A program made the translations under genes and the position numbers. DNA of 64,000 nt from Spirochaetae bacterium HGW-Spirochaetae-1. Its GTDB lineage: Bacteria; Spirochaetota; UBA4802; UBA5550. The DNA lies in NCBI GenBank assembly GCA_002839375.1, contig PGXY01000003.1, positions 343,863 through 407,862 of the forward strand, in the 5' to 3' direction. This document shows, piece after piece, positions 1 to 64,000 of this stretch. The notes beneath the pieces are model-generated. The model was given only the letters and a program-made list of their open reading frames with translations. It had not been told where the DNA came from and did no database searches. Every line of letters starts with the position of its first letter. Position 1 is the stretch's first letter.

Positions 1-582
1 ATATCTTCCACCTATATTCTTCCTGATGTAGTGGCCTCATTAAAAAAAGAGGACCCGGAACTCTATTTCTCCATCGAGGCAGCCGACAGCCGCGAGGCCA
101 TTGAAATGATAAAGGAAGGAAAAGTTGAACTGGGCATCGTGGGTAAAATGCTCAAGCATCCGTCGTTGAATTACTATCACATCTTCAGTGATGAAATCGT
201 GCTTATCGGCGGGAAAAACTCCCCGGCAAGCATATCACTGCAGGAACTTCCCCATATGCCCCTGATTCAGCGTGAAAATGGTTCGGGCACCAGGGACGCC
301 GCGGAGAAGTGTCTCAACGGGCACGATATTGCCCCGTCAGACCTTTCGGTAGTGTACGAATGTTCCACGTCGGAGGGAGTAAAGGAAGCGGTGATTTCCG
401 GAATCGGCATCGCCTTCATCTCACGACTGGCCATTCAGCGTGAACTCCAGCTGAAATCACTGCGGATAATCGGGCTCAACGGCATAACCATCAACCGGGA
501 CTTTTACGCCGTCCATGTAAAAAATCGTCATCTCACCGAGGCTGGACGAAAACTGCTCGGTGAGCTGAAGAAGCTGAAATAG
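1..582 (+). CDS. LysR-family transcriptional regulator, effector domain (5' partial)
   Basis: This is the C-terminal part of a LysR-type regulator; the gene begins before the window. The open frame runs from base 1 (ISSTYILPDVVASLKK) to the TAG at 580-582. The visible part is the periplasmic-binding-protein-like effector domain: it opens at the first strand leading to the ILPDVV helix, then has the internal segments that line the ligand cleft (GELGIVG-like ELGIVGKM, and SEGVKEAVISGIGIAFIS, the usual 'G.GI..lp' stretch). The DNA-binding helix-turn-helix is outside the window, so the target cannot be judged. Its end is only 10 bases from the convergent end of batD. The GTG at 31 is an internal codon, not the start. 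Confidence 0.85.
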   Translation: MSSTYILPDVVASLKKEDPELYFSIEAADSREAIEMIKEGKVELGIVGKMLKHPSLNYYHIFSDEIVLIGGKNSPASISLQELPHMPLIQRENGSGTRDAAEKCLNGHDIAPSDLSVVYECSTSEGVKEAVISGIGIAFISRLAIQRELQLKSLRIIGLNGITINRDFYAVHVKNRHLTEAGRKLLGELKKLK

Positions 583-592
583 CCGCAGCTGT

Positions 593-2227
593 TTATGAAA
601 AAATCCCCGATTTTTTAAGACTGTCGGATATTTCCTTCATATCCGCTTCGCTCATAGTGCCGCCGCCGAAACGTGTTGCATAGAGCCGGTCCCTGATTTT
701 ATCCAGCTCATCACCGGGAACCTTCAGCTTTTTCACCGCCGGTGAGAGTCCGGCTGCATGTCCTAATATCCTGTCCACGGTTTTAAAAAAAAGATCACTG
801 TCCTTTTTGAAAAGGGACGCGGACAGGTCTCTCTCCAGCGATTTCAATACGTCGGACTCCTGTTCCGGCTTCTCTTCTTTTATCGTTTCGCCGCGGGAAA
901 TGATACGGTACCGGCGCCTCTCCCATATAACAATACCCGTAATGGAACCGACAACGAGAAGAACAATGATGGCTATATACAGGGGATTGAAATCCACGGA
1001 ACCCGAAGAGTCGGTGTCAAATCCCATGTGGGGACCGCTCTTTCCTCCGCCTTTCACCTCAAGGAGAATATCCCCGGTCTTCAGAGTATGATACGATTTA
1101 TCGGCGGGATTGAAATAGGGAAAAATAAATCTCCCGGCATTAACCGATCCTTCCCTTTCCGGTATGACCGTGACAGTGAAGGTCACCTTCCCTTTCAGCG
1201 TATCTCCCGATACGGAGATATCCTTCTCCCCTTCTTCCACAAGAACACGCACATCCCTGTCGCCGCCCTCATGCAGGGGTTTGGCCACAAGGTACAGGCT
1301 GCCCTCGCCTTCAATAGTAATCGTTGCCCGCTTCTCATTGAAGGCTTTCAGGGTTTCCCTGTCGTAATCAAGCTTCATGGTGAAGGTGCCCACGTTTCCC
1401 GGGAAATCAGCGGGCTTCCCCTTTTCAGGCAGGGGAAGGACCTCCAGTGAACCCGTATCAAAAATAATCCGCTTTCTGTCCATCATGCCGAAGAACCCGT
1501 CTCTTCTTTCAGCGCTCATGATGACCGAACCGCCTCCCGTTTCAAGTGAACCCGTCTGGGTGGGAATCAGCGCGAAGGTGTACAGGTGCGACCGGATCAG
1601 CTCATTGCCGTCCCGGGAGGCCATATCATCGCCGCGATTTTCCTCGATCCTGTTGACCATAAAGCCCCGGGCCTCGGGCTGTTTTTCAATGGCTTCGATG
1701 TTGATACTGCCGCCGCCCGATGTCAGCAGGTAATATCGCACCAGGACCGGCTCGCCGAGATATACCTTCTTCTTTGACAGAACGACTTCGGGCATAACCG
1801 TTCCTCCACCGCCGCTCGTCGTCCTTCCCGAGGCATTTTTCACAATGAGAGACACTTCCCTTGATTTGATAAATGCGCCATCCTGTTCAAAAACCAGGGG
1901 TGGTATTTTATAGGACCCTTTTTTTTCACCGGTAACAGTATAGGTCAGCGACACCCCCTGCCAGGTTTTACCGTTGATAAACTGAAAGCTCCGCTGCATA
2001 CCCGAATAAGTGATATCAAGGCCGGAAACCCGGGGCACCTGCACCTGCTTCATGTCTCCTGTTCCGGAAGTGATACGGATAGTCAGCGTGGTACTCTCAC
2101 CCACTTCGATGGCAGACTTGGCAAGGTCCGTTTCTGCCGTTTTTACCTGGGCCTCCGCCACGGCAGCGCACAGGAATATAACAAAAAACATGCTACCAGT
2201 TTTTTTCAAGATGTCGCTGATCATCAT
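593..2227 (-). CDS. batD: BatD-like membrane protein
   Basis: Last gene of the Bat operon. It starts with a signal peptide (hydrophobic stretch at residues 10-25 ending AEA), followed by a long extracytoplasmic beta-rich region typical of BatD ('oxygen tolerance' domain: ESTTLTIRI near residue 45, YTVTGEKKGSYKIPPL near 97). A single membrane helix lies near residues 413-434 (YIAIIVLLVVGSITGIVIW), and a basic cytoplasmic tail of about 110 residues follows. The start overlaps the end of batC by 35 bases and has a good ribosome site (AGGGGA). In Bacteroides and Leptospira, Bat proteins are tied to aerotolerance and envelope stress; the molecular role of BatD is unknown. Membership is supported by order and architecture. 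Confidence 0.85.
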   Translation of the reverse strand: MMISDILKKTGSMFFVIFLCAAVAEAQVKTAETDLAKSAIEVGESTTLTIRITSGTGDMKQVQVPRVSGLDITYSGMQRSFQFINGKTWQGVSLTYTVTGEKKGSYKIPPLVFEQDGAFIKSREVSLIVKNASGRTTSGGGGTVMPEVVLSKKKVYLGEPVLVRYYLLTSGGGSINIEAIEKQPEARGFMVNRIEENRGDDMASRDGNELIRSHLYTFALIPTQTGSLETGGGSVIMSAERRDGFFGMMDRKRIIFDTGSLEVLPLPEKGKPADFPGNVGTFTMKLDYDRETLKAFNEKRATITIEGEGSLYLVAKPLHEGGDRDVRVLVEEGEKDISVSGDTLKGKVTFTVTVIPEREGSVNAGRFIFPYFNPADKSYHTLKTGDILLEVKGGGKSGPHMGFDTDSSGSVDFNPLYIAIIVLLVVGSITGIVIWERRRYRIISRGETIKEEKPEQESDVLKSLERDLSASLFKKDSDLFFKTVDRILGHAAGLSPAVKKLKVPGDELDKIRDRLYATRFGGGTMSEADMKEISDSLKKSGIFS

Positions 2228-2888
2228 TGCTCCCCTTCTGTCTCTGTACCGGTTTTTTCTGCATGGACTCGAGCATGTTCCTGATCTGCTCCTTATTCAT
2301 ACGCTGCCCCGCCTTCTGTGAATCATTTTTTTTATCCTGATTTTTGTCCTGATTCTTTTTATCCTGATCTTTCTCATTTTTGTCATTCTTATTTTTCTGG
2401 TCGTTGCCGTCGCCGGACTTTTTATCCTGCTTATCCTGTTTATCTTTTTCCTTTTTCTTCAGCATGTATTCGATATTCTTCTTGGCTTTTTCATAACGAG
2501 GATCGATCTTCAGGGCATTGATATAGGCGTCAACGGCTTCCCGGTTGTTTCCCATCTTCAGGTAGGTATTGCCCATGTTCAGGAAGGCCTTCTTCTGCAC
2601 ATCGGGATCATCGGACTGCAGGGCCTTTTTATAGTTGGCCAGGGCGCTCTCCATATCGCCCGACATGTAATCGGCATTACCTTTGTTAAAGGCCAGCTTC
2701 TTTTTATCCGATTCTCCCGGGGCATAATTTTCAGCTTCCCGGTATTCCTTCCCGGCCTCGGCATATTTCTTTTCATGAAAGAGGCTGTTACCCCGGTCCA
2801 CCCTGTCACGATAGGGATCGAGCCAGGCCGCTGTCTGGAGCACAAGCAGGCAGAGAATAATGAGTTTTAATTTTCGGTGATATATCAT
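2193..2888 (-). CDS. batC: BatC-like TPR protein
   Basis: Predicted exported protein of 231 residues: a short hydrophobic N-terminus (residues 8-21), then tetratricopeptide repeats from about residue 30 to 140. Clear TPR signatures are AFNKGNADYMSGDMESALANY and AFLNMGNTYLKMGNNREAVDAY. After these comes a very charged, lysine/asparagine/glutamine/aspartate-rich low-complexity tail (about 145-205) that is probably disordered. Its ATG overlaps the batB stop as ATGA, so translation is coupled. BatC TPR proteins are thought to scaffold contacts between the von Willebrand proteins BatA and BatB; that role is known from the family and not shown here. Confidence 0.85.
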   Translation of the reverse strand: MIYHRKLKLIILCLLVLQTAAWLDPYRDRVDRGNSLFHEKKYAEAGKEYREAENYAPGESDKKKLAFNKGNADYMSGDMESALANYKKALQSDDPDVQKKAFLNMGNTYLKMGNNREAVDAYINALKIDPRYEKAKKNIEYMLKKKEKDKQDKQDKKSGDGNDQKNKNDKNEKDQDKKNQDKNQDKKNDSQKAGQRMNKEQIRNMLESMQKKPVQRQKGSNDDQRHLEKNW

Positions 2889-3958
2889 GGCTTTCTTTTC
2901 ATCTTCATTAGTATACGCCGCAGACGCTCCTTCATTCGCCCCTTCGAACGACCCGATATTTTTCTTTCCGGAAGCATGAGTTCCACGGATAAAAGCGCGA
3001 GAAGAAGGGCCGCTACAATTGCAAAGCGTTCTTTCCGTTCTTTTATAATACGGGAACCATAGGCATTGCGCTGCTGGTCCTCGATGATCTCAAGAATAAA
3101 GCGGAGATCGGAAAAACCGCCCGTGATGTCCAGGTATGCACCGCCCGTGGCCCCGGCCAGTTGCTTCAGCAGGTCCGCATTCTTACTTGAGCGGATGAGT
3201 TTCCCTTCCGTATCCCGGAGATACACCTCGCCGGAGCCCTCGCTCGATTCGCCGGGTATATACTCCCCTTCAGCGCGTCCTACCCCCACAGTGTACACTG
3301 ACACGCCCAGTTCCTTGAAGGCCTTCATGGCCGGTATGACCGCACCCTCGTTGTCCTCACCGTCGGTTATGACAACAAGTATCTTCGACGTGAGACGCTT
3401 TTTCTGGAATACGCGGTATGCCTCTCGGAACATCCTGCCCATATCGGTCCCCTGGAGCCGTATGGATTCAGGCCCGGCCGCGTCCAGGAACATCATGAAG
3501 GCTCCCGTATCATTTGTGAGAGGACACTGGAGAAAGGCGTCGCCGGCAAAGACAATGAGACCCACACGGTCTCCCTTCAGGGAGCCGACGATCCACTTGA
3601 CGGCATCCTTCGCGCGATCAAGACGGCTGGGTTTCACGTCCCTGGCAGTCATGGAACGGCTCACATCGAGAGCGATGAGAACGTCGGAGCCCTCGCTGTT
3701 AACCTCGCGAATCTTTTCCCCCCACTGGGGCCTCAGAAGCAGAATAACACATAACAGGACTGATGTGATGATGATGCCCGTCTTTATACGCGATATGACC
3801 TTTGATCCGCGGACAAATCCAGCAGCGGCCCGGCCGCGGCCAGTCAGGATCCCCATGGCTCTTCTTTTCCAGAACAGGTAGAGCCCATAAACGACCAGGA
3901 CGAGAAAGGCCACAAGGGCGATATATATGACGTATGCCATGTTGCCGAATGTGATCAT
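2885..3958 (-). CDS. batB: BatB-like von Willebrand factor A membrane protein
   Basis: Membrane-anchored VWA protein. There are two N-terminal membrane helices (about residues 7-29 and 59-77), a VWA domain from about residue 90 with a complete metal-ion adhesion site (ALDVSRSM, then the threonine in LQGTDMG and the aspartate in VITDGEDNEG), and a C-terminal helix near residue 312-328. BatA and BatB probably form a complex facing the periplasm or cytoplasmic membrane surface. The gene is joined to batA and batC by 4-base ATGA overlaps, which indicates translational coupling. It is paralogous to the next gene (batA). Confidence 0.9.
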   Translation of the reverse strand: MITFGNMAYVIYIALVAFLVLVVYGLYLFWKRRAMGILTGRGRAAAGFVRGSKVISRIKTGIIITSVLLCVILLLRPQWGEKIREVNSEGSDVLIALDVSRSMTARDVKPSRLDRAKDAVKWIVGSLKGDRVGLIVFAGDAFLQCPLTNDTGAFMMFLDAAGPESIRLQGTDMGRMFREAYRVFQKKRLTSKILVVITDGEDNEGAVIPAMKAFKELGVSVYTVGVGRAEGEYIPGESSEGSGEVYLRDTEGKLIRSSKNADLLKQLAGATGGAYLDITGGFSDLRFILEIIEDQQRNAYGSRIIKERKERFAIVAALLLALLSVELMLPERKISGRSKGRMKERLRRILMKMKRKP

Positions 3959-4950
3959 GGTATTTTCCTGTAATATGCCGAACGCATCAGTATCTCAACG
4001 AAAAAGAGTGAAACGGCAAGAATGAGAAAAATCTCGAACTTGTCATAGAACTCATGGTATATCTTCAGGTCCACTTCGCTTTTTTCCAGCATGTTGATCT
4101 CTTTCATGTTATCCCAGAAAACCCCGCTGGACGTGGCGCGGTAGAATTTGCCTCCCGTAAGAGACGATGCCTGCTCCAGCATGGCCGGGTCGAAGTGGTT
4201 CACCAGGTAGCGCTTGCCGAAGAATCCCCCGGGATTAGGATAGGAGACGCGCCCCTCGCTGCCGATTCCCACGCTGTATATCTTTATCCCCAGATCTTTG
4301 CACGTTTCTGCAGCAGTCTCGGGATCGATGGTGCCCCGGTTATTCATCCCGTCAGTTATAAGGAGAATAATGCGGCTTTTGGCCTTGCTGTCCATCATTC
4401 TCGACGCGGCCAGGGCCAGGGCGTCTCCAATGGCAGTCCCGTCCACGCTTACGGAGTCGAAATCGATCTCATCGGCCAGGTCCGTGAGCATATCGTGTTC
4501 GGCTGTCAGGGGACATTGCAGATAGGCCTCCCCGGCGAAAATAACCATGCCGATGCGGTCGCTTTCGCGTTTTTTAATGAAATCCCTGACCACGTCCTTG
4601 GCTACGGCAAGGCGGTTCTTGGGCTGAAAATCCTCACCGGCCATGGACCCGGAAACATCGAGGACCACCATTATATCGATACCCAGGTTTTTTATGCTGG
4701 AATAATGTATCCCCTGTCCGGGCCTCGCCAGAGCGATGATGAGAAAAAGGATCGCCAGGAAACGCAGAGCCGGGACGTACCGGTAGGTGCGCACACGAAA
4801 GGTCTTTCTCTTATCGATTATTTTTTCCGAGGAAACAGCAATAACCGAATCATGCCCGTAGACACGGCCGTAGAGGTACCAGAAAATCATGAGGGCATAG
4901 GGAACCAGGAGCAGCAGCGCATAGGGATGTTTGAATTCAAGTTGCCACAT
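3955..4950 (-). CDS. batA: BatA-like von Willebrand factor A membrane protein
   Basis: VWA protein of 331 residues with membrane helices near residues 8-25 and 55-75, a VWA domain with an intact MIDAS (VVLDVSGSM, VDGTAIGDAL, LITDGMNNRG) and a C-terminal membrane helix ending a few residues before the stop. The start chosen is the ATG at 4950 (MWQLEFKHPYALLLL) because it gives the standard BatA N-terminus; the open frame continues upstream to 5064 but that part lies inside the preceding gene. With this start the gene overlaps the preceding gene by 14 bases and batB by 4. Proposed partner of BatB in the Bat complex. Confidence 0.9.
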   Translation of the reverse strand: MWQLEFKHPYALLLLVPYALMIFWYLYGRVYGHDSVIAVSSEKIIDKRKTFRVRTYRYVPALRFLAILFLIIALARPGQGIHYSSIKNLGIDIMVVLDVSGSMAGEDFQPKNRLAVAKDVVRDFIKKRESDRIGMVIFAGEAYLQCPLTAEHDMLTDLADEIDFDSVSVDGTAIGDALALAASRMMDSKAKSRIILLITDGMNNRGTIDPETAAETCKDLGIKIYSVGIGSEGRVSYPNPGGFFGKRYLVNHFDPAMLEQASSLTGGKFYRATSSGVFWDNMKEINMLEKSEVDLKIYHEFYDKFEIFLILAVSLFFVEILMRSAYYRKIP

Positions 4951-5968
4951 GTCCAGCAACCTCCCGTAAATTCCTGGCAAGCCCCATGGTTTTTTCATGA
5001 CTCTCCAGGAGCACATCTTCCGAGGGGGTGAATTCTGCAAACTTGGAGAGGTCCCAGAGACCAAAACGCAGCATTATTTCATCATGATACGCTTTCGTAT
5101 TAAAACGCCGTGAAATCTTTTTCAACGTATCGTCTATCTCGGCCGAGGTCATTTCTGTGGCGTCGAAATGGAAGAGCCTGGACAGGTAGCGGCGGAAGAT
5201 CATGCTGACTCCCACGATGTATTCCTCCACCTTTCCGTTTACAATAAGTGCCCTGCCGCCCAGATCATCCATCTCTTTCAAAAAGGCCTCGAGGGGATCA
5301 ACCTCGGGCACAATGGCTTGGGCTGCCTCTCTCCTTTTTTTCAGGTAGCGGTATCCCCACAGGGCGAGAAGCGTGACGATGACGGCGGCGGCAATGAGAA
5401 TGATGAGGCGGTAGTAATTGCCTCCCAGGGCCAGGGGCGGCTCTATTTCCTGGAGCTGCGCTTCACTGTTCAGGGCGGATATTTCCACGGAGGGAATCTT
5501 ATATCCTACTTTTATTTTATCCTTTCCGGAAATCTCGATTTCCGGCAGAGCGAAGGTTCCCGGGCGGTAGTAGGACAGCCGCATAACAACGGCAATATAG
5601 GTCATCTCTTTATCGGAGCTGTCCTCCTTTTTGGCGGAATGAATGACATAGAGAGGAACGTGCCGCGCGGGATCATCCTCATCCTGTTCTTCACCGGTCT
5701 TCTTTTTTCCTTTTCCAGCGGCGGGGTTTTCATCGGGATAGAATTCCTTTTTCTCCGGCAGGAGGATATCAACGCCCTTCATCTCTTTTCCGGCGATGGT
5801 GACCCGGTACTCCAGGATGTCACCCACGGTACCCTTCTCAGGCTTCACCGCGGCGTTTATTTTCAGGAACTCATCATCGCCGGTCTTTTCTCCAGATAAA
5901 AGAGACACTGTACAGAAAATGATACCGATAATTGCAAACAGACTATATTTCCAGGCCTTAGTCATCAC
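4937..5968 (-). CDS. Bat-operon membrane protein of unknown function (BatD/DUF4381-like topology)
   Basis: The protein has a signal peptide (residues 8-26), an extracytoplasmic region of about 160 residues with the 'GTVGDILEYRVTIAG' type beta strand also seen in BatD-like proteins, a membrane helix (about 188-205, LIILIAAAVIVTLLALWG) and a cytoplasmic domain of about 135 residues (EAFLKEMDDLGGRALIVNG... IFRRYLSRLFHFDA). The layout resembles the DUF4381-type proteins often found between the DUF58 and VWA genes of MoxR clusters, but I do not recognise a specific named family with certainty. It sits 10 bases after the DUF58 gene and overlaps batA, so it is part of the same transcript and probably of the same membrane complex. 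Confidence 0.75.
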   Translation of the reverse strand: MMTKAWKYSLFAIIGIIFCTVSLLSGEKTGDDEFLKINAAVKPEKGTVGDILEYRVTIAGKEMKGVDILLPEKKEFYPDENPAAGKGKKKTGEEQDEDDPARHVPLYVIHSAKKEDSSDKEMTYIAVVMRLSYYRPGTFALPEIEISGKDKIKVGYKIPSVEISALNSEAQLQEIEPPLALGGNYYRLIILIAAAVIVTLLALWGYRYLKKRREAAQAIVPEVDPLEAFLKEMDDLGGRALIVNGKVEEYIVGVSMIFRRYLSRLFHFDATEMTSAEIDDTLKKISRRFNTKAYHDEIMLRFGLWDLSKFAEFTPSEDVLLESHEKTMGLARNLREVAGHVAT

Positions 5969-5978
5969 TCCTCACCCA

Positions 5979-6848
5979 CTACCGGCGCACAAGCCGGGTT
6001 CTGTTCCGCTTTTCAAAAAATTTCAGAAGGGCCGGTTCGATAGGTTCGCCGGTATCAAGAAAAACGGCATCCATCTCCTGCAGGACGGGGAAATGACCCT
6101 TTTCCGGAACGGTATCGGACAGGAAGACCTTTCCCGTTTCCAGATCCATAAATTCCGTGAGCCCGAAAAATCTCATCTCCTTTTCCATGGGGTCCGAAAT
6201 CTGCACGGGGATGATGTCATGCTTCCGCCCCAGGAGACGCAGCTTCAGCTGAAAATTTTTGCTGTCATCGAGAAAATCCGATATGCAGAAAATTACGCTG
6301 CGCTTTTTCATGACCCGGCTGACGAAGTCCACGGCCGCCCCGATATCGGTGCCCCTTCCCGCGGGCTCGCACTTCATGATCTCGTCCAGGACCTTCAGAA
6401 TAAATTTCCTTCCTTTCCGGGGCCTGATGAATTTTTCAACGCGGTCCGTAAAAAGAAGGACCGATACGCGGTCATTGTTCATCTGCGACAGGTAGAGGAG
6501 CAATGTCACCAGTTCCAGAGTAACATCGCGTTTGGACCTGCGGCCGCCGAATTCCAGTGAACCCGAGAGGTCCACCATGAGCACGACCGAAAGCTCGCGT
6601 TCCTCGATGTATTCTTTTATAAAAAGATGGTTCATCCTGGCCGAGACATTCCAGTCTATGCTGCGCACGTCATCGCCGGACTGGTACTCCCGGACGCTTT
6701 CGAAGGAAAGACCGAAGCCCTTGAAGGCCGAGTGGTACTCCCCCACGAAAGTAGTGTTGAGTTTTTTCCCGGTCTGGAGCTTTATCTTCCGCAGCAGGGA
6801 AAGCTCACTGGATTCCCGTTCCTCGTTTATTGTCCTGTCACTCTTCAA
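5979..6848 (-). CDS. DUF58 domain protein (Bat operon)
   Basis: Cytoplasmic DUF58 protein of 289 residues. The hallmark region is SFESVREYQSGDDVRSIDWNVSAR (residues about 50-73), followed by a VWA-like fold starting at VVLMVDLSGSLEFG. DUF58 proteins are constant partners of MoxR ATPases; the pair is thought to act as a chaperone that activates or assembles the VWA proteins coded next to them. The gene follows moxR after 113 bases and precedes the membrane protein gene by 10 bases. Start at 6848 (MKSDRTINEERES) is the only reasonable methionine before the conserved region. Confidence 0.9.
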   Translation of the reverse strand: MKSDRTINEERESSELSLLRKIKLQTGKKLNTTFVGEYHSAFKGFGLSFESVREYQSGDDVRSIDWNVSARMNHLFIKEYIEERELSVVLMVDLSGSLEFGGRRSKRDVTLELVTLLLYLSQMNNDRVSVLLFTDRVEKFIRPRKGRKFILKVLDEIMKCEPAGRGTDIGAAVDFVSRVMKKRSVIFCISDFLDDSKNFQLKLRLLGRKHDIIPVQISDPMEKEMRFFGLTEFMDLETGKVFLSDTVPEKGHFPVLQEMDAVFLDTGEPIEPALLKFFEKRNRTRLVRR

Positions 6849-6961
6849 TCCTGACGCCTCTATGAAATATGTTTTCTGTACATGTATTAATCCCTTTCAG
6901 GGATAGCGATGGTCCGTGTATGTAAAAAGCTCCATGCGTCCGCCGGGTTCCGCAACCGCTT

Positions 6962-7945
6962 TTATGGAACTTCCACGGAATCAAACAGCATCTTCACCAC
7001 GTCATCGGCGCTCTTCCCGTCGGCCTCGGCCTCGTAGGAGAGGATGATGCGGTGCCGCAGAACATCGGCGCCTATCTCCTTAATATCATCGGGCGTCACG
7101 AATCCCCTGCCGCGCATGAAGGCGACACAGCGCGATGCCTTCATGAGTGCGATGGAGGCCCGGGGGCTCGCCCCGTATTCGATGTATTTTTTCAGTTCCT
7201 TGCGCGTCGGCTTCCTGGTTTCGCCCGTGATGGTGACGATGTAATCGATAAGCTTATCGTCGATATAAATGGATTCGATCACCGGAGCCTTGTCCAGTAT
7301 GACCCCGGCGTGGATGACGGCCGAAATGGCGTCGATATTAATATCCTTAAAACGCGTAAGGATATTTTTTTCCTCTTCGGCAGTGGGATAGTCCACCAGG
7401 ACCTTCATGAAAAATCGGTCCAGCTGCGCCTCGGGGAGGGGATAGGTCCCTTCCTGTTCAATGGGATTTTCCGTGGCCAGAACCATGAAGGGACTTGCCA
7501 GGGGAAACGTTTCATCGCCGATGGTGACCTGTTTCTCCTCCATGGCCTGGAGGAGCGCCGACTGGACCTTGGCCGGGGCCCGGTTGATCTCATCGGCCAG
7601 GAGAATGCTGGTAAAGACCGGTCCCTTTTTCGTGATGAAATCAAGGTCGCGGGGATTGTATATACGCGTACCGATGAGGTCCGCCGGCAGAAGGTCCGGC
7701 GTGAACTGGATACGGCTGAAGGCCGTGTCAATGGCCCGGGCAAAGGCCCTCACCGTCAGGGTTTTGGCCAGACCCGGCAGTCCCTCAACCAGGATGTGGC
7801 CGCCCATAATGAATGATATAATTATGCGGTCGATGAGCTTTTCCTGGCCCATGATGACCTTGCCTATTTCGTCACGTATCTGCTGAACAAAAACGTTTTC
7901 CTTTTTCACCTGTTCCGTGAGTCTTTCAATTGCCACATAATCCAT
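6962..7945 (-). CDS. moxR: MoxR-family AAA+ ATPase
   Basis: First gene of the Bat operon, a 327-residue MoxR ATPase. Walker A is EGLPGLAKT (residues 54-62) and Walker B is LLADEINRA (about 115-123), both intact; sensor residues follow in LATENPIEQEGTYPLPEAQLDRF. The C-terminal lid (EYGASPRASIALMKA) is typical of the family. MoxR proteins are chaperone-like ATPases that work with DUF58 and VWA partners, all of which are encoded immediately downstream. The promoter should lie in the 250-base AT-rich gap between 7946 and 8194. Confidence 0.95.
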   Translation of the reverse strand: MDYVAIERLTEQVKKENVFVQQIRDEIGKVIMGQEKLIDRIIISFIMGGHILVEGLPGLAKTLTVRAFARAIDTAFSRIQFTPDLLPADLIGTRIYNPRDLDFITKKGPVFTSILLADEINRAPAKVQSALLQAMEEKQVTIGDETFPLASPFMVLATENPIEQEGTYPLPEAQLDRFFMKVLVDYPTAEEEKNILTRFKDINIDAISAVIHAGVILDKAPVIESIYIDDKLIDYIVTITGETRKPTRKELKKYIEYGASPRASIALMKASRCVAFMRGRGFVTPDDIKEIGADVLRHRIILSYEAEADGKSADDVVKMLFDSVEVP

Positions 7946-8194
7946 GAGAACACCCCTCTTATTGCTGATTCATATGGTTATTATAATGCAGATTTAAAAA
8001 AATATTGCTGTAAGTCAATGATATTCAGGCATGACTTTCATTTTCCCCTGATCAATTCATATTCAATGTATCGTAAATAAAAAGTGGTTATTTAAAACGA
8101 GTAAAAGGTTCAACTGTTAAGTATTTGGAGGGATCATAAGGTTACAAAGGAGGGTTCGTAATTATAAGGATATACTAAAAAATTTGCACTGCCA

Positions 8195-8614
8195 TCATTC
8201 AGCAGGTACTTCACTTCCCGGTTCATAATAAAAATCTATTGAAACAACATCGCCATCTCCATTAATACTGTCAGAATAATGTTTAATCTGATAATCATCT
8301 TCGTATAAATACACATTAAGTGAAGATGTAAAATTAATTACACCAGTTACACTAACTTCAAATGATGTAAAGGTCCCAAGATCCGCCTCATATTTATAAA
8401 GATTAGAACCTACTGATGTCTCAGTTCCGTTTATCTCCGTTGTATCGGTATTTTTCATATAATAGCCGCTGAAGGACTCCCCAACGGAATAAACAATCAG
8501 TTTATAATAACCGGGATCATCGGCAAGCCCGCAGTCAAGGCCCATGAATGAAAAGGGCGCAACACAGATGAGGAGATATATGAGGTGCTTTTTTATGTTC
8601 CGGTTCAGTTTCAA
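8195..8614 (-). CDS. Putative lipoprotein, unknown function
   Basis: Small protein of 139 residues with a basic N-terminus, a hydrophobic core (LIYLLICVAPFSFMG) and a possible lipobox ending at the cysteine in GLDC (residue 28). The rest is a beta-rich domain with alternating polar/hydrophobic strands (YYKLIVYSVGESFSGYYM..., VISFYYEP near the end), which would fit a small immunoglobulin-like fold; no family recognised. The start is a TTG at 8614 preceded by AAGG eight bases upstream. It stands alone between the Bat operon and fba and is more AT-rich than both. Confidence 0.6.
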   Translation of the reverse strand: MKLNRNIKKHLIYLLICVAPFSFMGLDCGLADDPGYYKLIVYSVGESFSGYYMKNTDTTEINGTETSVGSNLYKYEADLGTFTSFEVSVTGVINFTSSLNVYLYEDDYQIKHYSDSINGDGDVVSIDFYYEPGSEVPAE

Positions 8615-8701
8615 AATCTTTTCCTTAAAAAGCGATCTGTTTACAATATAATAAAAAATCAGTCCGAAGGAAAGGCGTCAAGCAGTAAAAATAATAAATA
8701 A

Positions 8702-8811
8702 CCTCACCCCGGCTCCGCCGCGCCCTCTCCCAGTGGGAGAGGGCTCTTTAGCATAAAATTTCTGCTACGACCTCCCCCTCTCCCTTCGGGAGAGGGGGCC
8801 GGGGGGTGAGG
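8702..8811. repeat. Palindromic intergenic repeat element with nested hairpins
   Basis: A 110-base element whose ends are inverted copies (CCTCACCCCGGC at 8702-8713 and its complement with a small insertion at 8798-8811). Inside are two smaller hairpins, CCCTCTCCCagtGGGAGAGGG and CCCCTCTCCCttcGGGAGAGGGG. Such REP/MITE-like elements are common as dispersed extragenic repeats. Its place directly behind the fba stop suggests it also ends fba transcription. Confidence 0.7.
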
Positions 8812-8816
8812 TCATG

Positions 8817-9809
8817 TCAACCCTTGCCGGCTGAACCCAGGACATTGATATTCTTGTGCTTATAAAGCTCTTTGAGAGAGTCACGTGCCGGTCCCAGGTA
8901 TTTTCTCGGGTCGAATTCACCGGGAGAATCGACAAAAACCTTCCGCACCGCGGCGGTCATGGCGAGGCGCCCGTCGGAATCGATGTTTATCTTGCATACC
9001 GCTGATCCGGCTGCCCTGCGGAGCTGGTCCTCGGGTATGCCGATGGTGTCCTTGAGTTTTCCGCCGTTGCTGTTTATGACCTTTACCAGGTCCTGGGGCA
9101 CCGACGAGGAGCCGTGCAGTACAATGGGAAATCCGGGAATGCGTTTTTCGATCTCTTCGAGGATATCGAAACGAAGAGGCGGCGGTACCAGGATGCCCTC
9201 GGCATTGCGGGTGCACTGTGCGGGCTTGAACTTGTTAGCCCCGTGCGATGTGCCGATGGATATGGCCAGGGAGTCAACGCCGGTCTTTTTCACAAAATCC
9301 TCCACCTCTTCAGGCTGCGTGTAGACCGATTTGGCGGCCACCACATCGTCCTCGATTCCGGAAAGAACCCCCAGTTCTCCTTCCACGGTGACATCATATT
9401 TATGGGCGTACTCCACAACCTGGGCCGTGAGTTCCACGTTTTTCTCATAGGAATGATGGGACCCGTCAATCATGACCGAGGAAAATCCCGTCTCGATGCA
9501 GCTTTTACATAATTCAAAGGTGTCGCCATGATCCAGGTGCAGTACGATGGGTATCTGATAGCCCAACTCTTTGGCAAACTGAACCGCTCCTTCGGCCATG
9601 TACCGCAGCATGGTCTGGTTGGCGTATTTCCGTGCCCCGGCCGATACCTGGAGAATGACCGGTGATTTGGTCTCCACGCAGGCCTGTATGATGGCCTGGA
9701 GCTGTTCCATGTTGTTAAAATTATATGCGGGGATGGCGTATCCGCCCGCCACAGCCTTTTTAAAAAGATCCCTGCTGTTAACCAGTCCAATGTCCTTGTA
9801 GCTTACCAT
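8817..9809 (-). CDS. fba: Class II fructose-1,6-bisphosphate aldolase
   Basis: Zinc-dependent class II aldolase of 330 residues that interconverts fructose-1,6-bisphosphate and two triose phosphates. Catalytic and metal residues are visible: HLDHGD at 91-96 (catalytic Asp93, zinc His94), SVMIDGSHHSYEKN, the zinc His in IGTSHGANKF and the phosphate-binding VLHGSSSVP. A long C-terminal insertion (CKINIDSDGRLAMTAAVRKVF) is typical of this subgroup. The start at 9809 gives the standard N-terminus. With class III fructose-bisphosphatase and gpmI elsewhere in the window it supports a glycolytic and gluconeogenic route. It is transcribed alone. Confidence 0.95.
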   Translation of the reverse strand: MVSYKDIGLVNSRDLFKKAVAGGYAIPAYNFNNMEQLQAIIQACVETKSPVILQVSAGARKYANQTMLRYMAEGAVQFAKELGYQIPIVLHLDHGDTFELCKSCIETGFSSVMIDGSHHSYEKNVELTAQVVEYAHKYDVTVEGELGVLSGIEDDVVAAKSVYTQPEEVEDFVKKTGVDSLAISIGTSHGANKFKPAQCTRNAEGILVPPPLRFDILEEIEKRIPGFPIVLHGSSSVPQDLVKVINSNGGKLKDTIGIPEDQLRRAAGSAVCKINIDSDGRLAMTAAVRKVFVDSPGEFDPRKYLGPARDSLKELYKHKNINVLGSAGKG

Positions 9810-10050
9810 AGTGTACTCCTTGATATGTTAAATTAAAGTATGTCGATTCATGAAAGAAAGAAATATGGTAGCAGAAAAGGCCGGTCAATTGCAAGCAAAA
9901 AATAAGGCTCTGACCCCGAAGGAGATCCCGTGATGCACAAATATCAGCCATGATTTGCCTTGATATGCGCGATTAACTATTGACATAATGTATCCCGTGA
10001 ATTTATGATCAAATATTACATTTGATTCCGGTAAAAGGACTACTACAAAT

Positions 10051-10764
10051 ATGAATACACTGATTATTATATGGATCATAGGCCTCATAATACTCATACA
10101 TGAAGCGGGACATTTTATTGCTGCCCGGGCCGTGGGCATTCCCGTATCACGCTTCTCCCTGGGATTCGGGCCGCGCCTCTGGAGTTTTAAAAATAAAGAA
10201 ACTGAATTTCTTGTCTCCAGTATCCCCCTGGGAGGATATGTGATGCCCGCTGTAGACAACATGGAAGATTATCAATCCATTCCGGCCTGGAAAAGGATTG
10301 TTCTGTCCCTGGGCGGCCCCCTGGCAAACCTGGCTGCGCCCCTTCTGATTCTTTCGCCCCTTTTCGCCCTGCTGCACGGTCCGTCGCTCCAGAGCATCTT
10401 TCTGGAACCCGTGGTTTACACCATAAATCAGCTGACCATGATCATCACCGCAATCCCGTCACTCTTCACCGGGCCCGGCCAGCTTTCGGGAGTCGTGGGC
10501 ATCGTTGCCATGGGGAGCCGGGCCACGGCCTCTGACCCGGTGAAAATAATCCTCTTCTCATCGCTCCTGAGTCTGAACCTGGCCGTGTTCAATCTTCTCC
10601 CTTTTCCCGTCCTGGATGGCGGGAAAATACTCATGTATATGCTGGAGAAGATCCATCCCCGGCTGAAGGTGGTACAAATACCTCTCAGTATTGCGGGATG
10701 GGTTATAATGATGGGTCTCATGGTCTATGTAACCTATGTCGATGTGGTGAGGATTCTCTCATAG
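10051..10764 (+). CDS. Minimal M50 (site-2-protease-like) membrane metalloprotease
   Basis: Membrane zinc protease of 237 residues. The zinc motif HEAGH is at residues 17-21 in the first helix, and the second ligand motif NLLPFPVLDG is at 181-190; a GPGQLSGVVGI stretch (141-151) matches the conserved GPVGI loop of RseP-type proteins. RseP and its relatives are about 450 residues and carry one or two PDZ domains between the two motifs. Here only about 100 residues separate the membrane parts and no PDZ domain is seen. The protein probably performs intramembrane cleavage of a membrane substrate, but that substrate is unknown. AAAGGAC lies eight bases before the ATG. Confidence 0.85.
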   Translation: MNTLIIIWIIGLIILIHEAGHFIAARAVGIPVSRFSLGFGPRLWSFKNKETEFLVSSIPLGGYVMPAVDNMEDYQSIPAWKRIVLSLGGPLANLAAPLLILSPLFALLHGPSLQSIFLEPVVYTINQLTMIITAIPSLFTGPGQLSGVVGIVAMGSRATASDPVKIILFSSLLSLNLAVFNLLPFPVLDGGKILMYMLEKIHPRLKVVQIPLSIAGWVIMMGLMVYVTYVDVVRILS

Positions 10765-10888
10765 GGGGGCCTGATTTATACTTTTTCCCTGTTCAGGCAA
10801 AACACCTATTGCATTATTCATCAAGGCGTGATTGTATATATGCATGCATCACTGTTACCAAACATGTACCGTTAAGGAGTCCCGCACA

Positions 10889-11950
10889 GTGAAAACCCTT
10901 TTCCCCATACTCATTCTCATTGCCATCTTCTTTACGGGAACCGAAGCCCCGGGCCAGGAATCCCCCACCGGCATAAACAAAGAGAAAAAGATCATTCCCG
11001 TGGAATTGTCCCTGTATTCCCCCCTGGAGATTTTTCCCGGCTGGAACGAGGAAATACACGGGGTGCACCTGTCGCTGATATATGGAAGAACAGGCTCACT
11101 GAAGGGATTTTCCCTGGGTCCTGCTCACCGCGTTGAGAATTCAGTCCTTGGAACAGAACTCGCTTTCTTCAACAATGTGCAGGGCGATGTGACGGGTGTC
11201 CAGGCTGCCCTTGTCAATCTCTGCATGAACCTGCGGGGGTTCCAGGCTGCGGTTATCAACCTCACCGGACCGGAGATACGGGGTGTGCAACTGGCAGCAC
11301 TGAATATCACGGGAGTCCTGGAAGACCGCTCTTCGGGATATGTGGATACGGCCGTCGTCAAAGGAACCCAGATTGGCTTCATCAATAAGACCGATGATCT
11401 GTACGGTGCACAGATCGGCTTCATCAACATCTGCCGAAACGGCACGGGGTGCCAGGTGGGCCTCATCAACATCAGCCGTGAAATGACCGGGGCCTCCCTG
11501 GGTTTTCTCAACATCTTCACGGGAGGCGGCGTGGACCTGTCCCTGTACAGCGGCCTGTATACCCTCACGAACCTGTCGGTCCGCTCCATGGGCAAATACA
11601 GCTACGGCATATTCAGTGCAGGCTTTGACCCCAGGCCCGGCGGCACGACGGACCGGGCCTCCTTCGGTTTCGGTTTCGGAGCCCGCATCCCCCTACCGAT
11701 ATCTTTTTACGCCGACACGGACCTCATGTTCCATTTCATGTCACGGGGATTCAACGGCGATCTCTTCAACATGGACAGCTCGGGCAGCGAGGGATACGCC
11801 GCCGTCACTATCAGGCTGCTGCCGGGCTGGCAGTTCAGTGAACGCTTCAGCCTCTTCGCCGGACCGGTCTGTCTCATCTATCCCGCGGTGAACCGGGACT
11901 TCGACGTGAAGATCGGGGTCAACGGCGGCGTGACAGTAACAATTCTGTAA
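10889..11950 (+). CDS. Exported surface protein with LA_2272-like tandem repeats
   Basis: Secreted protein of 353 residues. The signal peptide is KTLFPILILIAIFFTGTEAPGQ. Residues about 95-210 contain a series of short repeats of the form G-x-Q-h-G/A-h-h-N: GVQAALVNL, GFQAAVINL, GVQLAALNI, GTQIGFINK, GAQIGFINI, GCQVGLINI, ASLGFLNIF. This is the repeat pattern of the Leptospira LA_2272-type surface proteins. The C-terminal half has alternating aromatic strands that look like an outer-membrane barrel (SYGIFSAGF, ASFGFGFGARIPLPISFY, RFSLFAGPV). The start is the GTG at 10889, ten bases after AAGGAG; the frame is open further upstream but lacks a ribosome site there. Confidence 0.7.
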   Translation: MKTLFPILILIAIFFTGTEAPGQESPTGINKEKKIIPVELSLYSPLEIFPGWNEEIHGVHLSLIYGRTGSLKGFSLGPAHRVENSVLGTELAFFNNVQGDVTGVQAALVNLCMNLRGFQAAVINLTGPEIRGVQLAALNITGVLEDRSSGYVDTAVVKGTQIGFINKTDDLYGAQIGFINICRNGTGCQVGLINISREMTGASLGFLNIFTGGGVDLSLYSGLYTLTNLSVRSMGKYSYGIFSAGFDPRPGGTTDRASFGFGFGARIPLPISFYADTDLMFHFMSRGFNGDLFNMDSSGSEGYAAVTIRLLPGWQFSERFSLFAGPVCLIYPAVNRDFDVKIGVNGGVTVTIL

Positions 11951-11962
11951 AGGAGGAGTATC

Positions 11963-12661
11963 ATGCCTAGACACCTGCTGCTGATTATCTCCATTGTGCT
12001 TGCCATAAGCTGCGCTTCGCGTAGTGAAAAAGGCGCTGTTGACACGGGAAAACCTTATATTAAAATCGATCTGACTTTCAATCCCGAAACATATCCATGG
12101 CTCATGGGGAAAAAATATCCCACCTTTGCCGTATGGATTGAAGAAAAGAAGTCAGGATATATCCGTACCATATTCGTGACGGGCAAGGCCGGAAAAAACA
12201 AGTGGATGATGGCCGACGAACGTCCCTCCTCGGCCCCGGTATGGCTGGGCATAAAAAAGAAGGCCGCATTGACGACGGAAATAGACAGTGTGACGGGAGC
12301 CACACCGGGAGGCGAGGGTTTCACCATATACTGGCAGGTCCCGGAGAACCTGGCGAACCGCAGCGTGGATATTTTCCTCGAGGGGAATGTTTCCTTTGAC
12401 TACAACGATCATTACCGGAAGGATGCGGGGAAAAACGATACGGGTTACAGCGATGTAAACGGCCAGCCGTCCCTGGTGTGGAAGGGAACCATCAATACGG
12501 GCGGCGGTAACTCAGAGACAGTTCCGGTCATCATCGGTCACGGGAGCGTGCTGGGAACGGACAGCGTAATTGACAGCGACCTGTCTCGCATAACCAGCGC
12601 AAAAAATATCTTCTCATACATCAAGTATTCCTATTTCACGGGAACAGGCGGCAACAGGTAG
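11963..12661 (+). CDS. DUF2271-like lipoprotein
   Basis: Lipoprotein of 232 residues: signal peptide with lipobox LAISC (cysteine 17). The mature part shows the DUF2271 pattern: FAVWIEEKKSGYIRTIFVTGKA, then SVTGATPGGEGFTIYWQVPENL..RSVDIFLEGN. DUF2271 proteins are periplasmic and are often linked to flavin or heme envelope redox genes, but their function is unknown. It follows the repeat protein by 12 bases with a clear AGGAGG site, so the two are probably cotranscribed. Its end faces the ftrB-like gene on the other strand at a distance of 16 bases. Confidence 0.7.
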   Translation: MPRHLLLIISIVLAISCASRSEKGAVDTGKPYIKIDLTFNPETYPWLMGKKYPTFAVWIEEKKSGYIRTIFVTGKAGKNKWMMADERPSSAPVWLGIKKKAALTTEIDSVTGATPGGEGFTIYWQVPENLANRSVDIFLEGNVSFDYNDHYRKDAGKNDTGYSDVNGQPSLVWKGTINTGGGNSETVPVIIGHGSVLGTDSVIDSDLSRITSAKNIFSYIKYSYFTGTGGNR

Positions 12662-12677
12662 CTTTAACGACGAGATG

Positions 12678-13031
12678 TCATTCTGAACCGGAAAAACGTC
12701 TTTCAGGAATCGAGCCTGGTTTTTTCCCGCTCCGCGAGAATTCCCCGGTCAGATAGAGACCGCAGTAGCAATGCCCGTGTTCCTTCTGGTCGGGGACGCA
12801 GTAATGGCAGGGACAGATGATATCCCCGTCCTTTTCACGGACACCGTCGGCATCCCTGCAGGGGCAGGAAAAATAGCCGTACCGGTTGTAGTTCACCGTA
12901 AGCCCGTCGATGATGATATTGAGAAACATCTCATCGGGATGAAGGTGCCAGCCATTCTTCTTTGCCACCATTTCCACGAAGGTGCGCGTATCTTCACTGG
13001 TTTTTTCCTTTCCTGGTTCCGGCATGACCAT
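12678..13031 (-). CDS. ftrB: Ferredoxin-thioredoxin reductase catalytic subunit
   Basis: Small iron-sulfur disulfide reductase that passes electrons from ferredoxin to a thioredoxin-like partner. The three signature cysteine clusters are present in order: FSCPCR, ICPCHYC and HCYCGL, together supplying the four cluster ligands and the active-site disulfide. The protein ends with a short basic tail after the last motif. Three in-frame starts (GTG 13037, ATG 13031, ATG 13025) are possible; 13031 is a compromise. It lies about 12 bases behind a glutaredoxin-like gene, the likely electron acceptor. No variable FTR subunit is encoded nearby, as is usual outside photosynthetic organisms. Confidence 0.9.
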   Translation of the reverse strand: MVMPEPGKEKTSEDTRTFVEMVAKKNGWHLHPDEMFLNIIIDGLTVNYNRYGYFSCPCRDADGVREKDGDIICPCHYCVPDQKEHGHCYCGLYLTGEFSRSGKKPGSIPERRFSGSE

Positions 13032-13043
13032 CCTCACTATACC

Positions 13044-13346
13044 TTATTTAATCTGGAATTTTTCCTTCCATTCCTCTTCTTTGTATCCCACAAGGACATC
13101 CTTTTCATTGATGACCAGGAAGGGGAAGCCGACATTGACATTGAATTTTTCCTTCAGACCGCTCTTCACGTTCTGTTTCACATCCATATCGAGCTGATCG
13201 ATATAGATATACCTGAATTTTATTTTGTGAGTACGAAGAAAATATATACTCATTTTACAGAAGCCACAGGTGGAAAGGGCATAGAGAGCCACATCATCAA
13301 AGATTTCCTTCTCCCCTTCGGTGGTAAATTGTAATGTATCTTCCAT
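13044..13346 (-). CDS. Glutaredoxin-like protein (CGFC active site)
   Basis: Thioredoxin-fold protein of 100 residues. The active site is CGFC (in LSTCGFCKMSIYFL), and the cis-proline loop is VGFPFLVIN. Glutaredoxins of this kind reduce protein disulfides; its partner ftrB directly behind suggests it is recharged from ferredoxin and not from glutathione. The start at 13346 was chosen because AAAGG then sits nine bases upstream; the ATG at 13355 would place this site directly against the start. The ribosome site is duplicated by a 17-base tandem repeat. Confidence 0.85.
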   Translation of the reverse strand: MEDTLQFTTEGEKEIFDDVALYALSTCGFCKMSIYFLRTHKIKFRYIYIDQLDMDVKQNVKSGLKEKFNVNVGFPFLVINEKDVLVGYKEEEWKEKFQIK

Positions 13347-13380
13347 ATTTAGCATCCTTTATTATTTAGCATCCTTTATG
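13347..13380. repeat. 17-base tandem duplication carrying the ribosome site
   Basis: Two adjacent 17-base units (13347-13363 and 13364-13380) that differ at the final base. Read on the minus strand, each contains AAAGGATGCTAAAT, so the glutaredoxin gene has two successive Shine-Dalgarno-like sequences and an extra ATG. Probably a recent slip duplication. Confidence 0.8.
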
Positions 13381-13515
13381 CTGCGAGGTTAAATGCATAC
13401 ATATCGCCCGGAGAGGCGCACGGATATCTGTATATAACATATTGCCGTAAACAAAAGACGTCAAGCATATTCGGCTATAGCAGTCACGGGGAAGAATAAA
13501 ATATTTCTTTTACCA

Positions 13516-14307
13516 TCAGAGATAGTCAAGAAACTTCAGCAGACCATGAACCGTCATGAAAAGGCCCATAAGGACAAAGATAATACCCAGCACCTTGATA
13601 AGCTTTTTCTCATCCAGCCTGTTGGCGATGCGGGCGCTCATGAAACCCCCGGCCACGGCAGCAAAACCGATGATGAGCCCATCGGACGGGCTTATCTTCC
13701 CATTCGACGCATAGGCCATGCACCCCGAAAGGGCGGTTACGGCCATGATAAGGGTCGAGGTGCCGATGGCTTTTTTCACAGGATAATCGAGAATGAAAAA
13801 AAGTATCATGAAGGCCATGATACCCCCGCCTGAGCCGAAAATACCGGTCATGGTTCCCAGACAGTACCCAAGAAAAAGGGCCATGATGGTCCGCATTGAC
13901 GGAGACCTGAACCTGAACTCCCTTGTTGAAAAGGAGCCATCACCGGCCACACGCCCCGATCCCCTGCGCACAAGTATGAGTGATGTAACCATCATGCCGC
14001 CGCCGAAAAGAATTCCCAGGCTGTTTTCCGGTATGGCCACGGCGAAACCGGCGCTCACCTGTGCGCCCAGTATGGCCCCGGCAGCCACGAATATGCCCGA
14101 CCGCAGGTCCGTGTTGCCATGGCGATAATAGGCGTACGAAACTGCGCATGAAGCTATGACATCAGCCATGAGACTGGTTCCAATGGCGTCATGAACCGGC
14201 AGAAGGAGAAGATAATGAGCAAGCGGCACCACAACCATGACTCCCGAGGCTCCAGTGAGTCCCGTAACAAACCCGGTTATGAGGCCTATCAGAACGGACA
14301 GTATCAA
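13516..14307 (-). CDS. TauE/SafE-family membrane permease
   Basis: Membrane protein of 263 residues with about eight hydrophobic helices and the two half-repeats of the TauE/SafE family: GFVTGLTGASGVMVVVPLAHYLL near the N-terminus and GTMTGIFGSGGGIMAFMILFFIL near residue 130. These proteins are probable sulfite, sulfoacetate or other organosulfur anion exporters; the substrate cannot be read from the sequence. The only start that keeps the first helix is the TTG at 14307, without a strong ribosome site, so the exact N-terminus is uncertain. It is read divergently from the GGDEF-EAL gene at 14580. Confidence 0.85.
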   Translation of the reverse strand: MILSVLIGLITGFVTGLTGASGVMVVVPLAHYLLLLPVHDAIGTSLMADVIASCAVSYAYYRHGNTDLRSGIFVAAGAILGAQVSAGFAVAIPENSLGILFGGGMMVTSLILVRRGSGRVAGDGSFSTREFRFRSPSMRTIMALFLGYCLGTMTGIFGSGGGIMAFMILFFILDYPVKKAIGTSTLIMAVTALSGCMAYASNGKISPSDGLIIGFAAVAGGFMSARIANRLDEKKLIKVLGIIFVLMGLFMTVHGLLKFLDYL

Positions 14308-14579
14308 ATGTATCAGAAAGGCCCCCCTATTATATTTCCCAATTAATTACCTTATAAAATAATGACAGGTGCACAGGAAAGTCAAGATAAATAATCTCAA
14401 AATCCGTCCAGTCATCTGGTTTCCCGGCATATATGACCATTGCAAACCCTGGCCCCCCGATGTTCAATAATATTTTATTGATGACAACAAAATAACCCTT
14501 CAGTATATTATCAAAATGGTGCCCTGCTTCTCCGAAAAGGCCCTTTGTCATGTAAAATCGAATTCCCATACAGGTCTAA

Positions 14580-16946
14580 ATGTTTAAAGAGATCCAATCA
14601 TATTTTCTTCACCGTTATAACGAAAGCGATCTGCTTTTAAAAGAAAAGTCGTTGATGTTGTATTTAATTAACCTCTTCATCATCTTCTTTGTTCTGCCGG
14701 CCTTGATCGCCTATTTAAAGTTCAGCGGAAATAAATGGGATTTCATCTTTTTCCCACTGACGGCATACCTGTGCATAACAATCGTTTTAGCCATCCTGCG
14801 GAAGGGACATTATTTTCTGGCAGTACAGCTCATGCTTATATTTCTTTTCACCACGGTATGGGCATATACATTTAAGATCCTCGACGAGGACAGGAATCTC
14901 TATGAAAAGCTGGTGGGGCTATTCGTTAACCTTCTTATTTCAATGACAATACCCCTGATCCTGATCCGTCGCTTTGGAATTATAGTGCTGTACTCCGGTG
15001 TCAACATTGTTACCCTGACGGTATACTTCTATCTTTTGAATCAAAAGAACATCCTTCCGCCGGGGATGGCACTCAATTATTCCATTTTTTTCAGTTTGAT
15101 ATTTATCATTATCAATCTCGTTTCATTTATCATTTTTTATTCCTACAGACGCACCTTCGACAAGTTCAGTGTCTATGAGCAGGAAATCCAGGTCCAGAAT
15201 GAGGAACTGCTAGCATCAAATGAAGAGTTCGAAGCCATGAATGAAGAACTGCTGGGGTCGCAGAATGAATTGATGCTGAGTGAAAAACGATATCGCGGTC
15301 TCTATGATAACGCCCTGGCCGGTATTATCTCCATACAGGAGCCCGATGGAATAATCCTGAAAATCAATGAAACGGGAAAACACATGCTGGGCTATGACGT
15401 GAAAGACGAGATTGAAAATAAACTGAAAATGACTGACGTATACGCCAATCCCGAACACCGCGAGAGAATACTGACCCATCTTATCCAGAACGGAAAAATA
15501 TCATCGGTGGAAGTCCAGTACCGTAAAAAAGATAACTCCCTCATTTGGGCGGAAATTTCGGCCAGGCTTGTCAATCCCGGCAACCGCGTCGAGGCCGTAT
15601 TCACCGATGTTACAAAACGTAAGGAAACCGAGGAAAGTCTCCACCGCTTGACCTTTTACGATCAGCTCACGAGCCTTCCCAACCGAAACATGTTTGCAGG
15701 AAAACTCAAGGAAGAGATCGTTAAATCACGCAGAAAGAATAAGGAAAATATTTTCGCTGTCATGTACATCGATATTGACAAGTTTAAAAATATCAACGAG
15801 ATACACGGTCCCCTCTTCGGCGATGAAGTCCTTCTGTATACGGCGAAAAAACTAAAAAATCTCATCAGGGGGGACGACTTCCTGTCACGCATAGAACGGG
15901 ACCGCTTCATGATCCTTTTTTCCGACATAGGCACCACGGATGGAATCATTGAAATCGTGAGAAAAGTTTTTGAACTCTTCACGGTTCCCTTTCCCATCAG
16001 CAACACTGAGATCAGCATCTCCATATCCATTGGGGTCTGTCTCTATCCCCATGACGGCGCAACGGCCGAAGAGCTCATGAAAAACAGTGAACGTGCGCTC
16101 CTCACGGCAAAGAAGGACGGGAATGCCACCTATCATCTCTACGATGCTGCACTGAACGAAAGACTTTTAAACAATCTCAGGCTCGAATTTGAACTGAGCA
16201 ATGCAGTTCATGGTGAGGAGTTTTTTTGTCACTATCAGCCCAAGCTCACCATGGATAACCATATCATAGGAATGGAGGCCCTTATCCGCTGGAAGTCTCC
16301 CGTCCACGGGATAATGTACCCAAGCCATTTCATACCGCTGCTGGAGAAAAACGGCCTGATCATGGAGGCCGGAAGAATGGTCCTGGAGATGTCGTGCCGC
16401 CAGGCGAAACAGTGGTACGACGACGGATTCGATTCCCTGGTCGTAGCCGTCAATATCTCTCCCCTTCAGTTCCGCCAGCCCGATCTCCTGGAAACCATCA
16501 GGGAGGTTCTCGAAGACACGGGCCTTGACCCGAATCTGCTTGAGCTGGAAATCACCGAATCGAGCATTATGCAGAACGAAGATGAAAGCATCGAAAAACT
16601 GCAGGCCATCCGCAACCTGGGCATATCGATATCCATAGACGATTTCGGCACGGGCTACTCCTCCCTGAGCAAGCTAAAGGACTATCCCATAAACGTGCTG
16701 AAAATAGACAAGTCATTCATCGACACAATCCCCCTGGATGTGAAATCATCCACTATCGCCGCCACGGTGATAGAACTGGCCCACAACCTGGGATTCAAGG
16801 TCGTAGCCGAGGGAATAGAAAAGCAGGAACAACTCGACTTCCTGCAGAAGAACCATTGTGACCAGTACCAGGGATTTCTTTTCAGCAAGCCCGTTCCGCC
16901 CGAAGAGTTTACTGAACTGCTTAAGAAACATTTCCGGGGGCGGTAG
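14580..16946 (+). CDS. Membrane PAS-GGDEF-EAL protein with degenerate GGDEF
   Basis: Signalling protein of 788 residues. Order: about six membrane helices (22-190), a glutamate-rich coiled coil (195-235), a PAS domain (about 236-347), a GGDEF domain (about 350-515) and an EAL domain (about 530-785). The GGDEF motif is replaced by ERDRF (439-443), so diguanylate cyclase activity is unlikely. The EAL domain keeps its catalytic set: MEALIRW (Glu566), VNISPLQF, EITES, DDFGTGYSSL, KIDKSFI and EGIEKQEQ. It therefore looks like a membrane-bound c-di-GMP phosphodiesterase, possibly with the GGDEF part acting as a regulatory GTP sensor. The N-terminal YFLHRYNESDLL motif recurs in the chemotaxis receptor at 27247-28788. 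Confidence 0.93.
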   Translation: MFKEIQSYFLHRYNESDLLLKEKSLMLYLINLFIIFFVLPALIAYLKFSGNKWDFIFFPLTAYLCITIVLAILRKGHYFLAVQLMLIFLFTTVWAYTFKILDEDRNLYEKLVGLFVNLLISMTIPLILIRRFGIIVLYSGVNIVTLTVYFYLLNQKNILPPGMALNYSIFFSLIFIIINLVSFIIFYSYRRTFDKFSVYEQEIQVQNEELLASNEEFEAMNEELLGSQNELMLSEKRYRGLYDNALAGIISIQEPDGIILKINETGKHMLGYDVKDEIENKLKMTDVYANPEHRERILTHLIQNGKISSVEVQYRKKDNSLIWAEISARLVNPGNRVEAVFTDVTKRKETEESLHRLTFYDQLTSLPNRNMFAGKLKEEIVKSRRKNKENIFAVMYIDIDKFKNINEIHGPLFGDEVLLYTAKKLKNLIRGDDFLSRIERDRFMILFSDIGTTDGIIEIVRKVFELFTVPFPISNTEISISISIGVCLYPHDGATAEELMKNSERALLTAKKDGNATYHLYDAALNERLLNNLRLEFELSNAVHGEEFFCHYQPKLTMDNHIIGMEALIRWKSPVHGIMYPSHFIPLLEKNGLIMEAGRMVLEMSCRQAKQWYDDGFDSLVVAVNISPLQFRQPDLLETIREVLEDTGLDPNLLELEITESSIMQNEDESIEKLQAIRNLGISISIDDFGTGYSSLSKLKDYPINVLKIDKSFIDTIPLDVKSSTIAATVIELAHNLGFKVVAEGIEKQEQLDFLQKNHCDQYQGFLFSKPVPPEEFTELLKKHFRGR

Positions 16947-17028
16947 ATGGCAGGGGTCGCCTTCCTGGCGAGGGTTTGACCTTGATCAAAGGCCGGTGAT
17001 GTAATCCCCGAGCGTCCGGGATCTGCCG

Positions 17029-17252
17029 GTTAGGGGGTGCTTGCACGAGCACCCCCTAACGACCCCCGCGTGCTCCTCAAGCGCCGGAGCGGCTTAGCGG
17101 CTCATACGCCGCCGAGGCTTACTTTATTGTTTGCAGAATTTTACCGGGAAAGCAATTTATTGCAGGCATAAATCTCCGGTTATCAACCCGTTACATGAAT
17201 CACCGGTGGCGGTCTCGCAACGGCCATCGTGGCCGACTCGCCCGGGCCTCCA
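17029..17252 (+). repeat. Left copy of a complex repeat bounding an AT-rich island
   Basis: Begins with a perfect hairpin (GTTAGGGGGTGCT, loop TGCACG, complement, 17029-17060), followed by a conserved block GACCCCCGCGTGCTCCTCA and GCCGGAGCGGCTT up to about 17122. A variable AT-rich middle follows, then a second conserved block CTCGCAACGG-CATCGTG at 17214-17230. The same arrangement occurs in reverse orientation at 19892-20103. No coding frame fits it. The gap between 16947 and 17399 holds nothing else I can identify. Confidence 0.8.
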
Positions 17253-17399
17253 TCGTGCCGGCCTTTCTACTTGATACAGATTGCAGTATAAACTATATGC
17301 ACAACCCCTCTTTCAGACATGAAAATGTAATTGACGCGACAATATTTTGATGCTTTTATAACTCAGAAAAAGCAATTGAAAAATCAGGGCTGATTAATA

Positions 17400-17567
17400 A
17401 TGAAAAATTATCTCTTTGAGGTTACAACTCCCTTAGAATTTATTATCCACACGACGTACGACTATTGGGAAAAACTAATCTTTAAACATCCGGGACTTGA
17501 AGGATTCCTTGTTACTGCGTATATTACAGACAAGATCAAAGAAGGTGAAATCATATGGCGGAAATAA
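17400..17567 (+). pseudogene. Internally deleted DUF4258-like toxin-type gene
   Basis: A 55-codon frame starting ATG at 17400: MKNYLFEVTTPLEFIIH..., ending GFLVTAYITDKIKEGEIIW. Its head resembles the start, and its tail the end, of the roughly 90-100-residue family that commonly precedes DUF2283 genes; the middle (about 40 residues, where the family has its conserved repeat-substrate residues) is missing after FKHPG. The frame overlaps the DUF2283 start by 13 bases, as in a normal pair. I judge it an in-frame deletion derivative, probably inactive; the family assignment is from memory of the pattern. Confidence 0.55.
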
Positions 17568-17776
17568 AAGTATACTACGAGCAGGAAACCGAACTCATGA
17601 CCATTTTCTGGCAGCCGCCGCGAAAGAACCAGATCTGTTCCGAACTGGATGACGGCATTATTCTCATCAAGGACGCAGCGACTAATGAACCGATCGGTAT
17701 TGAGTTACTTTCCTACAAACCGGAGGATAACCGCATAAGCGGCATTTCTCTGCAAATCGACAAGGTTTCTGCTTAA
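17555..17776 (+). CDS. DUF2283 family protein
   Basis: Protein of 73 residues with the DUF2283 pattern: KVYYEQETELMTIFW at the N-terminus, DDGIILIKDAATNEPIGIELLSY in the middle. DUF2283 proteins are small beta-rich proteins usually encoded directly after a DUF4258-like gene and suspected to be antitoxin or partner proteins. The start overlaps the end of the preceding short frame, as usual for the pair. The gene lies inside the repeat-bounded island, which suits a mobile two-gene module. Confidence 0.75.
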   Translation: MAEIKVYYEQETELMTIFWQPPRKNQICSELDDGIILIKDAATNEPIGIELLSYKPEDNRISGISLQIDKVSA

Positions 17777-17941
17777 TGCCTTCTATTTTACTAAAGTGAG
17801 ATTTAACACAGGAAGTACAAAAAGTTTCAGGCCGGGATTTTTTTGAACATCGAACTTTCTTTACCGAAATCTCTGGTGCGGGGTCCGGGGGTTTGTTGTT
17901 TTTCAAGATTATATTGGATGGCAATAAAATTTAGATCTATT

Positions 17942-18346
17942 CTATTTTGTAATTACTTTCCTCAACAATCGTATAAAATTATATTGTGTCAAAGTACAAA
18001 TTAATAAAATTCCTACATATACTAACAACCTATATTGTACGGTATTTGGAAAAATTATTAATCGATAATAGAATAATATTATAAATACAATAGTAAATCC
18101 AGATTTGATCGAAATAATTAAAAACATAAAATGTGATCTTCTTAAAATATAAAATCCTATATATGTAGTTATAAATGCCGAAATACCAACACATAAACCT
18201 GTTATTCCGTACATTCTACCAATAATTTGAGGAACAATAATATTTTTATGATGAAATACTCCAGTAATTATTGCATCCCAACTTGAAACTACTAAGAAAG
18301 GAAAAAAATAAAAATAGAATATGCTTTTTTCAAATAAAGTGTTCAT
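17942..18346 (-). CDS. Small integral membrane protein, unknown function
   Basis: Predicted membrane protein of 134 residues with four hydrophobic helices (about residues 7-24, 44-66, 72-95, 107-124) and many aromatic residues. It is very AT-rich, well below the surrounding genome, so it is likely acquired. Start ATG at 18346 (MNTLFEKSIFYFY) has GAAAGG six bases upstream; the frame extends to a TTG at 18361 without such a site. No family recognised. Confidence 0.5.
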   Translation of the reverse strand: MNTLFEKSIFYFYFFPFLVVSSWDAIITGVFHHKNIIVPQIIGRMYGITGLCVGISAFITTYIGFYILRRSHFMFLIISIKSGFTIVFIILFYYRLIIFPNTVQYRLLVYVGILLICTLTQYNFIRLLRKVITK

Positions 18347-18404
18347 TTGGGCCTTTCTCAATTTTTTTCAACATCATATTAAGCACATTTTCGCATTTCA
18401 TCTC

Positions 18405-18715
18405 TCTTGGGACTCACATTCCCCATTGTTGAATGTCGCCTGAACCTGTTATAAAAGATTTTGATGTATTCAAAAATATCACGTTTCACATCTTCCCAGT
18501 ACAGTACTCCCTGGTAAATATTAATTCGGTTTTTAAGGTGCTGAAAACAAATTCAGCACAGGCATTATCCCAGCAATCTCCTTTAGGACTCATACTTGAA
18601 AGAAACTTGTAACGATCAAGCAAGAGTCAAAACTCATCGCTCGCATATTTAGAACCCTTGTCGGAATGAAAGATCAATCCTGCCCACTGACTATGTGAGC
18701 GCTACAGGCCATATG
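18405..18715 (-). pseudogene. IS3-family transposase OrfB remnant
   Basis: On the minus strand this stretch translates to the C-terminal part of an IS3-type DDE integrase: FHSDKGSKYASDEF, then an in-frame TGA, then SMSPKGDCWDNACAEFVFS and TLKTELIFTREYC. After a frameshift it continues as DIFEYIKIFYNRFRRHS and NVSP. These are the conserved HSD-G-Y, SMS..G.C.DNA..E and YN..R.H motifs of the family; the glutamate of the catalytic triad is retained. With a stop, a frameshift and no N-terminal half or terminal repeats, it cannot be active. Confidence 0.85.
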
Positions 18716-18754
18716 TTTCAGACTACTGTCAGGTCAATACCATCACTGTTCACA

Positions 18755-19570
18755 TTACTGTTCATTTTTTTCCAGAAAATTAACTGCTTCTATTCTATTC
18801 TCATTTTTTGCAATATCTAACGCTGATTTCCCATCAAAATTTTTTTGTTTTATATCCGCACCTGCATTGTATAACAACCTCATTATATTAACATTATCCT
18901 TTCTAGCAGCAAGCATGAATGCCGTTCCATTTTCCGTAACTTGATTCACATTAACATTACCAGCGATTAATTCTTTTATTGCATTAATATTCTGGCATAC
19001 TACTGCTATCATTAATGGAGTAAAGCCTGTTTCATCGATAATATTTAAGTCAGCTTTAGAAGCTAATAATAATTTTAAAGCGTTATGTTGATCATGCTCG
19101 ATTGCAGTATATATTGGAGTTTTACCCAATAATCCTTTAATATTTATATCATAATTTTTATTTAATAAATATTCAATTATATTAATATTTCCACTCCTTA
19201 CTGCCGTATGTAGAGGAGTTTCTTCAAGATTATTTCTTAAATATTTATTAGCACTATTTTTAATTAGCAATTTAACAAATTCAATTTTTCCTTTTTCACA
19301 TGCAAAATGTAAGGGAGTATCATTACTATCATTTAAAGAATTAATATCAGCGCCTTTATTTATCAATATCTTTGCAATATCAATCCTGTCAAACGCGATA
19401 GATAAATGCAATAATGAATAATTAAAATAATTCTTCGCATTAATACTCAAACCACTATTTAATTCTCTTTTAAAATCACTCTCACTAAAATTTTTTACTA
19501 TACCATCAATAGTTTTTTCTTTATTGCAAGAAAGAACTAAGATTACTAAAATTATTATTATTTTTTTCAA
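18755..19570 (-). CDS. Ankyrin-repeat lipoprotein
   Basis: Lipoprotein of 271 residues: KKIIIILVILVLSC provides signal peptide and lipobox (cysteine 15). From about residue 35 to the end there are seven or so 33-residue ankyrin repeats, for example DTPLHFACEKGKIEFVKLLIKN, ETPLHTAVRSGNINIIEYLLNK and GTAFMLAARKDNVNIMRLLYNA. Such proteins bind other proteins; a target is not indicated. The start is a TTG at 19570 with AAAGGAT seven bases upstream; the longer frame to 19615 would put residues ahead of the signal peptide. Base composition is strongly AT-rich, supporting transfer. Confidence 0.8.
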   Translation of the reverse strand: MKKIIIILVILVLSCNKEKTIDGIVKNFSESDFKRELNSGLSINAKNYFNYSLLHLSIAFDRIDIAKILINKGADINSLNDSNDTPLHFACEKGKIEFVKLLIKNSANKYLRNNLEETPLHTAVRSGNINIIEYLLNKNYDINIKGLLGKTPIYTAIEHDQHNALKLLLASKADLNIIDETGFTPLMIAVVCQNINAIKELIAGNVNVNQVTENGTAFMLAARKDNVNIMRLLYNAGADIKQKNFDGKSALDIAKNENRIEAVNFLEKNEQ

Positions 19571-19891
19571 TTTTTTATCCTTCTTTTCATGTACAGAAAA
19601 AATTAATCCGGCCACACAATAAGTGATCTGTATTAGTTGATTATTTTCTCTTAAAAGTACATAGATGCGCAGGTTGTTTCGTGTCCCACCGAATCCTTAA
19701 AAATAATCAGATTCATCTTCACACTTAAGCCAGATCGTCACAAGCGAAAGAAATACAACCAACACCCCGGCCTGTCAAGCAGTATAGCACTCCTCCGTTG
19801 TTCCTCCTATGCTGGTTTGAAATATCCACCACCGATGATCCCGGCCAAAACCGTCACTGCATAAAGAAAGCGTGACAGGATGTCACGCGCG

Positions 19892-20103
19892 TGGCGAGCC
19901 GGTCACGATGACCGTTGCGAGCCGTCGGAATATGTTTTGGCCGAATCATGGTATGAATAAGTTCATTTCAATAAAGATTTCGATATCGAACCAATTTTTT
20001 CTACGGAAGATAAGCCCAGCGGCGCATGAGCTGCCAAGCCGCTCCGGCGACTGAGGAGCACGCGGGGGTCGTTAGGGGGTGGTCGTGCCAACTACCCCCT
20101 AAC
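19892..20103 (-). repeat. Right (inverted) copy of the island-bounding repeat
   Basis: Reverse-strand copy of the element at 17029-17252. Read from 20103 downward it has the hairpin GTTAGGGGGT...ACCCCCTAAC, then CGACCCCCGCGTGCTCCTCA, GCCGGAGCGGCTT and GCTCAT-CGCCG down to 20011. A diverged middle follows, then CTCGCAACGGTCATCGTGAC at 19900-19920. The hairpin arms and the blocks are more conserved than the middle. Between 19571 and 20352 I see no gene; apart from this repeat there are a palindrome and a terminator near 20240-20340. Confidence 0.8.
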
Positions 20104-20240
20104 ACGGCCGGTTCTGGCCTCCCGGAACACTCTACCCGGCCTGAGGACCCAGGCCACAACTCCGCCCTGTACCGGGCGCTTCTTATATCATAGCCAGGCA
20201 GACGATAGCTGCCGCAATCCCCTCCGGGCAGTTGTACATA

Positions 20241-20262
20241 AAAAAAGGGCAACCCTTTTGGG
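20241..20262 (-). terminator. Rho-independent terminator for the iron-ADH operon
   Basis: On the minus strand AAAAGGG, loop TTG, CCCTTTT followed by a run of Ts. It lies about 95 bases behind the ADH stop, with a palindromic repeat between. Confidence 0.7.
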
Positions 20263-20317
20263 ACACCCTCTATATTAATCTAAAAAACGTAAATATGTAT
20301 TTTCATTATGCCGTGGT

Positions 20318-20336
20318 GGCAGGTTTGAAACCTGCC
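20318..20336. repeat. GGTTTGAAACC palindromic repeat
   Basis: Perfect 19-base palindrome GGCAGGTTTGAAACCTGCC centred on G327. It shares its GGTTTGAAACC core and GCC ends with the element at 34959-34987, so it is one copy of a dispersed palindrome. Confidence 0.65.
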
Positions 20337-20352
20337 GCTACGATAGTAAAAT

Positions 20353-21627
20353 CTATACCTTCATCTTCCCGGGACTCTTCTTAACCTTCTTCAAGTCAAG
20401 GGGAGTTCCCTCCCAGGCGGCTTCAAGCACCATCATGGCATCATCGTAGGTGAGCTCCTCGGGGTTGTACACGATACTGCCGTCACCCATGGCCGTTTTG
20501 GCAATGGCGGAAAGCATGTCCTTCGGCACTACCTGATTCCCGCTGCGATCCGTGATTTCCTTGAGGCATCGGGCATGCCTCCCGCCCGTGGCGTCATAGA
20601 GGGACTGGTTGAGGCCGCGGATGTATTCAATGGCTTTCAGGGGGCGATCCTTCTCGGACGTCGCTGCATAGACCTCGTCGCCGGCCAGGGCCCAGAGGAG
20701 ATGCCCCGTATATTTTCCCGATTTGTGCAGGTTATACTCCAGGCCGTACGGCAGCAGAATGGACATACACATACCGTGGGGAACATGGCATACGGCGCCC
20801 ACGGAATGGCCCAGGGTATGGACCATGCCCACCATTGAATTGGAGAAGGCCATTCCGGCCAGGTTCGCCCCGTTGGCCAGGGCCAGGCGGCCGTTCAGGT
20901 CGTTGGGTTTTTTGACGACACCAAGAATATTCCTGCTTATATCGCGTATGGCGATAAGAGCCGTGGTGTCGCTGATGGGGTTTTTCCCGAGACAGGTATA
21001 GGCCTCGCAGGCGTGCGTCAGGGCGTCCATGCCCGTAGGCGCCGTCAGGAAGGGCGGCAGGGTTTTCGTCATGCGCGAATCCAGGATTGCCACATCGGGC
21101 AGCAGGTAATACGAAACAAAGAGCATTTTAAGGTTCTTCACATGGTCTGCGATAACTGCCACGACCGTTACCTCGGAACCTGTCCCCGATGTGGTAGGCA
21201 CGGCGATGAGGGGTTTGAGCTTCTTATTGATGGCGCCGGCTCCGCTGTATTTCATAAGGTTATCGTCATCATAGGAGACAAGGATATTAACACCCTTTGC
21301 AGTGTCAATGGCCGATCCGCCGCCCACGACAATAATGGAATCACACTTGTTTTTGTGGTATATACCGGCCAGTTTATTGACCACGGTAAGGTCCGAATCG
21401 GGGGGAACTTCATCATTTACGGCCCCGATGGTTACTTTGGAACCCTTTACCTTCACGGCCTTCTCAACAAGCTTTATAAGCCCCGCCTGTGAAACGCCCT
21501 TGTCGGTAATTATCATGGGTCTTGCCGCGCTCAGTCTCGATAGAATCTCCGGTATCTTTTCCAGGGCCTTGTGCCCCGATATGGTTTTAACTCGATTGCA
21601 GAATTCATAATATACTGGTAAATCCAT
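20353..21627 (-). CDS. Iron-containing alcohol dehydrogenase
   Basis: Group III iron-dependent NAD(P) alcohol dehydrogenase of 424 residues, which interconverts an alcohol and an aldehyde. NAD-binding VGGGSAID is at 101-108 and PTTSGTGSE at 144-152. The four metal ligands are in place: Asp201 and His205 (GMDALTHACEAY), His270 (GMVHTLGH) and His284 (VPHG). It is the last gene of an operon after a degenerate paralogue and an SCP2-like gene (57-base gap), which hints at a hydrophobic alcohol or aldehyde as substrate. The actual substrate cannot be told from the sequence. Confidence 0.93.
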   Translation of the reverse strand: MDLPVYYEFCNRVKTISGHKALEKIPEILSRLSAARPMIITDKGVSQAGLIKLVEKAVKVKGSKVTIGAVNDEVPPDSDLTVVNKLAGIYHKNKCDSIIVVGGGSAIDTAKGVNILVSYDDDNLMKYSGAGAINKKLKPLIAVPTTSGTGSEVTVVAVIADHVKNLKMLFVSYYLLPDVAILDSRMTKTLPPFLTAPTGMDALTHACEAYTCLGKNPISDTTALIAIRDISRNILGVVKKPNDLNGRLALANGANLAGMAFSNSMVGMVHTLGHSVGAVCHVPHGMCMSILLPYGLEYNLHKSGKYTGHLLWALAGDEVYAATSEKDRPLKAIEYIRGLNQSLYDATGGRHARCLKEITDRSGNQVVPKDMLSAIAKTAMGDGSIVYNPEELTYDDAMMVLEAAWEGTPLDLKKVKKSPGKMKV

Positions 21628-21684
21628 GTTTAACTCCTTTCCATTTTTTAATTGGTGCAGCCGGTGTTCATGCCGCCGCTCCTT

Positions 21685-22227
21685 CTATCCCGTGATCAGG
21701 CGGGCATAGATGAGGATACGGCCCACCCATTTACGCAGGGGAGAAAACTCCGACCACGAGGGATAGCGTTTCACCGCCAGCTTGGTGATCACCTTGGGAA
21801 GCAGATAGGTCTCGATCCTGTTCAGGACCCTCACAATGGCCAGGGACTGGGGCAGATTGCCGTCGACAAAATACCGGTCCCTGGCAAAGGCCACGGTGGT
21901 GGATTCCTGGAAGGTGAGAACCAGGATAGCCGCCTCGATATTCTTGAAGTTCATTTTCAACGGTATCCGCTTGCCCACGGGATTCATTCCCATGAACTTG
22001 ACCTGTTTCTTTTCATTCTTTCCCACGACCATGTACGGTCCATGGGGGTGAACTCCCAGGTAGAAGGCGAAATCATCGGGGAGCTCATCGAACTCTTTCT
22101 TTATATCCCGATCTATCTTTGCCCCCACCTGGATGGCCCTTCCCACGATCCATAAAAGGATGATGAGATATATTCGCTTTATGTATTTTTTCTTTGGTGA
22201 AAAATCCTGACAATTGCATGTTTTCAT
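21685..22227 (-). CDS. SCP2-like sterol-carrier-fold protein
   Basis: Protein of 180 residues. An N-terminal hydrophobic segment (YLIILLWIVGRAI) precedes a domain with the pattern of SCP2-type lipid-binding proteins: PLKMNFKNIEAAILVLTFQESTTVAFARDRYFVDGNLPQSLAIVRVLNRIETYLLP. The tail is basic (AVKRYPSWSEFSPLRKWVGR). SCP2 folds carry hydrophobic ligands such as acyl chains. Position between two iron-ADH-type genes with short gaps (35 and 57 bases) suggests it delivers a lipid-like substrate to them. The family call is from pattern recognition only. Confidence 0.6.
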   Translation of the reverse strand: MKTCNCQDFSPKKKYIKRIYLIILLWIVGRAIQVGAKIDRDIKKEFDELPDDFAFYLGVHPHGPYMVVGKNEKKQVKFMGMNPVGKRIPLKMNFKNIEAAILVLTFQESTTVAFARDRYFVDGNLPQSLAIVRVLNRIETYLLPKVITKLAVKRYPSWSEFSPLRKWVGRILIYARLITG

Positions 22228-22262
22228 CGTATCACTCCTTGTTTATTCTCTGACGCCGTTTA

Positions 22263-23405
22263 CTACAGGGCCTTGTTCATGATTGCCATGCAATCCTGTG
22301 CCTTCACTTTACCACCAGCCGTTATAGCGGCGTCCCCGGCGGCCTTTTCCATCCGATAGGCGGGAATATTCAGCTCCTTAAGACCCCGCGGCATGGCCTT
22401 TGCGCAGGCCTTCTGCAGGGCCCGTATCTTTTGAATGGATTTCTCCGCCTTGTCCGCATCGGATACGCGGCACGATTCGTCAAAGCCTATGAGGGCCATG
22501 AGCAGGTCCTGGCGGATGTTTTCTTTTTTTGCCAGCTTGTATTCCAGACTGGCGGAAAGGAGAAGTCCCATGAGCATCCCTTCGTTATGGCCCGTTTCAA
22601 GGGCCAGGGCCCTGGCCAGGTTGTGAACGATACCGGCCGGCGCATTGGCATAGGCGATGTTTGCAGCCACCGAGGCATTGGCGAGAGCCATGAGTGCTTT
22701 ATTGTTGCGCGGTTTTTTCACCACTACGGGAAGATGATCGCTGATATAGCGAATTGCCGCCAGGGCATACGCATCGGTCATGGGATTGTTTACCGGTTCC
22801 TGGCATGCCTCTATGGCATGAGTCAGTGCCGCCATGGCGGAATTCACGGCATCACCGGGAGCCTGTTTCAGCATCATGCGGTTGTCGATGCATATGATAT
22901 CGGGAAAAAGAAAATCCGATTTATAAACCCGGTTATCGATCAGCGCCTTGTTACCCGCTTCATAACCGGAAAGCGACGCCGTGACAACGGCCGCAAAGGG
23001 CCGCAGGTTTCCCGCAACCCGGTCCTCGCCGGCCAGGCTGGCCAGGGAAGCCTTTTCAGTTACGGCCATATTGATGCCCCTGGCGAGATCCATGATTGAA
23101 CCGCTTCCCAGGGCTATTATGGAGTCACATTCCTTCCATCGGAAAAGCGCAGCTCCTTTTTCAATGAGCGAGGCGCTGACGGTGGAGGTCGCTCCGTCAA
23201 ATACAGCGCCGATGGTCAGCGTGGATTCATAAAATGCTTTAATGAGTTTTTGCAAAAGGCCCGAGTCCACCACAGACCTGCTGGTAACAATCATGGGCCG
23301 GTGAACGCCCATTCCGGCAAACTCCAGGGGGATATTCTCCATACCCTTTTTGCCGGAAATTATTTTGGCCTGGCTGAAAAATTCAAAAAAATTTGGTGCC
23401 TTCAT
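22263..23405 (-). CDS. Degenerate iron-alcohol-dehydrogenase paralogue (likely non-catalytic)
   Basis: First gene of the operon, 380 residues, clearly homologous to the ADH downstream along its whole length (ISGKKGMENIP start, GSGSIMD at 100-106, ALTHAIEA at 193-200). The active site is altered. The metal Asp of MDALTH is Ala192, the catalytic-pocket His after VHNLA is Arg265, and the His of PHG aligns with Glu275. The cofactor loop TTSGTGSE is TASLSGYE. His196 and His261 remain. I infer a pseudoenzyme or an enzyme with changed chemistry, perhaps a partner subunit of the canonical ADH. The coding frame is intact, so it is not a decaying pseudogene. Confidence 0.85.
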   Translation of the reverse strand: MKAPNFFEFFSQAKIISGKKGMENIPLEFAGMGVHRPMIVTSRSVVDSGLLQKLIKAFYESTLTIGAVFDGATSTVSASLIEKGAALFRWKECDSIIALGSGSIMDLARGINMAVTEKASLASLAGEDRVAGNLRPFAAVVTASLSGYEAGNKALIDNRVYKSDFLFPDIICIDNRMMLKQAPGDAVNSAMAALTHAIEACQEPVNNPMTDAYALAAIRYISDHLPVVVKKPRNNKALMALANASVAANIAYANAPAGIVHNLARALALETGHNEGMLMGLLLSASLEYKLAKKENIRQDLLMALIGFDESCRVSDADKAEKSIQKIRALQKACAKAMPRGLKELNIPAYRMEKAAGDAAITAGGKVKAQDCMAIMNKAL

Positions 23406-23822
23406 AAAATCTCCTCTTACGTGTTTTTTCGTACAATCCCATTTTTATATTCAGGACTGCTGTATATATATTGTAATCCCGGTGATATAACCAGGTTATT
23501 CGTACATGATCCGGAGTATACATACGACAGAAAACGCGCTCTTTGTTTTTCGCAAGAACCCGGTTCCGGTTATTTATTTGAGACTGAAACGGTTCGGGCA
23601 ATGATGATATTTACTAACCAGCATTATACCTGTTTTAAATAAAAATCAAGCAGATAACATATTTTTTATTCCACATAAGATATACCGCAAGTACATGTTA
23701 TTAAATAGAGGGAAAGCCCGAAAATTGCAAGAACAAAAATATACTTTTCATATATCGATTCGGGTTTTTATGAATTTATCCAGGGGATGAAGATAGAGAT
23801 ACGGAAGGAATGAAATGCATAT

Positions 23823-23861
23823 AAAAAAGGGCGTCCCGCCCATCAGGTATGCGGAACGCCC
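23823..23861 (-). terminator. Rho-independent terminator behind the acyl-CoA synthetase
   Basis: On the minus strand GGGCGTTCCGC pairs with GCGGGACGCCC (one wobble pair) and is followed by six Ts. It is 21 bases past the synthetase stop. The rest of the 476-base gap from 23406 to 23881 is AT-rich and shows no gene. Confidence 0.85.
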
Positions 23862-23881
23862 CGTTTGTAAAATGCGCATAC

Positions 23882-25687
23882 TCAGTTATTTACATAAACG
23901 GCGTCGATGGAGTCCTGGTATTTTTTCAGGACCTCGCGGCGCTTTAATTTCAATGTCTGCGTGAGCATGCCGTTTTCCACGGAAAAGCCCTCGCTGAGGA
24001 TGATAAATCTTTTGGGGATTTCATAGTTGCCGAATTTCCCATCGAGCTGCTTCCTTATAGCCGTCTCTATGAGATCGATGATCCGCTTGTCCTGCACCAT
24101 GGCCGCATGATCAAGGGGGATGTCCTTATCACGGACGTATTTATCCATGACGACAAAATCGGGATAGATGAGACAGACCGTGAAGAGCTTATTGAGACCA
24201 TAGATCATGGCCTGCTCCACATAGGGGATGAGCTTTATCTCCTCCTCTATGGCGGCGGGAAAAACAAACTTGCCGTTTTCCAGTTTAAACTGCTCCTTGA
24301 TCCGGCCCGTGATGAAGAGATACCCATCCTGGTCCACGAAGGCCCGGTCGCCGGTACGCAGTCCACCGTCGGCGGTCATGGTCTCGGTCGTGGCCTCGGG
24401 CTTGTTGTGATAGCCCTTCATGACATTGGGACCGTATACGATGAGCTCGCCGTCCTTGCTGTTTTCGCCGGTCTCTGATCTGTCAATGACCAGGGTTACC
24501 TTGTCAATGGCCCGGCCGCAGCTGCCGATTTTAAATCCGTCAGGGGCGTTGACGGACCCGGCCGGTGTTATCTCCGTCATACCCCAGCATTCATACACGG
24601 GGATGCCGATATCAAAAAAGAATTCGGCGATATGGGGGCTCAAAGCCGCGCTGGAGCTTATGGCATGTTTCATGCAGCCGCCGAATTTCAGGCGGATTTT
24701 CGAGAATACGATCTTGTCGGCGATGGCGAATTTGATATTCGTTCCCAGGCTGGATTTTCCCCGTGCAGCCAGGGCCCGGCGTTTCTTGCCGGCCTTGACT
24801 CCCATATCGAAAAGGAACTTGGCCAGGCCGCCGTCCTCGTTCATCTTGGCATTGAGACCGTCGTAAACCCGGTTGAATATTCGGGGCACAGCCACGAGCA
24901 TGGTAGGCTTCACCAGGGCCAGGTCATCCACGATGGTCGTGGGGCTTTCGGCAAAACCCGTAGATCCGCCGAAGCGCATGACCGTATGAAGTTCCGCTGT
25001 CTGCCCGTAGGAATGGGCCCAGGGAAGGAAGGAGAGCGTAATATCCTCCTTATCAAGAACATGAAATATCTTGATGATGGCATGAACGTTGCTGCTGAAG
25101 TTGCCATGGGTGAGAAGCACGCCTTTAGGGTCTCCCGTGGTACCCGACGTGTAGATGAGTCCGGCAACATCTTCGGGAGCGGGATAAACGGTCTTCACGG
25201 GATTCTGTTTCCCTTTATCCTCCAGGTCCCTCATGGACCCGGGGCCTTCGCCGTCGATAAGGATGATATGCTCAAGAGTAGCGATCTCCTTTGTCCAGTT
25301 CTTCACCTTTTCATAAATCCCCTGGTCGGAAACAAGAAGGACTTTCACGGTGCTGTCGGTAATGATATACTGCCATATTTTCTCCAGTTCAGCCTTGTAC
25401 ATGGGAACGAATCGGGCTGCCAGGCCGTAGGTTGCATAACAGGAAACCGCCCAGGCCACACTGTTATTATCGATGATGCCCACGGCATCGCCTTTTTTCA
25501 CTCCCAGTCCTGCCAGACCGGCCCTGAGATTGTCAACCCTTGCAGCTGTTTCTCCGTAGGTTACCCAATCATACCCGGTCTTTTCTTTGTTTTTTGTTCC
25601 GAGCCAGTTTCGGTCGGCGAATTTCGCCACGCTTTCTTCGAACATTTCCACGAGATTATCGGGCTTGTCCAGTACATAGTTACCCAT
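23882..25687 (-). CDS. Long-chain acyl-CoA synthetase (AMP-forming)
   Basis: ANL-superfamily ligase of 601 residues that activates a fatty acid with ATP to the acyl-CoA. P-loop-like motif YTSGTTGDPKGV is near residue 180; further core motifs are YECWGMTEITP, GELIVYGPNVMKGYHNKPEAT, LRTGDRAFVDQDGYLFITGR and KLENGKFVFP. The length and the long-chain signature match FadD15/AMP-forming acid ligases. The ATG at 25687 (MGNYVLDKP) has AAGGGG eight bases upstream; the open frame reaches 25729 without a site. A candidate palindromic operator lies 47 bases upstream. It forms its own transcript. Confidence 0.93.
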   Translation of the reverse strand: MGNYVLDKPDNLVEMFEESVAKFADRNWLGTKNKEKTGYDWVTYGETAARVDNLRAGLAGLGVKKGDAVGIIDNNSVAWAVSCYATYGLAARFVPMYKAELEKIWQYIITDSTVKVLLVSDQGIYEKVKNWTKEIATLEHIILIDGEGPGSMRDLEDKGKQNPVKTVYPAPEDVAGLIYTSGTTGDPKGVLLTHGNFSSNVHAIIKIFHVLDKEDITLSFLPWAHSYGQTAELHTVMRFGGSTGFAESPTTIVDDLALVKPTMLVAVPRIFNRVYDGLNAKMNEDGGLAKFLFDMGVKAGKKRRALAARGKSSLGTNIKFAIADKIVFSKIRLKFGGCMKHAISSSAALSPHIAEFFFDIGIPVYECWGMTEITPAGSVNAPDGFKIGSCGRAIDKVTLVIDRSETGENSKDGELIVYGPNVMKGYHNKPEATTETMTADGGLRTGDRAFVDQDGYLFITGRIKEQFKLENGKFVFPAAIEEEIKLIPYVEQAMIYGLNKLFTVCLIYPDFVVMDKYVRDKDIPLDHAAMVQDKRIIDLIETAIRKQLDGKFGNYEIPKRFIILSEGFSVENGMLTQTLKLKRREVLKKYQDSIDAVYVNN

Positions 25688-25733
25688 TGATTTACCCCTT
25701 CTATTTTTAGTTATTATTTCTGCCAACAAGAAA

Positions 25734-25747
25734 TGAGCGGATGCTCA
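25734..25747. promoter_or_regulatory. Candidate operator in front of the acyl-CoA synthetase
   Basis: TGAGC-GGAT-GCTCA, a perfect 5-base inverted repeat with 4-base spacer, 47 to 60 bases before the start codon. This size and position fit a TetR-type operator; which regulator would bind is unknown. Confidence 0.45.
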
Positions 25748-25849
25748 GTTGTGTCAATATTGAACAACGGGAATAAACATAGCAAGATATTTTTAACTTT
25801 GCTATACATTTTTTACTGATGTTCACCTTCCCTGCACCTGCCGATAACA

Positions 25850-27200
<1,351 letters not shown>

Positions 27201-27213
27201 ACCGGAATGGAAA

Positions 27214-27238
27214 GGGCCCGGAGGTTTGTCCGGCGCCC
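27214..27238. terminator. Hairpin between convergent leuB and a receptor gene
   Basis: GGGC-CCGGA, loop GGTTTG, TCCGG-C-GCCC. GC-rich stem without a clear T run, placed in the 46-base gap between two convergent genes, so it probably ends both transcripts. Confidence 0.45.
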
Positions 27239-27246
27239 TCCCTGCA

Positions 27247-28788
27247 TCAGCTCCCCACCTTCTGCGTCAGTTCCACGGATATCTGGGCGAGTTCCACGGA
27301 CTTATCCGTCAATTCCATTGTTACCGATGTATTTGACTGGAGGAGCTGATTGATATTGGATATCCTTCCAGCTATATCCTTTACGGCGCTATCCTGCTTC
27401 GAAGTATCCTCGCGTATAACGACAGAACGATTCTTCAGGTCATCTATCATCTGCACGATTTCATTCTTGATCTTTTCCTGGTTATCGATATGGCTGAATA
27501 TTTCCCGCGACCGGTCCTCGAGATTATTGATGGTCTTGAATATCTGGCTGATGAGTTCCACGATAACCTGGATGCTCTGACGTCCTTCTTCGGCGCCCCG
27601 GGTATTGTTGTTTATATGTTCCTTTATTTCCTTGAGATTGTTCACCGATTGTTCCGAGAGCTTGTTCACCTCATCGGCCACAACGGCGAAACCACGGCCG
27701 TGCTCGCCGGCCCGGGCTGCCTCTATGGAGGCGTTAAGCGCCAGGAGCTGTATCTTGTCAAAGAGATCCTCTATCATGACCATTATCGACGAGAGACGGT
27801 TCGAGCTCTCGATGAGAGACTGGGAGTTCCTGTTTATATGATTCACCGCCTCCTCGCCCTGGCGCGCCAGGTCCACCATGCTGCCGAAGGCACCGGCCAC
27901 ATCCCCGGACCTCTGCTTCAATGAATCCGTCTCATTGGAAAGCGATGCCATTCTTTCGATGACGCTCATGAGGGCACTGTACTGTCCCTCGATATTGCCG
28001 CTTATGTTGGCCACTCCCGCGGCCACATCGGCCGTAGAGCCGTCGATCTCCGCAGCAAAGCGCGCCTGTTCCTCCATGTTACCGGAAAAGTTTTTAGTCC
28101 TTTCCGATATCCACTCGGCGAACGATGATATTTTCTGGGCTATTTCACTGATTATGGTATGAAGACCCCGCAGTTCCTTGAACTGGGAATCGTTGCGCTC
28201 CTTTTCCTCGTTTACCATTTTAATTGAATTCTGCAGCACCGTTATACTGAAAAGGCTGATGAAATAAGCAAGGAAGAGCGCGACAAGACTGTCAACCAGG
28301 CCGGCTTTCAAAATGGTTTTAACGAGGGGATCAGCAACATCTTTGTGCATGAGAAAATAGACGACATTGCCGATGCACTGTATACCCATTACCACCGTTG
28401 ATACAAAAAGCGTCGTGAAGACTGAAGCGAAGATGAGGGTTACAAACATGAAGTAGATCATGGTGCTGTAAGCCAGATGAGGTTCCTTGGTAAACAGCAT
28501 GAGGGTGACGACAAAAACGCAGGCGAAGACATAGACATAGGCCGCCATCTCGGATTTTCCTATTCTCAGCAGGACCAGTGTAAACAGAGATGCCAGCGAC
28601 ACGAGAAAGGCTGACTTAAAAAAATCAATGCCCCGTTCCACGCTGATCATAAATGATGCGACAGCCCCCGCATTGAGAGCAATTATAAGCAAAAGGGCGA
28701 AGAACATGACCAGCCCGGCCTTTTTTCGTACCAGGTAATCACTCTCATCATATTTCTTTAAAAAATATCGTGAAAAGGGATTTGCCAT
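27247..28788 (-). CDS. Methyl-accepting chemotaxis-like receptor with multi-helix membrane domain
   Basis: Receptor of 513 residues. About six membrane helices in residues 22-190 with no periplasmic sensor domain, then a long helical signalling part. The conserved hairpin tip, which contacts CheA and CheW, is visible as [34 protein letters not shown] (about residues 345-380 in pieces). The N-terminal YFLKKYDESDYL matches the GGDEF-EAL protein at 14580. The lack of a sensor domain suggests it senses membrane state or a hydrophobic signal. No che genes are near; it converges on leuB. Confidence 0.9.
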   Translation of the reverse strand: MANPFSRYFLKKYDESDYLVRKKAGLVMFFALLLIIALNAGAVASFMISVERGIDFFKSAFLVSLASLFTLVLLRIGKSEMAAYVYVFACVFVVTLMLFTKEPHLAYSTMIYFMFVTLIFASVFTTLFVSTVVMGIQCIGNVVYFLMHKDVADPLVKTILKAGLVDSLVALFLAYFISLFSITVLQNSIKMVNEEKERNDSQFKELRGLHTIISEIAQKISSFAEWISERTKNFSGNMEEQARFAAEIDGSTADVAAGVANISGNIEGQYSALMSVIERMASLSNETDSLKQRSGDVAGAFGSMVDLARQGEEAVNHINRNSQSLIESSNRLSSIMVMIEDLFDKIQLLALNASIEAARAGEHGRGFAVVADEVNKLSEQSVNNLKEIKEHINNNTRGAEEGRQSIQVIVELISQIFKTINNLEDRSREIFSHIDNQEKIKNEIVQMIDDLKNRSVVIREDTSKQDSAVKDIAGRISNINQLLQSNTSVTMELTDKSVELAQISVELTQKVGS

Positions 28789-29011
28789 GACATAACCTCA
28801 ACATTTTGCATTTCGTTATGATGACCATCCTCAACATATATATATTTATGTCAACTTCTATCACGAAATTTTACTGATGCAACGGGTCCATCCGGAGTAC
28901 ATGCACAAATAAGTATTTGACATTTTACATTGCTATGCCTGTCATCGGGTAAATCCGAAAAGAAAAGAAAGATAATTATTTCAAAATTTAATTCGGGATG
29001 GAGTTACCACC

Positions 29012-30268
29012 GTGTCATACGTTCAGTGGACAGCGCTGATAATATTCGTCATCACCTACACGGGGATAATCTTCACCCGCCTTCCCGGCGTCAACATGGA
29101 CCGTCCATCGGCGGCCTTTTTCGGCGCCGTGCTCATGATCCTGACGGGAATCCTTTCCTTTGAAGAGGCCGTGGCAGCCATTGACTTCAACACCATTGCC
29201 CTCCTTTTAGGCATGATGATTATCATCGTCACACTGGAACTTGACGGCTTCTTCGCCCTCATAGCACAGAAAACCACGGCCATGTCGGAGAACCAGTTTC
29301 GGCTCCTCGTCATCATTGTCTTTGCCACGGGAATATCCAGCGCCTTCCTGGTGAATGATGCCGTGGTTCTCCTCTTTACGCCCGTCATAATAAGGATATG
29401 CCGCTCATCGGGCCTGAGCCCTATACCCTACCTCATCGCCGAAATCCTGGCATCCAACACAGGAAGCGCCATGACCATTACGGGGAATCCCCAGAACATG
29501 CTCATCGGCATAAACTCCGGCATTCCTTACGCAACGTTCCTTTTTCTACTGCTTCCCGTTTCACTTATCGGCATGGTCATCATTGTTTTTGTCATCAAGC
29601 TCCTCTACCCGGAAAATTTCAGCCACCGCGACAGGATCGTATTCCGGGAGGAGCCCCGGCAATATAACTATGCATCGATGAAATTCTCTGTTCCCGTTTT
29701 CATCCTGGTGACATTCCTCTTTTTCATCAATCACCGTATCGGACTGTCCATCCCCATCATAGCTCTCTGCGGCGCTTCCCTGATCCTGCTCCTGGGGAAA
29801 TTACGGCCATCAGAAATCATCAAAGAAGTTGACTGGGTCCTCCTTCTTTTTTTCGCATCCCTTTTCATTGTTGTCCGCGGTATTGAAAAAACCGGGCTCA
29901 TTGCCGGATTCATCGACGCGAAACTCCTCACACCCGATCTCCGTGGCATCGGCATTCTGCATGGCATAAGCCTGGTCCTTTCCCAGATCGTAAGCAATGT
30001 TCCATACACCGTAGTCATGCTCCCCTTCATGAAAAGCAGCGACAGCCCCACGCTCTGGCTTGCCCTGGCCTCGGCTTCAACCCTGGCGGGGAATGCCACG
30101 ATCATCGGGGCCATGGCCAATCTCATCGTCATAGAATCGGCCCGGTCCCTGGACGTGAAAATCGGGTTCAGGGAATTTTTCAAGGCCGGCATTATCGTGA
30201 CCATACTCACACTTGTGCTTTCAGTGTTCATGCTCCAGACCTGGCATGCTGCTGGTATCATAGGTTAA
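29012..30268 (+). CDS. ArsB/NhaD-SLC13-type anion or cation permease
   Basis: Integral membrane transporter of 418 residues with 10-11 helices. Features of the ion-transporter superfamily are the paired motifs NDAVVLLFTPVIIRICR ... EILASNTGSAMTITGNPQNMLIG and, in the second half, SNVPYTVVMLPFM ... ASTLAGNATIIGAMANLIVIE. Homologues move arsenite, dicarboxylate/citrate or sodium against protons; the sequence alone does not decide. The start is a GTG at 29012 with GGATGGAG nine bases upstream. No arsR, arsC or nhaA gene is adjacent, so an arsenic role is not indicated. Confidence 0.85.
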   Translation: MSYVQWTALIIFVITYTGIIFTRLPGVNMDRPSAAFFGAVLMILTGILSFEEAVAAIDFNTIALLLGMMIIIVTLELDGFFALIAQKTTAMSENQFRLLVIIVFATGISSAFLVNDAVVLLFTPVIIRICRSSGLSPIPYLIAEILASNTGSAMTITGNPQNMLIGINSGIPYATFLFLLLPVSLIGMVIIVFVIKLLYPENFSHRDRIVFREEPRQYNYASMKFSVPVFILVTFLFFINHRIGLSIPIIALCGASLILLLGKLRPSEIIKEVDWVLLLFFASLFIVVRGIEKTGLIAGFIDAKLLTPDLRGIGILHGISLVLSQIVSNVPYTVVMLPFMKSSDSPTLWLALASASTLAGNATIIGAMANLIVIESARSLDVKIGFREFFKAGIIVTILTLVLSVFMLQTWHAAGIIG

Positions 30269-30339
30269 AGACACCGAAAAACACTTCCGTAGAATCTCTC
30301 ATTCTATCATGTCATGCGTCACCCTATCATAAATATTCT

Positions 30340-30366
30340 TAAAAAGTGCATGACAACTGACGATAC
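30340..30366 (+). promoter_or_regulatory. Sigma-28 (FliA) type promoter for the receptor at 30425
   Basis: TAAAAAGT at 30340-30347, 11 bases, GACGATAC at 30359-30366. The sigma-28 consensus is TAAA(GTTT)-11-GCCGATAA; the -10 matches at six of eight positions and the spacing is exact. It lies 59 bases before the receptor start. Motility sigma factors commonly drive chemotaxis receptor genes. Confidence 0.55.
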
Positions 30367-30424
30367 CTGTTCTATAATTATAAACAACCTTCTCCTTTCA
30401 ACTCATTAATATTGAGGTATCACC

Positions 30425-32212
30425 ATGAACAAGCAGGCAAAAAAATTTTTCTTTTCGATGGAAGCACGACAGAATCTTGTCACCTACATATTAGCAGTAC
30501 CGCTGGCTGTATATATAGCCGTGATCTGCGGCGATGTGCGCGGCGATAAACTCATGGCCATATTCCTTGGCATTCTCATCAGTGCCGGTCCCGTGCTTGC
30601 CGTGGGGATCATGATAAATTACCTGCGTCTCAAGAAGCCCCTCACCATAATATTCGATGAAAATTCAAATGATGCCGATCTGAAATGGGCCCATGAAATC
30701 CTGCTCCGCGAGCCCGTGCAGCAGGCCCTGAGCATAACAATCCGATGGGTCATCAATCCAACGCTTGCCGTAATGGTCGGACATTTATTCGTTCCCATGG
30801 AAGCGCTGCAATACTATGCAATTTTCATTGTACTCCTGGTCATCGTGCCCCCGGGATACGTGTACTCCTATTTTATAGCAGAGAAGGAATTTGCCCGTCT
30901 TCTCGATACACCCAGAATCGCCGCTTTGAACTGTGAGACTTCCACCCGGTTTTCACTGAGGGTCAAGATCGCAATATCGCTCTTCACCATGTCTTTTTCT
31001 CCATCTATGGCTTTCGGCTTCATCATCCTGGAAATGAACCATAATATGGTTCATTTCGAGAACATCGGTCTCCATGTGATCGTCATCGCGACACTTCTTC
31101 TTCTCAACCTTGTCTACATTGCCCATGTTTTCTCATCCTCGGTGCAAAGGACCTTCGAGCATACGCGTACCGGCATAAACCGGATCGTCGATGGAAATCT
31201 TAATATCTCAGTACCGGTAACAACACGGGATGAAATGGGCTCCATGAATAATTATCTCAACAACCTCATCGCCGTGCTCAATAAAATCATCTCGGGAATC
31301 GACGGGGAAGCGAAAAATCTTAGCATTGATTCCCGGAACCTGTCGGACACCATCAGCAAGCTCAGTGACAACACCCAGGACGTGGCCTCGTCCGTTGAGG
31401 AAATGAGCGCCTCCATCGAAGAGCTGGCGGCCTCCAGCGAGAGCATCGCAGACAATTCCAAGGAGCAGAATCAGCAGACAACAATGGTTTCATCGCTCAT
31501 GGAAAAAATCCTGAAAAACGCCGAGACCATCGCACAAAGCGCCTCGTCAGGAGCGGATATATCAAAGGTTACGGAGCAGAAGGCCGGAGAGGGCGAGATA
31601 ATCCTCAACGATACCATTTCAAAAATAGAGAACATCCAGAAAAGCACCCAGTCTATCAACGACTCCGCTTCAATCATTAAGGATATCGCAGACCAGGTAA
31701 ACCTGCTATCACTTAACGCCTCAATTGAAGCAGCCAGGGCCGGTGACTACGGGAAAGGATTCAGCGTCGTCGCCGAAGAGATATCCAAGCTCGCCGATAA
31801 CACACAGAAAAACGCCGACCAGATAACAAAGTCCATAACCATGACGCTCGCCGACGTCAATACGGGAATCGCCTCCATCAAGATGACATCGGAAAAATTC
31901 AGCGAGATAATAGCCTTCGTGAAAAAAACCGCGGCCATAGTAGTTAAGATCGCCGAGGAAGCACAGTCCCAGTCCACCATAAGCGAGGAGATACAGAAGC
32001 ATTTCAACGACATGATCAACATGGCCGTGGCCAATCTGCGGGCAGCCGAGGAACAGGCCACGACCCACCAGGAGTTCATCGACACCGTTGCCAGAATTTC
32101 CGAGGCCATCCAGGACATAGCCACCAAGGCATCATCGGTCAACGACCTGTCCAGGGTGCTGGATGACAGGGCCGATACCCTGGCGGGAGAGATCGAATTT
32201 TTCTCATTATAA
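30425..32212 (+). CDS. Methyl-accepting chemotaxis protein with HAMP domain
   Basis: Receptor of 595 residues with about six membrane helices in two blocks (18-62, 95-150, 178-235), then a HAMP domain (about 236-290, [31 protein letters not shown]) and a long coiled-coil signalling domain. The tip reads [35 protein letters not shown]. Methylation regions are likely in the glutamine/glutamate-rich helices on both sides. Like the other receptors of the window it lacks an obvious extracytoplasmic sensor. A sigma-28-like promoter lies upstream, and ATTGAGGTATCACC provides the ribosome site. Confidence 0.93.
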
Positions 32213-32530
32213 TGAAATGATATCATCCCCCGGCCATCGTCGAGCGCCTTTTGGACCTCCTGTCTGCGCTCGACACTGCATCATCCTGCTGTGTGCTTCT
32301 CCGAGGCGGAAAAGGGGTGGCTTATTAAAGGGGGAGTGTCGGGAAATGAGGTCCAAAAACTTATTGCCTGTATCACTTTTTTTCAATGACTGAGCAATCA
32401 TTCTTTCATTTACAAGGCACACATCATCACCGCAATAACGACCCAAATTAGCATTGACATATCCCCGTCGTGAATTAAGCTCATACACCTGATACTGACA
32501 GACGCCAAATTCAATTTCCCGGAGCACGAC

Positions 32531-34327
32531 ATGAACCAGAAATTGTCAATATCATCACTGCATGAATACATTAAAGAACTGGCCCAGATAGAAACGGAAC
32601 TTGAGCAGCTCATCGAGACGACCCTGTGGGTAAGCGACCCCCACGGTGCCGGCGACCGCTTCGTCGCCATATTAAAAGGACGCTTCGGCCTGGTCTTTCG
32701 GTCGGCCCAGGAGGCCCTGCCCAAAACCTTTTCCGATGAAAAACTCGATTACCTGGACCGGATAATACGAAAAGAGAAATACTTCATCAGTGATGAATAC
32801 GCTATGGAGCGACAGGATGTCATTTCCTCACTGGTTACCATCATACGATACAAAATGCAGAACATACAGGATTTCGATCAGATACGGGGAAGCATCAACA
32901 AGGACCTGCGGACACTGCTGGAAAATCTCCTGCTGAACTTTCCGGTCCCTAACGTGGTCTATGAAAATACACTTATAGCCGACAAGGTAATCAGCTCCCT
33001 GGCCAAAATAACCAAACAGGTCATCCTGGGTCAGCTCGTGGTGCTGGGTGATGTATTCGACAGGGGCGATGAACCTGACAAGATTCTCAGGATACTCTCT
33101 TCGAAGGAGATAAAGCCCTTTGTGAAATTCGTCTGGGGAAACCATGACATCCTCTGGATGGGGGCGGCAGCGGGCAACAGGTCGCTCATAGCCGAAGCAT
33201 TGCGTATATCCTTCAGGTATGACAATCTGGTCTTCGTCACCCGGCTCGGCATCGACACAACGCGCCTCCAGGAATTCGCCTCACGCCTGTACCCCGACAA
33301 CGTAAGTGGAAATTTCAAAGCCATAGAACCGCTCTCGAGAAAAATCGAAAAAACCCTGACCATGATCCAGTTCAAACTTGAAGAACAGACTATAAAAAAA
33401 TATCCCCAGCTGGACATGGATTCACGGCTCAATCTGGAAAAACTTGCCGGCATGCTCAAGGCAGGCGACATGGCAGGCCTCACGGACACGCACTTCCCCA
33501 CACTCAATCCGGACAATCCCCTGGAACTCACCGCCGAGGAGCGGGAAATCATTGACGACCTGGCGGAACAGTTCACGGGTAGCCTGCAGATAAAACGCCT
33601 CATGGAATTCCTTTTCCGCGAGGGAAAACTCTATCATGTCCATAATTTCATCCTCAACATCCACGCCCTCATACCCAGTACCGCCGATGGCCAGTTCGAC
33701 GAGCTATACGGAAAAAAAGGGAAGGAGCTCCTGGACTACATAGAAGCCACGGTAAAGGACGTGGGCGAAAACTATCTGAACGGGAACAAACAGGAAGACT
33801 TCCAACTCGCGGTCATGTTCTATCTCTGGTGCGGGCCGAAATCCCCCTTCTTCGGCAAGCACGCCATGAAAACATTCGAGCGATATTTCTTCCGCGACAA
33901 GGATACACATGAGGAAATAACACTGCACTGGGGCGAGAATATCCAGAAAGATGAATTCATGGATCTCATCGAGAAGGAATTCGGCGCGGAACGAGTGGTC
34001 TACGGACACACGCCGGTGAACATAATGAAGGGCCAGAAACTCGCCTCATCGAACGGCCGGGCCATCAACATCGACGGTGGTTTTTCCGATGCCTACCTGG
34101 GACGCGGCCACTCCCTTATCCACACGCCCTACTCCCTCTTCGCCATTATCCTCCCCACCGAAGAGGAACTGGAGGAATCGAAAACAAAGAAGGAACCGGC
34201 AAAGCTTCTCTTCGAGCATATAGCCACCTACGAGATGCCGAAAAAAATCAAGGATACCTGGATTGGCCGTCAACTCCAGAAGAGACGAAAAGAGCTGCTC
34301 GAAATAATTATGCAATATAATTCTTGA
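32531..34327 (+). CDS. fbp: Class III fructose-1,6-bisphosphatase
   Basis: Gluconeogenic phosphatase of 598 residues that converts fructose-1,6-bisphosphate to fructose-6-phosphate. It belongs to the large calcineurin-fold class III best known from Firmicutes (about 640-670 residues). Metal-site motifs are GDVFDRGDEPDKI (near residue 172) and WGNHDILWMGAAAGN, with GHTPVN and NIDGGFSDAYLG in the C-terminal half. GGAG seven bases ahead of the ATG supports the start. It is transcribed alone after a 318-base gap (32213-32530) in which I see no gene. Together with fba it allows sugar synthesis from trioses. Confidence 0.95.
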   Translation: MNQKLSISSLHEYIKELAQIETELEQLIETTLWVSDPHGAGDRFVAILKGRFGLVFRSAQEALPKTFSDEKLDYLDRIIRKEKYFISDEYAMERQDVISSLVTIIRYKMQNIQDFDQIRGSINKDLRTLLENLLLNFPVPNVVYENTLIADKVISSLAKITKQVILGQLVVLGDVFDRGDEPDKILRILSSKEIKPFVKFVWGNHDILWMGAAAGNRSLIAEALRISFRYDNLVFVTRLGIDTTRLQEFASRLYPDNVSGNFKAIEPLSRKIEKTLTMIQFKLEEQTIKKYPQLDMDSRLNLEKLAGMLKAGDMAGLTDTHFPTLNPDNPLELTAEEREIIDDLAEQFTGSLQIKRLMEFLFREGKLYHVHNFILNIHALIPSTADGQFDELYGKKGKELLDYIEATVKDVGENYLNGNKQEDFQLAVMFYLWCGPKSPFFGKHAMKTFERYFFRDKDTHEEITLHWGENIQKDEFMDLIEKEFGAERVVYGHTPVNIMKGQKLASSNGRAINIDGGFSDAYLGRGHSLIHTPYSLFAIILPTEEELEESKTKKEPAKLLFEHIATYEMPKKIKDTWIGRQLQKRRKELLEIIMQYNS

Positions 34328-34353
34328 CCATTGCCCCCGTAATCCTGTACTAT
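34324..34353 (+). promoter_or_regulatory. Sigma-70 type promoter for the beta-barrel protein
   Basis: TTGACC at 34324-34329 and TACTAT at 34348-34353 with an 18-base spacer, 38 bases before the start at 34391. The -35 box overlaps the fbp stop codon. Confidence 0.5.
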
Positions 34354-34390
34354 AGAAATTGAAGTAGATTACAATAACGGAGGAATACTA

Positions 34391-34945
34391 ATGAACAGAA
34401 TAAAGTCTTTCATCATTGCAGCAGGTTTTCTTCTTTTAATACCTACAGCGAGTTTTGCCATCGTTGATGTAGGCGCTTATGGCGGTTATGCCTTCGGTAC
34501 TGAAATTGAAGGAACAAATGTGGACCCTGCGGGCTTCGAGTACGGGCTTGATGCGCATCTCAATGTTACCTACCTGGTGATCCTCAAACTGGGGGTAGGG
34601 GCCTTCTATCAGGGTTCGGTCCTCAAGTACGGCAGCAGCAGCGACTACGATAAGAAGATCATCGGTCTTGATATATACAATCAGGTAGATATCCCGCTTT
34701 TCCCCATTGACCCCTACGTGAAGTTCAATACGGCCATCTGGGAAAAGGTCGACACATCTTCATCGTACAACAGCACTGAATTTTTCAAGGCTTATTCCAT
34801 TGGCGGAGGACTCCTTTTCACTATTCTTCCCCTGCCGGTGATGAAAGTTCAGCTCTTCGGCGAATACCTCTACAGTATAGCAAAACAGGATGGCCAGAAG
34901 GCCACAGGGCACGCTGTTCACCTGGGCCTGCGTCTCGATATCTAA
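34391..34945 (+). CDS. Outer-membrane beta-barrel-like protein
   Basis: Exported protein of 184 residues. Signal peptide FIIAAGFLLLIPTASFA, then a mature part rich in alternating strands with many glycines and aromatics (VGAYGGYAFG, LKLGVGAFYQGSV, YVKFNTAIW, FKAYSIGGGLLFTILPL, LFGEYLYSIA) and a last strand ending HLGLRLDI, a hydrophobic C-terminus of the kind seen in small outer-membrane barrels. No named family recognised. The ribosome site GGAGGA is well placed. It probably sits in the outer membrane as an eight-stranded barrel; function unknown. Confidence 0.65.
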   Translation: MNRIKSFIIAAGFLLLIPTASFAIVDVGAYGGYAFGTEIEGTNVDPAGFEYGLDAHLNVTYLVILKLGVGAFYQGSVLKYGSSSDYDKKIIGLDIYNQVDIPLFPIDPYVKFNTAIWEKVDTSSSYNSTEFFKAYSIGGGLLFTILPLPVMKVQLFGEYLYSIAKQDGQKATGHAVHLGLRLDI

Positions 34946-34958
34946 ACATATTCCTTTT

Positions 34959-34987
34959 GTACGGGCGGGTTTGAAACCCGCCCGTAC
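34959..34987. repeat. GGTTTGAAACC palindromic repeat (second copy)
   Basis: Perfect 29-base palindrome with arms GTACGGGCGGGTTT and its complement around G34973. It has the GGTTTGAAACC core of the element at 20318-20336. Lying 13 bases after a stop codon it can also act as a terminator hairpin. Confidence 0.7.
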
Positions 34988-35063
34988 AACATATACACCC
35001 ACAATCCCTTTTTTTGTTCCTTAAAATCTGTTTTCTGCTTGCGGAAAAATATCCTTCAGTATA

Positions 35064-35137
35064 TCACATATAATATATACCTACAGTATATATTATATGT
35101 GAATTTAGTCCATTTTCATAAAACTGGACTAAATTCA
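35064..35137. promoter_or_regulatory. Two adjoining perfect dyads between the barrel gene and moaD
   Basis: First dyad: CACATATAATATATAC at 35065-35080 and its exact complement at 35086-35101. Second dyad: GAATTTAGTCCA at 35101-35112 and its exact complement at 35125-35136, sharing base 35101. Either could be a terminator or cruciform, or an operator of the MoaD/AOR genes that start 150 bases further on. Confidence 0.5.
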
Positions 35138-35291
35138 TTTTTATTTACTTTGATTTCTGATCTGAACAAATTTTTCATTGATTTTTAAGTTATACTGGAT
35201 AATTATCGTGGACAGTGAGCGACTATTCATTCTCGGAAGAGTTCATTGCTCCGCATACAACAATACATCTCATACGGTAAAAAGAAAAACC

Positions 35292-35546
35292 ATGGCAAAG
35301 GAAATCACCATCAATTTGAAATTCTATTCCGGTATTCACAAGGCTCTGTCCCTGGAAAACTACGATCCGGCAAAAGGAGTGGATATCACCACGACAAACA
35401 GGCGACTGCGAAGCGTACTCAAAGATCTCGGCCTTACAGGCACATCGTCCTTCGCGTATTTCCGCAGCGGGGAAAGGATCGGCCTCTGGTCAAAGCTCTA
35501 TGACGGCGATCAGATATCCTGCCTGAAACCCTCGGCCGGAGGTTGA
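35292..35546 (+). CDS. MoaD/ThiS-like ubiquitin-fold protein
   Basis: Small beta-grasp protein of 84 residues ending in Gly-Gly (KPSAGG), as in MoaD, where the terminal glycine becomes a thiocarboxylate and donates sulfur to molybdopterin. The C-terminal strand YDGDQISCLKPSAGG is typical. Genes of this kind regularly stand directly before aldehyde ferredoxin oxidoreductase genes and are thought to help make the tungsten-pterin cofactor. The start at 35292 (MAKEITINLKF) gives the usual length; the frame is open to 35178. Gap to the oxidoreductase: 55 bases. Confidence 0.8.
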   Translation: MAKEITINLKFYSGIHKALSLENYDPAKGVDITTTNRRLRSVLKDLGLTGTSSFAYFRSGERIGLWSKLYDGDQISCLKPSAGG

Positions 35547-35601
35547 TCTTCAGCAAACAAATATATAAAAAATATACAATACACAAAAAAGGAGAAGCTT
35601 C

Positions 35602-37467
35602 ATGCAAGAAATAATTGGAACCAGCAACAGAATACTGGAGATCAATCTTTCCGATGAAACTGCTCGCGAATACACTGTTACCAATGAAGAGAGAACAATG
35701 TACCTGGGAGGTAAGGGACTCGGTCTGAAACTTCTGTACGACCGTATGGAACCGGGGACGGACCCTCTTGGCGAAGACAACATGATCGCCTTCATGATGG
35801 GTGTATACATGAGCACTACGGCCCCCTGTTCGGCCCGATTTTCCGCCATAACCAAATCGCCCCTCACGGGCATCATGACCCATTCCTCATGCGGTGGGCC
35901 TTTTGGTGAAAGCCTGAAAACGGCCGGCTATGACGGACTTATTGTCAGGGGAAAAGCAAAAAATAAGACATACCTGGTTATATCCTCCTCGGGCGTTGAA
36001 TTTAAAAAGGCCGATAAACTCTGGGGAAAGGGATCCATCGATACGCAGGCGGCCCTGAACAAGGAAATCCCGGGCAGCGCTGCGGTTTGTATCGGTCAGG
36101 CCGGTGAAACCATCAATCTTTTTGCCAACGTCATCTCCGGGGAACGATACCTTGGCAGGGGCGGCATGGGAGCGGTCATGGGCGCCAAAAACCTTAAAGC
36201 TGTCGTGGCAATAGGAAAAGCCTATAAGGTTATTCCCAAAAACGGAAAAAAATTCGAGAGAGCCCGAAAGCGGGCCATGAATTACCTGAAAAACTCCGCG
36301 CCGGTGGATAATTATAAACAATTCGGCACCAACGCAAATACCATGCCCGACAACGAGGCCTGGATTCTGCCCGTGAATAACTTCACCAAGGGCAGGCATG
36401 ACGAGGCCTATAAACTATCGGGCGAATTCTTCAAGGATGAGTACAGCACAAAATACCATACCTGCAAGCGATGCCAGATTCTCTGCGGGAAAATGGGGAC
36501 CTTCAATGGCAAGGAACTCCCCCTCCCGGAATTTGAAACAACCGTACTGCTGGGATCCAACATCGGTATCTTTGACCAGGCTCAGATCGCCGACTGGAAC
36601 CGGATATGCGGAGACATGGGCATGGACACCATTTCTGCCGGCGGTACCATTGCCTGGGTAATGGAAGCTGCACAGAAGGGCCTCGTAAAGAGCGATCTTA
36701 AGTTCGGATCTCCCCAGGGTGTTTCCCAGGCGCTCAAGGATATGGCCCTCGGCAAAGGTTTCGGGAAGGAAATGGCCATGGGATCACGGTCGCTATCCAG
36801 AAAATACGGCGGTGAATCCTTCGCCATCCAGGTAAAGGGAATGGAAATGCCTGCCTACGATCCCCGGGGTGTCTGGGGACACGGGCTTTCCTATGCCACG
36901 GCTAACCGCGGGGCCTGCCATCTCTCCACATCCATGATGGTACTGGAGGCCTTCTTCAACATGGTAAAGCCCTACAATACAAGCGCCAAACCGACCCTGG
37001 TAAAATATTTTGAAAACCTCTACAGCGCAGTCAACTCTCTGCATACATGCCAGTTCACGGCTTTCGCCTATACGCTGCAGCCGCCTCTGGTGAAATTTTC
37101 ACCGGTCCCGGTGCTGAGACAGCTCATGACCTACCTGCCCAAGGTTGCACTCATGGCCATGGATGTGGCCACGTGGTCAAGGCTCTGGTCCGGGATCACG
37201 GGTCTCAGGCTGAACCAGTGGCAGATGCTGAAGGCCGGGGAACGCATTCATGTCCTGGAGCGTTACATGAACACGCTGGAAGGCATCAGCCGCAAGGATG
37301 ATACGCTTCCGGAGCGCATGCTCACCGAGGGCCGTGAATGCGATCCCAAGGGAATGACAGTCCCTCTGCACAAGATGCTGGACAGTTATTACCGGGAACG
37401 CGGCTTCGATAAAAACGGAATCCCCACGGACCGGCTGCTGAAAAAACTGGGCATTAAAAAGAAGTAG
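35602..37467 (+). CDS. aor: Aldehyde ferredoxin oxidoreductase (tungsten-pterin enzyme)
   Basis: Enzyme of 621 residues that oxidises an aldehyde to the acid with ferredoxin, or the reverse with reduced ferredoxin. The [4Fe-4S] ligands are Cys288, Cys291, Cys295 (CKRCQILC) and Cys483 (HTCQF), an arrangement like the archaeal enzyme. The N-terminal part has the pterin-binding GGKGLGLKLLYD and SCGGPFGESLKTAGYDGLIVRG, and GERYLGRGGMGAVMGAKNLKA. AAGGAG precedes the ATG. With the MoaD-like gene, it forms a two-gene unit ending in a strong terminator. Substrate undefined; it could balance aldehydes made by the alcohol dehydrogenases in this window. Confidence 0.93.
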   Translation: MQEIIGTSNRILEINLSDETAREYTVTNEERTMYLGGKGLGLKLLYDRMEPGTDPLGEDNMIAFMMGVYMSTTAPCSARFSAITKSPLTGIMTHSSCGGPFGESLKTAGYDGLIVRGKAKNKTYLVISSSGVEFKKADKLWGKGSIDTQAALNKEIPGSAAVCIGQAGETINLFANVISGERYLGRGGMGAVMGAKNLKAVVAIGKAYKVIPKNGKKFERARKRAMNYLKNSAPVDNYKQFGTNANTMPDNEAWILPVNNFTKGRHDEAYKLSGEFFKDEYSTKYHTCKRCQILCGKMGTFNGKELPLPEFETTVLLGSNIGIFDQAQIADWNRICGDMGMDTISAGGTIAWVMEAAQKGLVKSDLKFGSPQGVSQALKDMALGKGFGKEMAMGSRSLSRKYGGESFAIQVKGMEMPAYDPRGVWGHGLSYATANRGACHLSTSMMVLEAFFNMVKPYNTSAKPTLVKYFENLYSAVNSLHTCQFTAFAYTLQPPLVKFSPVPVLRQLMTYLPKVALMAMDVATWSRLWSGITGLRLNQWQMLKAGERIHVLERYMNTLEGISRKDDTLPERMLTEGRECDPKGMTVPLHKMLDSYYRERGFDKNGIPTDRLLKKLGIKKK

Positions 37468-37483
37468 AAATTTTACACGCACA

Positions 37484-37531
37484 TACAACGCGAAAGAGGC
37501 GGCCCTTCAAGGCCGCCTCTTTCGCGTTGTA
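37484..37531. terminator. Strong bidirectional terminator hairpin
   Basis: Perfect 21-base stem (TACAACGCGAAAGAGGCGGCC, split as 37484-37504 and 37511-37531, loop CTTCAA) between the convergent AOR and small-protein genes. Confidence 0.9.
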
Positions 37532-37553
37532 TAATCAATACCGGTTCATGGGA

Positions 37554-37760
37554 TCAGTCGGGAACGACTTTTACCGAACCGTTATCGATCATATTCTGTA
37601 GTTCGCCGAGAAGCCTCCGCTCCTGGGGGTCGATAACATGATCCTCGTCGGCGAGCATCATGATTTTTTCCCGTTCCGTTGCGGTAACTTTCCCATCATC
37701 AATGGCCTTTTTAATCATGGCGGCCAGTTTTTCAGCTGATTTGCTTGGTTTGTGATCCAT
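37554..37760 (-). CDS. Small conserved-looking protein of unknown function
   Basis: Hydrophilic protein of 68 residues that looks largely helical: KLAAMIKKAIDDGKVTATEREKIMMLADEDHVIDPQERRLLGELQNMIDNGSV. The spacing of acidic 'D-E-D-H-V-I-D' and the helix-loop-helix pattern recalls TerB- or EF-hand-like modules but I do not recognise a family. It has an excellent ribosome site (GGAGG) and follows plsB by 24 bases, so it is probably the third gene of the STAS-plsB transcript and ends at the strong terminator. Confidence 0.65.
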   Translation of the reverse strand: MDHKPSKSAEKLAAMIKKAIDDGKVTATEREKIMMLADEDHVIDPQERRLLGELQNMIDNGSVKVVPD

Positions 37761-37784
37761 TAAAAATCCTCCAGAATAGTATAT

Positions 37785-40394
37785 TTATGATCTCTCAATA
37801 TATTGCCGTATATTTTCCATAACCTCCACAGCCTTCTTTTTGTCGGCAATGGTGACCTCGATATTCTTTTTACCCACTGTTCTTTCCTTTATTATACCTG
37901 AATAGGCCATGGAAACCAGGGCATTGTTATAATTGGAAATGGAAAGCGACTCCATAAGCCTTACTTTCCCCAGGTGATAATGGCGAATGCCGTTTTTCCG
38001 GATATCGGCCATGAGGTCTTTCCGGGAAATCTTTTCTCTCTCAAGATGAATTATCGTGTCGAAAACGACATAATAGGATTCGAAATAATCATGAACCATG
38101 TAGGCGTAGAACAGCAGTTCCTCTTCTCCGTTACCCTCTATGGATATTTTCCCATTTGTACGGGAAATTATTCCCCGCCCCGCCAGGTATTCAACCATGG
38201 CCTCTATGCCGCCATCCCCTTCAATGAGGACTTCGGGATATATGAATTCCTCGTTAAAGAGATCGATGATCGCCCTGTAGACCTTCCTGACCTTTTCGTA
38301 GCTCATGCTTCCCTTTCCGGAAAAGCGCAGAATCGCGATAGCGGTAAAAGATACGGGAAGAATATAATGTATGATAGTGTTCTTGTAAAAACAGATTTTA
38401 ATCCTTTCTTCTTCATTGATGACAAACAGGTCTTCCATGACGGCCTGCTTGCTCAGGGTTTCTATTCCTTCCAGTTTGAGTTCCCCCAGGATGCCGTCGG
38501 CCTTGAAGGACTGCAAAACCATATCCACTGCGGGGCCGATATTATCCCTGTTTTGCAGCATTTCAGCCATGGGGACTTTGGCAAAGGCAAGGAAATCATG
38601 GAGAATGCCGACCTTCTCATAAAGCGCCAGCCGTGATATTCCCCGCACCGATGAAAAAAGAATGGCCGAGGTCGTGATGGCGAAGGGTGTGACCATGGTG
38701 ATCTCATTGATTCTCCGCATAACGTACATGGCCACATTATAGGTTTCATCCTCACCGCCCCCCACGGCCGCCTTCAATTCATTCAGACTTACAGGCTTGC
38801 TGAAGGAGACATGAACCTTCCCGTAGTTTCTCTTCAGGAGCGACCGGCTCTTCACAAAGGAACTGGTTGATTCTTCTTTTTTCTCCTTCCCCTTCAGTTC
38901 CTTCTGATAGGAACTTTCCTCGAGTATCCGGTCATAATTGATCGTAGCCGGGACAAGCATGATATCTTTGTTGTATCCTTCCTCGACGGACTCGATAAGG
39001 TACTTCAGCATCCCCAGTTTCGGCACCAGGAGTTTTCCCGTGCGCGTCCTGCCGCCTTCGATAAAAAACTCGATACTATATCCTTCATTTACCAGGATCT
39101 TTACATACTGTTTGAATACGGCCGCGTAGAGATCCAGGCCTTTAAAGGACCGCCTCATGAAAAAGGCCCCGGACCGCCTGAATATCTTGCCCATGGGGAA
39201 AAAAGTCAGGTTCGCACCGGCCAGGATATGGGGCGGAATGATTTTATTCTGAAATAAAAGACTGGAGATAATGAGATAGTCCATGTGGCTTTTATGACTG
39301 GGCATAATGATCAAGGGGCCCTTCTGCGATTCCTCCCTGAGCATCTTGAAATCATCCATGTTGTAATGAATGCCGTCAAATATCTTTCTAAAAACATAGT
39401 TCAGGCTCTTCTCAAAAAACCGTATGTATATTATGGAAAAATCAGCCGCTATTTCCCGAAAATATTTGTATGCCTTCCTGCGCAGCTTCTCTTCACCGGA
39501 CTTGCCGCCTTCCATCTGCCGCTGGATCTCGTCAAGAACGTTCTTGTGATAGAGTACGCGCTCCATCATCTCGCTGCTGGATTTCATTACGGGTCCTAGA
39601 ACCGTTCTCTTTTCGTGATTGTACATCTCCAGTATCTTGTTCCTGACGATCCTGGCGATGTGGTTGGAGTCATCAACGGATGCCGCTTCGATCTCCTCCT
39701 GCAGGTTGATGGGACCCGAGATCCGCATGAAGGGATGGGTAGCGCTTTTCGCCACGGTAAAAAATCCGCTCCACAGCCCGCGGTCGCCCGTGGCCCTGGA
39801 GGAAACAAAGGTCCTGGTTTTTTCCGGGTTCCGGTTCCAGAACATTATCTGGGGCAAAATGTATATGGGGAGTGATGATTTTTTCTGACTTTCAATCAGA
39901 TGCTGCAATATATCCATCTTGATCTCCACGTATCGCCGCACAAAAAGTTTGCCCGACAGCAGTGATATGACCATGGGATCGTTTTTTTCCAGGACATCCT
40001 CAATATACTCTTCATCGGTCACCATGCGGAAACTCCGGAGTCCCAGCCCCCCCCACAAAAACCGGTATATCCTGCGCACCAGGTTTGTCACAACCTGGAA
40101 CAGGTAGGGATTATAGCCCAGGGCCAGCACCGGCGCCTTCAGTCCATGCCGCTTCAGAAGATACGTGAAAATAAGCAGTGACGTGGTGGAACTCTGAAAA
40201 GAAACGTATACAATTTTCCCCTTTTCCTCATAATCCTTCAGCGTTGCCAGGCTTTCACCGTCGAATTCGGTTCTCCTGAAAAGCATCCGCACGATGTTTT
40301 CGAAGACCCTGTTGGAACGCCGCTGGACGATACCATCCATTATGTACGATGTGTATTTGTTTTCTGTGATATTTGATTCTGTCATGTTCCGCAC
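37785..40394 (-). CDS. plsB: Glycerol-3-phosphate acyltransferase (PlsB type)
   Basis: Large acyltransferase of 869 residues that acylates glycerol-3-phosphate at the 1-position in phospholipid synthesis at the membrane. The catalytic block is HKSHMD (His367-Asp372, the HX4D motif) and the phosphate-binding block EGGRTRTGK (446-454). It is about 60 residues longer than the E. coli enzyme (807). The N-terminal 350 residues match no motif I recognise; the C-terminal 300 are helical regulatory sequence. It follows a STAS-domain gene after six bases, which suggests that lipid synthesis is tied to that regulator. Start at 40394 or the ATG at 40385 is uncertain. Confidence 0.92.
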   Translation of the reverse strand: MRNMTESNITENKYTSYIMDGIVQRRSNRVFENIVRMLFRRTEFDGESLATLKDYEEKGKIVYVSFQSSTTSLLIFTYLLKRHGLKAPVLALGYNPYLFQVVTNLVRRIYRFLWGGLGLRSFRMVTDEEYIEDVLEKNDPMVISLLSGKLFVRRYVEIKMDILQHLIESQKKSSLPIYILPQIMFWNRNPEKTRTFVSSRATGDRGLWSGFFTVAKSATHPFMRISGPINLQEEIEAASVDDSNHIARIVRNKILEMYNHEKRTVLGPVMKSSSEMMERVLYHKNVLDEIQRQMEGGKSGEEKLRRKAYKYFREIAADFSIIYIRFFEKSLNYVFRKIFDGIHYNMDDFKMLREESQKGPLIIMPSHKSHMDYLIISSLLFQNKIIPPHILAGANLTFFPMGKIFRRSGAFFMRRSFKGLDLYAAVFKQYVKILVNEGYSIEFFIEGGRTRTGKLLVPKLGMLKYLIESVEEGYNKDIMLVPATINYDRILEESSYQKELKGKEKKEESTSSFVKSRSLLKRNYGKVHVSFSKPVSLNELKAAVGGGEDETYNVAMYVMRRINEITMVTPFAITTSAILFSSVRGISRLALYEKVGILHDFLAFAKVPMAEMLQNRDNIGPAVDMVLQSFKADGILGELKLEGIETLSKQAVMEDLFVINEEERIKICFYKNTIIHYILPVSFTAIAILRFSGKGSMSYEKVRKVYRAIIDLFNEEFIYPEVLIEGDGGIEAMVEYLAGRGIISRTNGKISIEGNGEEELLFYAYMVHDYFESYYVVFDTIIHLEREKISRKDLMADIRKNGIRHYHLGKVRLMESLSISNYNNALVSMAYSGIIKERTVGKKNIEVTIADKKKAVEVMENIRQYIERS

Positions 40395-40400
40395 TCGCTC

Positions 40401-40733
40401 TTATAAATCTGTTTCATTTCCCGCCAGTTTAAAAAAATCCTCCACTCCCACCATGGAAAGGAGCGACTGGATGTTTCCCGCTACACCGATAAGGACCAGT
40501 TCTACTCCCTGGTCAAAGAGCCTGTCCTTTGTCATGATCAGATCACCCAGGCCCGAACTGTTGAGATATTTTTTCCTGCTCATATCCAGGGCGATCATAG
40601 TGCTCTTCTTTCTGTCCATGGTTAACATGGTCTCAATAAAATCCTCTATAGTGCCATTTACCAATGAGCCGCTTGCCTCATCAATATCAATAATCAGCAC
40701 TGACTTGCCCGAGTATCGGTAAGATAGATCCAT
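40401..40733 (-). CDS. STAS-domain protein (anti-sigma-factor antagonist-like)
   Basis: Single STAS domain of 110 residues. The conserved helix start with phosphorylatable serine is KKYLNSSGLGDLI (serines 64-65), preceded by the strand STMIALDMSRKKYL. Such proteins bind and release RsbW-like kinases, or act as regulatory domains of other proteins. It is the first gene of the plsB unit, six bases ahead of plsB, with ribosome site AAGAGGCG. An RsbW-like ATPase gene lies 520 bases away on the other strand (41258), a possible partner. The 322-base gap from 40734 to 41055 is AT-rich and appears to hold only promoters. Confidence 0.85.
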   Translation of the reverse strand: MDLSYRYSGKSVLIIDIDEASGSLVNGTIEDFIETMLTMDRKKSTMIALDMSRKKYLNSSGLGDLIMTKDRLFDQGVELVLIGVAGNIQSLLSMVGVEDFFKLAGNETDL

Positions 40734-41055
40734 AATCGCCTCTTCTGTATATAATTTGTTTTCACCAGCGAGACATCATAATGTAATCGTTAGCACTTGA
40801 GAAATATGGCTTAATGTAGCGACCATTATTATGAAAATTTTAACATTCTTTTGTTACTATCAGAATGTATATGGAAACATAATATCAAACAAGTTTTTTT
40901 TGGCAACACAAAATAGTTATCTTCAACAAAGAGAGGCATTGTAAAACAATTGTGCGGTATACGAAATAATTATAAAGCATCAAAAAATTAATTGCAAATA
41001 TCACCATTGTATGTGTAAGTGACTCAATTATTGAGTAATTGAGCAAGTTCCATGA

Positions 41056-41129
41056 CGGGATGTAGCGCAGCCCGGTAGCGCGCTTCGTTCGGGACGAAGA
41101 AGTCGGGAGTTCGAATCTCCCCATCCCGA
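41056..41129 (+). tRNA. tRNA-Pro (anticodon CGG)
   Basis: A 74-base cloverleaf: acceptor CGGGATG pairs with CATCCCG, discriminator A, anticodon stem CTTCG/CGAAG with loop TTCGGGA giving anticodon CGG (proline, CCG codons). T-arm GGGAGTTCGAATCTCCC is standard. The 3' CCA is not encoded. Confidence 0.95.
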
Positions 41130-41257
41130 AATATCAAGATATAAGATTAACATTCTTCACCTGGCATTGAGAGTTATGACATCGGAATCACATATAGTAT
41201 GATGAACAATATGTCCACTTTATTAACGTTAATCTAATCTTAGCTTATTTTTATACA

Positions 41258-41680
41258 ATGTTGAATAACCAAAATACCAACATTTATCAGAATCAGTTCC
41301 CCTCCAGCAAACATTCTAAAAAGAACATTGTTGATGCAGTTACTAATTTCATAAAACATGAAAAGATAGGACTACGCATCAGATACGAGGAACTGTATCT
41401 GGCCCTTGATGAAGCCATAACCAATGCTATGGAGCACGGCAACAAATGGTCTTCGTCAAAAAATGTCCACATTTCCATTTCTGTCGACAGATCTCATCTT
41501 GTTATAATAGTTACCGACGACGGAAAGGGATTCAATTACAATGAACTCAAAATGACGCTATCGGAAGAAAACCGTTTTAAGCGCCGGGGGCGGGGCCTCT
41601 TTATTATCAATCAGTTCTGCCATATTGAATGGAACGAAAAAGGCAACCAGATCATTATGAATTTTGAGCTATCGAGCTGA
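41258..41680 (+). CDS. RsbW-like ATP-binding protein (HATPase_c)
   Basis: Anti-sigma-factor-type serine kinase of 140 residues. N box: LYLALDEAITNAMEHGNK; G1 box: IVTDDGKGFN; G2 region: KRRGRGLFIINQFC. These are the ATP-binding motifs of the GHKL fold. Such kinases bind and phosphorylate STAS proteins or sequester a sigma factor; STAS genes flank it at 40401 and 44137. It is followed two bases later by a lipoprotein gene, so both are cotranscribed. No sigma factor is encoded nearby. An inverted repeat TTAACGTTAA precedes the gene. Confidence 0.88.
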   Translation: MLNNQNTNIYQNQFPSSKHSKKNIVDAVTNFIKHEKIGLRIRYEELYLALDEAITNAMEHGNKWSSSKNVHISISVDRSHLVIIVTDDGKGFNYNELKMTLSEENRFKRRGRGLFIINQFCHIEWNEKGNQIIMNFELSS

Positions 41681-41682
41681 GT

Positions 41683-42345
41683 ATGTCAGGCGAAAAAAAA
41701 AGTAGGATAGTTCCGGCCCTGTTATTCCTGCTGTTCCTGGTCTTTATCTCGTGCGGCGATGGTCCGTCATTTTTCAAACCGGCCGTTCCCTCCGTAATCC
41801 GCGACATCCAGGACCTTATCACGGGCATCAATACCTTTATTTCACGGGTCAGTACGGTAACGGGACTTGTGGGATTCCAAACCATTCTCCTCTTTATATC
41901 GGTCCTGATCATATCCTCGGGTCTCTCAGCCATCGGCCTGCCGAAGGGGAAAACCGTATTCCTCCTTTCCCTTGCCATGGCTGATACGCTCTGGATTTTA
42001 TGGAAGGACAGTTTTAATCCTGAATCTCTTTCATACCTGGTTCCCGTTTTACGGGCAAACCTGATTCTGCTCATTCCCCTCATAACCTATATTTTACTGA
42101 AGGCCTTCGTCCCCTTTCTGTTCCCGCAGATCAGGAATGTCCTGTTCAGACTGCTGCCCGGAAGCGGGAGAAGACTCAGAGATCAATTGACCCGCGAGAC
42201 CTCGCGGGAGCTCATGCTGAAGTCTCTCTCCCTCTATATTACTTTACAGAAAAACAATGGCGGGAATGATAAAAATGAGATCCTGTCTTCACAGGCCGAC
42301 AAGCTCGTAAAAGACATCAGAAAACTAGTGGATACAATTAACTGA
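41683..42345 (+). CDS. Putative lipoprotein with membrane helices, unknown function
   Basis: Protein of 220 residues. LLFLLFLVFISCGDG at the N-terminus fits a signal peptide with lipobox (cysteine 24). A helix-rich region follows, with three hydrophobic stretches (about 65-90, 95-112, 125-150) that could be membrane helices, and a charged C-terminal tail of about 60 residues (GSGRRLRDQLTRETSRELMLKSLSLYI). Lipidation plus several further helices is unusual, so the cysteine may be fortuitous. It starts two bases behind the ATPase stop, hence the two probably work together. Confidence 0.6.
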   Translation: MSGEKKSRIVPALLFLLFLVFISCGDGPSFFKPAVPSVIRDIQDLITGINTFISRVSTVTGLVGFQTILLFISVLIISSGLSAIGLPKGKTVFLLSLAMADTLWILWKDSFNPESLSYLVPVLRANLILLIPLITYILLKAFVPFLFPQIRNVLFRLLPGSGRRLRDQLTRETSRELMLKSLSLYITLQKNNGGNDKNEILSSQADKLVKDIRKLVDTIN

Positions 42346-42468
42346 CATAAGCCTGTCAACTCCGCAGTTTATGACAACATTTTCCCTTGTTTTTCACAAT
42401 TAACTTGCAAAATATGCACAGACCCTATATTCTATGCACTCAGAACGGCTAAAAAATCCGAGGTAATC

Positions 42469-44046
42469 ATGAGCACCATTGCTACTGAACGCATCATCAA
42501 CCGCGCCCGGTATGTATTCATCGTTTTTTTCTTTATAGCAGCTGTTTCAGCCTACGTAAGCGGATCCAGCATAATGAGCTGGGGCGCCATCCTGGCAGCC
42601 GATACTATTTTCCTCACCCTGGCCATTGTAAACCAGGCTTCCATAATGAAAAATACCATATCAGTTCCCCTCATCTATACCTCGGTAACCATCGAATTTT
42701 TGCTGATTTTCTTTCTGAAATTCACCATGCACTTTGACGAACGCGTGGGATACGGACTGACAATGAAAGAGCCGGCCACCTTCCTCGTCTACTTCCTGTT
42801 CATGGCCATGAACGCCATGCGGTATAATAAAAAACTCACGCTCTATGCAGGCTTGCTGGCAGTGACTACCTACATAGCACTCCTCAGCCTGGCCATCATA
42901 GACGGAGGAATGACCTTTACAAAAGATGTAACAAAATTCTTTGCCACAAACACGCTGCGGGGATCAGCAGAAGCACCCAAGATACTATTTCTCCTCGGCT
43001 TCACCTACTTCCTCTACAAGATGGCCGATTTTACCAACAAAAATATGGACGAACTGGCCGATGCCCGAACCGGGGCAGAGAAAAATTATGGTGAAATGAA
43101 AAATGTCCTTGCCACTGTTGATCAGACCTCGGAGGAACTTCTGGCCAGCAGCAGAGAGCTTGCCAATTCTCTGAAGGAAATCAGCGAGAGTATCCGCGCC
43201 CACGGAAAGCTTATGAACGACGTGGAAACCATCAAAACAAACATATCGGGAAGCATCGAAGAGATACGCAGCAAGTCGGACTTCCAGTATAGGACCGTTG
43301 AGGAAAATTTTCTTAAAATTAAAGAGATATCCAACCTCATGGAAGGGATATACAGTGACAGTACGGCCCAGAGCAAAAAAGCCCGGGAGGCGCTGAACCT
43401 GGCCACCATCAACGAGGACAACCTCAAGAGTACCACAAAGGCTATAACGGACATGAAAATGAATTCCCAGAAAATCGAGGAAATATCAAAAACCATCAGT
43501 GAAATCGCCGACCAGACCAATCTGCTCTCCCTCAACGCCGCCATCGAATCAGCCCGTGCCGGGGAGCACGGCAGGGGTTTTGCCGTTGTCGCCGATGAAA
43601 TATCAAAACTGGCCACCATGAGCATTGATTCCTCCAAGGAGATTGCCAAGATCATACAGGATACGGTGGGCAACATTGAAAATATCTCGGCCATGATAGG
43701 CAACCTGGCCCAGTACCTGAACCAGACCATATCCTTCATCAGGGAAAATTCTATCTTCATGCAGAGCCTGAATGATAATACCAGCAAAGAATTTGAAGAA
43801 AGCAAGAAACTCTACGATTCTTCCGTCGAGGTTGAAAAGGCGGCAAAAGAGGTATATGAGCAGTCCGTCATCCAGACCGAGTCTGTTGAAAAAATCACGG
43901 ACTGGTTCAACAGCATGAATAAGCTGGGAACCGATATCATGGAAAACCTGAAATACCTGAAGCTTCTCTCCGATTCGCTGGAAAACAGGTCCAGGGACTT
44001 GAAAATGGTTCTGGGCAGGGAAGAAAAAAACGACATTGCTAATTAA
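42469..44046 (+). CDS. Methyl-accepting chemotaxis-like receptor
   Basis: Receptor of 525 residues: about six membrane helices in residues 12-190, then a coiled-coil signalling domain without HAMP. The tip segment is [34 protein letters not shown]. No periplasmic sensing domain is visible, as in the receptor at 27247, which has a similar length and layout but a different N-terminal motif. The ribosome site is CGAGG. It lies between the ATPase/lipoprotein pair and a STAS gene, so it may be part of a signalling cluster and not of a classical chemotaxis operon. Confidence 0.9.
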
Positions 44047-44136
44047 CGACATAATCACTTCTTTTTTATGAGACATATATATTTTATTTGACTAAATAAA
44101 TCATACTTTTATAGAATAAACAATAGGAACTTCACC

Positions 44137-44433
44137 ATGGTTGAGTTTATTGATAACGACAATGATCGTACATTCTTATTGAAAGATGAAGTTATTTCGG
44201 TAAAACTGCTCAAACTGGAAGATTTGCTCAATAATTTTATCCGGGAAGATGACAGAAACGCCATAATCGATTTAACTAATGTCACCAAAATCGACTCCAT
44301 GTCTCTGGCGGCACTTATCCGTGTCAAAAACAGGCTGGGTAAATCAGGCAGGAAACTGAACCTCATCAACCCAACTGAAGGGGTCATGCGTGTTCTGGAA
44401 CTCGCCGGCCTCGATGCTTTTCTGCTGGACTAA
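44137..44433 (+). CDS. STAS-domain protein
   Basis: STAS protein of 98 residues. The conserved phospho-acceptor region is LTNVTKIDSMSLAALIRVKNRLG (serine in DSMS) and the C-terminal strand/helix is RKLNLINPTEGVMRVLELAGLDAFL. It belongs to the anti-sigma-factor antagonist type and could be regulated by the RsbW-like ATPase encoded at 41258. It follows the receptor by 90 bases and may be cotranscribed. Differs in sequence from the STAS protein at 40401. Confidence 0.85.
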   Translation: MVEFIDNDNDRTFLLKDEVISVKLLKLEDLLNNFIREDDRNAIIDLTNVTKIDSMSLAALIRVKNRLGKSGRKLNLINPTEGVMRVLELAGLDAFLLD

Positions 44434-44590
44434 TCGTCCTCCTTTTCTACACAACACCCCCTGTCAAAAATCAACGGGCCCGGTTCATTTATTTGTTGAG
44501 ATTATACAACCCGGCGGAAATAGTGGAAAGATAATTAATAATTGAAACATTCTGCAAAATGGTATATATACCAACATAGAGGATATGACA

Positions 44591-46243
<1,653 letters not shown>

Positions 46244-46267
46244 AGCAAAGAGACCGGAGGAGATTCC

Positions 46268-46591
46268 ATGTTTTCCAAAAAATCCGACGACGGGTACAAG
46301 AAACCCCTGGCGGGAGTAGAAATGAAGACCATTGCCTACGGAGATAACACGCTCATGACGGAATTCCGCCTGGAGAGGGGCCATATCCTCCCCAGGCACA
46401 GCCATCCACAGGAGCAGACGGGCTACCTTGTATCGGGAAGGATCAACCTGAGGATCGGTAATTTCATTCATGAAGCCCATCCCGGCGACAGCTGGTGCAT
46501 CCCCGGCGGTGTGGAGCATGAAGCGGAGATTCTCGAGGACTCCATTGCCGTAGAGGTCTTCTCTCCCCTTCGGGAAGATTATTTACCGTAA
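46268..46591 (+). CDS. Small cupin-domain protein
   Basis: Single cupin of 107 residues. The metal motif is HSHPQEQTGYLVSGRINLRIG and the second cupin motif is HPGDSWCIPGGVEHEAEIL, with three histidines and a glutamine/glutamate suited to bind a metal. Such proteins are sugar- or small-molecule-binding, or simple isomerases/oxygenases; no function can be assigned. GGAGGAG six bases before the ATG. It may be cotranscribed with gpmI. Confidence 0.8.
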   Translation: MFSKKSDDGYKKPLAGVEMKTIAYGDNTLMTEFRLERGHILPRHSHPQEQTGYLVSGRINLRIGNFIHEAHPGDSWCIPGGVEHEAEILEDSIAVEVFSPLREDYLP

Positions 46592-46659
46592 CGATGTCGG
46601 AAATTCCTTTGTGGAAAAGTGATAATTTATAAATATATCTTAGGGGCAAGAGGCAAAAT

Positions 46660-47130
46660 ATGAAAAAAACATACCTGGCGAAAAACAGCGTTCTTTTTTT
46701 ATCGGTGATCTTCATCACGGTCATGACCGCCGCATGCGGGAAAAAATCCACGGCAGTGCAATTTAACTTCACCAGTCATAAAGACGGCTCCGTGGTCTCC
46801 CGCTCCCTGCCGCTGAAGATGAGCGGCACCGTGGTCAACTATGACAAACTGGATGCCAAATTGAAAAATAATCTTCATGTATATCTCATTGAACAGAGCA
46901 CAAAGGAAAAGATATGGCATATTGAACCGGAAGGCACCCTTGACAGCAAGGGCATCTGGCGAGCCATCACCTGGCTGGGAAACCCCCGGCAGGGAAATCA
47001 CAACATATTCAACGTATGCGTATTTGCCACAGATGAAATTCTGGAACTGAATGACGGAGATCATCCCGTAAAAGAAAAGACCGACTTCCTGGGCGAGGCA
47101 TGTATCACGGTCAGACGCGTGGACCGCTGA
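46660..47130 (+). CDS. Putative lipoprotein, unknown function
   Basis: Lipoprotein of 156 residues: signal peptide with lipobox TAAC (cysteine 26, then GKKS). The mature part has a beta-sandwich look (FNFTSHKDGSVVSRSLPLKMSGTVVNY, LHVYLIEQSTKEKIWHIEPEG, HNIFNVCVFATDEI), similar to cohesin- or fibronectin-type modules that begin with 'SPKDG..V'. No named family. It ends 10 bases from the convergent mobB. Confidence 0.65.
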   Translation: MKKTYLAKNSVLFLSVIFITVMTAACGKKSTAVQFNFTSHKDGSVVSRSLPLKMSGTVVNYDKLDAKLKNNLHVYLIEQSTKEKIWHIEPEGTLDSKGIWRAITWLGNPRQGNHNIFNVCVFATDEILELNDGDHPVKEKTDFLGEACITVRRVDR

Positions 47131-47140
47131 AAAATTCCTT

Positions 47141-47641
47141 TCATGTATTCGTTGTTTTCAGGATAAGGTCCTCGATGCCGCGGAGGATTCCCTCCACGTC
47201 ATCACGCCTGTACTGAGGTAAAACCGTCTCAAGACTATTATCCGAGGCAACAAGGAGAATATTATCCACTCCTGACAGAAAGAGCGGGTCTTCCGAAGAA
47301 TCGCCGACGACCTCTATTTTCTGTGTATCGCCTTCCTTGTATCCTTCAATGATCACCAGGTCCGAATGTGAGAAATAACGCTGTGCCAGCTCCAGGGGGG
47401 TCATATCATCATCAATAGTGGAGATCAGACTGAATTTTTTTCCGCTGGTAATGGCACTGGAAAAAGCGCCGGCTTCCCTGTGGCGGTACGAATCCTTGCC
47501 GGGATGGTCCATTTCATAATCATGTCGGATGCTCTTAATAGTGGAAACCTTCAGGCCTCCACGCGTATAATGGCGCACAAGTTTCTCTACCAGGGTAGTT
47601 TTGCCCGAATTAGATCTGCCAACGACAGCGAATATCTTCAT
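47141..47641 (-). CDS. mobB: Molybdopterin-guanine dinucleotide biosynthesis adapter MobB
   Basis: P-loop GTPase-like protein of 166 residues. Walker A is VVGRSNSGKTTL at the very N-terminus; DLVIIEGYKEG is the second conserved block. MobB binds MobA and improves molybdenum-cofactor guanylation. The start at 47641 (MKIFAVVG) matches the family; upstream codons to 47665 are open. It is divergent from mobA with 195 bases between the chosen starts. Together with the AOR/MoaD pair it indicates an active pterin-cofactor metabolism, although AOR itself normally uses non-nucleotide pterin. Confidence 0.9.
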   Translation of the reverse strand: MKIFAVVGRSNSGKTTLVEKLVRHYTRGGLKVSTIKSIRHDYEMDHPGKDSYRHREAGAFSSAITSGKKFSLISTIDDDMTPLELAQRYFSHSDLVIIEGYKEGDTQKIEVVGDSSEDPLFLSGVDNILLVASDNSLETVLPQYRRDDVEGILRGIEDLILKTTNT

Positions 47642-47836
47642 TGCTATGGTTCCCGCCTTTCTCATGCCCTGTGCATACAGACTTCATAAACCATTCCCGG
47701 TTTGTATGCGCGGTCGTACTTTTCACGGGACACCCTGGCCTATATCGGGCGTTTTATCAAATGATTTTTAATAAAAAAATCATTGAATGATTCAATGACT
47801 CTTTCGTATGGTGTTAAAAAAAAGGAATCTGTTACC

Positions 47837-48412
47837 ATGACTGATACTAATATTACCCGCGCCTATATTATCGCCGGCGGCAGGAGCAGCCGTTTCGGCA
47901 GGGACAAATCCCTCTATGAATTCAATGGAAAGCCCATGATCATGCATGTCTACGATGCCCTGTCCCCCGTATTCCAAGAGATATCCATCATCGCCGATGA
48001 AGGGGATAAATATTCAATTCCCGGCGTGAAAGTGTATCCCGACATCATTCCAGGTCTTGGCCCCATAGGCGGAGTATATTCCGCTCTATGCAATTGTGAA
48101 AACGGCAGGGCCTTTGTAGTTCCCTGCGACATGCCCTTTCTGAATTCTTCATTAATAGCCTACATGGCCTCTATCCCGCCACAATATGACGTGATAGTGC
48201 CCATGCTTGACGGACATTATCAGCCGCTTCATGCCATTTATTCAACTTCCTGCATCAAACCTATAAAACAGCTCATCGATGCCGGTAAAGGAAAACTCAT
48301 TGATTTTTATAACAATGCCGAAATTCGTGTCATCGGTGAGGATGAGATCACATTTTATGACGATCCCTATAAGGTGTTCAGAAACATAAATTACACCGAT
48401 GACCTGCATTAA
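47837..48412 (+). CDS. mobA: Molybdenum cofactor guanylyltransferase MobA
   Basis: Nucleotidyltransferase of 191 residues that attaches GMP to molybdopterin. Signature AYIIAGGRSSRFGRDKSLYEFNGKPM at the N-terminus and the metal site VVPCDMPFLNS near residue 95. The start at 47837 (MTDTNITRAY) has AAAGGAA nine bases upstream. Divergent from mobB. Some family members transfer CMP; the LxGG.S.R.G.dKa pattern here fits MobA, but the specificity residue is not certain. Confidence 0.9.
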   Translation: MTDTNITRAYIIAGGRSSRFGRDKSLYEFNGKPMIMHVYDALSPVFQEISIIADEGDKYSIPGVKVYPDIIPGLGPIGGVYSALCNCENGRAFVVPCDMPFLNSSLIAYMASIPPQYDVIVPMLDGHYQPLHAIYSTSCIKPIKQLIDAGKGKLIDFYNNAEIRVIGEDEITFYDDPYKVFRNINYTDDLH

Positions 48413-48545
48413 CAGGGCCCCTTTGGGAACTGAATTACGGTGCTGTAAATTAACTTGATTATTTTAGTAATTTATCGTAAAATTACTTTACAGTATTGAG
48501 ACTGAACCTATATGTGAGTCATCATAAACCATCAGCGGTGCTAAT

Positions 48546-50000
48546 ATGGAGTTATCCGAAAATCAATTTTTATCGTCAGACGACGGGAGACCAAAAGAGG
48601 AATGCGGCATTTTCGGCATCTTCGGTCATCCTAAAGCCGCAAATCTCGCATACCTGGGTCTTTACGCCCTTCAGCACCGGGGACAGGAATCGGCCGGCAT
48701 TGCCTCATCGGACGGTAATCACATAGTCCGGTATGCCGGCATGGGCAAAGTCATAGACGTATTCGAACCGAAGCACATGGACAACCTGCAGGGTGACCGG
48801 GCCATCGGGCACAACAGGTACAGCACCACGGGATCATCCTATCTCAGGAACGCCCAGCCTTTTCGCGCCGAATCGAACCTTGGGCCCATTGTACTGGCGC
48901 ATAACGGCAATCTATCCAATGCGGGAACTCTCCGCTTCGAGCTCGAACAAAAAGGACACATCTTCCAGACAACCATAGATTCAGAAGTCATCGTTCACCT
49001 CATGGCCCGCTCCGGCATAAAAGATTTCCTTGAAGCCCTCATTCACTCGCTGAAACAGGTAAAGGGCGCCTATTCCCTTCTCATAATGAATCGTGAAAAA
49101 ATCTATGCCGTGCGGGATCCCCACGGACTTCGGCCATTGGTCCTGGGAAAAGTACAGGGCGCCTACTGCGTGGCCTCGGAGACCTGCGCCTTCGATATCG
49201 TCGATGCCGAGTACCTCCGCGAAATACATCCCGGCGAACTGGTGGAACTCTCCAGCTATGGCATCAAGTCCTACTATCCCTTTGAAAAACAGCCCGAATC
49301 GCTCTGCGTTTTCGAATATATCTACTTCTCACGGCCCGACAGCATCATATTCGGAGAATCGGTTCACGAGATGCGCATCCAGCTGGGCCGCATGCTGGCC
49401 CGGCAGGCTCCCGTGGAAGCCGACATAGTAGTACCCATACCGGACTCATCCGTATCGGCGGCCATCGGGTACGCCCGGGAATCGAACATTCCCTATGAGC
49501 TTGCAATGATACGGAGCCATTACATCGGCAGGACATTCATCGAGCCGGAACAGCGCATCCGTGACTTCGGCGTAAAAATTAAATTCAACGTGGTCCGCTC
49601 AGCCGTCGAAGGCAAAAAGATCGTTGTTGTCGACGACTCCATCATGCGCGGCACCACCATGCGGAAGATTATAAAAATGTTCCGCAATGCCGGCGCCAAG
49701 GAGATTCATGTACGCATATCATCACCGCCCACGCGCTTTCCCTGCTTCTACGGAATAGACATACCGACACGCAAGGAGCTCATCGCCGCATCGCACACCA
49801 TCGAGGAGATACGGAAATATCTGCGCGTCGATTCCATCGAATACATGACCGTTGAAACCATGCTGCAGGCTATTGACCGTCCCAAAATGGGCTTCTGCAC
49901 GGCCTGTTTCGACAGCAATTATCCTTCTCCCCTGGATGACTGCGCTGAAGAGAACCAGAAATATCTCTTCGAGGATATGAGTTGCAGCGAGTACTATTAG
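48546..50000 (+). CDS. purF: Amidophosphoribosyltransferase
   Basis: First enzyme of purine synthesis: glutamine plus PRPP gives phosphoribosylamine. Of 484 residues; the N-terminal nucleophile is Cys20 (EECGIFGIFG), exposed after removal of a 19-residue propeptide. PRPP site VVVDDSIMRGTTMRKII is intact. Cysteines in ESLCVFEY, RFPCFYG and GFCTACFDSNYP match the [4Fe-4S] ligands of the Bacillus-type enzyme, which make it oxygen sensitive. No other pur gene is adjacent. A nested inverted repeat (CTGTAAA...TTTACAG enclosing AGTAATTT/AAATTACT, 48444-48493) lies about 50 bases upstream and may be a control site. Confidence 0.95.
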   Translation: MELSENQFLSSDDGRPKEECGIFGIFGHPKAANLAYLGLYALQHRGQESAGIASSDGNHIVRYAGMGKVIDVFEPKHMDNLQGDRAIGHNRYSTTGSSYLRNAQPFRAESNLGPIVLAHNGNLSNAGTLRFELEQKGHIFQTTIDSEVIVHLMARSGIKDFLEALIHSLKQVKGAYSLLIMNREKIYAVRDPHGLRPLVLGKVQGAYCVASETCAFDIVDAEYLREIHPGELVELSSYGIKSYYPFEKQPESLCVFEYIYFSRPDSIIFGESVHEMRIQLGRMLARQAPVEADIVVPIPDSSVSAAIGYARESNIPYELAMIRSHYIGRTFIEPEQRIRDFGVKIKFNVVRSAVEGKKIVVVDDSIMRGTTMRKIIKMFRNAGAKEIHVRISSPPTRFPCFYGIDIPTRKELIAASHTIEEIRKYLRVDSIEYMTVETMLQAIDRPKMGFCTACFDSNYPSPLDDCAEENQKYLFEDMSCSEYY

Positions 50001-50075
50001 AAAATACACGCAAATTAATTACTTGACGGAAACAAGACGCTGATATTCTTTGTTTTAGTATATGGTTGAGTACCT

Positions 50076-50148
50076 AGGTGACTAGCTCAATTGGTAGAGC
50101 AGCGGTCTCCAAAACCGCAGGTTGGGGGTTCGAGACCCTCGTCACCTG
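50076..50148 (+). tRNA. tRNA-Trp (anticodon CCA)
   Basis: A 73-base cloverleaf: acceptor AGGTGAC pairs with GTCACCT, discriminator G, anticodon stem GCGGT/ACCGC with loop CTCCAAA giving anticodon CCA. T-arm has GGTTCGA. 3' CCA not encoded. Confidence 0.96.
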
Positions 50149-50153
50149 CATAC

Positions 50154-50190
50154 GTGGACGTTTTCGAACTATCGGAAACGTCCACTTTGT
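50154..50190 (+). terminator. Rho-independent terminator behind tRNA-Trp
   Basis: GTGGACGTTT at 50154-50163 pairs exactly with AAACGTCCAC at 50176-50185; TTTGTTTA follows. Six bases past the tRNA end. Confidence 0.8.
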
Positions 50191-50391
50191 TTATAGACGA
50201 AACTTCTTCCCACATGAAAAATGCAAAGCGTTTCTTCCATGAAATGGTGACCCGTCGCCATTAGATACTACGGCATTCGGAACCAATTCATGATGCTTTT
50301 TGTCACTGCAAGTTCATGCATTCCGGTTTTTAATTAACGACCCCCACCAGAGGTGGGAGTTGTAGCGATATGCTTCCAGGAACAAAGATTA

Positions 50392-51348
50392 CTATTGCGG
50401 TTTCACAGGCATAATTGTTCTGACCGTTTCTGACGATGAATACTTCGGCCTGAACCCCAGTTCCTTTCCTATTTTACTGACATCCATGGAGAGGGGATAC
50501 CTGATATAATCCACCTGCGCCTTTCCAAAGGGTACAATACGCAGGCTATAGAGGAGCTGTACCAGGGGATAGATGAGCCACGCCGGGAGTGAGATCATGG
50601 GTTTGCCCAGCTCCCGCGCGAGCGCCGAATAGCGAAGCCCTTTATCGGCGGCGAGATTGAAGGCTCCCTTCACTTTTTTTACCGCCGCAAGATAAAAGGC
50701 CTCGGCAGCATCGTCCTCGTGAATGAACTGCATGATGGGATCATACCCCCGTACGCCGATGATGACGGGATCCTTCATAGATTTCGATGTCGTATTTTTC
50801 GCGTTGGGACCCATAACGATGCACGGCCGCATTATAACCGCTTCACAGCCATGATCGCTCCTTATGAAATCGGAAAGCAGCTTTTCAATTTCCGCTTTAT
50901 TCTCTGAATAGGGGAATCCCGGTGTGGAGCGAATCGGGGCGGTCTCGGGAAGATAGTCCGGCGTGCCTTCAAAAAAACCATAAGCGCAGTCCGAACTGGC
51001 CACAACCAGTTTTTTAATTTTCATTTTTCCGCAGACATCTATCACGTTCTTCGTTCCGTTGACATCGACGTCAAATTCAAAGTCAGGATCACGCGTAGGA
51101 TTGGCGATAAAGGCCAGATGTATGATGGTATCGACCCCTTCATCTCCCACAATTGACATCATGCTTTCTTTATCGCGTATGTCACAAAAATAATATTTAT
51201 ACTTTTCCGGCAGGTCCACCGATGGCTGCATTATATCCATGCATATTATCTTTGTGAAAACCGTATCGCTTCGCAGCCTTTCCACAAGGCGACTGCCGAT
51301 ATAACCGAAGGCCCCTGTTATGCAAAGTACTCTTTTCGATCCAGCCAT
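50392..51348 (-). CDS. NAD-dependent epimerase/dehydratase (extended SDR)
   Basis: Extended short-chain dehydrogenase of 318 residues. Nucleotide-binding CITGAFGYIGSRL at the N-terminus, DIRD acidic patch, active-site YSENK (tyrosine and lysine) and a preceding SSDCAY with the catalytic serine. Substrates of this group are usually nucleotide-sugars or 3-hydroxy-type acyl compounds; neither can be selected here. It is the last gene of the MDR/transketolase operon, 55 bases after the SCP2-like gene, with AGGAGAAGGG as ribosome site. Confidence 0.85.
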   Translation of the reverse strand: MAGSKRVLCITGAFGYIGSRLVERLRSDTVFTKIICMDIMQPSVDLPEKYKYYFCDIRDKESMMSIVGDEGVDTIIHLAFIANPTRDPDFEFDVDVNGTKNVIDVCGKMKIKKLVVASSDCAYGFFEGTPDYLPETAPIRSTPGFPYSENKAEIEKLLSDFIRSDHGCEAVIMRPCIVMGPNAKNTTSKSMKDPVIIGVRGYDPIMQFIHEDDAAEAFYLAAVKKVKGAFNLAADKGLRYSALARELGKPMISLPAWLIYPLVQLLYSLRIVPFGKAQVDYIRYPLSMDVSKIGKELGFRPKYSSSETVRTIMPVKPQ

Positions 51349-51403
51349 ACCCTTCTCCTTTGATTATTCTTTTTAATACAGAAATCGTGATTCCGCTTTA
51401 CAT

Positions 51404-52183
51404 TTACATGATAAGAGACTGTATCCTCATCATGAAAGTACCGATGTCCCTTGCGTATTCGGGGGACCCCTCCAGCGACAGATACCCTTTTTCAACGGCA
51501 ACAACCATGTTTATGTCATTAAGAATAATGGGCAGGGCCTCGTCGATACTGCGGAATTTCATATGGACAAAGGGCTGGCGTCTTCCGCATATCCCCGGAC
51601 CGGCCTGTGACTTCCCGGCCTTTACACGCAGATAGGCGGCCATTTCCTCATTACCCGCCACGGAAAACTGGTAAATGCGCTCCGGCTGTTTCGATGTCCA
51701 TTTTTTCATTTCCGGATCACCCAGCTTGTTGAACTGGCTCAACGACGCCGCCATCATGTACAGGGTCAACTTGACCTTCATCCTTTTTTTGTCCGGATCA
51801 CCGGGACGTGCCGTGGGCATGAGCAGCGTCAGATTCATGAGAAGGGCCAGCACCTTAAGAAGCAGGGAAAACTTTAAGAGACCCTTTATCCTGAAAAGGG
51901 CCGGCTTGCCTCCCAGCATCCTGACCATTCGTCCCACGCTGCCGAAGACGAAGGAAATATCGGGGTTTTCCCATATCCCCCGGACTACCTCGAGTCCGCC
52001 GCCGCTGAAACGAAGATAAGAACCCACATCGCCTTCAGGATCACGAGCGTGAAACTGAACCACAGCCTCGACACCCTCAAACTTTTTCCTCACTGCCGGG
52101 TTTTCTTTCAGGACGACCTTGAGTAATGGAAAAAGCGCATTGAGAACCAGTTCCGCCGCCAGCCTTTCATCGTGCGATGCCAT
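51404..52183 (-). CDS. Tandem SCP2-like domain protein
   Basis: Protein of 259 residues made of two SCP2-like halves. The first (about 30-130) has VGSYLRFSGGGLEVVRGIWENPDISFVFGSVGRMVRMLGGKPALFRIKG in pieces; the second (about 150-255) has DIN-MVVAVEKGYLSLEGSPEYARDIGTFM. A hydrophobic helix (LLLKVLALLMNLTLLM) joins them. SCP2 folds bind lipids or acyl chains. Start ATG 52183 sits one base after the transketolase stop at 52185 and GGAGGA is 11 bases upstream, so translation is coupled. Its role in a carbohydrate-type operon is unclear. Confidence 0.65.
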   Translation of the reverse strand: MASHDERLAAELVLNALFPLLKVVLKENPAVRKKFEGVEAVVQFHARDPEGDVGSYLRFSGGGLEVVRGIWENPDISFVFGSVGRMVRMLGGKPALFRIKGLLKFSLLLKVLALLMNLTLLMPTARPGDPDKKRMKVKLTLYMMAASLSQFNKLGDPEMKKWTSKQPERIYQFSVAGNEEMAAYLRVKAGKSQAGPGICGRRQPFVHMKFRSIDEALPIILNDINMVVAVEKGYLSLEGSPEYARDIGTFMMRIQSLIM

Positions 52184-52184
52184 A

Positions 52185-53195
52185 TCAGAAATTATCCTCC
52201 CAGTTGTCATCATCCTCGAAATCCCTGCCCATGATCTCCCTGACCTTTTCCATAATTCCGTCGGCGTCCAGTTTATAATGGGAATAAAGATCTTCCGGAT
52301 ATCCCACGATAGAAAAGCAGTCAGGTATCCCAACCCGCGTAAACACGCAGGACTTCCCGTATTCGGCGATTACTTCGGAAACAGCGCTTCCCAGTCCCCC
52401 GTAAATGTTATGGTCCTCGCAGGTGATAATTCTCCGTGTTTCCGTCACGGCCTTACGAATGATGTCCTCATCGAGGGGCTTGATAGTATGCATATTGATC
52501 ACACGAACGCTGATGCCGTCGTTCTTCTGGAGCATCCGCGCAGCCTCCAGCGCCTGCAGCACCGTCACTCCGCAGCAGATGAGCGTAATATCCGTCCCGG
52601 GATGCATCTCCAGGGCCTTTCCTATTTCAAAACCATAATCATCACTCGTATGGCAATTTGGCTCAAACCCCCGCCCGATACGGATATACACTGGACCGGG
52701 ACGGTCGATGCAGGCCTTTATCGCGTTGGCGCATTCGATACCGTCAGCCGGTATGATGACCGTCATATTCGCCATAGATCGCGTAATTGCGATGTCTTCC
52801 GTGCACTGATGCGTGGTCCCGGCCTGACCAAAGGAAATGCCCCCGTGCGTGGCGATGATTTTAACATTGAGTTTCTGATAACAAATATCCGTCCTGACCT
52901 GTTCCGCTGCCCTCATGGTGGTGAATACCGCCATGGTCGACACAAAGGGCATAAATCCCGCCTTCGCAAGTCCTGCAGCCATACCGAACATGTTTTGTTC
53001 CGCTATCCCCGCGTTGAAAAACCTTTTAGGAAATTTTGCAGCGAATTCCCCGATCTTCGTCGATTTCGCCAGGTCTGCCGAAAGACCGACTATGTCCTCA
53101 TTTGTCTCTCCCAGGGCACACAGTACCCTGCCATATATCTCTGCCTGTGTCATGGTATTCGCGTCATAGACATTCCACGTCAATCCCACCGCCAT
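52185..53195 (-). CDS. Transketolase, C-terminal (pyrimidine-binding) subunit
   Basis: Second half of a split transketolase, 336 residues. Contains the pyrimidine-binding domain with the catalytic glutamate (FFNAGIAEQNMFGMAAGLAKAG), the motif ATHGGISFGQAGTTHQCTEDIAI and the C-terminal domain (GCGVTVLQALEAA). It forms a heterodimer with the N-terminal subunit encoded upstream. Split transketolases occur in archaea, Thermotogales and Clostridia and also in special sugar operons. A 78-base inverted-repeat element lies in the 128-base gap between the two subunit genes. Confidence 0.92.
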   Translation of the reverse strand: MAVGLTWNVYDANTMTQAEIYGRVLCALGETNEDIVGLSADLAKSTKIGEFAAKFPKRFFNAGIAEQNMFGMAAGLAKAGFMPFVSTMAVFTTMRAAEQVRTDICYQKLNVKIIATHGGISFGQAGTTHQCTEDIAITRSMANMTVIIPADGIECANAIKACIDRPGPVYIRIGRGFEPNCHTSDDYGFEIGKALEMHPGTDITLICCGVTVLQALEAARMLQKNDGISVRVINMHTIKPLDEDIIRKAVTETRRIITCEDHNIYGGLGSAVSEVIAEYGKSCVFTRVGIPDCFSIVGYPEDLYSHYKLDADGIMEKVREIMGRDFEDDDNWEDNF

Positions 53196-53220
53196 GATAA
53201 ACCTCCCGGATATTATTTAT

Positions 53221-53298
53221 GGGAACCTCTAAAAATCAGGTTTTCCATATGCCTGTGCCCACAAGGGAACTTCCAAAAACAAATTTTTAGAGGTGCCC
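53221..53298. repeat. 78-base element with 16-base terminal inverted repeats
   Basis: GGGAACCTCTAAAAAT at 53221-53236 and its complement with one mismatch at 53283-53298. A third similar stretch, GGGAACTTCC, is inside. It lies inside an operon between the transketolase subunit genes. Looks like a small MITE; may also reduce transcription of the second subunit. Confidence 0.65.
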
Positions 53299-53323
53299 TT
53301 ATTGTTCTGTTTCCAAAACACCG

Positions 53324-54163
53324 TCAACCTATGACGGAACTTTCTATCAACTGTTTTGCCTCAACTATTTTATCTGAATCGAGGCCGCCATAATGCCAGC
53401 GCACGTCGTTTTCCATGAAACCGATGCCCTTACCTTTAACGGTATGCGCAATTATAACCACGGGAGCCCCGGTCTCGGCCTGCGCCTCCTCGATTGCCTG
53501 CGACAATTCCCTGAAACTGTGTCCGTCAACTTCCTTTACAATGAATCCAAAAGATTTCCATTTATCGGCAAAGGGCTCCACGGCCATAACCTCTTCAGTC
53601 GAACCGTCCACGCAAAGACGGTTTCTGTCTATAAAAGTGATCAGGTTCGTAGTTTTATAGTGGGAAGCCGCCATGGCTGCCTCCCATACGGACCCTTCAT
53701 TACATTCTCCGTCACCGAGAATGCAGTAGGTGCGCCATGACTTGCCGCGCAGCCTCGCTCCCAGGGCCAATCCCACGGCCATGGACAGACCGTGGCCCAG
53801 GGACCCGGTTGAAACATCGACTCCTTTTACCTTTTGTCCATCAAGGTGCATACCGAAGGGCGAATTAAACTTGTTAAAGTCTCTCAGCAATTCAAAATCG
53901 AAATAGCCGAGGCGCGCTAGAAGCGGGGCAAATCCTACGCCGGCGTGGCCCTTGCTCAGTATCAGCCTGTCCCGGTCCGGCATATCGGGATTCTTTGGAT
54001 CAATTTTCATATACCTGTAATAAAGCAGGATCATAATTTCGACCATGCTGAGGGCGCCGCCTATATGTGCGCCCCCGGCCCAGAATGTCACGTCTACCGT
54101 ATCCATCCTCAGCGTTTTCGCGTGCTGTCGCAGCTTGATGATTTCTTCGTCTGTAACTGGCAT
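53324..54163 (-). CDS. Transketolase, N-terminal (TPP-binding) subunit
   Basis: First half of the split enzyme, 279 residues. The thiamine diphosphate motif GDGECNEGSVWEAAMAASHY is present (GDG...N), as are HIGGALSMVEIMILLYY and STGSLGHGLSMAVGLALG. Together with the downstream subunit it moves two-carbon ketol units between sugar phosphates, or acts on a special ketose. It follows the zinc dehydrogenase by 59 bases. The presence of a dehydrogenase and epimerase rather than pentose-phosphate genes suggests a dedicated catabolic or biosynthetic role. Confidence 0.92.
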   Translation of the reverse strand: MPVTDEEIIKLRQHAKTLRMDTVDVTFWAGGAHIGGALSMVEIMILLYYRYMKIDPKNPDMPDRDRLILSKGHAGVGFAPLLARLGYFDFELLRDFNKFNSPFGMHLDGQKVKGVDVSTGSLGHGLSMAVGLALGARLRGKSWRTYCILGDGECNEGSVWEAAMAASHYKTTNLITFIDRNRLCVDGSTEEVMAVEPFADKWKSFGFIVKEVDGHSFRELSQAIEEAQAETGAPVVIIAHTVKGKGIGFMENDVRWHYGGLDSDKIVEAKQLIESSVIG

Positions 54164-54222
54164 GATGCACTCCTTATTGTAATATCATTTAAAGCGGAAT
54201 AATCGTACCGATAAATTCACGG

Positions 54223-55422
54223 TCATTCCATCTCGAGTATGGTCTTGATATTATTACCCGTGCCGCTTTTGATAAATTTGAAAGCCTCGCGATAACGCGA
54301 AAGAGGGAACCGGTGTGTGATAAACTTTTCAAAACCCACCCTGCCCTCCCGGGCCATCCTGACGGTAAGATCGAATGTGCTGATGTTCTCCCCTTCATAC
54401 ATTTCGCCGCCGTGGGAGTTTACGCCGATGATATTGACTTCCTGGTTCCACACCGGCGTCTGATCAAATCGAACCGGGGACAGCTGGTTGCCGATCATCA
54501 TGTAATCGCCTCTGGCCCTGAGCCATCGGAGAGAATCATGTATGGTAGAGGACTGTCCGACGCAGTCATAAATGAGATCAAAGCCCCCCAGCATATATTT
54601 GTTGCCCAGGGGCCCCCGGTAGAGTCGAGCTCCGGTCATCCCTGCGGCAGCCTCATAAGGATCTCCCTCCAGGATATGATCAGCTCCCATCTGTCCGGCC
54701 AGCTTCTTTTTAAAATCCATTTTCTCGAGGACATAAATTGAACACTCGGGCTGCAGCAGTCGGGCGAACTGTATTACATTCAATCCTATCACACCGGCAC
54801 CGATTACGAGCACCCGTTCACCCTTGCGGGGAAGGCGGCGCAGCACGGCGTGGAGCGATACGGAAGCCGGTTCGATCATGACAGCCGTTTCATCGGAAAT
54901 ATCATCGGGAATTTTTATCAACTGCGAGCTATGCGCTATAAAATGGTCGCCGAATCCGGCACCGAGGTTTACGGGCATGTCACCTTCAGAAAAGTTTTCA
55001 CAGAGAGTATAGTTGCCTTCGCTGCAACTCCTGCACGGCGGTTTTATTTCTTTGATCGAACAGCAGGGAAGATAACGCTGGAGTACAACCCGGTCGCCCG
55101 GAGAAAGGTGCGTGACGCCGTCACCGGTTTCCACAACATTTCCTACCAGTTCATGGCCCATGAAAACCCTGGGAACTCCGGGCAGGGCGGCGATTGAAAT
55201 TCGCGGGTCGGCCTTTACATAGAAAAGCGACATGTCGGCGCCGCAAATACCGGCGATCCGGGTCTTGACTCGCACCCAGTTTTCCCCGGGCAGTGACCTG
55301 TCGGGTATATTCCTGAACCTCACCGGAGAGAGCGGCGAGTAATACACCCGCTGACTCAGCTTCGCCAGTGCTTTTGTAAGTAATATTCGTGGAATACTGA
55401 CCTCAAAAAAGATGGTTTTCAT
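54223..55422 (-). CDS. Zinc-dependent medium-chain dehydrogenase (MDR)
   Basis: MDR-family alcohol/polyol dehydrogenase of 399 residues. Catalytic zinc ligands: Cys in GICGADMS and His/Glu in GHELVG; structural zinc cysteines in CCSIKEIKPPCRSCSEGNYTLC, where the spacing is expanded by an insertion. Rossmann motif VIGAGVIGLNVIQ. It resembles threonine/sorbitol dehydrogenases, but the 40-residue N-terminal extension and the insertion are unlike either. First gene of the operon leading to split transketolase, SCP2-like protein and epimerase. Ribosome site GAGGGA. Two strong palindromes lie in its promoter. Confidence 0.88.
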   Translation of the reverse strand: MKTIFFEVSIPRILLTKALAKLSQRVYYSPLSPVRFRNIPDRSLPGENWVRVKTRIAGICGADMSLFYVKADPRISIAALPGVPRVFMGHELVGNVVETGDGVTHLSPGDRVVLQRYLPCCSIKEIKPPCRSCSEGNYTLCENFSEGDMPVNLGAGFGDHFIAHSSQLIKIPDDISDETAVMIEPASVSLHAVLRRLPRKGERVLVIGAGVIGLNVIQFARLLQPECSIYVLEKMDFKKKLAGQMGADHILEGDPYEAAAGMTGARLYRGPLGNKYMLGGFDLIYDCVGQSSTIHDSLRWLRARGDYMMIGNQLSPVRFDQTPVWNQEVNIIGVNSHGGEMYEGENISTFDLTVRMAREGRVGFEKFITHRFPLSRYREAFKFIKSGTGNNIKTILEME

Positions 55423-55529
55423 AGATTCCCTCGGTTATAAAATTTTGTGCGATTTCTCCGGAGTTCTTTGTCGCCTGTATTTTCACTACTTGTCTTTTTC
55501 TATATAACCTTCCGCGATGTATATTTTGG

Positions 55530-55543
55530 TTGCATGCATGCAA
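55530..55543. promoter_or_regulatory. 14-base perfect palindrome upstream of the MDR operon
   Basis: TTGCATGCATGCAA, fully self-complementary, 108-121 bases before the MDR start. The TTGC...GCAA shape is typical of MarR-family binding sites; a marR gene lies next to it. Confidence 0.6.
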
Positions 55544-55591
55544 TCATTGAATATTTATGTAATAGTTCAATAATTCAGGGATTATTTAATT

Positions 55592-55631
55592 TGTCAAATA
55601 TTATTTGTATATATACAAGTATTATTTGACA
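55592..55631. promoter_or_regulatory. 40-base near-perfect palindrome upstream of the MDR operon
   Basis: Starts TGTCAAATA and ends TATTTGACA, with the centre TTGTATATATACAA (55605-55618). The two 20-base arms match at 18 positions. Likely a double operator for the MarR protein encoded from 55680; it lies just past the marR stop and 170 bases before the MDR start. Confidence 0.6.
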
Positions 55632-55679
55632 GTCAATGGGGCTCCTATTCCGGTTTCAGGACAGAAGAAAAGATTGCCT

Positions 55680-56165
55680 TCAGGGCTTTGAGGTTTTTTG
55701 TAAATTGGAAATGGAAGGAACTCCGAGAATTTTATTCAGTTTTTTCGCGGCTTTGATAATGGCCATTATCTCTTCGTCGGTAAAATCGCTCAAACCGGCC
55801 AGGATCGTATTGAACGAATGATCTTCCGAGGCCTTCATCAGCATGGCGCCTGCCGGTGTCAGGGCTACGAGCATATTCCGTCTATCGGCCTGGTCTTTTT
55901 TTCTCACCACCAGTCTCCGTTTTTCCAGCTTATCAACGGCCCTGCTGGCAGTGCTGATATGAATATTCATTTCCTCGGCGATTTCACCGATCCGCGCTGA
56001 AACCTTATATGATATATAATAAAGCAGGTAGGAGTCCTGGTACGTCATGCCGAAGAGCGACACCTTCAGGCGGTCGAACTGATATATCGCCGACATGGTT
56101 TCATAGAGTATCTCGTCTATTTCCTGGCGTCTGAGACTCAGCTCTCTTATTGCTTCTTTCATCAC
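55680..56165 (-). CDS. MarR-family transcriptional regulator
   Basis: Winged-helix regulator of 161 residues. The DNA-reading part is RIGEIAEEMNIHISTASRAVDKLEKRRLVVRKKDQADRRNMLVALTPAG (about 75-120), with the basic wing RKKDQADRRN. N- and C-terminal helices make the dimer. MarR proteins usually repress nearby genes and are released by small phenolic or hydrophobic ligands. It is upstream of, and in the same direction as, the MDR operon; the palindromes at 55530-55631 lie between them and are natural targets. Confidence 0.9.
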   Translation of the reverse strand: MMKEAIRELSLRRQEIDEILYETMSAIYQFDRLKVSLFGMTYQDSYLLYYISYKVSARIGEIAEEMNIHISTASRAVDKLEKRRLVVRKKDQADRRNMLVALTPAGAMLMKASEDHSFNTILAGLSDFTDEEIMAIIKAAKKLNKILGVPSISNLQKTSKP

Positions 56166-56264
56166 ACAATCGTTATACTGTTTTATTTAAGCAGCGGCGA
56201 AAATTCCGCCTGGTTGCAACGTATCGATATATAGTCTTAATTCAGATAGTCCCTGTCAAGAATA

Positions 56265-57128
56265 TTATCGCTCACCCCGATCAGCGTTCCCCTTGTCTTC
56301 GGCAAGCCTTATGCCGTCCTTATCAATGGATATTTTTCTTTTCTTATAGAGATTGCCTATGGCGGTCTTGAAAGTAGTCTTGCTTTCACCGAAGAGACGG
56401 TAAATCAGTTCCTGTGGACTTTTATCGTTCACGGCAATAAAGCCGCCCTCATTCCTGAGCCTTTCCAGGATCACCTTTGACAAGGTGTTCACCTTTTTAA
56501 ATCCGGGCTTATGGAGCGTCAGATCGATTTTTCCGTCATCACGTATCTTTTTAATGAATCCCTTGACGGGCTCCCCGGTATGCAGCGACCGGAACACCTC
56601 ATTTTTATACAGCACACCCATATGCCTGCCGTTGATGACGGCCTTGTATCCCAGGTCAGTACGTCCGCAGATTAACAGGTCAACTTCCTCCCCCTCCTTT
56701 GCGGCTATGGGGCTTTTATCGACGAACCTGTTCAGCTTTGACGAGGCGACGATCCGGCCGCTCGTTTCATCAAAATAAATATGGACCACGTAGGTTTTTC
56801 CCTCTTCCATCTTTTTGTGCTGTTCCCGGAAAGGAACCAGGAGATCCTTGGGCAGACCCCAGTCGAGAAAAGCACCGGTCTCATTGACCGACACCACTTT
56901 TAAAAGGGCAAACTGCCCCACTTCAGCATGGGGCTCCCGGGTCGTGGCCTTCAGCGTCCCGCCGGCATCCTGGTAAAGAAAAACAATGATTATATCACCG
57001 GCCTTGCATCCCGCGGGAGCCTCCCTGGGGTGCAGCTTCACCTGACCGTAATCCTCTCCATCGAGAAGCACGCCTGATTCATGTACTTTTAAGACCTTCA
57101 GCTTGTTATGTTTTCCCGGTTGCACCAT
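56265..57128 (-). CDS. cvfB: CvfB-like S1-domain RNA-binding protein
   Basis: Protein of 287 residues with three S1-like (OB) modules and a C-terminal winged helix, the CvfB/YitL arrangement: LKVLKVHESGVLLDG, LLKVVSVNETGAFLDWGLPKDLLVPFREQ (S1 core), VVNGRHMGVLYKNEVFRSLHTGEPVKGFIKKIRDDGKIDL as pieces, and FIAVNDKSPQELIYRLFGESKTTFKTAIGNLYKKRKI. These proteins bind RNA and influence virulence-factor or stress gene expression. Start ATG at 57128 (MVQPGKHNKL) has GGGGGA upstream; the frame is open to 57176. Transcribed with the same polarity as marR. Confidence 0.88.
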   Translation of the reverse strand: MVQPGKHNKLKVLKVHESGVLLDGEDYGQVKLHPREAPAGCKAGDIIIVFLYQDAGGTLKATTREPHAEVGQFALLKVVSVNETGAFLDWGLPKDLLVPFREQHKKMEEGKTYVVHIYFDETSGRIVASSKLNRFVDKSPIAAKEGEEVDLLICGRTDLGYKAVINGRHMGVLYKNEVFRSLHTGEPVKGFIKKIRDDGKIDLTLHKPGFKKVNTLSKVILERLRNEGGFIAVNDKSPQELIYRLFGESKTTFKTAIGNLYKKRKISIDKDGIRLAEDKGNADRGER

Positions 57129-57339
57129 TATGCTCTGTCCCCCTGCTTTTTCACTCCAGATATGAAAAAAGGCCATTTCCGGCTACTCTTTTTTACTTTT
57201 TCCCGCGATCGGGGTCAGAGCCCCTTCATTCATTCCCCGATAAAAGACTCTTTTTTCAAAACCACGCGTCATTTTCTGCGAAAAAGTCTTGCCCTGAATG
57301 TCCCTGTGAGAAAAATAACCTCATTGGGAGAATAAATCA

Positions 57340-58113
57340 ATGCAGGAATATCTGAAAAGCTTCACCGAACGCGCAATTATTGCCGCCCGTACCGGCGACC
57401 TGGAACGTCAACAAATTCAATCCGAGCTGGATACACTGCTCTCTGACCGGCCAGAGGGAGCGCCGCAGGATATGCTCCTCTACCTGGAATTTCTTCTCAC
57501 CGTGGTGAAGGGCGACGATGCAGAGGAATTATGGTCACGCCTGACACCGGATTTACAGGACATCTTCGGCCAGGTAATGCGCAAATTCAAGGGCAATGAA
57601 ATTTTTGACCGGCTCAAGGAAATCACACAAAAGACCGTGCTGGCAGCCAAAGGAGAAAAGACGGAGCAGGATATGGCCCTGCAGGAACTGGAGATGATCC
57701 TGGCATCCCAGCCCGAGGGAGGATCTCAGGATATTGCCCGCTACCTGGCATTTCTCATGGCCCTTGTTAAAGGTGAGGATACGACCGAAATGTTTCCCCT
57801 CCTGGACCGGAAACTCGCGGAGCTATATACCGGCGTCATACGCGATATGGCCCGCACGGACATGATGGACTTCTTCACGACACTGACAGATTCCGCATTC
57901 GCCGAATCCCTGAACGGCCCGCCCGCCGAGAGGATACCGGTATCGCAGGTTATCCAGGAATTACTCTCTTCAACGAATCCTCCGCCCCAGGCCATTGGCA
58001 ATTATCTCCACCTGCTCCAGTCCGTACTGGCAGGAACCTATGACGAATCAAAGCGCCGCGACATTCCCGAACAGTTCCTGGAGGTCTTTGACAGTTTTAA
58101 AAACGCACACTGA
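57340..58113 (+). CDS. Protein of unknown function with three internal repeats
   Basis: Cytoplasmic-looking helical protein of 257 residues built from three copies of an 83-88-residue unit (about 1-83, 84-171, 172-255). Each has a helix pair around 'Q-EL-LL-S--PEG-PQD---YL-FL--VVKG-D' : SELDTLLSDRPEGAPQDMLL, QELEMILASQPEGGSQDIAR, QELLSSTNPPPQAIGNYLHL. No signal peptide, membrane helix or cysteine. It resembles no family I recognise. It is flanked by unrelated genes: a CvfB-like gene diverging upstream and a hydrolase converging downstream. A copy of the GGGGTCAGAGCC repeat lies 115 bases before its start. Confidence 0.75.
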   Translation: MQEYLKSFTERAIIAARTGDLERQQIQSELDTLLSDRPEGAPQDMLLYLEFLLTVVKGDDAEELWSRLTPDLQDIFGQVMRKFKGNEIFDRLKEITQKTVLAAKGEKTEQDMALQELEMILASQPEGGSQDIARYLAFLMALVKGEDTTEMFPLLDRKLAELYTGVIRDMARTDMMDFFTTLTDSAFAESLNGPPAERIPVSQVIQELLSSTNPPPQAIGNYLHLLQSVLAGTYDESKRRDIPEQFLEVFDSFKNAH

Positions 58114-58116
58114 AAA

Positions 58117-58148
58117 ATTATCGCGGCACAATAATGCACTGCGATAAT
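58117..58148. terminator. Hairpin between convergent genes
   Basis: ATTATCGC at 58117-58124 and its complement GCGATAAT at 58141-58148, in the 58-base gap between convergent stops. AT flanks on both sides suit a bidirectional terminator. Confidence 0.5.
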
Positions 58149-58171
58149 ATATTTCTTATTGCAATTATTTT

Positions 58172-59293
58172 TTAATGGGCCCCTTCTTCCCACCAGCGCT
58201 GTATCACCGGATCATTGCCGGGTACAATGCTTCTCCCCGGCTCCGGAACCAGGAGCTTTATATCATCATCGTCGGCCCCCCTGATCAATTCCCTGACCGG
58301 CCCATCCCAGTCATGAAAAGCCAGGGTAAAGGTTCCCCAGTGGATGGGCATGAGAATCTTTCCCCGCAGGGAGGCGTGGGCCTCCAGTGCTCCCCGGGGC
58401 CCCAGGTGTATCTCGCTCCAGTTTTCATGATAGGCGCCGATCTCAAGCATGGTCACGTCAAAGGGGCCCAGCTTCGAACCGATTTCATGAAACCCGGAAA
58501 ACATGCCGCCGTCACCGCCGTAAAATACCCGGTGTCCCGGTCCGGCGATCACCCACGAGGCCCAGAGGGTATCATTGCCGTTTATGAATTTCCGGCCCGA
58601 GAAATGCCGGGCCGGGGTGGCCGCGAGCCGGTGCTGTCCCAGGACAATATCCTCCCACCAGTCCAACTCATGAATTTTCTCCGGGGCCACACCCCACTCC
58701 AGGAGGTACCTGCCCACGCCCAGGGGGGCGTAGAAATCAACGCCGCGTGAGGCAAACCACCGGACCGTATCGCTGTCGAGATGATCGTAATGGTCATGGG
58801 AAATAATGACGCCGTCCAGGGGAGGCAGTTCACTCAGGGCGCAGGGAGGATCGAAGAATCGTTTGGGACCCATAAAGGGGATGGGAGAAACACGCTCACT
58901 CCAGACCGGGTCCGTGAGAAAGCGTTTGCCGTCAATTTCAATCAGGACCGTTGAATGTCCCATCCAGGTGACGCACAGATGTTCCGCGCCGCTATCATGC
59001 AGAGCGGAGCTGTTCACAGTAAACTTTTTCAGGGCAAAGGGAGGGCGGCGGATTTCATCACCCCTGAAAAAGTTTGCCATATTCTTCCAGAAGGTCCCCG
59101 GCCTGGTCACGACCGTGTATTCCGTGTTATAAAATTTCTTCCCGTCATAGTTACGCGAAACCTTCAGTGTCCGGAGGGAATTTCCGTCGGCACTTCTCCG
59201 CACCGCTGATTTCGAACACTGTGATGCCACGAACAGAAAGACTCCTGCTACGGATATGAATAGTGCCGTTTTCATAAAAACAGTCATGGCCAT
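58172..59293 (-). CDS. Metallo-beta-lactamase-fold hydrolase (NAPE-PLD/UlaG-like), exported
   Basis: Zinc hydrolase of 373 residues. Metal motif ISHDHYDHLD plus later GGDGGMFSGFHEIG and HLGPRGALEAH and HWGTF ligands; overall it matches the N-acyl-phosphatidylethanolamine phospholipase D-like branch. The N-terminus (FISVAGVFLFVASQC) is a membrane anchor or lipoprotein signal, with an atypical Gln before the Cys. The ATG at 59293 shares its first base with the stop TGA of the aldo/keto reductase (TGATG) and GGGAGG is six bases upstream, so translation is coupled. Substrate may be a phospholipid; that is inferred from family only. Confidence 0.85.
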   Translation of the reverse strand: MAMTVFMKTALFISVAGVFLFVASQCSKSAVRRSADGNSLRTLKVSRNYDGKKFYNTEYTVVTRPGTFWKNMANFFRGDEIRRPPFALKKFTVNSSALHDSGAEHLCVTWMGHSTVLIEIDGKRFLTDPVWSERVSPIPFMGPKRFFDPPCALSELPPLDGVIISHDHYDHLDSDTVRWFASRGVDFYAPLGVGRYLLEWGVAPEKIHELDWWEDIVLGQHRLAATPARHFSGRKFINGNDTLWASWVIAGPGHRVFYGGDGGMFSGFHEIGSKLGPFDVTMLEIGAYHENWSEIHLGPRGALEAHASLRGKILMPIHWGTFTLAFHDWDGPVRELIRGADDDDIKLLVPEPGRSIVPGNDPVIQRWWEEGAH

Positions 59294-60516
59294 CACCTGC
59301 CTCCCTTCCTCAGCTCTTTCCATCGCTGGAACGCGAATATCCTGCGTACCACCATGGCGAGCATGGTCATCTTCCATCCCTCGAACTCACGGGCCACTTC
59401 TTTCAGGTGTTCCTGTATGGGCAGTTCCTGGGGACACTCCTTTTCACACATCCCGCATTCGCGGCACAGCGAGGCGTTGGACGGTTCCTTACCCAGGGCA
59501 CCCATGAAACGCGCCATGTAGTTGATCATGGATTCCTTCTCCTTGCCCCACATGTGACGGCTGTTGTACATCTCGAAGCAGCCCGGAATATCGACCCCCG
59601 ATGGACAGGGCATGCAGTACCGGCAACCCGTGCAGCCCACCTTCATCAGGGACTGGAATTTCTCCGCCGCCTCCCTGACCAGGGCAAGCTCCTCGGCTGA
59701 AAGGGAGTCCGCGTGGGCCTCGCCGGCGATGCGCAGGTTTTCCGCAATGTGATCCTCATTGTTCATACCTGAGAGCACCACCGTGACCTCACGATGATTC
59801 CAAATCCACCGCAGTGACCATTCAGCAGCGCTGCGTTTCACCGGGGACTTTCTCCATATATCCTCAATGGCGGGCGGCATCTCTCCGGCCAGGCTCCCGC
59901 CGCGCAGGGGCTCCATGATGATGACCCCCAGTCCCTTTGCCGCGGCATACTCCAGGCCATCGGTCCCGGCCTGGTTTTCTTCATCGAGATAATTGTACTG
60001 GATCTGGCAGAAGTCCCAGTCAAAGGAGTCGATGATATTTTTAAATTCCGGCAGCCTGCTGTGGAAGGAAAAACCAATGTTGACGATGAGTCCTTCTTTC
60101 TTCGACGCCGTGATAAATTCACGCAGACCCAGGCCCTGGAGCCGCTCCCAGTCATCACCGTTCATGTTGTGGATCAGGTAATAGTCGATGCTGCCCGTAT
60201 TGAGGTTTTTCAGCTGGGCCCGCAGAAGCCTTTCCATGTCACCGGCTTTTTTCACCTGCCAGTGCGGCAGCTTCGTGGCCAGTTTCACTTTTTCGCGATA
60301 GCCGTCCTTCAGGGCCCGGCCCAGGAAGGGCTCACTGGCCCCCAGGTGGTAGGGCATGGCAGTGTCGATATAATTGACCCCGTTATCAATGGCGTGACGC
60401 ACCTGGGCCATTGCCCGTTCCTCATCGATCCTGCCGTTCTTTTCCGGCAGGCGCATGCAGCCGAAACCCAGGATTGAAAGGGTATCACCGTTCTTCGGCA
60501 TTTTTCTGTACAGCAT
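59293..60516 (-). CDS. Aldo/keto reductase with C-terminal 4Fe-4S ferredoxin domain
   Basis: Protein of 407 residues. An aldo/keto reductase barrel (LGFGCMRLPEK, IDTAMPYHLGASEPFLG with the catalytic Asp/Tyr, IDYYLIHNMNGDDW) is joined after about residue 300 to an iron-sulfur tail with two clusters: CTGCRYCMPCPSGVDIP and CRECGMCEKECPQELPI. This fusion is common in anaerobes and suggests ferredoxin-linked carbonyl reduction. The ATG at 60516 has AGGAGG seven bases upstream. First gene of a two-gene unit with the hydrolase; a palindrome identical in half-sites to that before tetR lies 79 bases upstream. Confidence 0.92.
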   Translation of the reverse strand: MLYRKMPKNGDTLSILGFGCMRLPEKNGRIDEERAMAQVRHAIDNGVNYIDTAMPYHLGASEPFLGRALKDGYREKVKLATKLPHWQVKKAGDMERLLRAQLKNLNTGSIDYYLIHNMNGDDWERLQGLGLREFITASKKEGLIVNIGFSFHSRLPEFKNIIDSFDWDFCQIQYNYLDEENQAGTDGLEYAAAKGLGVIIMEPLRGGSLAGEMPPAIEDIWRKSPVKRSAAEWSLRWIWNHREVTVVLSGMNNEDHIAENLRIAGEAHADSLSAEELALVREAAEKFQSLMKVGCTGCRYCMPCPSGVDIPGCFEMYNSRHMWGKEKESMINYMARFMGALGKEPSNASLCRECGMCEKECPQELPIQEHLKEVAREFEGWKMTMLAMVVRRIFAFQRWKELRKGGR

Positions 60517-60594
60517 CTCTATCCTCCTTACCCGATTATTCACTTCACTTTTTCTTCTCTGAATATCCGATCTTACTAATATAGTAGTCTTAAA

Positions 60595-60609
60595 CGGACT
60601 GCCAGTCCG
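60595..60609. promoter_or_regulatory. Candidate TetR operator before the aldo/keto reductase
   Basis: CGGACTG-C-CAGTCCG, a perfect palindrome 79-93 bases before the reductase start. GGACT/AGTCC half-sites with 3-base spacing recur at 61292-61304 in front of tetR. Confidence 0.6.
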
Positions 60610-60627
60610 GTATTTGCAAAAAACAAT

Positions 60628-61254
60628 TTATTTTTTCAATCCCTCACGATACAGTTCTGCATGAAGCATGACAAAGGACCGAATCCGCTCCTTGTCCTCT
60701 TCTTCCTCGGTATGAATGAACAAGCCGATAACACCGATCACAGCGGAAAAGAAAAGATTAATAAAGTCGGGGATATTCACACGGCGGAGCAGATCTTTTT
60801 GCATAAACCTCTCCAGCAGAACGGCAAAGGGCTCCCCTGCTTTTTCCCCTAAAAATTTTTTCCGTTCCAGCAGCGCCGGAGGTATCTTTGAATAGGCCAT
60901 GGAATTATTGTTAAAATAAGACAGTGCCTTATAGTAGTCAGTATAATCGGCGTAAAACCGGTACAGATTTTCCGCTCCCCTCATGAATTGCGCATCGAAG
61001 TCATCGCTATGCGGATCAATGGATGAATTGAGCGTAATGAGGATTTCCAGGGCATCGAGATAGATGTAGGAATAAATCTCCTCCTTGCTCTCGAACATGG
61101 AGTAAATGACGCTGCGGCCGTATTCCACGGCATCACAGATATCCTGGATAGTAACCTGCTCATAGCCCTTCCGGAAAAACAGTTCCCTGCTCTTCTCCAG
61201 AATGTATTTTTTGCGGTCCTCCAGCTCACGCAGTTTTCTGTCACGGGGTCCCAT
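60628..61254 (-). CDS. TetR-family transcriptional regulator
   Basis: Regulator of 208 residues. N-terminal helix-turn-helix: ILEKSRELFFRKGYEQVTIQDICDAVEYGRSVIYSMFESKEEIY (residues about 18-60). The C-terminal ligand domain has aromatic-rich helices (ENLYRFYADYTDYYKALSYFNNNSM), suggesting a hydrophobic ligand such as an acyl compound. It sits between the aldo/keto reductase unit and the aldehyde dehydrogenase, all on the same strand. GGACT...AGTCC palindromes occur in its own promoter and in that of the reductase, consistent with self-control and control of that unit. Confidence 0.92.
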   Translation of the reverse strand: MGPRDRKLRELEDRKKYILEKSRELFFRKGYEQVTIQDICDAVEYGRSVIYSMFESKEEIYSYIYLDALEILITLNSSIDPHSDDFDAQFMRGAENLYRFYADYTDYYKALSYFNNNSMAYSKIPPALLERKKFLGEKAGEPFAVLLERFMQKDLLRRVNIPDFINLFFSAVIGVIGLFIHTEEEEDKERIRSFVMLHAELYREGLKK

Positions 61255-61291
61255 GGTTAAATTGATATCCTGCTTTAATCTGATTATATTT

Positions 61292-61304
61292 GGACTATCA
61301 GTCC
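61292..61304. promoter_or_regulatory. Candidate TetR operator before tetR
   Basis: GGACTATCAGTCC, half-sites GGACT/AGTCC, 38 bases before the tetR start. A further half-site GAGTCC lies at 61317-61322. Confidence 0.6.
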
Positions 61305-61382
61305 GTTTCGGTTTATGAGTCCAATTTAATGATAAAAGTCTTCATCGTCAACAGTAATTACAGGGGTAAACAAAAATAATCT

Positions 61383-61415
61383 GTTGCTCAGAGTAAAATT
61401 TTTACTCTGAGCAAC
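61383..61415. promoter_or_regulatory. 33-base perfect palindrome in the tetR-aldehyde dehydrogenase gap
   Basis: Arms GTTGCTCAGAGTAAAA at 61383-61398 and complement at 61400-61415 around a single T. The position, past the aldehyde dehydrogenase terminator and 130 bases ahead of tetR, allows either a second terminator or a regulator site. Confidence 0.45.
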
Positions 61416-61458
61416 TATAACCGAGCAACCGTAATCCAGCTCAGCAGTACCATAGGGC

Positions 61459-61493
61459 AAAAAAACCGGGCAGAAATCCTTCCGTCCCGGTTT
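61459..61493 (-). terminator. Rho-independent terminator of the aldehyde dehydrogenase
   Basis: On the minus strand AACCGGG, loop of about 15 bases, CCCGGTT followed by a T run. It is 32 bases behind the stop codon. Confidence 0.75.
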
Positions 61494-61524
61494 ATCAGCC
61501 TGCTTTCTTTACTCAGTAGAAATT

Positions 61525-63123
61525 CTATCGCAAGGTAAATGTTCTCGGAAAAACCTTCAGAAGATTTATCGCGCCCTTAATCCGTAAAAAGGGGCTTCTC
61601 GCATACAGAACGTAAGCAACACCCTTTAGTCCCTCATAAATATTCCGACTGAAGGGATGCCACCAGAAATTTTTCCTGGCAAAGGGAAGTATTTCGTTGA
61701 CCAGGACCTGCGGCTGGGTCATCTCGGCGAAGCCGATATCCCCGTGGGTCCTGCCGATCCCCGACTGCTTGAATCCGCCCCAGGGCGTTTCGGCAAGCCC
61801 GTGACTCATGAGGTGATCGTTGATGGTGATGGCCCCTGATTTTATCTTCCGGCCAATGGCCAGAGCCTTTTTATTATTCCGTGACCACACCGAAGCGGTA
61901 AGCCCCAGATATGAATCATTGGCGAGCTTAACGGCCTCGTCGATGCTGTTCACCTGCATTACGCCCAGTACCGGACCGAAAGTTTCATCCTTCATCACGT
62001 CCATGTCATGATTGACATCAACCAGGACCGTGCAGGGCAGAAACTGCCCCCCGGTTCCCTGCGGCGGCTGTGATTCGGCAAAAATTCTGGCGCCTTTTTT
62101 AAGGGCGTCCTTTATATGCGACCTGACCGTGTCCATCTGCCGCGATGTTGTCATGGCGCCTATATCAACATTGTAATCACTATCATAACCGATACGCAGG
62201 GCAAGTATCTCTTTCCGCAGCAGATTCAGGAATTCATGATACACATTACTGTGAACATATATCCTTTCGACGCCGCCGCATGACTGCCCGGCGTTCTGGC
62301 AGCCAGCCCAGACAGCGCCCTTCGCGGCCCTCTCGAGATCGGCATCCTCGCATACCACCATGGGATCATTGCCTCCCAGCTCAAGGGATACCGGTGTCAG
62401 GGTTTCCGAGGCCTTTTTCATGAGATACATGCCTATCTTCACTGATCCGGTAAAAAAAAGCTTGTCGATACCGGCCTCAAGAAAAGCGTCGCCAGCCTGG
62501 CTCCCGGGCATATTGATATAGGTAAAGACGTTCTCAGGCAGAGCCCCTGCGTCGACACACTTTTTCAAAACATGTCCCACCATCTGGGTTTCCGAAGCGG
62601 CCTTAAAAATTACGGTATTGCCGGCCAGAAGCGCCATGACAATTTCAGAGAAGGGAATTGAAAAGGGATAATTCCACGGCGCAATAATTCCCACAACGCC
62701 GAAAGGAACGCGCGCTATCCTGCTTCGTTTGTTAATGAACATGATATTTCCCATGCTCAGTTTCCTGTCTTTTAAAAATCTTCTGGAATTATTGCAGTAA
62801 TATGAAGCGGCCATGGCGGAACAGAGAACTTCCGTGGCAAGGGCATCGACGCGGGTCTTGCCGTTATCGCGGGAAATAATTTCTGAAAGTTCATCGAGAT
62901 TATCAATGATGTATCGCCGCATTTTTTTGATATGAGCTATCCGCTTTTTAAGGGGGAGAGCCTCCCATGCGGGCTGCGCCTTCCCGGCCTTCCGCACAGC
63001 CTCCTTAACGTCATTTACGTTGTTCACATCATATTCCGCCAGTTTTTCCCCCGTGGCAGGATTGATGCAGATTGTTGTGTTTTTCCCTGATGAGGCTTTT
63101 TTCTGGATTTTCGGTTTGTTCAT
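61525..63123 (-). CDS. NAD(P)-dependent aldehyde dehydrogenase
   Basis: Aldehyde dehydrogenase superfamily member of 532 residues that oxidises an aldehyde to its acid. Catalytic Cys282 (NAGQSCGGVERIYV) and general base Glu248 (SLELGGNDP) are both present; cofactor loops are IAPWNYPFSIPFSE and FTGSVKIG. A C-terminal extension of about 45 residues (FWWHPFSRNIYEGLKGVAYVLYARSPF) is hydrophobic and basic, like membrane-associated fatty-aldehyde dehydrogenases. The start at 63123 gives the standard length. It is divergent from a gntR gene; the gap has two dyads that may be the regulator's targets. Confidence 0.92.
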   Translation of the reverse strand: MNKPKIQKKASSGKNTTICINPATGEKLAEYDVNNVNDVKEAVRKAGKAQPAWEALPLKKRIAHIKKMRRYIIDNLDELSEIISRDNGKTRVDALATEVLCSAMAASYYCNNSRRFLKDRKLSMGNIMFINKRSRIARVPFGVVGIIAPWNYPFSIPFSEIVMALLAGNTVIFKAASETQMVGHVLKKCVDAGALPENVFTYINMPGSQAGDAFLEAGIDKLFFTGSVKIGMYLMKKASETLTPVSLELGGNDPMVVCEDADLERAAKGAVWAGCQNAGQSCGGVERIYVHSNVYHEFLNLLRKEILALRIGYDSDYNVDIGAMTTSRQMDTVRSHIKDALKKGARIFAESQPPQGTGGQFLPCTVLVDVNHDMDVMKDETFGPVLGVMQVNSIDEAVKLANDSYLGLTASVWSRNNKKALAIGRKIKSGAITINDHLMSHGLAETPWGGFKQSGIGRTHGDIGFAEMTQPQVLVNEILPFARKNFWWHPFSRNIYEGLKGVAYVLYARSPFLRIKGAINLLKVFPRTFTLR

Positions 63124-63296
63124 AATTATCTCTCTTTTTGTTAAATTTTTCTGGATAATTCACCAGAACTATGTTTGAATTGGAAATAAAACATGAACAG
63201 GCAAAGAGCTTTAACCGGTTTCAAGACAGGCATGTATGAGTTCTTTTTATATATTTATTTTGTGAATTCTTATTATTATCAAACAAGAATCACCAT

Positions 63297-63342
63297 TAAC
63301 CGTTTAACGGTTATCGATTATCGTTTTAAAGTCAACGATAAT
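63297..63342. promoter_or_regulatory. Two dyads in the aldehyde dehydrogenase-gntR promoter region
   Basis: TAACCGTT-T-AACGGTTA at 63297-63313 and ATTATCGTT with AACGATAAT at 63317-63342 (8-base spacer). Placed between the divergent genes, they are candidate operators of the GntR protein. The rest of 63124-63425 is AT-rich promoter sequence. Confidence 0.55.
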
Positions 63343-63425
63343 TTTAATTTAAAAAATACTTAACAAATAAACACAGTACCTGTCATTATCCATAATCTGT
63401 TACCAAAAATAGGAGTGATCCACAA

Positions 63426-64000
63426 ATGGCTGTGCTAAAATCTCAGAACCTCGCTTATGAAATAGCGGAACATCTATCGGGCAGGATTATCAGGATGGAG
63501 TTGGGCTCCGGTGAACGTCTGATCGAATCAAAAATAGCTAAAGATCTCGACGTAAGCCAGAGTTCCGTCCGTGAGGCCCTGCGCATCCTTGAAAAAAACG
63601 GCCTGGTTGAAATAAACCAGAGACGGGGCACCTATGTAACGGAATTATCCATATCGAATATCGATATCATGTATGATATCGTTTCGGAGCTCTACGCGCT
63701 GCTTATACGAAAAGCCATGGAGCGCAAAACAGAGCTCTACATTAAAGAAATTCTTGAGGTCTTTAAAAAACTCGAGATATCGGCAAAGAATAATGATGTG
63801 GAAAACTACTTCAATAACATATTCGAAATCGCCATGGTAGCCCTCAGGGCCGTAGACAGCTCCCTGCTGAAAAATATCATCACCGATCTGTGGCCCAACA
63901 AGCGCAGGGTCGAATATATGACCCTGAAATACCGGAAAGACGAACTGTTAAAGAACCTGAAATATTTCAAGCAGCTGGAAAAATACATGCTGGAAGCCAA
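63426..64000 (+). CDS. GntR-family (FadR/FCD-like) regulator (3' partial)
   Basis: Regulator whose first 191 codons are in the window; the gene runs past the end. Winged helix at the N-terminus: IIRMELGSGERLIESKIAKDLDVSQSSVREALRILEKNGLVEINQRRGTYV (in pieces). A helical effector domain follows (IVSELYALLIRKAMERKTELYIKEI...), typical of the FCD branch, which often senses acids or acyl-CoA. ATG at 63426 has AGGAG ten bases upstream. Divergent from the aldehyde dehydrogenase, which it may control. Confidence 0.88.
   Translation, partial: MAVLKSQNLAYEIAEHLSGRIIRMELGSGERLIESKIAKDLDVSQSSVREALRILEKNGLVEINQRRGTYVTELSISNIDIMYDIVSELYALLIRKAMERKTELYIKEILEVFKKLEISAKNNDVENYFNNIFEIAMVALRAVDSSLLKNIITDLWPNKRRVEYMTLKYRKDELLKNLKYFKQLEKYMLEA

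Follow-up and report, generated by a model that had tools for sequence, protein, structure and literature searches.

The window analysed here, a stretch of 64,000 nucleotides from Spirochaetae bacterium HGW-Spirochaetae-1, carries three adjacent genes (A, B and C) encoding an iron-containing alcohol dehydrogenase (iron-ADH) paralogue without metal site, a small protein with a predicted SCP2 fold and a canonical iron-ADH. Both the gene arrangement and the missing metal site are found again in dozens of genomes, far beyond chance. We consider it likely that the products of A, B and C assemble into a hetero-oligomeric dehydrogenase module acting on hydrophobic alcohols or aldehydes. A would be its non-catalytic subunit and B a lipid carrier.

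Organization of the operon

The three genes are clean open reading frames on the minus strand in the order A-B-C, in agreement with the initial annotation, which had described the frame of the upstream paralogue as clean and placed it first in the operon. Table 1 gives an overview of the features. The intergenic gaps comprise 35 nt (A-B) and 57 nt (B-C), and a purine-rich stretch resembling a ribosome-binding site is located 5′ of each gene. Given the hairpins before A and after C, both of which are consensus matches, the genes probably form one transcript. The AMP-binding enzyme gene further upstream, whose best NCBIfam match is FadD11 (below the cut-off), probably belongs to a separate transcript and is taken as no more than a hint at function. 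No gene for aldehyde:ferredoxin oxidoreductase (AOR) is present next to this copy of A-B-C. Just past the operon, at 20318-20336, lies the palindrome GGCAGGTTTCAAACCTGCC, with a near copy 14.6 kb away at 34964-34982. Counting both strands it has three matches (0 expected) and is possibly a small repeat element.

Table 1 Features of the A-B-C operon and its surroundings in the window
Feature	Position	Strand	Basis
Gene A (380 aa), iron-ADH paralogue lacking the metal site	22263..23405	-	Pfam, alignment, model fold
A192 replacing metal ligand Asp (FucO D196)	22830..22832	-	Alignment
R265 replacing pocket His (FucO H267)	22611..22613	-	Alignment
E275 replacing metal ligand His (FucO H277)	22581..22583	-	Alignment
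Gene B, predicted SCP2-fold protein, 180 aa	21685..22227	-	AlphaFold2 model and Foldseek
Gene C, canonical iron-ADH, 424 aa	20353..21627	-	Four metal ligands and cofactor residues intact
2-residue insert of C (residues 349-350), paired C only	20578..20583	-	Comparison of 39 paired and 20 unpaired C
7-residue insert of C (residues 360-366), paired C only	20530..20550	-	Comparison of 39 paired and 20 unpaired C
C-terminal tail of C (residues 406-424), paired C only	20356..20412	-	Comparison of 39 paired and 20 unpaired C
Terminator-like hairpin and T run 3′ of C, likely end of the operon	20243..20259	-	Consensus scan only
Terminator-like hairpin between AMP-ligase gene and A, probable operon boundary	23829..23841	-	Consensus scan only
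Acyl-CoA synthetase-like AMP-binding enzyme upstream of A	23882..25729	-	Pfam AMP-binding, 243 bits

Loss of the metal site in A

A matches the Pfam models Fe-ADH and ADH_Fe_C with 85 bits (cut-off 31.3) and 73.5 bits, both above cut-off, and annotation by Pfam alone calls it just one more iron-containing alcohol dehydrogenase. Its structural model (pLDDT 92) adopts the Fe-ADH fold, with TM-scores of 0.82-0.88 to iron-ADH structures. An alignment with E. coli FucO, which served as reference for the numbering of ligands and pocket residues, confirmed each of the deviations noticed in the initial annotation, namely Ala192, Arg265, Glu275 and a broken GTGSE loop. The cofactor loop reads TASLSGYE in A compared to TTSGTGSE in C. 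Two ligand histidines, His196 and His261, are retained in A of the window.

C matches the Pfam iron-ADH model with 143 bits (cut-off 31.3) and possesses the Asp-His-His-His (DHHH) metal site, the GGGS dinucleotide loop and the TT.GTGSE motif. All four ligands are present in 45 of 46 C proteins, and the remaining one runs into masked sequence. A and C share their fold with the group III iron-ADHs (FucO, B. methanolicus Mdh, 1,3-propanediol oxidoreductase), but while C has all residues that define this group, the metal site is lost in A.

The loss extends over the whole A family. Not a single one of 48 A proteins aligned with FucO has a complete set of metal ligands. D196 and H277 are kept in none of them, H200 in 17 and H263 in 28, and the pocket residue H267 is mostly replaced by Gln or Glu. 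The dinucleotide loop is partly kept in most A proteins (G98 in 42/48, D102 in 37/48), and the cofactor Thr/Ser positions drift. A clade-wide, A-specific set of polar pocket residues that could act as replacement catalytic residues was not found in the sequence comparison. As the whole metal site is lost and no conserved replacement exists, A appears to be catalytically dead.

Loss of the metal alone is, however, no proof of inactivity, since active metal-free enzymes with iron-ADH fold exist. In maleylacetate reductases the metal Asp is replaced by Asn or Arg and the enzymes work without metal (PMC5125639). A might accordingly catalyse a reaction of its own as a metal-independent reductase of a related lipid aldehyde or acid, and its well-folded scaffold and partly kept dinucleotide loop would fit such a role. 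We regard this as unlikely, because the pocket histidines are not conserved, H267 is mostly lost and the cofactor positions drift, and A, judged by sequence, differs from the maleylacetate reductases in lacking a conserved alternative catalytic set. The few residues conserved specifically in A (Ser17, Glu28, Leu38, Ser61 and Pro339; Glu28 and Ser61 at 96% each) are all located outside the classical active-site motifs. The same drift of residual pocket His and cofactor residues, together with the missing clade-wide polar set, disfavours a new reaction of A on a lipid aldehyde, which the initial annotation had offered as one option.

Selection on A

A is under purifying selection. The dN/dS check proposed in the initial annotation yielded values for A of 0.05-0.42 across 11 close pairs, none of them near 1. 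Active-site blocks of A have drifted (conservation in one example 0.44 vs 0.86 in C), whereas conservation at residues 21-40 equals that of C. We read this pattern, together with the A-specific residues Glu28 and Ser61, as one sign of a heteromer. The N-terminal region of iron-ADH structures is part of the dimer contacts.

Between the same loci A has diverged about 2.7 times as much as C, which could be taken to mean that A is a dispensable duplicate drifting towards loss and retained by its operon position alone. This is highly improbable and already largely refuted by the low dN/dS values, by reading frames that are unbroken in dozens of genomes from two phyla, by the block conserved as in C and by the retention of A through apparent transfers between phyla (see below). 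A pseudogene was ruled out on the basis of dN/dS and wide retention.

Matching changes in C and the origin of the pair

To compare C proteins with and without an A partner, C genes accompanied by an A gene (paired C, n = 39) were set against those without A (unpaired C, n = 20). The 2-residue insert, the 7-residue insert and the C-terminal extension are common to all 39 paired C, and all three are missing from the 20 unpaired C as well as from A. The extension forms a basic tail in nearly all paired C, typically EGxPLDRKKIKKG. Tail residues 406-418 are present in 37-39 of the 39 paired C, and residues 409-418 in none of the 20 unpaired C. These additions arose once, so that their match with the presence of A, though strong, represents one evolutionary event and not many independent counts.

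In the phylogenetic tree the A proteins form one clade (support 100/100), as do the paired C proteins (100/99). A is sister to paired C (97/80) and unpaired C proteins fall outside. The simplest reading of these sequences would be a single duplication, after which the catalytic site was lost once. The B-C pair without A is apparently the older state that preceded the duplication. Together with the three additions in C, this points to one duplication and subsequent reciprocal specialisation of A and paired C, as expected for the transition from a homomer to an obligate heteromer. The A and C distances are correlated (Mantel r 0.75, 0/2000 permutations), as expected for linked genes. Five Desulfobacterota loci (L077, L079, L086, L090, L093) group with Spirochaetota loci in both the A and the C tree, a pattern that suggests transfer of the cassette, including A, from one phylum to another.

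Two fusions were observed. In a Syntrophaceae locus (L099:745-2823, plus strand) about 250 residues of the N-terminal part of A are fused in frame to a complete C, giving a protein of 692 aa. As a single case in a draft metagenome assembly, this may be a real A-C fusion or an artefact of assembly or deletion. At L163:1492-3339 (plus strand) an iron-ADH is naturally fused to an SCP2 domain at its C-terminus, which scores 32.2 bits with the Pfam SCP2 model (cut-off 21.3). Relatives of this ADH-SCP2 fusion were not found in viral contigs.

Pseudoenzymes often turn into regulators, and the best NCBIfam model for A is ErcA (NF041833) with 154.7 bits. A could therefore be an ErcA-like, ADH-derived regulator or sensor acting outside the C oligomer. 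We judge this slightly less probable still than an independent catalytic role of A. The ErcA score lies far below the cut-off of 550 and the model matches C better (268.6 bits), AraC or TetR-type genes are already present near several loci, and the A-C fusion, the ADH-SCP2 fusion and the additions in C indicate contact with the enzyme. Membership of A in the ErcA family was rejected for its low scores. A non-catalytic subunit of the C oligomer remains our preferred assignment for A. The suggestion of the initial annotation that a pseudoenzyme helps the active ADH is well supported by the loss of the site throughout the A clade, purifying selection, inheritance together with C and the matching additions in C.

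B and its probable link to lipids

B has no Pfam match at all and does not reach the cut-off of PF02036 (SCP2). Weak Pfam SCP2 matches occur in 2 of 24 members of the B family (best E 0.016). As a direct Pfam assignment was lacking, folds were compared. Foldseek searches with the AlphaFold2 model of B (pLDDT 80) gave UbiJ-SCP2 as best match, followed by yeast, insect and human SCP2, all with a probability of 1.00. The best E value was 1.5e-4 (range about 1e-4 to 1e-3), and the TM-scores were modest (about 0.33-0.43 normalised by query and 0.45-0.57 by target). According to the model, B has the SCP2 fold. In addition, its N-terminal helix is hydrophobic, and its C-terminal segment (AVKRYPKWS) is basic and conserved.

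In phylum-wide searches the homologues of B adjoin an Fe-ADH or pseudo-ADH, the exception being the weakest match (L187). The initial annotation had called B SCP2-like and linked it to lipid handling. Fold and neighbours support both statements without proving them.

Distribution and gene neighbourhood

The genome (5.2 Mb) contains a second A-B-C set on another contig. It is located behind genes for an AraC-type regulator and an AOR (Pfam AFOR) and is preceded by a run of fatty-acid beta-oxidation-like genes, named from their sequences. A of this second copy has LNRR in place of DHHH and has thus lost all four ligands. In the locus of this second cassette, the gene at L007:3925-4398 (plus strand), which separates the AraC regulator gene from one resembling enoyl-CoA hydratases, encodes a 157-aa protein without Pfam match.

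A match to B was detected in 30 of 59 related genomes. A, B and C are all present in 27 of the 30 loci taken from these relatives, almost always in the order A-B-C and in most cases with AOR directly upstream; the other three (L067, L069, L070) have B-C but lack A. Scanning GTDB genomes with a narrower B alignment, as the broader one was too diverse, revealed 49 loci in Spirochaetota and Desulfobacterota (Smithella, Syntrophaceae, Desulfobacterales), some of the Spirochaetota ones being records already included among the loci of the relatives. Altogether, the three genes co-occur in about 27 further Spirochaetota loci and more than 20 Desulfobacterota loci, mostly with AOR. Co-occurrence, named in the initial annotation as a point to check, holds in dozens of genomes of two phyla, and the refuting condition given there, a paralogue that is not conserved alongside its two neighbours, was not borne out. 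One exception to the pairing was noted at L095:258-2039 (plus strand), where B and an A-type pseudo-ADH have no adjacent C even though the contig continues.

Smithella-type loci are arranged B-A-C-AOR, and a ferredoxin-like gene often follows AOR. An ALDH gene is found beside a few simple B-C loci (L142, L155, L070), and neighbours of the cassette include acyl-CoA synthetases and hydrolases. Smithella-type loci L105 (2326-6177, plus strand) and L108 (same region) carry, beside A-B-C, an AOR - SCP2 - iron-ADH cassette with a Pfam-positive SCP2 gene, which is a second cassette independent of A-B-C.

Proposed function and comparison to known systems

From the fold of B, the linkage of B to ADH genes, the AOR-SCP2-ADH cassettes and the lipid-type neighbours, a hydrophobic alcohol or aldehyde is the best guess for the substrate. 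C would be the catalytic, NAD(P)-dependent and metal-dependent subunit, and A would replace at least one C protomer in the oligomer, which it may stabilise, activate or dock. B could act as lipid carrier presenting the substrate at the membrane, as proposed for UbiJ. The module would interconvert fatty alcohol and aldehyde, serving either alcohol oxidation or acid reduction, and a separate enzyme would link the aldehyde to the acid, AOR in most genomes and ALDH in some B-C loci. We infer the physical A-C heteromer, the activation, the lipid substrate and the coupling to AOR from gene content and sequence. More tentatively, and with rather less confidence than in the module as such, we propose that this may be the first heteromeric iron-ADH known to us, a homo-oligomer turned into an obligate hetero-oligomer. 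In syntrophs, sulfate reducers and Spirochaetota its dead paralogue would organise a metabolon for fatty alcohols and aldehydes that is associated with the membrane and includes an SCP2-fold carrier and AOR.

The A-C pair would add a case to the known pseudoenzyme-enzyme pairs. Among iron-ADHs none with a dead paralogue as subunit is known to us, and a report of one was not found in the open-access literature. In the trypanosomatid enzyme-prozyme pairs (AdoMetDC/prozyme, DHSc/DHSp) a dead paralogue associates with the live enzyme and activates it (PMC5201418, PMC3663545). Like these prozymes, A is a duplicated paralogue of its enzyme, forming one clade sister to paired C, and is presumably dead judging from its residues. 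Unlike A-C, the prozymes are eukaryotic and of unrelated fold, and their activating role is proven, whereas that of A is proposed. In living genomes B-C represents the apparent state before the duplication and A-B-C the derived one, in which A and C both carry changes that match. This makes A-B-C a natural experiment on the route from a homomeric enzyme to a heteromer in which one subunit is presumably dead.

UbiJ-SCP2, the best structural match of B and likewise of SCP2 fold, is an accessory protein of the ubiquinone metabolon that has been proposed to hold the lipid tail near the membrane for its partner enzymes (PMC9499169). B differs from it by its own N-terminal hydrophobic helix, its basic C-terminal segment and its dehydrogenase partners. 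Acid-alcohol routes with AOR and ADH, thought to be sequential, have been discussed for Thermoanaerobacter X514 (PMC8466923). Compared to these routes A-B-C adds an SCP2-fold protein and a pseudo-ADH, and its substrate is probably larger and more lipid-like. Nothing relevant to an AOR/Fe-ADH link in Smithella or to an SCP2/AOR link was found in the open-access literature. Judging by its distribution, A-B-C would be a lipid-alcohol module, so far uncharacterised, of Smithella-type syntrophs, Desulfobacterales and Spirochaetota.

As a separate observation, a glycerol-3-phosphate acyltransferase-like gene is located near the cassette on the opposite strand at L065:8497-11097 (minus strand) and at four similar loci. 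A role in ether lipids is conceivable from its presence near these five loci, and the gene hints at glycerolipid synthesis.
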